A stretch of 39,495 nt of DNA from Deltaproteobacteria bacterium (GCA_016875405.1 VGRJ01000035.1:1-39495), one strand, 5' to 3'; counted from the stretch's first letter, positions 1 through 39,495 are shown. The notes: generated by a model not told the origin, from the letters alone. A program made the numbers and translations.

Positions 1-114
1 TCGCACGAGGGCGAGCCGCGTCCGCGGGTCATCGCCCGCATGCTGTACGAACCATGAGTCCTTCGACGAGCACCGGCGCGACGCGTCGTATGACCGAGCG
101 ACGCACGGCCGCGC

Positions 115-1332
115 TCAGCTCGCGAACATCGTCACGTCGGTCGCAGCCGCAAAGCAGATCTCCTTGGCCGCATCCCAGTCCGGGTGGCGGACGAGCAAGT
201 AGCCGTCCGAGACCAGCGTCTGCTTCCAATCGCGGCGATGGGCGCCTGGCCGAAGCAGCTGATCCTCGACGAGAAATCGCCCGTAGCGCTGCTTCCAGTG
301 GTCGAGCCCGAAGATCCCGGTGATTCGCCCCTGGCCCTTGGCGCGCTTGAACACGATGCCGCAGTTGTACAGGCGCGTCGTCGGCGCCTCGAACGAGCTC
401 CACGCCGCGACCCGAGCCCACTCGCGGAAGAGGTCGATGTCGCAGGTGTGGTTCATCTGGTCGACGAGGTGCGCACCCCCGGGGCGACAGCCGATCTCGC
501 CGAAGATCGCCTCGCCCTTCGGCGTGAAGAACCACTCCATGTGCGTGTACCCGCTGCCCATGCCCAGCGCGGAGAGGACCTTGCGACCGAGCTCACGACC
601 TTTGCGGATCTTCGCCTGCTCGAGATCCCTCACGGTGATGATGACCGGGCTGATCCACTCGTTTGAGCGCGCCTCGAGTGGCTTCGGCAGGTACTGTGCG
701 ACGTTCTCGAACGCCGGACGACCTTCGATGCATACGGTGTCGTAGGTGAACTCCTCGCCCTCGACGTACTCCTCGACGCTGACCTCGGTCACGCCTCGCA
801 GCATGCCGAGCACGCGCTCGAGCTCGGCGCGATCGCCGACGCGGTAGGTGTTGGCGCTGCCGGCACCCGCGATGGGCTTCACGATGAGCGGGTAGTCGAT
901 CTGCTCGGCCGCGGCGCGCACGTCGTCGGCGGTGAAGGCCCGGGCAGACCGCGGGGTGCGGAGGCCGGCCGCGCGCACGCGCTCCTTCATGAGCTCCTTG
1001 TCGCGGAAGCCTCTCACGGTGTCGACGCTCATGCCTGGGAGCCCCCAGCGCTCGCGCAACTTCGCGGCGAGGATGACGAGCGGCTCCCAGTTCGTCCACA
1101 CGCGGTCGATCGACTGGCCTCGGAGCGCGGCGGTCGCGCGCGCGACGACGTCGTCCTCGTCCATGATTCGCGGGACCGCGACGTAGCCGGAGAGGTAGCG
1201 CTTCACCGACTCGGGGAGCCGCTCGCGCGGGGTATCGCCAATGCCGATCACCTGCGCGCCGACCTCGGCGAGGCCTCGGCAGTACTGGATCATCTCGGGC
1301 GGATAGCTTGGGGCGAGGAAGACTACGCGCAT
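115..1332 (-). CDS. ATP-grasp domain ligase, paralogue A (divergent)
   Basis: A 405-residue ATP-grasp enzyme, predicted to be a cytosolic ligase that activates a carboxylate as an acyl phosphate and joins it to an amine or other nucleophile. The N-terminus is a Rossmann-like pre-ATP-grasp domain (VVFLAPSYPPE). A nucleotide-binding Lys lies in YPLIVKPIAGAGSA (K152). The hinge/adenine region is VSVEEYVEGEEF (about 185-196). Metal and phosphate ligands lie in HMEWF (E266) and FGEIGCRPGG (E279, R283). The E-I-x-x-R-P-x-G form resembles amino-acid and dipeptide ligases of the BacD/carnosine synthase type; that is family knowledge, and the substrate is unknown. The start is an ATG aligned with the starts of two paralogues at 1453 and 4176. 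The same frame stays open far upstream, but there it runs opposite the next gene. It is transcribed away from the rest of the locus across a 120-bp divergent spacer (1333-1452) that probably holds both promoters; I could not pick convincing boxes. Confidence 0.9.
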   Translation of the reverse strand: MRVVFLAPSYPPEMIQYCRGLAEVGAQVIGIGDTPRERLPESVKRYLSGYVAVPRIMDEDDVVARATAALRGQSIDRVWTNWEPLVILAAKLRERWGLPGMSVDTVRGFRDKELMKERVRAAGLRTPRSARAFTADDVRAAAEQIDYPLIVKPIAGAGSANTYRVGDRAELERVLGMLRGVTEVSVEEYVEGEEFTYDTVCIEGRPAFENVAQYLPKPLEARSNEWISPVIITVRDLEQAKIRKGRELGRKVLSALGMGSGYTHMEWFFTPKGEAIFGEIGCRPGGAHLVDQMNHTCDIDLFREWARVAAWSSFEAPTTRLYNCGIVFKRAKGQGRITGIFGLDHWKQRYGRFLVEDQLLRPGAHRRDWKQTLVSDGYLLVRHPDWDAAKEICFAAATDVTMFAS

Positions 1333-1452
1333 CGCGAGGCAGGGTAGCAAAGTTGCCGGCGTGCCGGCGCCTCGACGTTTGCGCCTGGACACGTTGGCGC
1401 TGCGGCATCCTGGCCGCGTCCGCCCGACTTGGGTACGCTCTCGACTCTCCCC

Positions 1453-2667
1453 ATGCGGCCCGTCGTCTTCGTCGCACCCTTTCCGCTCGAGACCACCATG
1501 CGCTTCGCGAGGGCCGCCGCGAGGCTTCCGGGCGTGCGCCTGCTCGCCGTCGTTCAAGAGCCGCCGCGCGGTCGCGACGCGCGCCTCTTCGCCGACGTGG
1601 TCCGAGTCAAGGACGGCCTGTCTACCGCGCAGCTCGCCGAAGCGGTCGACTTGCTCCGCAAGAAGTATGGGCAACCACATCGGATCGTGGGCGTGCTCGA
1701 GGTGCTTCAGGTGCAGCTCGCGACGCTCCGTCGCCACTTCGGCGTACCAGGCACTGACCCCGACACCGCCGATCTGTTCCGCGACAAGGCTCGAATGAAG
1801 GATCGGCTGCGAGCCGCGGGCCTGCCCGTCGCACGCCATGCGCTCGTCCACTCGCGCGCCGACGCCGAGGCGTTCATGCGGGCCGTCGGTTTCCCGATGG
1901 TCCTGAAGCCCCCCGCAGGGATGGGCGCGAAGGCCACCTTCCGGGTGCACGACGCCGAGGAGCTCTACCGAGCGCTCGGAGGCATGGGCGCGAGCCGCGA
2001 ACACCCCGTGCTCGCCGAGGAGTTCTTGACCGGCGAGGAGGGGAGCTTCGACACCGTGACCGTGGGCGGGGTGCCGAGCGGCGACTCGGTGTCCTTGTAC
2101 CTGCCGACCCCGCTCCGCGTGCTCGAGAACCCCTGGATTCAGTGGTGCTGCCTCTTGCCTCGCTCGATTCACACGCCCGAGTTCGACGCGGTCCGCGCGG
2201 TCGGCGTGAGGGCGATCAAGGTGCTCGGCCTGCGCGACGGCTTCACCCACATGGAATGGTTCCGAAGGCCCGACGGAACGGTGGCGATCGGCGAGATCGC
2301 CCAGCGCCCGCCGGGGGCGAACATCACGCGCATGATCGGCCTCGCGAACGACCTCGACCCCTATCGCGCGTGGGCTCGCGCCGTGATCGACGGCGCGTTC
2401 GACGGCCCCTGGGAGCGCCGACACGCGGTCGGCTGCGCGTTTCTCCGCGGCATGGGACGCGGCCGAATCTCGGGGCTCACTGGAGTCGCCGAGGCGAACG
2501 CGGCGGTCGGGCGGTTCGTCGAGGAGGCCGAGCTGCCGAAGCTCGGCGCGCCAAAGAGCGACAGCTACGAGGGCGACGGCTACGCGATCGTCCGCTCCGA
2601 CAGCACGGACGTTGTCCGACGCGCGCTGCGGACCATCATCGAGACCGTCAAGGTGCACTACGCATGA
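1453..2667 (+). CDS. ATP-grasp domain ligase, paralogue B
   Basis: A 404-residue ATP-grasp ligase, paralogous along its length to the genes at 115-1332 and 4176-5405. The pre-ATP-grasp domain begins MRPVVFVAPF. The ATP-binding Lys is in FPMVLKPPAGMGAKAT (K152). LAEEFLTGEEGSFDTV (about 187-202) follows, and the metal site is HMEWF (E268) plus GEIAQRPPGAN (E281, R285). The C-terminus ends with a small domain (GDGYAIVRSDS, then a helix) also found in the paralogues. I chose ATG 1453 over an in-frame ATG at 1429 because it lines up with the other two N-termini. Its stop overlaps the glgA start (ATGA, 2664-2667), so the two proteins are probably made together. The Asn seen at the metal site of many ATP-grasps is replaced here (E-I-A-Q), as in its paralogues. 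Substrate unknown. Confidence 0.9.
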   Translation: MRPVVFVAPFPLETTMRFARAAARLPGVRLLAVVQEPPRGRDARLFADVVRVKDGLSTAQLAEAVDLLRKKYGQPHRIVGVLEVLQVQLATLRRHFGVPGTDPDTADLFRDKARMKDRLRAAGLPVARHALVHSRADAEAFMRAVGFPMVLKPPAGMGAKATFRVHDAEELYRALGGMGASREHPVLAEEFLTGEEGSFDTVTVGGVPSGDSVSLYLPTPLRVLENPWIQWCCLLPRSIHTPEFDAVRAVGVRAIKVLGLRDGFTHMEWFRRPDGTVAIGEIAQRPPGANITRMIGLANDLDPYRAWARAVIDGAFDGPWERRHAVGCAFLRGMGRGRISGLTGVAEANAAVGRFVEEAELPKLGAPKSDSYEGDGYAIVRSDSTDVVRRALRTIIETVKVHYA

Positions 2668-4115
2668 AGATCCTATTCCTCTCGTCCGAGGTGGCTCCGT
2701 TCGCGAAGACCGGCGGGCTCGGCGACGTCGGCGCGGCGCTCCCGCGTGCGCTGGCAGCGCGAGGTCACGACGTCCGCGTGGTGATGCCGTGCTACCGCCG
2801 CGTGCTCGAGGGCAACCACCGCCTGCGGCTGCTCATCCCACCGATGACGCTCGCGGTCGGGCCCGCGCGGCTGTCCTTCGACACCCTCGAGGCGACGCTG
2901 CCCGGGTCGGACGTGCCGGTCTACCTCGTCCGCTGTCCGCGCCTCTACGACCGACCCAACGTCTACACGCAAGACGGCGACGAGCACCTCCGCTTCGCGC
3001 TCCTCAACTGGGCTGGGCTCCGCATCGCTCAGCAGCTCGGCTTCGCGCCCGACATCCTCCACGCGAACGATTGGCAGACCGGCCTCGCGCCGCTGATGGC
3101 GAAGACCGTCTTCGCGTGGGATCGGCTCTTCGAGCGCACGCGGTCGGTGCTCACGATCCACAACATCGGCCACCAGGGGACCTTCCCAGCCTCGGCGGTC
3201 CACGAGGTCGGGCTCGGCATAACCGCCGAGAGCTTCCACCAGGAAGAGCTCGCGCGCGGGCGCATGTCGTTCATGCTCACCGGCCTCCTCTACGCGAACG
3301 CGATCACGACGGTGAGCCCGACGTACGCCCGTGAGATTCAGACGCCCGAGCATGGCGTTGGGCTCGACGGGTACCTGCGCGCGCGCCGCGACGTGCTGTT
3401 CGGCATCCTGAACGGCATCGACGAGGACGAATGGAACCCCGCGAAGGATCGCCACCTGCCGCACCCGTTCAGCGCCGACGACCCTTCCGGCAAGGCAAAG
3501 AACAAGGAGGCCTTGCTGCGCGAGCTCGGCCTGCCGCAACGTCCCGGCGTCCCGCTCCTCGGCATCGTGAGCCGCCTCGCCTGGCAGAAGGGCTTCGACC
3601 TGTGCTTCGAGGCCCTTCCTGCGCTCTTCATGCAGCGGGATGTCCAGCTCGTGGTGCTCGGCTCGGGTGAGCCGAAATACGAAGCGTTCTTCGGGGAACT
3701 CGCGCGGCGCTTGCCGAACCGTGTGCGCTTTCTGAACCGCTTCAGCGAGCCGCTCGCACACCTCATCGAGGCGGCGAGCGATCTCTTCCTCATGCCCTCG
3801 CGCTACGAGCCGTGCGGGTTGAACCAGATGTACAGCCTCGTCTACGGGACGCCTCCCATCGTGCACCGCACCGGTGGGCTCGCCGACACCGTGCGCCGCT
3901 GGAACCCCATGACGGGGCAGGGCAACGGCTTCGTGTTCGATCACTTCGACGCGCGCGGGCTCAAGTGGGCGCTCGGCGCGGCGGTGGACGCCTACCGGCA
4001 GCGACGAGGCTGGAACCGCCTCCGCGACAACGGCATGCGCTCGCGCTTCGGATGGTCAGAGCGCGTGGTCGAGTACGAGGATCTCTACCGCAAGCTCTGT
4101 CCCCCTACGGCATGA
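2664..4115 (+). CDS. glgA: glycogen/starch synthase (GT5)
   Basis: Bacterial glycogen synthase of glycosyltransferase family 5, 483 residues, the usual length. It transfers glucose from ADP-glucose (family expectation) to the non-reducing end of an alpha-1,4-glucan in the cytoplasm. The hallmark N-terminal substrate loop is present as FAKTGGLGDVGAALPRAL (K15-T16-G17-G18). HANDWQTG sits in the N-terminal Rossmann half. The C-terminal Rossmann half has GIVSRLAWQKGFDL and the catalytic/nucleotide region MPSRYEPCGLNQMYSLVYG followed by TGGLADTV. The start overlaps the stop of the preceding ATP-grasp gene (ATGA). A 60-bp gap separates it from the next ATP-grasp gene. No glgB, glgC or glgP is nearby, so this may be the genomic glycogen synthase or a dedicated copy for the locus; the sequence alone cannot tell. 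Confidence 0.95.
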   Translation: MKILFLSSEVAPFAKTGGLGDVGAALPRALAARGHDVRVVMPCYRRVLEGNHRLRLLIPPMTLAVGPARLSFDTLEATLPGSDVPVYLVRCPRLYDRPNVYTQDGDEHLRFALLNWAGLRIAQQLGFAPDILHANDWQTGLAPLMAKTVFAWDRLFERTRSVLTIHNIGHQGTFPASAVHEVGLGITAESFHQEELARGRMSFMLTGLLYANAITTVSPTYAREIQTPEHGVGLDGYLRARRDVLFGILNGIDEDEWNPAKDRHLPHPFSADDPSGKAKNKEALLRELGLPQRPGVPLLGIVSRLAWQKGFDLCFEALPALFMQRDVQLVVLGSGEPKYEAFFGELARRLPNRVRFLNRFSEPLAHLIEAASDLFLMPSRYEPCGLNQMYSLVYGTPPIVHRTGGLADTVRRWNPMTGQGNGFVFDHFDARGLKWALGAAVDAYRQRRGWNRLRDNGMRSRFGWSERVVEYEDLYRKLCPPTA

Positions 4116-4175
4116 GAATTTGCCGCCCATTCGTCGCCCGCCACACGCGGCTCTGTTAACGTCGGGGCCCTCGCG

Positions 4176-5405
4176 ATGCCCATCAACGTCGTCTTCCTCG
4201 AGCCCGCCTTCCCCTCGAACCAGCGCGAGTTCGTCCGCGCCCTCCACGCCGTCGGGGCCCGCGTCATCGGCATCGGTGAGCGCCCGCTCCATGCGCTCGG
4301 TGACGAGCTCCGCTCGCAGATGATCCACTACGAGCAGATCTCGAACGTCACCAGCACCGCGCAGGTCGAGCGGGTCGTGAAGGCGCTCCAGCGAAAGCTC
4401 ACGATTCATCAGCTCGAGTCGACGATCGAGGCCCACGTCATGTGCGCCGCCAAGGTCCGAGAGGCGTGCGGAATTCCTGGAACGAGCGTCAAGACCACCT
4501 ACCTCTGTCGCGACAAGCCCGCGATGAAGGAGGCGCTTCGCGCCGCGGGGATTTCATGCGCGCAGTCGATCGGCTCGGGCGATCCCGAGGAGATCCGAGA
4601 CTTCGCGCGCCGCGTCGGCTACCCGCTGATCGTCAAGCCCCGCGACGCGGCAGGCGCCTCGGGCACGATGAAGTGCAACAACGATGCGGAGCTCGAGACG
4701 GCCTTCCGCTCGTTCGGCGTCGTGGCTGGCCGAAGCGTCGCGGTCGAGGAGTTCATCGAGGGGCACGAGGGTTTCTGGGACACGCTCACCGTGGGCGGGC
4801 GCGTGATCCACGAGTTTGTCAGCCACTACTACCCGAACGTCCTCGACGCGATGCGGCACCGCTGGATCAGCCCCCAGTTCATCGCGACGAATCGCATCGA
4901 CGCGGTCACGGGCTACGACGAGCTGAAGTTGATGGGCCGCAAGGTCCTCGGCGCCCTCGGCATCGAGTCGAGCCCGACCCACATGGAGTGGTTCTACGGC
5001 CCGAAGGGACTCAAGTTCAGCGAGATCGGCTGCCGCCCACCGGGGGTCCGTGCGTGGGACCTCTACGCGGTCGGAAATGACATCGACATCTACCGCGAGT
5101 GGGCGATGACGATGGTGCACGGCAAGCCGAGCCAGCCTCTGTCTCGGCGCATGGCCGCTGGCATCGTGGCGCTTCGCCCGAGCCAGGACGGCCGCATCGT
5201 CGACTACCGGGGGGTAGGCGACATCGAGCGTGCCTTTGGGCAGTGGATCATCGACGCGCACCTACCTTCGCCTGGGACGCCAACCCAGCCCGTCGAGGCC
5301 GGCTACATGGCGAACGCCTGGATCCGCCTCAAGCACTCGGACTACGACGAGCTTCGCCGCATGCTCGACATCGTCGGTCGGACCGTGAAGGTGATCGCTC
5401 GCTGA
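4176..5405 (+). CDS. ATP-grasp domain ligase, paralogue C
   Basis: A 409-residue ATP-grasp ligase, third member of the local paralogous set. The pre-ATP-grasp segment is INVVFLEPAFPSNQREFV. The ATP-binding Lys is in YPLIVKPRDAAGASGTMK (K154). The hinge region is VAVEEFIEGHEGFWDTL (about 188-204), and the metal ligands are HMEWF (E271) and FSEIGCRPPG (E283, R287). It shares the C-terminal EAGYMANAWIRL...VGRTVKV element with paralogue B. The ATG at 4176 aligns with the starts of A and B. Eleven bases separate its stop from the TTG start of the next gene, whose GAGGAGG ribosome site begins inside this stop codon, so they are cotranscribed. Substrate unknown; the overall fold call is secure. Confidence 0.9.
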   Translation: MPINVVFLEPAFPSNQREFVRALHAVGARVIGIGERPLHALGDELRSQMIHYEQISNVTSTAQVERVVKALQRKLTIHQLESTIEAHVMCAAKVREACGIPGTSVKTTYLCRDKPAMKEALRAAGISCAQSIGSGDPEEIRDFARRVGYPLIVKPRDAAGASGTMKCNNDAELETAFRSFGVVAGRSVAVEEFIEGHEGFWDTLTVGGRVIHEFVSHYYPNVLDAMRHRWISPQFIATNRIDAVTGYDELKLMGRKVLGALGIESSPTHMEWFYGPKGLKFSEIGCRPPGVRAWDLYAVGNDIDIYREWAMTMVHGKPSQPLSRRMAAGIVALRPSQDGRIVDYRGVGDIERAFGQWIIDAHLPSPGTPTQPVEAGYMANAWIRLKHSDYDELRRMLDIVGRTVKVIAR

Positions 5406-5410
5406 GGAGG
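5404..5410 (+). promoter_or_regulatory. strong Shine-Dalgarno site that fixes a TTG start
   Basis: GAGGAGG lies 6 bases before TTG at 5417 and starts within the stop codon of the upstream ATP-grasp gene. No ATG or GTG in the same frame lies closer, and any start further upstream would fall inside the preceding gene. This site is the main reason to begin the S51-like gene at the TTG. Confidence 0.7.
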
Positions 5411-5416
5411 ACGGCG

Positions 5417-6436
5417 TTGGTACCTGCACGTCGCTCCGGCTTGTCGCGGCCCGCGCCGCGTGTTCGCCAGGCCTCGACCCACGCCGAGGGGCGAAGCCGC
5501 CCCTGTGCGCTCGCGGTGCTTGGCCAGCAGCGCTTCGTCCGAACGCTGTCGTCCGCCGTCGCGGCGCTCGACGTCCGCGGCCGCTTCGCGCTCGTCACCG
5601 CCGGGTGGCAGGAGCGCGAGGGCGAGGACCAGGAGCTCGCCGATTACCTCGGCGGCAACACCGTGAATTTGCGCCTGCACCGGCGCGCTGACGAGCTCTT
5701 CGCAGAGGATCGTGAGCTCGCCGAGGCGCACCGAAAGAAGCAGGAGCTCCTCCGCTACCGGCAGGACTTCTACCGCATCCGACTCGAGCACGAGCTCGCC
5801 GCGAACCACGTGATCCGGCTTCGGCAGGCTCCGCGTGAGGTGCTCGCGCGCGAGGAGGGCGCGTCGATCGTCGCGATCCAGCAGCTCGACGAGTACCACC
5901 TCCGCCAATGCGCTGAGATCCACGAGGAGTTCGACGCTGCGATGAAGCCGCTCGAGCGCGCGACGCTCCGCAAGCACGCCGACGCGGTGGCTGAGCTCAT
6001 CGACGGCTCGAAGGCGATCGCGATCGCAGGAGGTCACGTGGCGACGCTCGTCAATCGCATGCGGCTCTTCGATCTCGCCGGGATGATCGATGGGCAGGCG
6101 GTGTTCGCCTGGTCGGGCGGGGCGATGGCCATAAGCGAGCGCATCGTCCTCTTTCACGACAACACGCCCGAGGGAGCCGTCGCGCCCGAGGTGCTCGACT
6201 ACGGGCTCGGCCTCTTGAAGGGCGTCGTCGTCCTGCCTCAGCCCGAGCAGCGCTTGCACCTCGACGACCGCGAGCGCGTTCAGGTCATGGCGCGTCGGTT
6301 CGCGCCGGCGAAGGTGCTGGCGTTCCCGCAGAGCTCGCACCTGACGCTTCACGGCGACGCGATCCACAGCGCCGAGAACGTATCGTCGCTCGACGCCAAC
6401 GGCGACTGCCGGCCCTATACGGAGGTGGCGTCGTGA
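5417..6436 (+). CDS. peptidase S51 / cyanophycinase-like protein with helical insertion
   Basis: A 339-residue protein started from TTG. The second half (about 198-330) has features of the class I glutamine-amidotransferase-like fold of peptidase E and cyanophycinase: AIAGGHVATLVNRMRLFDL corresponds to the family's GG...L strand-turn, and VFAWSGGAMAIS is the nucleophile elbow with Ser233. The family usually reads GxSAGA; here the Ala after Ser is Gly. Residues about 80-195 are charged and largely helical, probably a coiled-coil insertion or dimer arm. Such enzymes cleave acidic peptides or cyanophycin with a catalytic Ser; here I infer hydrolysis or transfer on an amide made by the neighbouring ATP-grasp enzymes. 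The stop overlaps the next start (GTGA, 6433-6436). It might instead be a non-catalytic relative; the general-base His is not obvious to me. Confidence 0.7.
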   Translation: MVPARRSGLSRPAPRVRQASTHAEGRSRPCALAVLGQQRFVRTLSSAVAALDVRGRFALVTAGWQEREGEDQELADYLGGNTVNLRLHRRADELFAEDRELAEAHRKKQELLRYRQDFYRIRLEHELAANHVIRLRQAPREVLAREEGASIVAIQQLDEYHLRQCAEIHEEFDAAMKPLERATLRKHADAVAELIDGSKAIAIAGGHVATLVNRMRLFDLAGMIDGQAVFAWSGGAMAISERIVLFHDNTPEGAVAPEVLDYGLGLLKGVVVLPQPEQRLHLDDRERVQVMARRFAPAKVLAFPQSSHLTLHGDAIHSAENVSSLDANGDCRPYTEVAS

Positions 6437-7572
6437 CGTCTTCGATCGAAGCGCTGATCGCCGACGCGCCCGTGACGCAATCCAAGGTCGCGGCGTGGAT
6501 GTCGGGGCGCTCGTTCCCGCTCGTGGAGGGGACCGCGGCGACGTTCGTGTGGCGAGGGGAGGCGCACGAGGTCAAGCTCCGCCACTTCATCTACGGCCTC
6601 GAGACCGCGCAGCCGCTCGCGCGCGTCGAGGGCACGGATCTCTGGTGGCTTACCATCGAGGTGCCGCCGCGCTCCCGCATCGAGTACAAACTCGAGGTGG
6701 TCCGAAGCGGCCACAACGAGTGGGTACAGGATCCGCTGAACCCACACCGCGCCCGCGATCCGTTCGGCGCGAACAGCGTCCTCCAAGGTGACGGCTATCG
6801 GATCCCCGACTGGATCCATCCCGACCCCAAGGCGCGTCGCGGCGTGCTCGAGCCGTTCTCGCTCCACTCCAACGCGTTCGGTGGGAGGCGGGGCGGTCAC
6901 ATCTACTTGCCGGCACGCTTCCGAACCTCGCGTCAGTACCCGCTGCTCGTCATGCACGACGGCTCGGATTACCTGAAGTTCTCAGGCATGAAGACGGTGT
7001 TCGACAACCTGCTCGAGCGCCTCGAGGTGCCCGACATGATCGTCGCGCTCATCGACTCTCCCGACCGCCTGACCGAGTACGGCAACGACGAGCGTCATGC
7101 GCGCTACGTCACCGAAGAGCTCGTGCCGCACCTCGCGTCACGCTTTCCGCTGATCGACCAGCCTCGCGCGCGCGGCCTGATGGGCGCGAGCTTCGGTGGC
7201 GTGGCCTCGTTCTCGACCGCGATCCGCTACCCCGGCTTCTGGGGGCGGCTCCTCTTGCAGTCCGGATCGTTCGCGTTCACGGACATCGGACGACGCAACC
7301 ACCGCGGCCCGGTGTTCGATCGAGTCGTCGAGTTCATGAACGTCTACCGAAGCGCTCCGAAGCCCGTGAGCGAGCGCGTGTTCGTGAGCTGCGGCGTCTA
7401 CGAGTCCTTGATCTACGAGAATCGCTCGCTCGTGCCGATCCTCGAGTCGACTGGCATGCAGGTGCGCTTCGTCGAAGCCCGCGACGGGCACAACTGGGAG
7501 AACTGGCGCGACCGCTCCCGCGAAGGGCTATCGTGGTTATTCCGGGGTCCGCTGATGATGGTCTACGAGTGA
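6433..7572 (+). CDS. esterase D/enterochelin-esterase-like hydrolase with N-terminal E-set-like domain
   Basis: A 379-residue serine hydrolase. Residues about 30-125 look like an immunoglobulin/E-set or CBM48-like beta domain (ATFVWRGEAHEVKLRHF...WWLTIEVPP...YKLEV), as seen before the catalytic domain of enterochelin esterases and in glycogen-acting enzymes. The alpha/beta-hydrolase domain (about 145-375) carries YPLLVMHDGSDY, the nucleophile elbow GLMGASFGGVAS (Ser253), a likely acid in GVYES (E324) and the base in EARDGHNWENW (His353). There is no signal peptide, so it is predicted cytosolic. It starts at GTG 6433 within the previous stop (GTGA), and the next gene starts 8 bp after its stop. 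Substrate unknown; in context it may cleave or transfer an ester on the product of the locus. The E-set-like domain beside glgA could mean an alpha-glucan ligand, which is speculative. Confidence 0.82.
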   Translation: MTSSIEALIADAPVTQSKVAAWMSGRSFPLVEGTAATFVWRGEAHEVKLRHFIYGLETAQPLARVEGTDLWWLTIEVPPRSRIEYKLEVVRSGHNEWVQDPLNPHRARDPFGANSVLQGDGYRIPDWIHPDPKARRGVLEPFSLHSNAFGGRRGGHIYLPARFRTSRQYPLLVMHDGSDYLKFSGMKTVFDNLLERLEVPDMIVALIDSPDRLTEYGNDERHARYVTEELVPHLASRFPLIDQPRARGLMGASFGGVASFSTAIRYPGFWGRLLLQSGSFAFTDIGRRNHRGPVFDRVVEFMNVYRSAPKPVSERVFVSCGVYESLIYENRSLVPILESTGMQVRFVEARDGHNWENWRDRSREGLSWLFRGPLMMVYE

Positions 7573-7580
7573 GGTGAGAC

Positions 7581-8831
7581 GTGGCCGAGAATGAAACCGT
7601 TCGCACGATTGGTCTGTCGCTGGGCGCCGACATCTGTTGGCCGGCTTGCTATGAGCACATGATGCGTCGGCTCGATCTTCGGATCCCGAGCCCCGACGGC
7701 ACCCTTCGCTTCAACGTCGAGCGCGTCTTCATCGAGCCGTTCGACCTCGAGCAGAGCTGTCGCTACGACGTCGTCATCGATCGGTTGACGCACTGGTACC
7801 ACACCAGCCGCGAGTGGATTAAGAAGGCGATCATCCTGAACGACCTCTACGTGTTCAACAACCCGTGGTCGTTGCAGTCGATGGAGAAGCACACGTCGTA
7901 CTGCGCGATGATGCGCCTCGGCATGCCGATCCCAAAGACCTGGCTCGTGCCGCCGAAGGCGTACGCCGGCGCCAACCCCGACGTGCAGCCGACCTTGAGC
8001 CGCTACGCGAAGCTCTTCGACCTTGGGAAACTCGGCGAGCAGGTCGGCTTTCCCCTGTTCGTGAAGCCCTACGACGGCGGCGGCTGGCGCAGCGTCGTGC
8101 GGTGCAAGGATGAACAGGCGCTGCGTGACGCCTACGAGAAGTCGGGTACGGACGTGATGCACGTGCAGGCCGGCGTGAACCCCTTCGACCGCTTCGTCCG
8201 CACCATCGGCTTCGGGCCGCAGACGCACCACGTGCGCTACGATCCCGACGCGCCGCTGCACGATCGCTACACGATGGAGGAGGGCTTCATCCCGACGGCA
8301 GAGGAGGAGCACCTTCGCAAGGTGACGCTCACCATCAACGCGTTCTTCGGTTGGGAGTTCAACAGCTGCGAGTCGCTGCGAAAGGACGGGGTCTGGTACC
8401 CGATCGACTTCGCCAACCCGTGCCCGGACTCGCAGGTGACGAGCTTGCATTACCACTTTCCGTGGCTCGTCAAATCCTACCTTCAGTGGAGCATCTTCTG
8501 CGCGGCGACGAAGCGGAAGATGAGAAAGACGCTCGACTGGGAGCCTTTCTACGAGATCGCGGACAGCGGCTCGAGCTTCGATGAGCGTCTCGACGGCTAC
8601 GCCAAGATCGCTGAGCGGCGCTTCGAGTCGGACCGCTTCGAGGAGTTCTGCGGCAAGCACCTCGCCCACCTGGACGAGGCGCTCTACGAGTTCTTCGCGA
8701 CCCAGGACGCCAAGACCGCGGTGCGCCAAAAGGTCACCGCGCTTTACCCCGCCCACGAGATAGAGCCTTTCACCGAGCTCTTCTGGGGACGAATTCAGAA
8801 GTGGCGCGCCGACAGCGCCGCGACGAAGTGA
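7581..8831 (+). CDS. ATP-grasp protein, RimK/D-Ala-D-Ala-ligase-like type
   Basis: A 416-residue ATP-grasp protein from a different subfamily than the three 405-residue paralogues. The N-terminal ~90 residues form a pre-ATP-grasp domain (TIGLSLGADICWPACYEHMM, then VIDRLTHWY). FNNPWSLQSMEKHTSYCAMM opens the ATP-grasp proper. The nucleotide Lys is in FPLFVKPYDGGGWRSV (K152), and the C-terminal lobe has metal-ligand candidates in GWEFNSCES (E259) and WYPIDFANPCPDSQ (D276, N279), so the Asp/Glu-and-Asn metal site looks intact. A ~100-residue helical tail follows. The GTG start at 7581 has GAGGTGAG just upstream. It sits 8 bp after one esterase and 8 bp before another, a probable three-gene functional unit. 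Reaction inferred: ATP-dependent carboxylate-amine or carboxylate-thiol/alcohol ligation; substrate unknown. Confidence 0.85.
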   Translation: MAENETVRTIGLSLGADICWPACYEHMMRRLDLRIPSPDGTLRFNVERVFIEPFDLEQSCRYDVVIDRLTHWYHTSREWIKKAIILNDLYVFNNPWSLQSMEKHTSYCAMMRLGMPIPKTWLVPPKAYAGANPDVQPTLSRYAKLFDLGKLGEQVGFPLFVKPYDGGGWRSVVRCKDEQALRDAYEKSGTDVMHVQAGVNPFDRFVRTIGFGPQTHHVRYDPDAPLHDRYTMEEGFIPTAEEEHLRKVTLTINAFFGWEFNSCESLRKDGVWYPIDFANPCPDSQVTSLHYHFPWLVKSYLQWSIFCAATKRKMRKTLDWEPFYEIADSGSSFDERLDGYAKIAERRFESDRFEEFCGKHLAHLDEALYEFFATQDAKTAVRQKVTALYPAHEIEPFTELFWGRIQKWRADSAATK

Positions 8832-8839
8832 GGAGCAGC

Positions 8840-9586
8840 ATGGAGCACGAGTCGACTCGTTGGTATTCGGACCGCGTCAAGCGCGAGGTCACGCTGAACC
8901 GCTGGGGCCACATGGGCCAGCCGGTGCTCATCTTCCCGACCGCAGGCGGAGACGCGGGCGAGATCGAGCGTATGCACGTCGTGCGCGTGCTCGGGGATTT
9001 GATCGACGCGGGTCGCATCAAGGTTTATTCGTGCGACAGCGTCGGCGGTCAGGTGTGGTTCTCGAAGGAGGGCTCACCCGAATACCGCATGTGGATGCAG
9101 CACCAGTTCCACCAGTACGTGAAGCACGAGGTCGTACCGGCGATCCGCACCGACTGCCGCTCACCCGACATCGGGATCTGGGCATCCGGCGCCTCGATCG
9201 GCGCGTTCCACTCGGTCGCCGTGGTCTGCCGCTTCCCCGACATCTTCACGCGTGCGCTCGCGATGAGCGGGACCTTCAACATCCTCCGCTTCATCGAGAC
9301 GAACTTCAATTACACCGAGGAATACTTCGTCTCGTCTCCGCTCCAGTTCGTGCCGACGCTCGACGGGCCTCACCTCGACGCCCTTCGCCAGCGCTTCATC
9401 TTGTTCGCGACGGGCGAGGGCAGGGCCGAGAACATCGGCGAGAGCTGGGCGATGGCAAACATCCTCGGGCGCAAGCGAATCCCCAACCGCGTCGACTCGT
9501 GGGGGCCCGAGTGGCACCACGACTGGCCTACGTGGCGCAACATGCTCCCGAAGTACCTCGACGAGTGGACGTCGCGCGGGGCATGA
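8840..9586 (+). CDS. alpha/beta-hydrolase esterase, compact form
   Basis: A 248-residue serine hydrolase of the esterase D/enterochelin-esterase superfamily without an accessory domain. VLIFPTAGGDAGE forms the oxyanion-strand region, the nucleophile elbow is IWASGASIGAFHS (Ser119), and a C-terminal WGPEWHHDWPTW carries the candidate base His (226/227). It has no signal peptide. I start it at ATG 8840, which has AGGAG at 8831-8835, rather than at in-frame codons overlapping the upstream gene. It ends the plus-strand run, 36 bp from the end of a convergent gene. Only the fold is shared with the esterase at 6433; I see little close sequence similarity, so the two probably act on different bonds. 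Substrate unknown. Confidence 0.82.
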   Translation: MEHESTRWYSDRVKREVTLNRWGHMGQPVLIFPTAGGDAGEIERMHVVRVLGDLIDAGRIKVYSCDSVGGQVWFSKEGSPEYRMWMQHQFHQYVKHEVVPAIRTDCRSPDIGIWASGASIGAFHSVAVVCRFPDIFTRALAMSGTFNILRFIETNFNYTEEYFVSSPLQFVPTLDGPHLDALRQRFILFATGEGRAENIGESWAMANILGRKRIPNRVDSWGPEWHHDWPTWRNMLPKYLDEWTSRGA

Positions 9587-9587
9587 C

Positions 9588-9601
9588 CGCCGACTTCGGC
9601 G
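9588..9601. terminator. small hairpin between convergent genes
   Basis: CGCCG-ACTT-CGGCG forms a 5-bp GC stem in the 36-bp gap between the convergent genes ending at 9586 and 9623. There is no clear U-tract, so it is only a candidate bidirectional pause or terminator site. Confidence 0.25.
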
Positions 9602-9622
9602 TTGCACTCGGTCTGCGCAGCG

Positions 9623-11557
9623 TCAGTCAGGGAACGAGAGGAGGAGCGCGTCGGTCGCACCGGCGCTCGTCTTCGTCGTCGCGTCGATCGTGACCTTCCC
9701 CGAGAAGTGCCCGCCCACGAAGACGCCCTTCGGACCCAACCCGACGCTGCGTGCCTCCTGGTAGAAGCTCGCGTCGCCGAAGCGTCGCGTCCAGATCCCG
9801 GCGAGCTTCGAGTCGAGCCGCGCGATGAGGAGATCCCGGCCGCCTGCGCTCGTTACGGGCCCTTGGCCAAAGTCGACGCTCCCGGTCGTGTAGCCGGCAA
9901 GGACCGGGCTCATGGCTGCGTCGAGCGCGAGCGCTAGCGCCGACTCGTCGCCCGCGCCTCCGTAACGCCGGCTCTGAAGGTGTGCGCCTGCGACGTCGAG
10001 CTCGGCCAGAAAGACATCGAAGCCACCGGCGCTTGTGAGGACGCCTCCGCCGAAGTCGAGCGCTCCCTCGAACTCGCCGCCCATGAGCGGACCTCCGCTC
10101 GGCCCCACGACCAACGTTCGTCCGGCATCGAGGCCCTTGCCGCCGAAGCGCGCGGCGTCGAGCGGCGTACCGGTCGCTCCAGCAAAGCGAGCGAAGAGGA
10201 TGTCCGAGAGCCCGGCGCTCGCGAGGTTCTTCGCGCCGAGTGAGAACGCGCCGAAGAATTCTCCCACGACAAGGACGTCACCCTTCGCATCGACCACCAC
10301 GTCGCGCCCCGCGTCGAAGTCGGTCCCACCGAAGCGTCGCCCCCACGCGGCCGCGCCTGTCGCGCCGCTCAGCCTGGCGACGAAGCCGTCTTGCAAGCCG
10401 GTCGCGGTCGCGTTGACGCCGTTGAACGTCATCGTCCCTGCGAAGGCGCCGGTCACGAACACGTTGCCCACCGCATCGCAGGTGACAGCGTGTCCGATCT
10501 GGTCGTCGCTGATGTTGCCGAACCGCACAGCCCAGAGCGGGGCCCCGGTCGCGCCTGCGAGCTTGGCGACGAAGACGTCGGCGCCACCCACGCTCGTGAG
10601 CGTCGTCGTGCCGAACGCGATCGTGCCGCGGAAGTACCCGGTAACGAGCACGTCCCCGCTCGCATCGACGGCCACACCGAGCGCGGCTTGGCTCTCGCCC
10701 GCATCGCCGAACGCGAACCCCCAGATCGGCGCGCCGTTCTCGTCGAGCTTCAGCACGTAGGCGTCCGAGAGGCCCGCGCTCGAGAGCGAGAGAGGCCCGA
10801 CGGCGAGGGTCCCCTCAAGCTCGCCTGCGAGGACGAACCCGCCGTTGACCGCGGCAGCAACCCCGTGGACGAGCTGCGTCTTTGCGTCGCCTGCCTGAAG
10901 CGAGAACGTCGCGGGGCACACGGGGTTCTTGCCGTCGCAGTCCTCGTCGACCGGGGTGAGACAACCGTCGACGCTCGGAAGAATCTGGCCCTCGCACAGA
11001 CCCCAAGCGGTGCCTTCGGCGTTGCAGGTGTGAACGCCGCCGATGCATGCGCCGACGTTCTCGGTCTTGGGGTCGCCGTCGTAACAGTACGACGAGGCGT
11101 TGGGCTTGCAGACGCAAGCGTCACCGGCCTCATTCGTCTTGCCGTCGCAGTCGTCGTCGATCGGGGTGAGGCAGGTCTCGAGGACCGGGACGACCTGGCC
11201 GCCGCACGGACCAAAGGCGCTCCCGTCCGGGAGGCAGGTCGCGACGCCCGCCTTGCAGACGCCGACGTCGCGGGTTCCGTCAGCGCCGTCGTAACACTCG
11301 CGCGTCTCCCCTGGCGTACACGGCCCGCCGGTCATGCCGCCCGAGCCGGCTGAGCTCTCGGCGCCTGCTGCCCCGCCGCTCCCGCTGACGACCGCGCTCG
11401 CTCCCGCGGCGCCGCCGGCTCCTCCAGCGCTCGCCGAGCCACCGTCACCCCCACCGCTGCCAATCGATGACGACCCGGCCTGCGCGCAGGCGGCGACGAG
11501 GCAAAGCAACCCGAGCCAGGTGAACCTCTCGACGACCGCGTACCGCCCGCGGATCAT
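9623..11557 (-). CDS. lipoprotein with MopE-like Cys/Asp motifs and SBBP beta-propeller repeats
   Basis: A 644-residue predicted outer-surface lipoprotein. The signal peptide ends at lipobox VAAC (Cys24) and is followed by a long Gly/Ser/Ala linker. Residues about 75-210 hold two copies of a cysteine-rich unit containing CLTPIDDDCDGK and CLTPVDEDCDGK, as in MopE-type putative metal-binding repeats. The rest is a series of ~50-residue repeats (FGDAGESQAALGVAVDASG, DVLVTGYFRGTIAFG) of the SBBP beta-propeller kind. The start ATG 11557 overlaps the upstream stop (ATGA, 11554-11557), so it is translationally coupled as the last gene of a three-gene operon. I expect a structural or binding role on the cell surface. 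No catalytic motif is visible. Confidence 0.88.
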   Translation of the reverse strand: MIRGRYAVVERFTWLGLLCLVAACAQAGSSSIGSGGGDGGSASAGGAGGAAGASAVVSGSGGAAGAESSAGSGGMTGGPCTPGETRECYDGADGTRDVGVCKAGVATCLPDGSAFGPCGGQVVPVLETCLTPIDDDCDGKTNEAGDACVCKPNASSYCYDGDPKTENVGACIGGVHTCNAEGTAWGLCEGQILPSVDGCLTPVDEDCDGKNPVCPATFSLQAGDAKTQLVHGVAAAVNGGFVLAGELEGTLAVGPLSLSSAGLSDAYVLKLDENGAPIWGFAFGDAGESQAALGVAVDASGDVLVTGYFRGTIAFGTTTLTSVGGADVFVAKLAGATGAPLWAVRFGNISDDQIGHAVTCDAVGNVFVTGAFAGTMTFNGVNATATGLQDGFVARLSGATGAAAWGRRFGGTDFDAGRDVVVDAKGDVLVVGEFFGAFSLGAKNLASAGLSDILFARFAGATGTPLDAARFGGKGLDAGRTLVVGPSGGPLMGGEFEGALDFGGGVLTSAGGFDVFLAELDVAGAHLQSRRYGGAGDESALALALDAAMSPVLAGYTTGSVDFGQGPVTSAGGRDLLIARLDSKLAGIWTRRFGDASFYQEARSVGLGPKGVFVGGHFSGKVTIDATTKTSAGATDALLLSFPD

Positions 11558-12750
11558 TGCGCCACCATGGTCGTGCAGCCGAGCTCGATCGTGACCTTCC
11601 CGGTCGGATCCGTCTTGACCTTGTCGCAGGTTGCCCCGCAGAGCAGGATCTTCGTCTTGTCCGATGAATACTGCCATCCGTCGGCGCTCGCGCACGGCTT
11701 CTCGTCCTGGAAGAGCGCGACCGGTTCGCCCAACGACGGGTCATAGGTGACGTTGACCTTGTCGTAGTCGATCTCATCGCCAACGACGCTCGGCACGTCG
11801 AGCTCGCAAGTGAGAGCGGTGCCGCTCACTTTTTCGAGGGCCGCGCTCAGCTCGGCGGCGAAGTCCAGGCTCGGGTCCGTCATGTCGAAGTGGCAGTCGC
11901 CGACGTTGCTGGGCGCTGGAGCGTGTTTGCACTGCGGATCCACAGCGGTCCCGCCTGACCAGGCGATTTGAGAGAGCAAGGCTCGCGCCGGATCACTACC
12001 GGGCGCGCCAAGAACGAAGGTCCTTATCCCCACCGAGTAAGCGAGCGGCACCGTCTCGCTCACGAACTGTTGCTGGAGCCCTACGGCACAGGTCTCGTCG
12101 CCGTCGGTGAGCAAGACCACGAATGAGTTGCCCTCGGCCTTGAGGTCCTCGAAGAGGTGCTTGTATCCGAGCGTCACGGCCCCCACGATCGGCGTCGCGC
12201 CCTTAGGCTTTACGGCGTCGACGCTCGCCGCGAGCAACGTGAGCTGCGCGGTGGAGAGAGGCGCGAGCGCCACGGAAGGCGCCTGGCTGACCCCGCAGGC
12301 GTCGTCGCTGTTGAAGAGCGCGAGCCCCACCTTGGTCGCGGCTGGCATTTTCGCGAAGGTCTCTTTCAGCGCGGAGGCGACGACGTCCCAGCGCGAGGGT
12401 TTGCTCGAATCCTTCGCCGTGGGGTTCAGCTCACATGCGGTGCTCGTCTGCAGCGGCGGCGGGTTGCAGTTCATGCTGCCGCTCCTGTCGATGACGAACA
12501 GCAGGTTCGTCGGTCTGAGCTTGCCCTCGGTGACGCTTTTTGCGCACGCTTCGCTCCCGCCGCCTCCGCCAGCTCCGATGGTCTGCAGGGCGTCACCTCC
12601 GGCCCCTGAGGCCGAAGCGGGGCCGACGCCGCCGCTGCCACCGGCGGATGCCGTGGTCGCGCTCGCCGATGTCCCCACCGCGCCGCACGCGGTCGACCAT
12701 GCCGACACGAGCCCGAGGAGCGCGAGGGAAGCAGCGACCGCGCGTCTCAT
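11554..12750 (-). CDS. VWA-domain lipoprotein (paralogue 1)
   Basis: A 398-residue lipoprotein: signal peptide with lipobox STAC (Cys22), a Gly/Ser/Ala linker to about residue 65, then a von Willebrand A domain (about 80-300) with an intact MIDAS: VIDRSGSMN (D88-x-S-x-S), the Thr in KGATPIVGAV and the Asp in LLTDGDETC. A C-terminal domain of about 85 residues (TCELDVPS...DGWQYSS...KILLCGATCDKV...IELGC) recurs in the upstream gene. VWA domains bind protein partners through the metal, so adhesion or complex assembly at the surface is likely. Its stop overlaps the next start by ATGA, and it begins one base after the upstream gene's stop. Confidence 0.88.
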   Translation of the reverse strand: MRRAVAASLALLGLVSAWSTACGAVGTSASATTASAGGSGGVGPASASGAGGDALQTIGAGGGGGSEACAKSVTEGKLRPTNLLFVIDRSGSMNCNPPPLQTSTACELNPTAKDSSKPSRWDVVASALKETFAKMPAATKVGLALFNSDDACGVSQAPSVALAPLSTAQLTLLAASVDAVKPKGATPIVGAVTLGYKHLFEDLKAEGNSFVVLLTDGDETCAVGLQQQFVSETVPLAYSVGIRTFVLGAPGSDPARALLSQIAWSGGTAVDPQCKHAPAPSNVGDCHFDMTDPSLDFAAELSAALEKVSGTALTCELDVPSVVGDEIDYDKVNVTYDPSLGEPVALFQDEKPCASADGWQYSSDKTKILLCGATCDKVKTDPTGKVTIELGCTTMVAQ

Positions 12751-12751
12751 T

Positions 12752-13954
12752 TCACCCCTGCAAGCAGCCGACGTCGACCGTCACCTGCGCTCCCTCGGCG
12801 ACCTGCACCTTGCTGCACGCGGCAGGGCAGAGGAGGATCTTCGAAGGCGCGAGGTTGTCCTCGTAATACCACCCCTCGCCAGCGCACTTTGACGCGTCGT
12901 CGACACGCGGAAAGGTGGTCTTGAAGTTCATCCCGTCGACGAGCTTCACCGAGACCTTCTCGGCGTCGATCGCCTGACCGTTCGGATCGTTCTTCGGGAG
13001 CGAGTACTCGCATGAGAGCTTTGAGACGACGTTGTCGGCGATCGCCTTGAAGATCGGACCGTAGTCGGCTTCGCACTCCGAAAACTGCGAGCCTTTGGTC
13101 AGCGCGACGAGCGACTGGTAGACGAGCCCGTTCTTGAAGGCGGTCGCACACTTCTGCGCTGGGTTGTTCTTGTCGATACCGATGATCCCGTAGAAGACAT
13201 ACTTTCGTTGATTCGCATCCCCAAACATGCCGACCGGTGCCTTTGCGAGGAGCGCGGTGTCGAAGGCGGATGCCGACATCGCCGAGTCGTCGTCCGTCAC
13301 CACGATGAAGGTCTTGGTCGCCTCCTTTCGCAGGAATCCAGACCAGCTGTGCTGCGGGTTCTCGCTGTCGTAGGTCGAGAGCAAGAGCGACAACGCATTC
13401 GTACTGCCGACCGTCTGCGGCACCATGCGATAGAGAGGCAAGTTGGAGCCGCAGTTGGGCCCGCCGAGCGGAGGAGCCACGCAGACTGCGAGCGAGTCCG
13501 TGCCCTTCGTCGCGAGCATCACCAGGCGGTAGTCGAGCGCTCCCTGGCCGAGCACGTCGGCGAAGCTCCCGTTGATGTTGGCCTTCACCTGGGCGATTTC
13601 GGCCGACATGCTGCTCGAAGTGTCGACGGCGAAGACAATGTCGACCGGGGCCTTCTTACCAACGATCTCAGTCGTAGCGCACGAGCCGCCGCTGCCCCCA
13701 GCGCCGCTGGGATCGTAGTTGAAGTCTGGTGCGCCTCCGCTGCTGCTCGCCGAAGCGTTCGCGCCGCCTGAGCCGCTCGTGGAGGCGGCCGCGCCGCCTG
13801 AGCCGCTCGTGGAGGCGGCCGCGCCGCCTGAGCTGCTCGCCGAAGCGCCGGGGAACCCGGTCGACGACGATGAGGTGGGAGTCAGGTCGCTGCTCGAGCA
13901 AGCTGCTAGGAGGCCAAGGGCGACGAATGGCACGCGAGCGCCGCGCTTCATCAT
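12752..13954 (-). CDS. VWA-domain lipoprotein (paralogue 2), first gene of operon
   Basis: A 400-residue lipoprotein opening the minus-strand VWA operon. The signal peptide ends at LAAC (Cys19). A low-complexity Ser/Gly/Ala linker (about 20-90) contains two identical 10-residue repeats encoded by an exact 30-bp tandem duplication. The VWA domain (about 100-310) has MIDAS FAVDTSSSMS (D111-x-S-x-S) and IVVTDDDSAMS. The C-terminal Cys-rich domain (SCEYSLP...GWYYED...KILLCPAACSKV...VDVGC) matches the tail of the downstream paralogue. An ATG at 13951, one codon in, is an equally good start. The 126 bp upstream (13955-14080) should hold the operon promoter; I see no convincing boxes there. Confidence 0.88.
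   Translation of the reverse strand: MMKRGARVPFVALGLLAACSSSDLTPTSSSSTGFPGASASSSGGAAASTSGSGGAAASTSGSGGANASASSSGGAPDFNYDPSGAGGSGGSCATTEIVGKKAPVDIVFAVDTSSSMSAEIAQVKANINGSFADVLGQGALDYRLVMLATKGTDSLAVCVAPPLGGPNCGSNLPLYRMVPQTVGSTNALSLLLSTYDSENPQHSWSGFLRKEATKTFIVVTDDDSAMSASAFDTALLAKAPVGMFGDANQRKYVFYGIIGIDKNNPAQKCATAFKNGLVYQSLVALTKGSQFSECEADYGPIFKAIADNVVSKLSCEYSLPKNDPNGQAIDAEKVSVKLVDGMNFKTTFPRVDDASKCAGEGWYYEDNLAPSKILLCPAACSKVQVAEGAQVTVDVGCLQG
13771..13830 (-). repeat. exact tandem duplication of a 30-bp unit in lipoprotein linker
   Basis: Two identical 30-bp units (13771-13800 and 13801-13830) lie in the linker of the VWA lipoprotein, flanked by diverged partial copies at 13741-13770 and 13831-13845. 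The unit is a multiple of three, so copy-number change would lengthen or shorten the linker without a frameshift. Confidence 0.9.
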
Positions 13955-14080
13955 CTAGGCAGCTTCTCAGCAAACGCCCAGCGACGCCAGTCATGGCGCG
14001 GCGCCGCCGCGCATTCGGAGGGGCGCCGCTCGAGCGACGAGCGAGTCCGGCGGGTCATGAGCGCCCGCGAGGGGACCTGC

Positions 14081-14659
14081 TCACGCCTCGCGCGCCATCA
14101 GATCCGAAGGTGGGGCCCGACCCACGAGCACGTAGTCGGCCGCGTGCTCCGGGCGAAGCTCGCCGCGCTCGTCAATCAGCCAAGGCATGGCCTGGCGGCG
14201 CGGGACGCGCACGACGCCGACCGGTCGCTCGGTCCCGAAGCAAAAATCTCCGAGCGGGGAAGTCACGCCGTGGTTGCCGGAGGGATCGTGAAAGTGGTGG
14301 TGGAAGTGGTGGCGTCTTAGCCAGCGCCCGTAGGCGGTCTTTGGTGCGTGCGTGTGCGCCAAGCGATGAAGCACCTCATACGCTCCGTACATGGCCGTGA
14401 GTCCCGCGGTGAACGCGAGGCCGCGCCGGCGACCGAGCACCAAGCTTGCGAGCGGGGCCACCGTCGCCGCGACCGCGGCCGCCGCTGCCACCTTATGCGA
14501 GGTGGGAGCGAAGTAGTTGACCGTGGCGTGATGCCGAACGTGCTCCACCGAGAATGGGTTTCGCGACTTCGCGAACTCGTGCCCGGCGAAGCGATGGATG
14601 AGGTACTCGGCCGCCCCCCAGGTCGCAGCGCCGAGCAGGGCCGAGGGCAGAAGGCTCAT
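14081..14659 (-). CDS. fatty-acid hydroxylase / sterol desaturase superfamily membrane protein
   Basis: A 192-residue integral membrane protein with the histidine clusters that hold the di-iron centre of the fatty-acid hydroxylase superfamily: HRFAGHE (H22, H27), VEHVRHH (H40, H43, H44), LHRLAHTH, and RRHHFHHHFHD. Hydrophobic stretches lie around residues 4-20 and 55-95. It probably hydroxylates or desaturates a membrane lipid (fatty acid, sterol or carotenoid); the exact substrate cannot be told, and carotenoid hydroxylase-like members look similar. The ATG at 14659 begins directly with the first membrane segment. It is a lone gene, 126 bp from the start of the VWA operon downstream and 144 bp from the end of the gene upstream. 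The short C-terminal 50 residues lack motifs I recognise. Confidence 0.8.
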   Translation of the reverse strand: MSLLPSALLGAATWGAAEYLIHRFAGHEFAKSRNPFSVEHVRHHATVNYFAPTSHKVAAAAAVAATVAPLASLVLGRRRGLAFTAGLTAMYGAYEVLHRLAHTHAPKTAYGRWLRRHHFHHHFHDPSGNHGVTSPLGDFCFGTERPVGVVRVPRRQAMPWLIDERGELRPEHAADYVLVGRAPPSDLMAREA

Positions 14660-14719
14660 GGCGACAAGTCCTAAGGCCTCGAGAGGGCCCTGGTCAAGGT
14701 GCGCCGCGCCACAAAGCGC

Positions 14720-14749
14720 GAGGGCCCGACGGTTACCCGTCAGGCCCTC
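14720..14749 (-). terminator. hairpin downstream of the triple-thioredoxin gene
   Basis: A 13-bp inverted repeat with one mismatch (GAGGGCCCGACGG / CCGTCAGGCCCTC) and a 4-base loop lies 54 bp after the stop of the minus-strand gene ending at 14804. The strong GC stem fits an intrinsic terminator or mRNA 3'-end stabiliser, though only a weak TTT follows on the minus strand. Confidence 0.55.
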
Positions 14750-14803
14750 CCGCTCGCGCGAGCCACCGAGGTGGCCCTGCGCGTGCCGATCCGCGTTCCG
14801 CGT

Positions 14804-16417
14804 TCAGCCGCCGCAGCCGGCCGGCGCCGCAGCGCCCGCAGCCGACGGAGCCTGGCCCGAGAGCTTGTTCTCGCAGCCTGGCAGCTTGTTGTGCTTGCAG
14901 AACTCGGTCTTGACCGTCTCAGGATCGATGCCCGAGAACTTGTACTTGCCGTTGGCAAGCCAGGTTGGGCTCGCGCCGATGCCGAGGCCCTTCGAGTAGC
15001 CGAAAGACGTCGCGAGGAGGCCCTTGCCCTCGTCGCCCTCGAAGCACTTCTTGATGACCGCCGCGTCGACGCCGGTATCCTTCGTCGCGCAAGACTCCCA
15101 GTTCTTGTCTCGGATGTTCTTGTTGCGGCACAGGATGTAGTTCATGTACTTCGCGCCCTTGCCGTAGTGCTCGATGGCGCAGATTTCGCGGATGTCTTCG
15201 TCGACCTCCGACTGACCGTGCATCGAGGTGAGCTTCTGCGCGTCCCCGTCGCCGATGAAGTGAATCTTGAAGTCGATCTTCGCCTTCGACTTCTCGAAGT
15301 TCGCGAGAACCTCCTCCATCGCATTGAGGCCCTTCACGCCGAAGGGGCACTCCGACATCACGAAGACCTCGAGCTGTCCCGGGACCTCGGGCTTGCACGC
15401 CATCTCGTTCTTGCACTCGTCGAGTTTGCAGCCGCCCTCGTCGGCGCAAGCCGGGTTCCAGCTGCCGCCCATCTCGAGCACCTTGTTGGTACCGACCGCG
15501 CGGGTGCGCTGACCGATGGCGCCCATCGCCTCCTTGTCGGCCTCGAGCGTCGCATCGAACACCGCGAGCGGGAGCTTCGCGGGCTTGATCGCGTCGTAGA
15601 GCTTCTTGCCCTCGGCGTCCGCGTAGTCGAGCGTCTTCAGCACCGGGTTCGCGACGACGCGCGAAATGGTGCCCTGCAGACGGCGCGGGTCACATTCCTC
15701 GCAGCGCTTGTCGGTGAGGATGGTGACGTTGACCTTGGGCGACTCAGGGATGTCGCTGCATGCGGCCGGCTTCTTCCCGGTGTACGCGTTGCAGATCGCC
15801 TTCATGAAGTCCGCCGGGCGACGACCGCCCCCGTACTGGTTGCCGCCGATGTAGATCGTCGGCGACCCGCGCGCGCCCTTCTGGTTCGCCTTCTCGAACG
15901 ACGCCTTCAGGAGCTCTTTACCTTCCTCGCCGTCGACGCAGGCACGGAGCTTGTCGACCGGGGCACCGACCTCGCTCGCGCAGGCCTCCCAGTTCGTGTC
16001 GACCTCGCGCATGTTCTTGTTCTGGCAGAGGATGAGCTGGAACCACTTCGGCGTGTGCTTCTGCGCACAAGCCTGGACCATGTCACCCTTGACCTCCTTC
16101 GGGCCGTGCATCGACGTCAGCTCGCCCGTCGGGCTCGTCTGACCGATGAACTCGACCCGAAAGTCGACGTCGGCTCCGAGCTTCTCGACGGCGTCCTTGA
16201 AGCCGTTCTCGGCCTGTACTCCGTAGGGGCACTGCGACATCGCGTACAGCTCGACCTTCACCGCTCCCGGATTCGCTTTATCCGGCATCGCGACGCCACT
16301 CTCTCTCGAGACGGCGTGGCCGCGGCCTCCGAGCGACGCTCGGTCAATACCCCACATTCCGGCCATTCCCGCGAGGAAGCACAGAATGAAACCAACAATG
16401 GCGCTGCCTTTGTTCAT
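14804..16417 (-). CDS. membrane-anchored protein with three thioredoxin-like folds (DsbA/GILT-like)
   Basis: A 537-residue protein. An N-terminal hydrophobic segment (about 5-23) acts as an uncleaved anchor or signal. Two homologous outer domains (about 53-225 and 347-512) open with YAMSQCPYGV (C63) and VMSECPFGV (C357), keep the cis-Pro loops GSPTIYI (P196) and ASPTWL (P484), and share LTSMHG, CQNKN/CRNKN and NWE.CA elements, so they arose by duplication. The middle domain (about 228-320) has TILTDKRCEEC with a true CxxC (C239, C242). The outer domains carry Gly where the second active-site Cys would be. The role is likely periplasmic thiol chemistry (disulfide isomerase, reductase or glutathionylation-like) or substrate binding. 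I start at ATG 16417, preceded by GAAAGG at 16422-16427; 65 upstream in-frame residues are not membrane-like and overlap the next gene. Confidence 0.82.
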   Translation of the reverse strand: MNKGSAIVGFILCFLAGMAGMWGIDRASLGGRGHAVSRESGVAMPDKANPGAVKVELYAMSQCPYGVQAENGFKDAVEKLGADVDFRVEFIGQTSPTGELTSMHGPKEVKGDMVQACAQKHTPKWFQLILCQNKNMREVDTNWEACASEVGAPVDKLRACVDGEEGKELLKASFEKANQKGARGSPTIYIGGNQYGGGRRPADFMKAICNAYTGKKPAACSDIPESPKVNVTILTDKRCEECDPRRLQGTISRVVANPVLKTLDYADAEGKKLYDAIKPAKLPLAVFDATLEADKEAMGAIGQRTRAVGTNKVLEMGGSWNPACADEGGCKLDECKNEMACKPEVPGQLEVFVMSECPFGVKGLNAMEEVLANFEKSKAKIDFKIHFIGDGDAQKLTSMHGQSEVDEDIREICAIEHYGKGAKYMNYILCRNKNIRDKNWESCATKDTGVDAAVIKKCFEGDEGKGLLATSFGYSKGLGIGASPTWLANGKYKFSGIDPETVKTEFCKHNKLPGCENKLSGQAPSAAGAAAPAGCGG

Positions 16418-16452
16418 GTTACCTTTCACTGGCGCGCTTGACGCCGCGCGGT

Positions 16453-16481
16453 CGAATAGCACCGATTGCCTGAACGCACAA
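16453..16481 (-). promoter_or_regulatory. candidate sigma-70-type promoter
   Basis: On the minus strand TTGTGC (16481-16476), a 17-base spacer and TATTCG (16458-16453) face the triple-thioredoxin gene that starts at 16417. Spacing is ideal and the region is locally AT-richer than its surroundings, but each box has mismatches. Confidence 0.35.
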
Positions 16482-16565
16482 TCATTGGTTGCGCGTTTCT
16501 CGCGGCACGGCGGGTGCGCGAGTCGACTTCGCCCTGACTCGGCTAGAACGGCGGGCCTGCGCGAC

Positions 16566-17489
16566 TCATTCCCGCGCCCCTTCGACTTCGTCAAGGTCGG
16601 GGCGGCGTCCATGCATCCCCACGGCCCAGCCCATCGTGTAACGAGCGTTGATCTCGCAGCGCGGCTCGAAAGCGACCCCGGCGCGGGTGACGTAGCGGTA
16701 GGCGTCTACGTTGAACGGGCCGAAGTAGCCCGCCTTCGCGAGCTGCTCGGCGACCCGCTCGGCCTCGTGACGTAGCGCGTGACGCTCGCTCGGCGCGAGG
16801 TCGTCGTGGTCGGCCAGGGCGCTGCCGCACCAGCGTCCCAGCTCGTCGATTCTTTGGCGCGTCGGCTCGCCGAGGCACAGGCTGCCATCGCGCGCGAGGT
16901 GGCCGTGCTGCGCGAAGTCGGCGGCGCGCGTGACCCAGGGCTCGACCTGCAGTCCGTACGCGAGGTGCCGGGCTGCCCAGGCGAGGTCGGCGTCGGAGAG
17001 CGGACCGGGCTCGACCAGGCGACGGCCCGAGCCGCTCGCGCTCCAGGCGGACTTCAAGCACCAGCGAGCCGCGAGGCCATCGGGCGGCGGCGCGGCGACG
17101 GCGGCGACGAGCGCCGAAGCGGCGTCGACGAGCTGGGCGCCCGGCAGGGAGGCGCCGAGCTCGGCCGAGAACCGTCGCGCGTTCACGCGGGCGAGAACCT
17201 CGCGCGACGGCGAACGCGGCGGCAGAGCTCCCGCGCGTACGAGGCGCTCGAGGGCGCGCGGCGTCGGGCACCACGCGAGCCCGGGGACGCCGCGGACCGA
17301 GCCGACGGCGTGCGCCTCGGTGAGGACGACGTCGGTTGGGCGCACCAGCATGGACAGCTCGTCGGGGAGCGTCGCGAGCCGACGCGCGACCGCGCGCGAT
17401 GGCGTATAGCCGGGCGACGCAAGCTCCCGATCCGCGTCGAAGTTGAGGAGCCACACGACCGGGCGCGCAGCGTCGCGCGAGGCGCTCAC
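16566..17489 (-). CDS. divergent ATP-grasp-like protein
   Basis: A 307-residue protein that I read as an ATP-grasp-fold protein. In order: an N-terminal pre-ATP-grasp segment (VVWLLNFDADREL), CLKSAWSASGSGRR (K146 plus Gly-rich loop), QVEPWVTRAADF (E183, hinge), FGPFNVDAYRY (D252) and CEINARYTMGW (E269, N271, R273), which matches the family's metal/phosphate site. It is at the short end of the family. I start at GTG 17489, whose GTGA overlaps the stop of the DUF455 gene; a GTG four codons upstream is possible. It is the last gene of an overlapped operon with ASCH, YkgJ-like and DUF455 proteins, so it probably modifies a shared substrate with them. It could be mistaken for a hypothetical protein because overall identity to known ATP-grasps seems low. 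Confidence 0.65.
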   Translation of the reverse strand: MSASRDAARPVVWLLNFDADRELASPGYTPSRAVARRLATLPDELSMLVRPTDVVLTEAHAVGSVRGVPGLAWCPTPRALERLVRAGALPPRSPSREVLARVNARRFSAELGASLPGAQLVDAASALVAAVAAPPPDGLAARWCLKSAWSASGSGRRLVEPGPLSDADLAWAARHLAYGLQVEPWVTRAADFAQHGHLARDGSLCLGEPTRQRIDELGRWCGSALADHDDLAPSERHALRHEAERVAEQLAKAGYFGPFNVDAYRYVTRAGVAFEPRCEINARYTMGWAVGMHGRRPDLDEVEGARE

Positions 17490-18310
17490 GTCGGCTGCCA
17501 CGCGACGAGCGCTTCGACGAACGCCTCGGGAAGGCCGGCCCGCCTCCGCGCATCAACGGCGAGCGGCGCGCCTCGCATCACGAGCGGTGAGAGCGGCGGT
17601 GGCAACGCCGCGACCCAGGCCTCGAACGAGTCGGCGCCCGTGAAGCGGCGAAACCAGCGGAGTGCGAAGCGCACGTGACCCTCCTCGTCCGCGCCGACCT
17701 GCCGCTGGAGCTCGGCCGACTCAGGATCCCCGGCGAGCCGCAGCCGCTCGGTGAAGCGCTCCGAGTGGTCGAGGTTCCCGCCCTCGAAGCCGAGCCCCAT
17801 CGTCGCGACGAACGCCGCGGGCGACGCGGCGGCCGGCACGCGCTCCCAGAACCAGTCGCGCACGGGGAAGTGGCCGACCTCGTAGCCGAGCGCACGGACG
17901 CGCGCCGCGTAGAGTCCGAGGTGTCGAACCTCCTCGCGCGCGACCGCCATGAGGCCACGACGGAAGCTCGGGGGAGCGTCGGGGAAGGCGAGGATCGCCC
18001 AGCACATCAGCTCGGCCGCCTGCAGCTCGTGGTGCAGGAACGTGTGCAGGAGCTGCGCGCGCCGCTCGGCCGAGCGGAGCGCCGACGCGGTCGCGTTGCG
18101 GGTCCGCAAGCCACGGTCGGTCGCGCGCAGCTCCGGCGGGCGACCGGGGCTCGCGAGGCGTCGCACCGGAGCCGCGAGCTCGAGTCGCCGCGCCCGCGCG
18201 GGCGGCGCGAGCTTGTCGGCGAGGCTCGTCGCGGTGACGTAGTCCCACGCGGCGCGCTCCAGGGTGTCGGCCGGCGGGGGGAGGGGCGCCGCAGCGAAGT
18301 TGATGCTCAT
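17486..18310 (-). CDS. DUF455 ferritin-like protein
   Basis: A 274-residue helical protein of the DUF455 family, whose members resemble the ferritin/diiron four-helix bundle. Likely metal ligands sit in FLHHELQAAELMCW (H94, E95, E100), AREEVRHLGLY (E126/E127, H130), GNLDHSERF and GADEEGHVRFALRWF (E210, H212). The E-x-x-H spacing suggests a bound di-metal centre; the chemistry of the family is not established. I chose ATG 18310, which shares one base with the upstream stop (TGATG) and has AGGAG 8 bases away. A GTG three codons upstream lacks good spacing. Its stop overlaps the start of the ATP-grasp-like gene. Confidence 0.85.
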   Translation of the reverse strand: MSINFAAAPLPPPADTLERAAWDYVTATSLADKLAPPARARRLELAAPVRRLASPGRPPELRATDRGLRTRNATASALRSAERRAQLLHTFLHHELQAAELMCWAILAFPDAPPSFRRGLMAVAREEVRHLGLYAARVRALGYEVGHFPVRDWFWERVPAAASPAAFVATMGLGFEGGNLDHSERFTERLRLAGDPESAELQRQVGADEEGHVRFALRWFRRFTGADSFEAWVAALPPPLSPLVMRGAPLAVDARRRAGLPEAFVEALVAWQPT

Positions 18311-18978
18311 CAATTGCACTCCTCGGAAGCCAGGGCCTCCTCGTCAGCGACCTCGTCGCGGAGGCCCAGCGTCTCTTCGCGCGCGGCGAGGCAGGGCTCG
18401 CTGCCAGGCGGGAACTCCCGGCACGCGTCGGGGCGCTCCGAGTAGATGCGGCAGGCCCCGGCCACCTCGAGGTTCGGGCAGCGCCCATCGACGAACACGA
18501 GGTGGAGGCGGCCCTCGGCGTCGCGCGCGAGCGGCGCCCCGTTAGAGCCGAGGACCGCGCCGAGGCGCTCGACGTCCGCAGCCTCGAGCACCACGTGCGC
18601 GTCCTGGCAGCACGCGGTGCAGGCCACGCAGTCGAGAGGCATCGCGCGGCGAGGCCCCGGGTGCACGGCGTCGCGGTCGCACCAGTCGAGGACCGCCTCG
18701 GCCTGCAGCGCGTCGAGCCTCGTCCGATGAGGCCCCGCGCCGTCGGGGTCGCGTGAGGCCGGCGCCGCGTCGAGCGACGCGAGCGCCCACCAGCCGAGCG
18801 ACGCGAGCGTCCCATCCTCGCGCCGCGGCAGCAGCGCCTCGACAGCGCCGTCGGGATGAACGACCGCGGCGAAGCCACCGTCGCCCACATAAGCCAGAGC
18901 GCGGTCGACGAAGCGCACCGCGAAGCGCCGCCACACCGGCCGCGACACGGGCTCGTCGAAGCGCGCCGCGTCGCTCAC
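18310..18978 (-). CDS. YkgJ-type cysteine-cluster protein
   Basis: A 222-residue protein. Residues about 113-197 hold a zinc/iron-chelating Cys cluster of the YkgJ type: LDCVACTACCQ (C117, C120, C123, C124), CPNL (C167), GACRIYSERPDACREF (C176, C186) and C196. The N-terminal ~110 residues are a small alpha/beta region without motifs I know. The function of the family is unknown; metal binding is likely. The GTG start at 18978 overlaps the stop of the ASCH gene (GTGA), and its stop touches the DUF455 start, so it is translated as part of the four-gene set. Confidence 0.8.
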   Translation of the reverse strand: MSDAARFDEPVSRPVWRRFAVRFVDRALAYVGDGGFAAVVHPDGAVEALLPRREDGTLASLGWWALASLDAAPASRDPDGAGPHRTRLDALQAEAVLDWCDRDAVHPGPRRAMPLDCVACTACCQDAHVVLEAADVERLGAVLGSNGAPLARDAEGRLHLVFVDGRCPNLEVAGACRIYSERPDACREFPPGSEPCLAAREETLGLRDEVADEEALASEECN

Positions 18979-19601
18979 GGCTCCCCTCGCCCGCGCTGCC
19001 GCGTCACCGGGCGCGCGCCGTCGAGGTACGCGGCCCCGCGCGGAGACAGCTCGTAGCCGACCTCGAAGCTCTGCGTGAGCCCGAGGCGCTTCAGCTTGCG
19101 AACGTCCTCCTTGAAGGGCGCCGTCTCGCGCCCGAGGCCGGCCGCGAGCCTCGAGGCCGCGACACGCGGGTTGTCGCGGATCGTGCGAAGGGTGACTTGG
19201 GTCCACGGGGTCGCGGCGTCGAGTTTTGCGAGCGCGGCGACGAGCGCGCGGCGCGCCGTGTCGTCGAGCGAGGAGTCGAGGGCGAGAGGGACTCGATCGC
19301 CGTCGCCCCCGTGGTGCAGAGCGATTCGGAAGACCTCGGTCGTCGCGTCGACGGGACCACCGGGGCCGCTCTCGAGGTACGCGACGAGCTCCTCGCGCGA
19401 CTCGAAGCCCGCGCGACTAGCCTCCTCGCTCGTGATCGCCGCGACCGAGACGCGGGTCACCTCGTCGACCTCGAGGACGCCGATCGGGTGGCAGCGGTAG
19501 CGCCCGCCGACCTTGACGCGAGCTCGCGGCCAACGCCGAAACGTGAGGCCGACCTCGCCGCTCACGAGACCGCCGTGGAAGCGCTTCTGGAACAGCAGCA
19601 C
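18975..19601 (-). CDS. ASCH domain plus winged-helix protein
   Basis: A 208-residue protein. Residues 1-100 look like an ASCH (PUA-like) domain: LLFQKRFHGGLVSGEVGLTFRR, followed by KVGGRYRCHPIGVLEVDEV, the family's TxR plus beta-strand signature. ASCH domains bind RNA or modified nucleotides, by family knowledge. Residues about 115-195 resemble a winged helix (QVTLRTIRDNPRVAASRLAA, then DVRKLKRLGL and YELSPRGAAYL), suggesting nucleic-acid binding. The start is GTG 19601, immediately before the ASCH strand; the frame is open upstream but runs opposite the dipeptide-epimerase gene. First gene of the overlapped operon, with 84 bp to the divergent gene at 19686. It may be the operon's regulator. 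Confidence 0.7.
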   Translation of the reverse strand: MLLFQKRFHGGLVSGEVGLTFRRWPRARVKVGGRYRCHPIGVLEVDEVTRVSVAAITSEEASRAGFESREELVAYLESGPGGPVDATTEVFRIALHHGGDGDRVPLALDSSLDDTARRALVAALAKLDAATPWTQVTLRTIRDNPRVAASRLAAGLGRETAPFKEDVRKLKRLGLTQSFEVGYELSPRGAAYLDGARPVTRQRGRGEP

Positions 19602-19685
19602 GCTCGCGTGGTTAGCACGGAGCCCGCCCACGCGCCGAGTTCGAAAGGGTGCCGCGCGCGTGAGAGCGGTGCGAGGATGCGCGCC

Positions 19686-20762
19686 ATGAGGCTCGTCGAG
19701 CTCACCATCGCGCCGCTGTCCGTCCCGCTGCTCGAGCCGTTCGTCATCGCGACCGCGACGATGACGCACACCCGTGCCGCGCTCGTCCGGGCGGTGGTCG
19801 AGGGGCGGGGAGGGCTCGTCGTCGTCGGGCTCGGTGAGGCCGCCGCGCTGCCCCCGGTCACGCGGGAAGACCAGCCGGAGCTCGTAGCCGAGCTGACGCG
19901 CGCCGCCCCGCGCCTCGAAGGGCGCTCCTTCGATCTCGGGACCGTGGCCTCCTTGCTCGCGGAGGTCGACCTCGGCCCCGTCGCGCGCGCAGCCCTCGAG
20001 TGCGCGCTCCTCGACGCGGCAGCGCGGCTCGCCACCGTCCCGCTGCACCGCCTCCTCGGCTCGACCGGCGCGCCCTGCGCCCTCGTGACCGACATCACGC
20101 TGCCCATCGCCGACCCGGAACACCTCGCCCACCTCGCGCGCGGTTACCGCGAGCGCGGCTTCGAGGCCTTTAAGATCAAGGTGGGCAAATCGCTCGAGGG
20201 CGATCGCGCCGTGCTCGGAGCGGTCGCGCGCGCGCTACCCGAGGCGCGGATCCGCCTCGACGCCAACGAAGGCTACGACGCCAACGAGGCGCTCGGGCTC
20301 CTCGTGACCGCTCGCGAGCTCGGCCTCGTCGTCGAGTGCTTCGAGCAGCCCTGCGCTCGCGAGGCTCCCACGGAGCTCGCGCAGGTGACCCGCGAGGGCG
20401 GCGTGCCCGTCGTCGCGGACGAGTCCTGCCGCTCGCTCGGCGACCTCGAGGCGATCGCCTCGGGCAGCCTCGCGCACGCAGTCAACCTGAAGCTCGTCAA
20501 GCTCGGTGGCGTCGCGCAGGCGCTCGCCGTCGGTCGACGCGCGCGGGCCCTCGGCCTCGGCCTGATGGCGGGAGCTATGGTCGAGACGCGGCTCGGCCTC
20601 AGCGCGATGGCGCAGGTCGTCACCGCGCTCGGAGGCGTGGATTGGCTCGACCTCGACACCGCGTTTCTGCTCGCCGAAGATCCCTTCAAAGGTGGTTACG
20701 TCGCGGACGGCGCGCGGCTCACGCTGTGCGAAGCGTCAGGCCTCGGCGTCGACCTCGCCTGA
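19686..20762 (+). CDS. dipeptide epimerase (L-Ala-D/L-Glu epimerase type)
   Basis: A 358-residue enolase-superfamily enzyme of the muconate-lactonizing subgroup. Catalytic lysines lie in FKIKVG (K163-x-K165) and NLKLVKLGG (K269). Metal ligands are in RLDANEGYDAN (D192), ECFEQPC (E220) and VVADESCRS (D245). The C-terminal WLDLDTAFLL carries the Asp-x-Asp motif that holds the dipeptide's ammonium group in Ala-Glu epimerases. Expected role: inverting the second residue of a dipeptide, often murein-derived L-Ala-D-Glu; other dipeptides are possible. I chose ATG 19686 (GAGG at 19673-19676) over the ATG nine bases upstream, which leaves no spacing. It is divergent from the ASCH operon. Confidence 0.85.
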   Translation: MRLVELTIAPLSVPLLEPFVIATATMTHTRAALVRAVVEGRGGLVVVGLGEAAALPPVTREDQPELVAELTRAAPRLEGRSFDLGTVASLLAEVDLGPVARAALECALLDAAARLATVPLHRLLGSTGAPCALVTDITLPIADPEHLAHLARGYRERGFEAFKIKVGKSLEGDRAVLGAVARALPEARIRLDANEGYDANEALGLLVTARELGLVVECFEQPCAREAPTELAQVTREGGVPVVADESCRSLGDLEAIASGSLAHAVNLKLVKLGGVAQALAVGRRARALGLGLMAGAMVETRLGLSAMAQVVTALGGVDWLDLDTAFLLAEDPFKGGYVADGARLTLCEASGLGVDLA

Positions 20763-20967
20763 AGCCTACCCGAGGGCGATCCGGATCAGCGCACGGCGCG
20801 CACACCGCGGCTACGGTCGCCCGAATGAAACACGTTTCACTCCATCTCTCCCGCGCCGGTCTCGTCCTCCTCGCGCTCGCCTCGGCGCCCACGCTGCAGC
20901 GTTGCCCCGCAGCCGCGAGCGTCCGCAGGCCCCGCCGGCGAAGAGACCGTGCCAGTATGCTAGCGCG

Positions 20968-21654
20968 ATGCCCGCTCTCGACGCCGTGACGCTCGAACGC
21001 CTGCTCGCCGAGCACGCGCCCTTTCGACCGTTGCCGTTCGTACCGGAGCTCGCCTCGTGGCACACCTCGAACGAGCTCCCGCTCTGGGAGGCGCTCGAGG
21101 CCGCGGCGGGCATTGAGGTTCCGCCGCCGTTCTTCGCGCTCGCCTGGCCTGCGGGGCAGGCGGTGGCGCGCCTGGTGCTCGACGGCGTCGTCCCGGTGCG
21201 CGGCCTCTCCGTCGCCGACGTCGGCTGCGGCTCCGGCGTCGTCGCGCTGGCCGCCGCGCGGATGGGCGCGCAGGTGCTCGCCCTGGATCTCGATCCGCTC
21301 GCGCTCGAGGCTTGCGGGCTCGCTGCTCGGCGCCACGGGCTCGCAATTGAGACGCGAGCCTGCGACGCCTTCGTCGACCCGGAGGCGCTCGACGTCGACG
21401 TCGTGCTCGCGGCCGACCTGCTCTACCACCGAAGCCAGATCGAGCCGGGCCTCCGGGCCCTCGAGTGCTGGCGTCGCACGCGCCGCGTCGTGCTCGCGGA
21501 CGGCGGTCGGCCCCACTTCGGCGCGGTGAATCCGCGGGCGCTGGGCCTCGACGTACTCGCCGAGCTCGAGGTGCCGGCGGAGCGAATCGTCGAGGGCGCG
21601 ACCTCGCGGACCGTCCGGATCTTCGCGACCGGTCCCTCCGAGCGGGGCCGCTGA
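20968..21654 (+). CDS. class I SAM-dependent methyltransferase (ETFB-lysine/PrmA-like)
   Basis: A 228-residue Rossmann-fold methyltransferase. The N-terminal helix and FFALAWPAGQAVARL resemble the METTL20 / nicotinamide N-methyltransferase-like group. Motif I is VADVGCGSGVVALAAA (G86-C87-G88), then VLALDLDPLALEA (motif II acid), and VVLAADLLYHRS, the DxxY-type motif typical of protein lysine or small-molecule methyltransferases in this group. It could methylate a protein lysine such as that of electron-transfer flavoprotein; the target is not certain. It is separated from the epimerase by 205 bp (20763-20967), which holds no clear gene. It converges on the gene ending at 21682. Confidence 0.8.
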   Translation: MPALDAVTLERLLAEHAPFRPLPFVPELASWHTSNELPLWEALEAAAGIEVPPPFFALAWPAGQAVARLVLDGVVPVRGLSVADVGCGSGVVALAAARMGAQVLALDLDPLALEACGLAARRHGLAIETRACDAFVDPEALDVDVVLAADLLYHRSQIEPGLRALECWRRTRRVVLADGGRPHFGAVNPRALGLDVLAELEVPAERIVEGATSRTVRIFATGPSERGR

Positions 21655-21681
21655 CGTTCGCGTCGAACGGCGTCCCCGCCC

Positions 21682-22230
21682 TCAACGCGGCGCAGCGGTC
21701 GCGTCGTCGTCGAGGTCGGCGATGTCGGCGACATGGTGCGGATCTGCGAGCGGCGGCAACAGGCTGTCGCGGACGGAGGGGGACGCCTCGAGGCGGTCGA
21801 GCACCTCGCGGACGGCCTCGCGCAGCCGGCGCACCTCGGCCCGCACGGTGGCGCGTCGAGGCTCGCGCTCTCGTGCATCGTAGCGGGCGAGGCGATCGTC
21901 GGGGCGAAGCCCCAGGGCGCGCTCGGCGCGGTCACGCCCACGCACCTCCGTGCGCTGTCGCTCGAGAAAATCCCGGTACTCCTTCACCGCGACGCTCAGC
22001 CGCTCGATCGCGCGACCGAGCTCGACGCGAACGGCCGAAAGGTCCGCGAGCGCCGCCTCGAGCTCGGCACGGCGGCGCGGCTCGGCGCCGTCGAGGGCGC
22101 TCTCCTCGTGGAAGGTTAGATAGCCGTCGATCGTCCCGCGGATCTCGCGTGCCCAACGCAAATGGCGGAGGCCGGACGCCGAGGCGTCGAGCCAACCCGT
22201 TGCCGCGCTGTTCTCGTCGGCGCGACTCAC
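21682..22230 (-). CDS. small helical/coiled-coil protein, unknown function
   Basis: A 182-residue, highly charged and predicted all-helical protein (heptad-like stretches about 50-100 and 125-155, e.g. LSAVRVELGRAIERLSVAV). It has no signal peptide and no motif I recognise. The GTG start at 22230 overlaps the stop of the aldehyde dehydrogenase gene (GTGA), so it is cotranslated with it and may be an accessory or oligomerisation partner. The Asp/Ala/Thr-rich C-terminus is probably disordered. Confidence 0.65.
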   Translation of the reverse strand: MSRADENSAATGWLDASASGLRHLRWAREIRGTIDGYLTFHEESALDGAEPRRRAELEAALADLSAVRVELGRAIERLSVAVKEYRDFLERQRTEVRGRDRAERALGLRPDDRLARYDAREREPRRATVRAEVRRLREAVREVLDRLEASPSVRDSLLPPLADPHHVADIADLDDDATAAPR

Positions 22231-23654
22231 AGGAGCCTGCGAATCCAGCCCTCTTTCGACTCGGTGTACGGCGGGTAGAGGATCGGCGGGTCGAGGCTCG
22301 TCGGCTTCTTCAGCACCGCCTTGCGGTGGCTGAACGTCTCGAACGAGTGCTTGCCGTGATACGCGCCCATGCCGCTCTCACCGACGCCGCCGAAGGGCAG
22401 GCCGGGCACCGCGAAGTGGAGCGTGCAGTGGTTGACGACCGCACCTCCCGAGCTCGTCCGCGAGAGCACCTCGTCCTGCACGGCGGTGTCGGACGCGTAC
22501 ACGTAGAGGGCGAGAGGCTTCGGTCGCGCGTTCACGAAGCGGACGGCTTCGTCGATCGTCCTCACCTTGAGCACCGGCAGGATCGGCCCAAAAATCTCGC
22601 CCTCCATGATCGGCGACTCGGGCGGCACGTCCTTCAGGATGGTGGGCGCGAGGTAGCGCTCGGCCTCATCGGCCTCGCCGCCGACGGCGACTGCGCCGCT
22701 GCCCGGCAAGAGCTTCATCAGCCGCTGGTGGTGCCGCGCGTTCACGATGCGCGCATAATCGGGGCTCGTCTTCGGATCGTCGCCGTAGAAGCCCCGGACG
22801 GTCGCGGCGAAGAGCTCGAGCACGCGGTCGTGGACGTCCTCGTGCACCAGCAGGTAGTCAGGCGCGATGCAGGTCTGTCCGGCGTTGAAGAACTTCGCCC
22901 AGGCGATCCGCTTCACCGCGATCTCGAGGTCCGCCGAGCGATCGACGATGCAGGGGCTCTTGCCACCGAGCTCGAGCGTCACCGGCGTCAGGTGCTCGGC
23001 CGCGGCGCGCATGACGATGCGCCCGACCGTGCCGTTCCCGGTGTAGAGGATGTGGTCGAAGCGCTCGGCGAGCAGGGCCGTCGTCTCGGGGACGCCGCCC
23101 TCGATCACCGCCACGCAATCGGTATCGAGGTACTCGGGCACGAGCTTGGCCACGAGCTTCGAGGTCTCGGGCGCGACCTCGGAGGGCTTCATCACCACAC
23201 AGTTCCCCGCGGCGATGGCGCCAACGAGGCCGCCCAAGAGCAGCTGGAGCGGGTAGTTCCATGGGCCGATGATGAGCACGACGCCGAGCGGCTCGCGCTG
23301 AATCGCAGAGGAGCCTGGCTGCGTCACGAGCGGCGTCGAGACGCGCTCGGGCTTCATCCACGACCGGAGGTGCTTCTTCGTGTGCTTCACCTCGCCGGTG
23401 ATGAAGGCGATCTCGGCTGAAAACGCTTCGATCGCCGGCTTGCCGACGTCGGCGTGAAGCGCGGCGAGGATCTCGCCCTCGTGCTCGGTGACGAGCCGCG
23501 CGAGCGCGTCGAGTTGGGCCACGCGCCACGCGTACGAGCGCGTACGTCCAGCCTCGAAGGCGCGACGCAGCCCCGCGACGGCCTCCGCCACGTCGAGCGC
23601 CGCTGCGCGCGCTCTCGCCATCCCGTCCCCGTTGATGCCCACCTGTGCGTGCAT
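22227..23654 (-). CDS. aldehyde dehydrogenase, class 3 (ALDH3-like)
   Basis: A 475-residue NAD(P)-dependent aldehyde dehydrogenase that oxidises an aldehyde to the acid. Motifs: IGPWNYPLQL (cofactor), MKPSEVAPETS, YTGNGTVGR (Rossmann), LELGGKSP with general base E228, and FNAGQTCIAPDY with nucleophile C262. PFGGVGESGMGAYHG and FSHRKAVL near the C-terminus are typical of the ALDH3/coniferyl- or fatty-aldehyde group. Length is normal. The start is ATG 23654, 65 bp from the divergent lipoprotein gene at 23720. The coupled downstream gene is the coiled-coil protein. The hydrophobic C-terminal helix of vertebrate fatty ALDH is absent, so it should be soluble. Confidence 0.92.
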   Translation of the reverse strand: MHAQVGINGDGMARARAAALDVAEAVAGLRRAFEAGRTRSYAWRVAQLDALARLVTEHEGEILAALHADVGKPAIEAFSAEIAFITGEVKHTKKHLRSWMKPERVSTPLVTQPGSSAIQREPLGVVLIIGPWNYPLQLLLGGLVGAIAAGNCVVMKPSEVAPETSKLVAKLVPEYLDTDCVAVIEGGVPETTALLAERFDHILYTGNGTVGRIVMRAAAEHLTPVTLELGGKSPCIVDRSADLEIAVKRIAWAKFFNAGQTCIAPDYLLVHEDVHDRVLELFAATVRGFYGDDPKTSPDYARIVNARHHQRLMKLLPGSGAVAVGGEADEAERYLAPTILKDVPPESPIMEGEIFGPILPVLKVRTIDEAVRFVNARPKPLALYVYASDTAVQDEVLSRTSSGGAVVNHCTLHFAVPGLPFGGVGESGMGAYHGKHSFETFSHRKAVLKKPTSLDPPILYPPYTESKEGWIRRLL

Positions 23655-23719
23655 GGCTATCCTGACTGTTCCTCTCGGTGGCTAAGCGATAGCATGGATG
23701 TTATCGAGGCGACCCGACG

Positions 23720-25387
23720 ATGACTCTACGAACACTCGCACTCAGGTCCATCTGGTTGGTGCCGGCGCTCGCGGTGCTGTGGCTCGGCTGCGGCTCTGGC
23801 CGCGAGGACGACTCGAAGCCGAAGCCGCTCACCTCGGCGGCGTCGTCCTCGTCGAGCAGCTCGAGCTCGTCGTCGTCGGGCACGAACGGGAGCGGCGCGG
23901 GCCTCCCGGAGTGCGACGGCTCTGGCGGCGCCGGAGGCGGCGAGGTGCAACCTGGCTCGTCGCTCGGCCTGCGCACGGAGCCGCGCGGCGACGACGACGC
24001 CGTGATCAAGGCCTTGGGAGGGACGCCGTTCCCGGACGCAGACCCCGATCACGCCGCGAAGAACGCCTACCTGCGCGTCGAGCTCGGCATTGGCGCCGAG
24101 GCCGGCAAGACGACAAATCTCAGCCTCGACCAGCAGTTCCGCTCGCTCTCGGACGACGACTGGCCGACCTCGTACGACGCATGGACCGTCGGCAACAAGC
24201 GCAAGCTCGTGCTGTCGGTCGCCCCGCGCGACAAGCAGGGCGAAGGAGTGTCGTTCTGCGAGCTCGCCTCGACCACGAACTTCGACGGCGCGGTCAGCGC
24301 GGCGGCCGCTCGGCTGAGGCTCTTCGTCGACGACAACGTGTCCGAGGAGCTGTTCCTCGCGTGGGGTCACGAGCCGCTCTACCCGGATCCTCGCCCGCGC
24401 CTCGTCGCAAAGAATGGCGTGACCTTCAACGGCACGCCCAACAAAATCGTGGTCGAGACGCGCCAAGGCGTCGGCGTAGTCTGCGCCTTCCCGAAGGGCA
24501 CCGAGCTCATCTTCACCGCGCCGGACGGGCTCTCCGAGGTGAAGACGATCGCCTTCGAGGAGGCCAAAGTCGGCGACTACGACATCTACGTCAACGCCTC
24601 GTTCGGCAAGGTCGAGCCTGGTTGGACGCTCCGCTACCAGACGCCGGAGGAGGTCGCAGCGAGCTACATCGCCTCCTTCAAAAAGACCCGCGCCGCGATG
24701 ACTCAGGCGTGGGGCTCCTGGTCGGGCAAGTCGAAGGTCCGCTTCACCTGGATCGTGCCGTACGATCTCGGCTCGAGCCTCGACGCGCTCTACCCCGGTG
24801 ATGACCAGGTGGACGTGGTGGGCGTTGAGGCGATGAACCCGTGGGGCAGCGCGCCTGGAGCTCCCTGGCGCGAGCTCGGGGACATGGTGCTCGGCGCGCG
24901 CACGTTCGCCGCGAAGCATGGCGCGAAGCCGGTGCTCGTCACCGCGACGGGCTCGCTCGACGGCGTCGTGGTCCGGACGACCGCACCCGCAGCGGCGGGT
25001 GACAAGGCCGGGGTCGCGGTGCAGGCGCTGCCCGAGGCCGCACCTGTCGGGACCGAGGTCTTCTTCTTCGACGGGCTTGGCAAGCCAGTCGCCAAGGGCA
25101 CGGTGGGGACGCTCGCCGTCGCGGGGATGAAACTGCTCGCGCTCGACACGCTCGACGCGCCTGTCCCCACCGACTCGTTCGCGCTCGTCCGTGTGACGTC
25201 GCGAAACAAGTCGCTCTGGATCCAGAACGCGCGCACCTTCCTCGAGCAGTGCGCCCCCGACGTGAAGGGCGTGATCTGGCGCACCGGGTTCCCGTTTGGC
25301 TACTGGCTCGATCAGGGGCCGGACGCGGCGCCCGACGTGCTGGACGCGTTTCGCTCGTGGGCCATCGACCCCTACTTCGGCGGCTGA
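23720..25387 (+). CDS. GH26-like lipoprotein with two inserted beta domains, probable pseudoenzyme
   Basis: A 555-residue lipoprotein: lipobox WLGC (Cys24), then a linker with 12 consecutive Ser (S42-S53). The rest follows the beta-mannanase-like GH26 barrel: LFLAWGHEPLYPD keeps the acid/base HE pair (E218), RFTWIVPYDLG, VDVVGVEAMNPWG, and KGVIWRTGFPFGYW near the end. In GH26 enzymes the nucleophile sits in an A-E-T-G-S-like motif after KPV; here KPVLVTATGS has Ala409 at that place. Two stretches (about 240-306 and 413-495) interrupt the barrel and resemble each other (FPKGTELIF / APVGTEVFF followed by two further strands), a small beta repeat also common in phage tail and surface proteins. 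It is therefore probably a carbohydrate-binding or inactive surface protein. The start follows a 65-bp divergent spacer. Confidence 0.72.
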   Translation: MTLRTLALRSIWLVPALAVLWLGCGSGREDDSKPKPLTSAASSSSSSSSSSSSGTNGSGAGLPECDGSGGAGGGEVQPGSSLGLRTEPRGDDDAVIKALGGTPFPDADPDHAAKNAYLRVELGIGAEAGKTTNLSLDQQFRSLSDDDWPTSYDAWTVGNKRKLVLSVAPRDKQGEGVSFCELASTTNFDGAVSAAAARLRLFVDDNVSEELFLAWGHEPLYPDPRPRLVAKNGVTFNGTPNKIVVETRQGVGVVCAFPKGTELIFTAPDGLSEVKTIAFEEAKVGDYDIYVNASFGKVEPGWTLRYQTPEEVAASYIASFKKTRAAMTQAWGSWSGKSKVRFTWIVPYDLGSSLDALYPGDDQVDVVGVEAMNPWGSAPGAPWRELGDMVLGARTFAAKHGAKPVLVTATGSLDGVVVRTTAPAAAGDKAGVAVQALPEAAPVGTEVFFFDGLGKPVAKGTVGTLAVAGMKLLALDTLDAPVPTDSFALVRVTSRNKSLWIQNARTFLEQCAPDVKGVIWRTGFPFGYWLDQGPDAAPDVLDAFRSWAIDPYFGG

Positions 25388-25410
25388 CCCGCTCGACGTC
25401 GCGACCCACA

Positions 25411-26105
25411 TCACGCCGGCGTCGTCTCGCCGACCGCCCTCGGGGCAGCACGGGCGGCCTTCGCCCCGTCGCGCTCGAGCGAAGACACGGGGACTAGAGC
25501 AGCTCGCGCGTGCTTGTGTGGACGGAGTAATCGGTCGCATTCTCCACGATCTGTAAGGCGCGGAGCAGCGGGAGGGACGGCGCGAAGGCGAAGGCGAAGG
25601 CGAAGGCGAGCCCGCCCAGAATGCTGACCAGCGGCAACGCGAGCAAGTCGCTCCGAGCGCCGAACCGCCCGACGAGGCGCGCGGTGACGCCCACCTGCAA
25701 GGCCAGGGTGAGCAGGTTCGGGACGAGCATGTAGCGCGCGTCGAACGCATGCACGTCTGCGGCCGGACGCAAGGCCCCCGCGACGGCCTTGTCGAGCGCC
25801 CACTCGTTCGCGGTGTTGACGAGGTTCACGAAGAGCGACATCGCCGCAATTCCAAACAAGCAAGGCGAGCCCAAGACGAGCGACGTCGGAGCTCGGACAC
25901 GCGCCCGCGGGCCTCGAGGTCCCAGCCGGGCGTTGAAGAGCGAGCGGCTCGCGAGCCACGCGCACCCGAGCCAGAACGCCGCGATGCCGAAGAGGCCGCA
26001 CGCTCCTCGGGGCGGACCCGCGACCCGAGCCCCCGCCCCCGAACGATCGACGCGACCGAGTGGCTTCGGCGCGACGTCGCGGACGTCTCCCCTCGAGCGC
26101 GTTCG
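25411..26105 (-). pseudogene. remnant of an Npt1/Npt2-type nucleotide (ATP/ADP) transporter
   Basis: The reading frame 25494-26105 encodes hydrophobic segments with family-like stretches: [36 protein letters not shown], and IVENATDYSVHTSTREL, the E-N-A-T-D-Y signature of Npt1/Npt2 ATP/ADP antiporters. It stops right after TRELL, but the next frame (25411-25496) continues plausibly as LVPVSSLERDGAKAA, so a one-base shift is likely. The 5' part is degenerate, begins without a start codon and covers only about half of the family length (400-500 residues). The longest stretch with a usable start (TTG 25874) would make 126 residues. Decayed or truncated gene; a sequencing error is less likely because the N-terminal half is missing too. 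Confidence 0.65.
25582..25610. repeat. GCGAAG hexanucleotide repeat
   Basis: About 4.8 tandem copies of a 6-bp unit within the transporter remnant, read on the minus strand as alternating Phe-Ala in a membrane segment. It probably grew by slippage; the number of units keeps the frame. Confidence 0.85.
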
Positions 26106-26207
26106 TCACCGTCGGCGACGTTGCACATGCCGAACCACGCGGCTGACGCTTTGGGCGGGAGGCCCGTTTTGCTGGCGGTTCACGTCACGGGACGATACCG
26201 TGGCGCC

Positions 26208-29200
26208 ATGCTTCGGCGCCCTCTCTTCGGTCTCGGTGGCGTGGTGTGCGCGGTGTGGCTGGCGGCCACGGCGGCGGCCTGCGGCAGCGACGACACGGCT
26301 CCCGACGCGGCCTGCGGTGATGGCAAGGTCGAGGCCGGCGAGACCTGCGACGACGGCAACACCCTCGACGGCGACGGCTGCTCGAAGGCCTGCGCGACCG
26401 AAGGCGCGGGCGGCGTCTGCGGCAACGGCAAGGTCGAGGCCGGCGAGACCTGCGACGACGGCAACACCCTCGACGGCGACGGCTGCTCGAAGAGCTGCGC
26501 GAAGGAGGAACCCTCGGAGGACTGCGGCGACGGCAAGCTCGATCCCGGCGAAGCGTGCGACGACGGCAACACCACGAACGGGGATGGCTGCGAGAGCGAC
26601 TGCTCCGAGACCTTGAACGAGACCGTGTGCGCAAAGCTGCCGCCGCTCGCGTCCGGCACCTGCGAGGTGACCCCCGGCGACGCCCAGGGCATGCTGCTCA
26701 CCGGTGACGTGCTCCTCCCAAGCACCGTGCTCAAGGGTGGCCAGGTCGTCGTCGACGCCAATGGCAAGATCGCGTGCGTCGGTTGCGACTGCACCGCGAA
26801 GGCGAGCGGCATGGCGCGCGTCACGTGCCCCGAGGCCGTGATCACGCCGTCGCTCATCAACAGCCACGATCACGTCACGTTCCAGTCGCCGCCGGGCGTC
26901 GACTCGGGCGAGCGCTACGAACACCGACACGAGTGGCGCGCAGGCAAGAACGGCCACACCAAGCTCCCCGCCGGGAACACCGCGGGCAAGGCGCTCGTCC
27001 AGTACTCCGAGCTCCGGCACCTCATAGGCGGCGCGACCTCGACCGTCGGCTCGGGCGGTACGAGCGGCCTCGTGCGAAACCTCGATCGCGCCGACGATCT
27101 GATGGGTCAGCTCGGGCAGCCGAAGATCTACTACCAGACGTTCCCGCTCGGCGACTCGGACGCCAAGATGCTGACCCAGGGCTGCGGCTACGCGTTCAAA
27201 GACACGGCCGACAGCATCTCGATGGAGGAGGCCTACTACCCCCACGTCTCGGAGGGGATCTCGGCCGCCGCACGCAACGAGTTCTTGTGCGCGAGCACCA
27301 ACGAGGGAGGAGGGCAGGACCTCGCCGAACCACAGAGCGCCTTCATCCACTCGATCGGCCTTCGCCCCGACGACTACGGCTTGATGGCGTCCGAGAAGGT
27401 CACGCTCATTTGGTCACCGCGCTCGAACATCCGGCTCTACGGGGACACGGCTCAGGTGACCACCGCGGCGCGCCTCGGCGTGCCGATCGCGCTCGGCACC
27501 GACTGGCTGCAGAGCGGCTCGATGAACATGCTCCGGGAGCTCCGCTGCGCCGACGAGCTCAACGAGAAGCACTACGGCGGCTACTTCAGCGCGCGCGATC
27601 TGTGGCGCATGGCCACCGACTGGGCGGCGAAGGCCGCCAAGATGGACGACGTCATCGGCGTGCTCGAGGAGGGCAAGGTCGCGGACATCGCGATCTTCTC
27701 CGCGAAGAAGAACCCAACGTACCGCGCGGTCGTCGCGGGCGAGGTCGAGGACGTCGCGCTCGTCATGCGAAGCGGCAAGGTGCTCTACGGTGACGACGCC
27801 GTGGTGACCGGCCTCGGCGCCCAGGGCTGCGACACGCTCGACGTCTGCGGAACCGCGAAGCGAGCCTGCATCGCCGACGAGTTCCTCGTCGACCTCGCGG
27901 GACTCCAAGCCGAGGTCGGCCCGGACGCCTACCCGCTCTTCTTCTGCGGCGGCACGACGCCGAAGAACGAGCCGAGCTGCGCACCATCGCGCCCGGACAG
28001 CGTGAATGGGTCCACCACCTACACCGGCGTGTCCTCACCGAGCGACTCGGACGGGGATGGCCTCGCGAACGACGCCGACAACTGCCCCACCGTGTTCAAC
28101 CCCGTCCGTCCGATGGACGACGGCAAGCAGGCGGACTTCGACGCCGATGGCGCCGGTGACCCTTGCGATGTCTGCCCGCTCGAGGCCAACGTGAAGGACT
28201 GCGCGCCGCCGAACCCTGACGACATCGACGCGGACGGCGTCGTCGATGGGAGCGACAACTGCCCAGGCGTCAAGAACGCGGACCAGGCCGATGAAGACAT
28301 GGACGGGAAGGGCGACGTCTGCGACGCGTGCCCGTCGACGCCGAACACTGGAGCGCTGGCTTGCCCGGTCAGCATCTACGACGTGAAGAAGGGCGTCGTC
28401 ATGGCCGGCGCCAAGGTCGGTGTCCAGAACGCGCTCGTCACCGCGTGCGCCGAGGGCAAGGGCTATTTCCTCCAGACCGTAGATGGCGACGTCGGGTATC
28501 AGGGCGTCGAAGACTCGGCCGTCTACGTGTTCGACCCGATGGTCGCCTGCGGCACCACCGTCTCGGCAGGTGATCGCGTCGACGTGAACCCCGCGACGGT
28601 GAGCCTCTACAAGGGGCAGACCCAGCTCGGCGGCGCGAAGCTCGTGACGCTGAGCAGCGGCAATTCGCTGCCTCCCGCCGTCGTCCTCACCCCGAGCGAC
28701 GCCGCGACGAAGCTCGCCTACGAGGCGCAGCTCGTCCGGGTAGAGAACGTGACCGTCGAGGACGTGTCCGTGAAGCCGAACGTGATCGTGACGGGTCCGC
28801 TCACCGTCTCGACGTTCCTGTTCACGCCGGCGTACTTCCCGGTCGTCGGGGAGACCTACCTCGGGCTGCAGGGCATGCTCACGGTCTTTGATGCCGAGCG
28901 GCGCGTCGCCCCGCGAAGCGAGGCCGACCTCTCGCTCGGACCGCCGGTCCTCGTGTCGCTCGGGCCGACGCCGACGTTCGCGTCGAAGGGCGGGGTCTCC
29001 GTCGACACGTTCCCGACAGCGCTCCTCGTGACGCTCTCGCGCGCCCCGGTGAGCGACGTGGTCGTCGACCTCGCGTCGAGCGACGCGGCGATCCTCGCGC
29101 TCGGCGGCATGGGCTCGACGAAGATCACCGTCCCTGCGGGGAGCGCGACGGCGAAGGTCCTCGTCGACGCGAAGGCGCTTGGACCGGTGACGCTGACGGC

Positions 29201-30101
29201 GACGCGGGACGGGGTCATGAAGACGGCCAGCGTCTCGGTCATCGACGACACGCTGCCGCGCAACGTGGTCGCGATCACCCCGTCGACGGCGGTGGTGAGC
29301 CCCGGTGGCAAGCTCGACCTGACGGTGTCGCTCGACATCCCTGCGCCGACGGGCTCGGGGTCGATGGTGACGCTGGCGCTCTCGCCCGGGATGTTCGCGA
29401 GCGTCCCGGCCTCGCTGCTCGTCCCGGCGAACGCGCTCTCGGCGAAGGTCGTCTTCACCGCGACGCAGAACCCGGGGCTCGAAATGCTGAAGGCGACCCT
29501 CGGCGCGAGCATGGCGACCGCCTCGATCGAGGTGAAGATCTTGAGCGGCCTCGTCGTGAACGAGGTCGACTACGACAACGTCGGCACCGACCTGGGCGAG
29601 TACATCGAGGTCTTCAACGGCAGCGGCGCTCCGTTCGACCTCACGGGGCACGCCGTCGTGCTCGTGAACGGCTCGACCAACACCGAATACAAGCGCTACG
29701 ACCTCGGGCCGATCGGCATCCTCCCCGCCGGCGCGTACGTTGTCCTCGGCTCGGACGCGGCGCTCGCCACGGTGCCGATGGGGACGAAGACGATCTCGTT
29801 CGGGGCGAAGCAGGACTACATCCAGAACGGCGGGGCGGACGCGGTGGGCATCATCGACACGACAAAGAACATCCTCGTCGATGCGCTCTCGTACGAGGGT
29901 TCGGTGACGATGGCGAAGCTGACGGGCTTCGCGGCCCCGGTGAGCTTCGTCGAGGGGAACCCGCTCGCCACGTCGAAGGCCGACAGCACCTCGGTGCTCG
30001 GTGCTCTGTGCCGCATCCCGAACGGGCTCGACATCAACGACGCCGCGACCGACTGGCGCTTCTGCAAGACGCTCACGCCGGGCGCCACCAACGTGGAGTG
30101 A
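26208..30101 (+). CDS. mosaic lipoprotein: DUF4215 repeats, amidohydrolase, TSP3 repeats, Ig-like, lamin-tail domain
   Basis: A 1297-residue surface lipoprotein (lipobox AAAC, Cys25). Three DUF4215/Myxococcus Cys-rich repeats (about 36-135; [16 protein letters not shown]) come first. A metal-dependent amidohydrolase follows (about 155-535) with [11 protein letters not shown] (HxH), [15 protein letters not shown] and GTDW as metal ligands, and VADIAIFS near its end as in the TIM-barrel superfamily. Thrombospondin type-3-like Asp-rich calcium repeats (about 609-708; [15 protein letters not shown]) are next, then two or more beta-sandwich domains (about 715-1110), and a lamin-tail domain (about 1112-1245; [20 protein letters not shown]). 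All metal ligands seem present, so the enzyme may be active outside the cell. I start at ATG 26208, just before the signal peptide; the longer open frame upstream is not coding-like. The substrate is unknown. Confidence 0.88.
26322..26492 (+). repeat. two exact 66-bp copies inside the DUF4215 region
   Basis: Bases 26322-26387 and 26427-26492 are identical over 66 bp, synonymous positions included, and 39 bases apart. A third, diverged copy follows at about 26527-26592. Identity at the DNA level means recent duplication or gene conversion between the protein repeats. Confidence 0.9.
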
Positions 30102-30132
30102 CGCGGGGGCTCGTCGCGATCTCGTCGGGCGC

Positions 30133-31395
30133 TCAGTTCGACGAGATCGCGTGGCAGAAGGCCTTGTGGCCCAACCCGAACAGGCGCTTGTAGCCACAGA
30201 GCCGTCGCGCCTCCGCGACCTTGGCCGGTCGCCGATCCTGCAGCGCCTCGACCGCGAGTCTCTCGGCGCGCTCGGCGATCGCGAGCTTCGTGTCCTTCGG
30301 GATGGCGTCTTTGTTGGCGTCGATCGCCGCTTTGGCGCTCGGCGACAGGTCCTCGTGCGAGGCCCAGTGCTGCGACTGCACGACCGCTCGCCGGAACGCG
30401 GCCTTCATGGCGACGAGCCCGTCGGTGTCGGCGCAAGGAAACTTGGGCTCACTCGGTCCGAGGTCGTCGTGCTCGAGCTTGCCGCTCGCGATCCGCTCGG
30501 CGAACGCGAAGAGCTTTGGCGGCACGCTGCTCGCGGGGGGCGGGGCCTTGCCTGCCTTCACCGCGTCGGCCACCGAAGCGCACTCGCGCGCGTCGGCCTC
30601 CTTCTTCGCGCGCTCGGCCTCCTCGCGGGCTTTGACCTCGCGTCGTGTCTCGCACTCGCGCTTGCGGCCTTCGATGCTCTTCTGCTGGTCGGGCATCGCG
30701 CGGGCGAGGTCGCTCGCCTCGATGGTGAAGACCGCGCACGGGTCCTCAGCCCCGATCTGCGCGCCGACGCGACGCCGCGCGGCCTCGTTTTGCTGCCAGA
30801 CATAGAGCCCGACGCCGACCGCGGCGAGGACCGCGAGGCCGCCGACCGCGCGACGCAGCGCGCGCCTGCGTAAGGCGTCAGAGAGGATTCGATCGTCGTC
30901 GAGCTTGGTCCCCGTCTCGAGGACCAACGCCTGCCAGTCGCGCATGAGGTGCGACATCTCGTAGAGCGCCATGCGAAGCTCGGGGTTCGCGTTGGCCATC
31001 GTCGCGAGCCGCATCAAGCTGTCCGACAAGACCGGCAGGCTCTTCTTCTCCGTGAGGTTCGCGAGATCGCCGGTACGCTTCGACTCGACGGGGTGATCGT
31101 CCCAGGCGTCCACGGCGAGGCGCTGGTGCGCGTCGAGCTTGCGCGCGAGCTCCACGAAGCGCTCGAGCGGCACGACCTTCGACACGTCCGCAGCGCGAAC
31201 TCCGGCGCCTTGGGCGGCGGCCTCGATGCCGGCGTCGAGCTGCTTCAACAGGTTCTGGGCCGCGAGCTCACGGAGCCCTGAGGTGATGAGGCGCCCCATC
31301 AAGCTCACGTTGGCGAAATTCAACGGAGCGAGGGCTGGCTTGAGGAAGTGGGGGCCGATGCTCATGGCACCGCTCGGGTCCTTTCGAGAGTCCAT
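30133..31395 (-). CDS. single-pass membrane protein with charged coiled-coil tail, unknown function
   Basis: A 420-residue protein. A helical N-terminal cytosolic part (1-180) precedes one membrane segment (about 183-200, GGLAVLAAVGVGLYVW). After it comes a Lys/Glu/Arg-rich helix (about 238-280; REVKAREEAERAKKEADARE) and a C-terminal domain with six scattered Cys (DPCAVF, RECET, RECASV, FPCADT, RLCGY, FCHAI). No family recognised. ATG 31395 has little ribosome site; ATG 31365 is an alternative with AAAGGA rather far upstream. It converges on the mosaic lipoprotein gene (31 bp apart) and diverges from the S1-domain gene. Confidence 0.7.
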   Translation of the reverse strand: MDSRKDPSGAMSIGPHFLKPALAPLNFANVSLMGRLITSGLRELAAQNLLKQLDAGIEAAAQGAGVRAADVSKVVPLERFVELARKLDAHQRLAVDAWDDHPVESKRTGDLANLTEKKSLPVLSDSLMRLATMANANPELRMALYEMSHLMRDWQALVLETGTKLDDDRILSDALRRRALRRAVGGLAVLAAVGVGLYVWQQNEAARRRVGAQIGAEDPCAVFTIEASDLARAMPDQQKSIEGRKRECETRREVKAREEAERAKKEADARECASVADAVKAGKAPPPASSVPPKLFAFAERIASGKLEHDDLGPSEPKFPCADTDGLVAMKAAFRRAVVQSQHWASHEDLSPSAKAAIDANKDAIPKDTKLAIAERAERLAVEALQDRRPAKVAEARRLCGYKRLFGLGHKAFCHAISSN

Positions 31396-31487
31396 CTAGC
31401 AGCGAGGACGGGCAGGGGGAAAGCCCCAACCGGTGGCCCAGGGACGGATTGGTGCGACGTCCGGCGCTTGGTGCTAGGGTCGCCGAC

Positions 31488-32444
31488 GTGAGCAACGAGA
31501 CGAGTGGTTTCGCGGGGATGTTCGAGGCTCTCGAGCGCGAAGGCGGCCGCGGTGGCCGCGGTCCGCGCGTCGGCGACGAGGTGAGCGGGACGGTCGTCAA
31601 GGTCGCGAGCGACGCCGTGTACGTCGACCTGGGCGGCAAGGCCGAAGGGCTGATCGAGCGCAGCGAGCTGCTCGACCCGGAAGGCAACGTTCGCGTCGCT
31701 GTCGGCGATCGCGTCCGCGCGTTCGTCCTGTCGCATCGCAACGGCGTGACCAACCTGGGCACGCGCTTCGGCGCGCGCAGCGCTGGCGGCAAGGGCGCGA
31801 AGGGTGGCGCTGAGGAGGTTTCCCCGGAGATTGGCCGCGCGTTCGAGTCGGGGCTCCCGATCCTGGGTCGCGTCAAGGCGGTCAACAAAGGCGGCGTCGA
31901 GGTCGAGGTCGCCGGCGCGCACGCATTCTGCCCGATTTCCCAGCTCGATCTTCAGCGTGTGGAGGACGCGACGGTCTACGTCGGCCGCGAGCTCGAGTTC
32001 GTCGTCACCAAGTTCGAGACCGGCTCGGGCCGACCCAACATCGTGCTGTCGCGGCGCACGGCGCTCGAGGCCGAGCGAGCCCAGCGCGCCGCCGAGGTCG
32101 TCTCGAAGCTCGAGGTGGGCGCAGTGGTGAAGGGCCAGGTGACGCGCCTTCAGCTCTTCGGAGCCTTCGTCGACATCGGCGGCGTCGAGGGTCTCCTCCA
32201 CAAGAGTGAGCTCGGCATCTCGCGCAACGCACGCGTCGAGCAGGTCCTCCAGGTCGGTCAAGAGATCGAGGCGATCGTCACCAAGCTCGAGCCGAGCGAC
32301 GATCCGAAGAAACCGAGCCGAATCAGCCTCTCGATGAAAGAGGTCGCCGCCGTGCGCGAGAGCGAGGACGCAAAGAGCTACAAGCGCCCCTCGAGCGGCA
32401 ACCTCGGCACCCTAGGCGATCTGTTCGGCAAGCTGAAGCGCTGA
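31488..32444 (+). CDS. protein with three S1 RNA-binding domains
   Basis: A 318-residue protein with three OB-fold S1 domains: about 27-93 (VGDEVSGTVVKVASDAVYVDLG...AEGLIERSEL), about 130-200 (GRVKAVNKGGVEVEVAGAHAFCP) and about 215-295 (VGAVVKGQVTRLQLFGAFVDIG...EGLLHKSELG). The first and third are the more canonical. It is shorter than ribosomal protein S1 (usually four to six repeats) and lacks a PNPase or RNase domain, so it is probably a translation- or RNA-associated paralogue. I start at GTG 31488; an ATG 13 codons upstream is possible but the extra residues lack conservation-like character. A basic, Gly/Ser-rich C-terminus follows the last domain. It stands alone and converges on the hydrolase at 32568. 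Confidence 0.85.
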   Translation: MSNETSGFAGMFEALEREGGRGGRGPRVGDEVSGTVVKVASDAVYVDLGGKAEGLIERSELLDPEGNVRVAVGDRVRAFVLSHRNGVTNLGTRFGARSAGGKGAKGGAEEVSPEIGRAFESGLPILGRVKAVNKGGVEVEVAGAHAFCPISQLDLQRVEDATVYVGRELEFVVTKFETGSGRPNIVLSRRTALEAERAQRAAEVVSKLEVGAVVKGQVTRLQLFGAFVDIGGVEGLLHKSELGISRNARVEQVLQVGQEIEAIVTKLEPSDDPKKPSRISLSMKEVAAVRESEDAKSYKRPSSGNLGTLGDLFGKLKR

Positions 32445-32567
32445 GGGCGCACACCCGACGGCTGGGTGCCGCGCATCGCCGGAGGGGCGCGCGGCGCGGC
32501 TCCATGGCGCCGGCTTGAAGGCTTCGGGAGGCGGCGCTCGACGTCGGAGGTCGTTCCCCGGGCCTCG

Positions 32568-35552
32568 TCACGGTTTCGGAGCGGTGACGCCCCAGCGCTC
32601 GTCGAAGAAGCCCGCCTCGAGCACTCGTCGCTCACCGAGCAATTCGCCGCCTCGACCTCCGCGGAGCCCGTCGCCGTAGACGACGTAGTCGGGGACGAGC
32701 CGGGGCAGGTGCCGGCTCGCGAGCGTGCCGCGGTGACCGACCCCAGCGTGAACCACGAGGTATTCGTCAGGGTCGAGCGGATTTGGACGGATCAGCGAGA
32801 CGCCGACATCCTCGCCGGCGAAGCGCCTGCCCGCGAAGGCGAGCGCTCCTGCCTCGAACCGCACCGGCAGCGCCTCGGCGAAGCGCGCCGTGACGAGATT
32901 CGTCTCGGGTCGCCCGATGCACACGACGCTCGCGCCGCGGAGGTCCGACTCGACGACCTCGCTGTCCGCTCGGACTGGGAACGACGCCCCGGACCACGAG
33001 TCGCTGCTGGCCCAGTGCTCGGCCGCGAGGCGGTTGCTCTCGGTCTCCGACGGGCGCTGCGTCCCGTAGACGACGATCAAGCGATGTCGCAGCACGTCGT
33101 CGAGCGGCCCCGCCACACCGGGGCGCTTGTGCCCCGTGAGGTCCGGCATCGCGCTCGCCTCGAAGGCCCCGTCTCGACGGACGAACGCGCGGAGCCCCTC
33201 GCCGGGCTCGAGCGCGACGCGACGCCCGTCGATCACGACGGCGTCGACCGGGAGGCCACTCGTGTCGAGCGCAAACGCGCGGACCCCATACGTCGTGACC
33301 TCGATCGTCCGGCCGTCCTTGAGTTGACGCGCATCAATTTCTGCGAGCTGGTCCTCGCGCTCGCGTGCGAGGAGTCGCACCCAGTAGGAGCGGTCGTAGC
33401 GGAGCTCACCGGTGCGAAGCCGAACCCGCTCCGGTCGCTCGGGTCGCCGGCGGCTCGCGAGCCAGGCGAGCATGCGGCCCTCCTCGTAGGCCTCGTCCCA
33501 GACGTTGTGTCCGAGGTCCGCCTCGATCCGGAAGGTGCGGGCGTAGCCTAGCTCGCGGTAGCGGTCGGCGATCACGGCCGAGCGATGCGGACCGTCGTTG
33601 CCGCCGTGCACGATGTGGAGCGGGAGGTGCATGCCATTCTCGGCGTAATTGCCGATGAAGCGTCGCGCGAGCAGCAGCTCCTCGACGGGCGTGTGCGCGG
33701 CGCGAGCGACCTCGCCGTACGTCATGAGGTTCGGGTAGCCGCAGAGCGGCGCCGCCGCGGCAAATCGATCCGGATAGTGGAGCGGGACCGTAAACGAGAC
33801 CGTGCCACCGAGGGAGTAGCCCGTCAGTGACACCCGACGCGGGTCGATGGAGTAGTGCGCGCTCACGTCGGCGATCGCGTCGAGCACGTCGGCCTCGCCC
33901 ACCGTGCGGGGGCCGGCGTCGCGGTAGCCGCCGTGCGCGAGGACAAAGAATCCATAGTCCGGCAGGTGCGGCAGGTGGCGGGTCGCGATGCCGCGGTCCT
34001 CGTCCTCGTCGGGCCCCTCACCGAACGCGATCCGTAGCGCGAGGGCGGCGTCATGATGGAGGCCGTGCGACACGACCACGAGTGGCAGCGGCTGCTTCGA
34101 GCGCCGCGCGCGAGCCGGCACGAACAGCACGTAGGGCTGCAGCCGCCCGTCGAGCGGGGACCGGTACGCCCGCCGAACGACGCCGGTCGCCTCGGCATAA
34201 GGGTCGCGCCCCGCGCCCAAGGCCTCGGCGTCGCGGGCGAGCCCGTCGCCGCGCGCACGGAGCCAGCTCGTGTCGGGGTGCCCGCTCTCGGCCGCCTCGA
34301 GCATGCGGCGGAGTTCATGCTCGAAGCTCGCGCGAGCCCCCGGCGGCAGCGTCGCGTCGAGCTCGATCGGGCGCAGGTCGCGCGAACTTCCGTGGAGGAA
34401 GCGCGCTCCGAGCTCGGCGTAGCGGTCGCTCACGACGCGATGGTGACGGAGCGTGAACGAGCGCCGCTCGACCGCGCCGGGTCCGTCGACGAGCTCGAGC
34501 CGGAGCGGCTGCTCGCCCGCTCGCTCGGCCGCCACGCGAACCTCGAACGAGGCCCCGGTCGCGAGCTCCGCGCGCGTGAGCGACGTCGAGGCGAGCCGCT
34601 GCTCGGATGCTGACGTCGAGGGGCGAGGCAGCGGGACGTGACCGCGATGGACCGACGCGTCGAGACGCGCCTCGAGCGGGAAGAGCCCACGCACGTCGAG
34701 CGTGAACCGAGGGGCAAAGCCTCCCACGACGAGGCGACTCTCGAGCGTCGCGCGCACGAGCGCCGCCGAAGAACAGCGCTCGCCGTGAGTCGTCTCCCAC
34801 GCGACGTCGAGCAAGCGACCGTCACGCGCGCCGAGACGGAGCCCGAAGCCAGGGGGCTCGTCGCCGCTCGGGGTGACCGCGACGGCGAGCGCGTTGCGGC
34901 CGGGCCCGAGCACGACGGGGACGAGGTACTCGTCGGTCATCGGCTCCATTCCGGGGGTGCTCTCCCGGTCGACGATCAGCGAGCCGGCGAGCCAGAGCCG
35001 TACTCGCCCGCGGAGACTCAGCCGGAGCTCCGCCGGTGTCTCGGCCGCGACGAGCGCGTGCGCCGTGAGCAGCTGCGAGCGTCTCCCCGCGCGCGCGAGC
35101 GACCAGGCTCCGTCGCTGACGAAGCCGTCGGGCGCGCACAGCGCGGCCCTCCGCTCCCCGTCTTCCTCGAACGGTCGCTCCGCCGTCGCCGTCGCCGTCG
35201 CGAGCTCTTCCTCGGTGAGCGGCCCTCGCGCCGTCCAGGCATCGAGCCAGCGCGGCCCGAGTGGGACGAGCCTCGCGGAGTCGCCCTTCGGCTCGCCTGG
35301 TCCGAGGCATCCCCCCTCGACGCACGCCGATGCCCCGCACTCCTCAAGGCGAGGAGCGCCGTCGACGCACCGCTCGGCTCTTCGCACATCCACGCAGCGC
35401 ACCGTGCCACTCGTGCAGGCGGTCGGCCCAGATGACGCGGCGCTCGCCGCCGCCGGCGAAGTCGCGACGCCAGACTCGGAGCTCGGGGCTCGCCGACAGG
35501 CGAAGACGACGAGGGCGAGCGAGACCAGCAAGCCGCGCCGCGCGAGGTTCAT
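32568..35552 (-). CDS. large lipoprotein serine hydrolase (prolyl-oligopeptidase-like)
   Basis: A 994-residue surface lipoprotein. Lipobox VFAC (Cys19), an Ala/Ser linker, and a small Cys-rich module (about 45-82; CTSGTVRCVDVRRAERCVDG) common in myxobacterial surface proteins. Residues about 95-400 are beta-sandwich-like. The alpha/beta-hydrolase domain (about 460-720) has LPLVVVSHGLHHD, the nucleophile elbow SLTGYSLGGTV (Ser580), VHGGNDGPH and the base in DLGHNVWDE (His682). The C-terminal 270 residues include a second alpha/beta segment (RHRLIVVYGTQRP...VVCIGRPETNLV) seen behind the hydrolase in some secreted S9-like peptidases. Probable extracellular peptidase or esterase, substrate unknown. 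It lies 3 bp behind the stop of the yciB-like gene, so the two are likely cotranscribed. Confidence 0.82.
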   Translation of the reverse strand: MNLARRGLLVSLALVVFACRRAPSSESGVATSPAAASAASSGPTACTSGTVRCVDVRRAERCVDGAPRLEECGASACVEGGCLGPGEPKGDSARLVPLGPRWLDAWTARGPLTEEELATATATAERPFEEDGERRAALCAPDGFVSDGAWSLARAGRRSQLLTAHALVAAETPAELRLSLRGRVRLWLAGSLIVDRESTPGMEPMTDEYLVPVVLGPGRNALAVAVTPSGDEPPGFGLRLGARDGRLLDVAWETTHGERCSSAALVRATLESRLVVGGFAPRFTLDVRGLFPLEARLDASVHRGHVPLPRPSTSASEQRLASTSLTRAELATGASFEVRVAAERAGEQPLRLELVDGPGAVERRSFTLRHHRVVSDRYAELGARFLHGSSRDLRPIELDATLPPGARASFEHELRRMLEAAESGHPDTSWLRARGDGLARDAEALGAGRDPYAEATGVVRRAYRSPLDGRLQPYVLFVPARARRSKQPLPLVVVSHGLHHDAALALRIAFGEGPDEDEDRGIATRHLPHLPDYGFFVLAHGGYRDAGPRTVGEADVLDAIADVSAHYSIDPRRVSLTGYSLGGTVSFTVPLHYPDRFAAAAPLCGYPNLMTYGEVARAAHTPVEELLLARRFIGNYAENGMHLPLHIVHGGNDGPHRSAVIADRYRELGYARTFRIEADLGHNVWDEAYEEGRMLAWLASRRRPERPERVRLRTGELRYDRSYWVRLLAREREDQLAEIDARQLKDGRTIEVTTYGVRAFALDTSGLPVDAVVIDGRRVALEPGEGLRAFVRRDGAFEASAMPDLTGHKRPGVAGPLDDVLRHRLIVVYGTQRPSETESNRLAAEHWASSDSWSGASFPVRADSEVVESDLRGASVVCIGRPETNLVTARFAEALPVRFEAGALAFAGRRFAGEDVGVSLIRPNPLDPDEYLVVHAGVGHRGTLASRHLPRLVPDYVVYGDGLRGGRGGELLGERRVLEAGFFDERWGVTAPKP

Positions 35553-35555
35553 GGC

Positions 35556-36158
35556 TCAGTCGTCCGAGGGCGGTGCGTGACGCTTGAAGAGCGAGAGCTG
35601 CGTGGCCATGAACACGGCCGTGAGGAGCGGGATCCCAGGGAATTTGAACAGCACCCAGGTCCGCTCGCGGTCGGGCGTGTAGGTGCGCCAGACGAACTCG
35701 TTCGCGCCTGCGAGGACCAACGAGAAGAGGGCGAAGCGGAGCGAGAGCGCGCGCCACCCTTCGTCGGTGAGCTGGAGCTGCGCGCCGAGCAGCGAGCGGA
35801 GGAGCCCCTTGCCGCGCGCGAGGCCACCGAGCAGCACGAGGGCAGACACACCCGCGACGATGGTGGGCTTCATGTAGATGAAGCGCGGATCGCGAAGCAC
35901 GATCGTCAACACGCCGAGCGGCAGCACGAGCGCGCCGGTGAACATGAGCGTCGGCGGGAGCTTGCCCTCGGCGCGGTAGGCGAGCGCCATCGCGAGCGCG
36001 AGCGCGGTCATGAAGCCACCGGTCGCCCAGTAGATGTCCCGCAACCGATAGAGCGCGAGGAACACGAGGAGAGGCCCATACTCGATCATCCACTTGGGAG
36101 GCCCCGCAGGGGCGGAGGGGGTGCCGTCGGGAGGGGAGGGAAGCGCGGGCGTGCTCAT
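35556..36158 (-). CDS. yciB: YciB/IspZ inner-membrane protein
   Basis: About 200 residues with about five membrane segments. It matches the septation protein A (YciB) family: YGPLLVFLALYRLRDIYWAT at the start, then LPPTLMFTGAL, LRDPRFIYMKPTIV, and ANEFVWRTYTPDRERTWVLF followed by FPGIPLLTAVFMATQLSLF. The family is linked to cell-envelope synthesis and division in E. coli. A Pro/Ser/Ala-rich N-terminal tail precedes the first segment. I give ATG 36158; an ATG at 36197 adds 13 residues and has GGTGG close by, so it is a fair alternative. The downstream neighbour is the lipoprotein hydrolase, and the divergent glutamate synthase-like gene starts at 36281. Confidence 0.85.
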   Translation of the reverse strand: MSTPALPSPPDGTPSAPAGPPKWMIEYGPLLVFLALYRLRDIYWATGGFMTALALAMALAYRAEGKLPPTLMFTGALVLPLGVLTIVLRDPRFIYMKPTIVAGVSALVLLGGLARGKGLLRSLLGAQLQLTDEGWRALSLRFALFSLVLAGANEFVWRTYTPDRERTWVLFKFPGIPLLTAVFMATQLSLFKRHAPPSDD

Positions 36159-36280
36159 ACGGGTGGGCGCGCGAAGACCGCGCGTCGGCGTCAGCATAAT
36201 CCACCGCTGGCGGGGGGCCCACCTCGCGCCAGTCGCTGGGAAAGCACTCGACGCGGCGGGTCCGTAGTAGCCTCCCGGCC

Positions 36281-37855
36281 ATGACGGTACTTGGGTGGCT
36301 CGCCCTCGGCCTCGCCGCGCTCACGCTCGCGCTCGCGCTCCGCGACCTCGTGCAGACGAAGCACACGCTGCTCCGCAATTTTCCGGTGATCGGGCACGGT
36401 CGCTACCTGGTGGAGCTGCTCGGACCGCCGGTCCGCCAGTACTTCGTCGCGAGGAACGACGAGGAGCGCCCATTCTCCCGTGATCAGCGCCGGTGGATCT
36501 ACGCGTCGGCCAAGAAGGAGAACAATTACTTCGGCTTCGGCACCGACAACGATCTCGAGCTCACCCCCGGCTACGTCATCGTGCGCCACGCGACCTTCCC
36601 CGTGCACTTCCCGCACGCTGGCGAGCCTGGCTACGACGCGAGCTACGCGTGCCCCTCGGCGAAGGTGCTCGGCGGCCATCGCAGGCGCGCAAAGGCCTTC
36701 CGGCCGAGCTCGATCGTCAACACGTCGGCGATGAGCTTCGGCTCCCTCAGCCCGCGCGCGATCGAGGCGATCAATCGCGGTGTGAAGCTCGCGGGGGCGC
36801 TCCAGAACACAGGCGAAGGGGGGATCTCGGATCATCACCGACACGGGGGCGAGCTCGTCTGGCAGATCGGCACGGGCTACTTCGGATGTCGCGACGAGAA
36901 GGGCCGCTTCTCGATGGAGCGCTTCCTCGAGACCGTGGCCTCCGCGCCCGTGCGCGCGATCGAGATCAAGCTCAGCCAGGGGGCGAAGCCAGGCCTCGGC
37001 GGCGTCTTGCCTGCCGCGAAGATCACGCCTGAAATCGCTCGGATCCGCCTCATCCCGCTCGGGCAGGACTGCATCAGCCCCGCGCACCACGGCGCCTTCC
37101 ACGACACCGACTCGCTGCTCGACTTCATCGAGCGGCTCGCGGACGCGACCGGCCTGCCGGTGGGCATCAAGAGCGCGGTCGGCGAGCTGACCTTCTGGGA
37201 AGAGCTCGCCCGCCTCGTCGACACCACCGGGCGGGCGCCCGACTTTGTCACCATCGACGGCGGCGAGGGAGGGACGGGCGCGGCGCCGCTCGCCTTCAGC
37301 GATCACGTCGCGCTTCCGTTCAAGCTCGGGCTCGCGTCGGTCTACCGCGCGCTCGCCGAGCGGGGTGTCGCCGAGAAGCTGACGCTCATCGGCTCTGGCA
37401 AGCTCGGTTTCCCGGCCGTGGGGCTGCTCGCGCTCGCGATGGGCTGCGACATGCTCAACGTCGCCCGCGAGACGATGCTCGCCATCGGCTGCATTCAGGC
37501 GCAGGAGTGCCACACCGGCAACTGTCCGACCGGCGTCGCGACCCAGAGCCGCTGGCTCATGCGCGGCCTCGACCCGACCGACAAGTCCGCCCGCCTCGCG
37601 AATTACCTCATCACCTTGCGCAAGGAGCTCCTCGCCCTCTCGGGGGCGTGCGGCGTCGTCCACCCCGCGCTCGTTCCGCTCGAGCGCCTCGCGATCGTCG
37701 ACCCCGGCTTTGCGCTGCGCCCCGCTCGCGAGGTCTTTCGTTACGAGGCAGGCTGGGGCGCCCCACCCGAGGACGAGCGGGCCGCCATTGAGCGCTTCAT
37801 GCGCGACCAGCTGAAGCTCGGCCCCGCGGCCATTGAGAGCCACGCCGCAGAATGA
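36281..37855 (+). CDS. FMN/Fe-S glutamate synthase large-subunit-like protein, membrane-anchored
   Basis: A 524-residue protein of the FMN-binding glutamate synthase-like family (the alpha/beta-barrel of GltB alone, no amidotransferase domain). An N-terminal hydrophobic anchor (about 3-22) is followed by the barrel: AMSFGSLSPRAIEAIN, NTGEGGISDHHRHGG, IKLSQGAKPGLGGVLPA, FVTIDGGEGGTGAAP, LIGSGKLGFPAVG, and the iron-sulfur Cys set in CIQAQECHTGNCPTGVATQ. Many bacteria have such stand-alone proteins and their substrate is not settled, so glutamate synthesis from glutamine is not implied. ATG 36281 is clear. The next gene begins 15 bp after its stop and may be cotranscribed. Confidence 0.9.
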   Translation: MTVLGWLALGLAALTLALALRDLVQTKHTLLRNFPVIGHGRYLVELLGPPVRQYFVARNDEERPFSRDQRRWIYASAKKENNYFGFGTDNDLELTPGYVIVRHATFPVHFPHAGEPGYDASYACPSAKVLGGHRRRAKAFRPSSIVNTSAMSFGSLSPRAIEAINRGVKLAGALQNTGEGGISDHHRHGGELVWQIGTGYFGCRDEKGRFSMERFLETVASAPVRAIEIKLSQGAKPGLGGVLPAAKITPEIARIRLIPLGQDCISPAHHGAFHDTDSLLDFIERLADATGLPVGIKSAVGELTFWEELARLVDTTGRAPDFVTIDGGEGGTGAAPLAFSDHVALPFKLGLASVYRALAERGVAEKLTLIGSGKLGFPAVGLLALAMGCDMLNVARETMLAIGCIQAQECHTGNCPTGVATQSRWLMRGLDPTDKSARLANYLITLRKELLALSGACGVVHPALVPLERLAIVDPGFALRPAREVFRYEAGWGAPPEDERAAIERFMRDQLKLGPAAIESHAAE

Positions 37856-37870
37856 GGTAGTCTCGACTGG

Positions 37871-39427
37871 ATGCGGATTCGGCCCGGTCTCTCGCTCGCG
37901 CTCCACGCGCTCGCCTCCCTCGGGTGTTCGCTCGGCAACGTCTCGGTCGATCGCTGTCGCACCGACGACGCGTGCGCGTCTGCCTTCGGGCCCGGTAGCA
38001 CGTGCGACGACGGCTACTGCACCGCGCCGACCGAGTGCTCGACCACCGCCAAGTGTCGCGAGGCGTTCGGCTTCGGCGCCGTGTGCGTCGAGGGTCGCTG
38101 CGCGACCGCACCCGCCGAGCCTCGCTGCAACCTGAGCGAGCCGCCGGAGCTCGCCGGCCAATTCCCCACGACCGTCGGCGATCGCATCCTCGTCGGGGCG
38201 CTCTTGAAGGACACGGCGAACCAGAACGCTCGCGCGACCGCGATGCGCCACGCGGTGATGGAAATCAATGGCAGCGGCGGCATCAACGGCAAGCCGCTCG
38301 GGCTCCTCGTCTGCCGCAACGACGCGACCAACACGAGTTCGGAGAACGACGAGACGAAGCGCCTCGTCGACTACCTAGGCGGAGACCTGGGCGTCCCGCT
38401 GATCTTGGGGCCTGCCTCGAGCTCGAACGTCACCGCCGCGCTCTCGACGGTGCTCGACAAGAAGCTCGCGACGACCGTGATCTCGCCGTCCGCGACCGCC
38501 GCGAGCCTCACCGATCAACCCATCCGCTTCGGCGACGGCAAGACGACGCTCTTCTGGCGCACGTGCCCCAAGGACACCCTCCAGTCGCGGGTGCTCGCGA
38601 GCGAGGTCGCGAAGGAGACCGCTGGAAGGCTCGTCATCGTCTACCAGAACGATCCTTACGGAAACGGCATTCAGTCCGCGTTCGTGGGCGAGCTCGATAG
38701 CGTCGCCCCACATTTTAAGAATGGGATCGAGCTCGCGACGTTTCGCCTCGACGCAAACCTGGACGCCGATCTCGCCAAGGCGGCCGACAAGGTGAAGGGC
38801 AAGGACGGAGCGCCGGTGGTCTTCGTCGCGAGCGACGCCGCCCACACCCTCAAGTTCTTTGACGCGCTGGTGAAGCTCGGCGTCACGCCGCCGAAGATTT
38901 TTCTCTCCGATGGCTCGCGCAGCCTGGTCCTCCTCGCCGATACGCTCTCGCAGCCGGTTCGAGATCTCGTGAAGCTCTCCATCGGCACCGGGCCCGCGCC
39001 CTTCGACAAGACCGATGAAGGCGCCGCGGCGGACTACGAGTCGTTCCGAGCCAGCATGAAGTCGCTCTACGACGTCAGCATCACGAGCTTCGGCTTCGTC
39101 TCGCACAGCTATGACGCCGCGTACGTTGGGGCATACGGGCTCATCCACGCCTACACGCGGGGCACCGGGACGGTCGCCGGCTTCGACGGCTTCGACGTCG
39201 CGGACGGACTCAAACGGCTCGTCGGCGGAACGCCGGTCGCCGTTGGGCAGAACGATTTCAAGACCGCGTCGAACGAGCTCACGGGTGCGAAGTCAATCGA
39301 TGTCCGCGGGATCTCGGGGCCGCTCGAGTTCGATCCGAACCGGGGCGAGGCTCCAGGACCCATCGAGATCTGGCGCGCGAACGCGACGTTCGACGACTTC
39401 GAGCAAGTCTCCATCGTGAAGCCCTGA
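37871..39427 (+). CDS. branched-chain-type ABC solute-binding lipoprotein with Cys-rich N-terminus
   Basis: A 518-residue lipoprotein (lipobox SLGC, Cys19). Two Cys-rich units (about 29-85; CRTDDACASAFGPGSTCDDGYC and a similar second unit) lead into a type I periplasmic-binding fold of the leucine/amide-binding kind (about 100-505): RILVGALLKD, MRHAVMEINGSGGINGKPL, LILGPASSSNVTAAL, TTVISPSATA, RLVIVYQNDPYGNGIQ and SHSYDAAYVGAYGLIHA. It would bind a small polar molecule such as an amino acid or amide. No permease or ATPase gene is nearby, so it may act as a sensor or stand-alone binder. The ATG lies 15 bp after the glutamate synthase-like gene. Confidence 0.88.
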   Translation: MRIRPGLSLALHALASLGCSLGNVSVDRCRTDDACASAFGPGSTCDDGYCTAPTECSTTAKCREAFGFGAVCVEGRCATAPAEPRCNLSEPPELAGQFPTTVGDRILVGALLKDTANQNARATAMRHAVMEINGSGGINGKPLGLLVCRNDATNTSSENDETKRLVDYLGGDLGVPLILGPASSSNVTAALSTVLDKKLATTVISPSATAASLTDQPIRFGDGKTTLFWRTCPKDTLQSRVLASEVAKETAGRLVIVYQNDPYGNGIQSAFVGELDSVAPHFKNGIELATFRLDANLDADLAKAADKVKGKDGAPVVFVASDAAHTLKFFDALVKLGVTPPKIFLSDGSRSLVLLADTLSQPVRDLVKLSIGTGPAPFDKTDEGAAADYESFRASMKSLYDVSITSFGFVSHSYDAAYVGAYGLIHAYTRGTGTVAGFDGFDVADGLKRLVGGTPVAVGQNDFKTASNELTGAKSIDVRGISGPLEFDPNRGEAPGPIEIWRANATFDDFEQVSIVKP

Positions 39428-39495
39428 CGTTTGCCCCGCCCGTGGGCACAGGCGACGTGTTAGCGTCTGCCGCCTGTGTCAGAGGATGAAGCCAA

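Follow-up and report, generated by a model that had tools for sequence, protein, structure and literature searches.

Eight genes within 9.5 kb, encoding four ATP-grasp ligases, a glycogen synthase, a peptidase-S51-like protein and two esterases, act as one system or pathway, a conclusion well supported by their linkage and co-occurrence in other genomes. An earlier reading made from the DNA alone (hereinafter the sequence-only reading) had drawn this unity from the spacing of the genes; the comparative data now lend it strong support.

Gene content and setting of the locus

The window, that is, the whole 39,495-nucleotide stretch analysed (C35:1-39495), belongs to a 5.0 Mb assembly of 218 contigs that is 99% complete, and its host is a Polyangiaceae-type bacterium. 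The sequence-only reading had placed eight genes in 9.5 kb, and gene calling combined with Pfam and NCBIfam models recovers every one of them where it had been placed:

115-1332, minus strand: ATP-grasp ligase A, putative L-amino-acid-ligase type, 405 aa (PF02222/PF13535), divergent from the operon
1453-2667, plus strand: ATP-grasp ligase B, 404 aa (PF02222)
2664-4115, plus strand: glycogen synthase GlgA (GT5), 483 aa (TIGR02095, E 3e-162, 540 bits)
4176-5405, plus strand: ATP-grasp ligase C, 409 aa (profile match to the L-amino acid ligase PDB 4wd3 and to BacD)
5516 (or 5441)-6436, plus strand: S51-like protein (PF03575, E 1.3e-4, just below the cut-off)
6433-7572, plus strand: esterase E1, enterochelin-esterase-like, 379 aa (PF00756 and PF11806)
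7581-8831, plus strand: RimK-like ATP-grasp ligase R, 416 aa (RimK fold in the structural model)
8840-9586, plus strand: esterase E2, putative-esterase alpha/beta hydrolase, 248 aa (PF00756, E 4e-7)

The start of the S51-like gene is uncertain, lying either at 5516 or at a TTG at 5441. The genes are packed as closely as had been claimed: B and GlgA, like the S51-like gene and E1, overlap by 4 bp, E1 and R as well as R and E2 are separated by 8 bp, and GlgA and C by 60 bp. With intergenic gaps of at most about 120 bp, the locus leaves little room for the precursor peptide gene of a graspetide (RiPP). Rfam, promoter and terminator scans of the locus returned nothing useful, and inspection by eye found no signal peptides in the cluster proteins. 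Directly after E2, on the minus strand (9623-13954), lie three ORFs predicted to be lipoprotein-like; judged by eye, one contains repeats and the other two are von-Willebrand-A-like. The compared loci show no linkage between these ORFs and the system.

Conservation of the locus across genomes

We searched for ligase R in 188 Myxococcota genomes and in genome contigs, where 402 of 404 pattern matches encode a relative; none was found in plasmids. The 100 loci compared below consist of the best 80 of these 402 relatives plus 20 R-centred regions taken from distant Myxococcota, and a few of them are two stretches of one genome. The 188 Myxococcota form the systematic genome sample, and Gammaproteobacteria and Actinomycetota are covered only through R-centred loci.

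When all eight proteins were compared with the R-centred loci by tblastn, E1 proved linked to R in 87 of the 100 loci, the S51-like protein in 80, E2 in 73, C (the most frequently linked of the three ATP-grasp paralogues) in 72, GlgA in 47, B in 36 and A in 35, all of these counts being lower bounds because many contigs end within the locus. The loci come from Myxococcota, Gammaproteobacteria, Actinomycetota and one Eisenbacteria MAG, and the same families recur in them, in many cases with their order preserved. In Myxococcota the extended arrangement seen most often is FGase - GlgA - C - S51 - E1 - R - E2 - GCS2-CBS - aspartoacylase-like (the additional families are described below), a composite, since no single locus contains both the FGase and the aspartoacylase-like gene. 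The divergent arrangement of A and B is also linked in homologous loci, the two forming a nearby divergent pair in Myxococcota, where GlgA is inverted in some loci. One gammaproteobacterial locus (L090) carries all eight genes in about 10 kb with GlgC alongside, in the order GlgC - B - S51 - E1 - R - E2 - A(-) - GlgA - C. Two Actinomycetota loci (L102 and L108) contain A, B, C, E1, R, E2 and GCS2-CBS, and tblastn found no match to GlgA or the S51-like protein in either.

Co-occurrence follows the same pattern. Among the 188 Myxococcota, 55 genomes contain both R and C and 130 contain neither, with R alone in one and C alone in two (raw counts, shared ancestry ignored). By the same raw counting, GlgA and GlgC are each found in 55 of the 56 R-positive genomes, compared with 75 and 66, respectively, of the other 132. 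Pairwise distances of the families correlate at 0.54-0.91, values that include shared species history and are lowest for A versus C and R. Every one of the eight proteins is conserved, and their linkage recurs in dozens of other genomes, which puts their association far beyond chance. The sequence-only reading had named scattering of the genes in related genomes as grounds for dropping the single-system idea, and the comparison of gene neighbourhoods did not refute it.

The eight-gene set is itself incomplete. Clustering of the remaining ORFs in the compared loci revealed three further conserved families outside the window: a ligase of roughly 650 aa with a GCS2 and two CBS domains (GCS2-CBS; 48 of 100 loci by tblastn, 43-46 by clustering), an aspartoacylase/succinylglutamate-desuccinylase-like hydrolase named from its sequence (23 of 100) and an N-formylglutamate-amidohydrolase-like protein (FGase; 13 of 100). 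The window's own genome encodes a GCS2-CBS homologue elsewhere (48% identity), and no relatives of the aspartoacylase-like or FGase-like proteins were detected in it; because of these absences and this distant homologue, the steps contributed by the three families are not universal. Many Myxococcota that lack R (G007, G013, G023, G150 and others) also encode GCS2-CBS proteins, with about 50% identity to the linked protein.

Properties of the encoded proteins

The fold assignments made earlier for the ATP-grasp proteins, GlgA and both serine esterases hold, with catalytic residues that are invariant among aligned relatives. A, B and C are indeed three paralogues, and their lengths range from 404 to 409 aa instead of being exactly 405 residues throughout. 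The catalytic pair of Lys, the two Glu that bind Mg and the intermediate-stabilising Arg of ATP-grasp enzymes are invariant in the aligned members of all three, as illustrated by K112, K116, K152, E187, E266, E279 and R283 in A (n=34 sequences) and K152, E268, E281 and R285 in B (n=34); the ATP-grasp catalytic residues of C are likewise invariant (n=62). A profile of C, the only one of the three so compared, finds the L-amino acid ligase 4wd3 as its best PDB match (E 2.9e-26) and also matches BacD, and A and B have L-amino-acid-ligase-like family scores in Pfam and NCBIfam. The three thus resemble L-amino-acid ligases and are predicted, from these sequence comparisons, to form dipeptides in an ATP-dependent manner. 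The same genome encodes three more ATP-grasps of the A/B/C family on contigs C90, C18 and C129 (L162 7328-8542, L163 5168-6409 and L164 1-822), one of which is 54% identical to B.

Ligase R is conserved across phyla at a mean column identity of 69%, and its residues K103, K162, E264, D276 and N279 are invariant (n=90 sequences). Its AF2 model (pLDDT 89) has RimK (5zct) as nearest PDB structure, with Z 20.3 over 264 residues within residues 8-310; a C-terminal helical extension (about 311-416) lies outside the match. A Pfam scan of R gave no match, and its score against TIGR00768 (24.1 bits) is below the RimK family cut-off of 143.4.

The model of the S51-like protein (pLDDT 91) is closest to pseudo-CphB (7uqv, Z 16.8), cyanophycinase (3en0, Z 16.6) and PepE (Z 15.7), with a helical hairpin of two long helices inserted at residues 66-147. 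The cyanophycinase/PepE fold of family S51 is therefore borne out, but a working S51 peptidase is not supported. Across 78 sequences the nucleophile position is Ser in 50, Cys in 14, Ala in 5, Gly in 5 and Thr in 4, and the position of His275, located from the sequence alignment and not from model coordinates, is His in 10. On these counts we rejected the idea that the family functions as an active S51 peptidase; with neither catalytic Ser nor His conserved, the protein is probably not a peptidase. The copy in the window itself has Ser200 and His275. The Cys variants include those of a Myxococcota group (L036, L037, L045, L048-L051, L053, L055, L063, L065, L067, L068 and L070). No CphA (ATP-grasp plus Mur-ligase domain) is encoded among the eight genes, and none was recognised among shared neighbours.

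E1 combines an N-terminal E-set/CBM-like domain with a CE1-type esterase (PF11806 Enterochelin_N and PF00756 Esterase), and the Ser-His-acid set expected of an enterochelin-esterase-like enzyme is present, S253, D351 and H353 being invariant (n=86 sequences). Its nearest PDB profile matches are enterochelin esterase (the best) and CBM-bearing feruloyl esterases, and its score against the Fes equivalog PRK10439.1 (101 bits) falls below the cut-off of 222. Weak similarity to CBM_20 was seen in 13 of 27 E1 members and to CBM_48 in 4 of 27, in every case below the Pfam cut-off (best E-values 0.0026 and 0.0061, respectively). S119 and H227 of E2 are invariant together with an acidic residue (n=65 sequences); we found no close PDB relative of E2.

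GlgA matches TIGR02095 over its full length and retains the KTGGL motif and the C-terminal Glu, with K15 and E382 invariant (n=43 sequences). In a FastTree tree the clustered GlgAs form one dedicated clade, which does not include the second GlgA copy encoded by those genomes; its only other members are standalone copies in two genomes, G036 (L151, 5242-6705) and G089 (L152, 7548-9011). Neither R nor C has a match in these two genomes, and the dedicated-type GlgA can therefore act without the ligases; in G036 it adjoins yebC/ruvC-like genes. GlgC joins the cluster in three loci (L090, L059 of Enhygromyxa salina SWB007, and L114), and in L059 and L114 a GlgA of the other type stands next to GlgC beside the cluster. 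In the Actinomycetota and Eisenbacteria loci L098, L102 and L108, GlgA is encoded elsewhere in the genome, not near the cluster.

A candidate pathway and its relation to known systems

The reading we favour, at slightly below even confidence, is that of a dedicated pathway, located in the cytosol, in which a peptide-like compound is assembled by ligation without ribosomes at the expense of ATP and is also turned over, the whole being coupled to alpha-glucan metabolism. What the data establish are the content of the cluster, its linkage and co-occurrence, and the intact catalytic residues. In the reaction order that we infer, with its substrates, its glucan attachment and its cytosolic location, A, B, C, R and, in many genomes, the GCS2-CBS ligase would activate carboxylates as acyl phosphates, which would be joined stepwise to amino (or hydroxyl) acceptors. 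The dedicated GlgA would make alpha-1,4-glucan from ADP-glucose, and E1, through an N-domain resembling starch/glycogen-binding modules, and E2 may cleave ester bonds or transfer them. For the S51-like protein, binding of the product or scaffolding of the enzymes would be the most likely role, and the most likely product would be an amino-acid or peptide adduct on, or made together with, an alpha-glucan. The glucan link is suggested by the dedicated GlgA clade, the occasional GlgC and the CBM-like domain of E1; the presence of GlgA in the compared stretch of 47 of 100 loci (many contigs being short), its occurrence without R and C in G036 and G089, and the below-cut-off CBM similarity of E1 count against it. 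More specific, and rather doubtful, is a new reserve or signalling polymer in which ATP-grasp ligases would covalently decorate an alpha-glucan with amino acids or short peptides and a glucan-binding esterase would trim it.

A small soluble peptide metabolite, serving as osmolyte, redox buffer or nitrogen store, is possible though not probable as the product; here the ligases would make and the hydrolases recycle the compound, and GlgA would be a chemically uninvolved operon partner that stores carbon when the same conditions prevail. The classical substrates of the GCS2, FGase and aspartoacylase families, small derivatives of Glu or Asp, would suit such a metabolite, as would the distant GlgA in L098, L102 and L108 and the dedicated-type GlgA found without ligases. 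However, the GlgA linkage is kept in Myxococcota and Gammaproteobacteria despite rearrangements, GlgC is present alongside in three loci, and almost all R-positive genomes contain both GlgA and GlgC, all of which counts against this reading.

We consider it improbable that the genes specify a depsipeptide or siderophore-like natural product whose ester bonds are opened by E1. ATP-grasp enzymes can form ester bonds, as in D-Ala-D-Lac ligases, and enterochelin esterase is the best PDB match of E1; but no NRPS or transporter was recognised among the genes common to the loci, and the conservation of R across phyla is unlike that of most secondary-metabolite clusters. The high conservation of the core ligases makes an important function more likely than an occasional secondary metabolite. 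Peptide tagging of a protein by R, in the manner of RimK and ribosomal protein S6, is very improbable: RimK is the closest fold to R, yet R scores weakly against the RimK family model, C resembles ligases of free amino acids, as A and B do by their family scores, and no conserved gene for a protein substrate or tag was seen among shared neighbours. Chance adjacency of unrelated genes, with which the opposite strand of A and the dispersal of the genes over about 70 kb in some genomes, such as G177, would agree, is scarcely credible and was rejected on the recurrent linkage in 100 loci and the co-occurrence of R and C in 188 genomes.

The system comprises up to eleven enzymes and is present in 56 of the 188 sampled Myxococcota and, beyond them, in three or more other phyla, with no product described in the literature searched. 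That literature contains no matching system; the amidoligase survey of Iyer et al. 2009 stands outside the comparison and may hold an earlier mention, and PMC2824669, PMC2922099 and PMC11237479 describe other ATP-grasp systems. If the glucan link is true, the locus would specify a peptide-modified storage glucan of a new type; otherwise it still represents a new amidoligase pathway.

C matches by profile the ATP-grasp dipeptide synthetases known as L-amino acid ligases (4wd3, BacD, BL00235), whose length and catalytic Lys/Glu/Arg pattern are common to A, B and C; unlike those enzymes, three paralogues are here encoded with a RimK-like ligase, GlgA and two esterases. R shares the fold of RimK, an S6 and poly-alpha-glutamate ligase, and has intact ATP-grasp residues, but differs in about 100 extra C-terminal residues, a weak family-model score and no visible link to S6. 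The S51-like protein has the fold of cyanophycinase and peptidase E (family S51), from which it departs in the hairpin at 66-147 and the unconserved catalytic Ser and His. E1 is like enterochelin esterase Fes and CBM48-type feruloyl esterases (CE1) in domain layout and in catalytic Ser and His, but shares its locus with ligases and GlgA. Full-length and with intact catalytic residues, the clustered GlgA belongs with the GT5 glycogen synthases, but it forms a separate clade and is a second copy besides the genome's other GlgA. The whole is reminiscent of the amidoligase neighbourhoods that Iyer, Aravind and colleagues reportedly predicted in 2009, in which ATP-grasp and GCS2 ligases are said to stand with assorted hydrolases, a general ligase-and-hydrolase theme shared with the present system.
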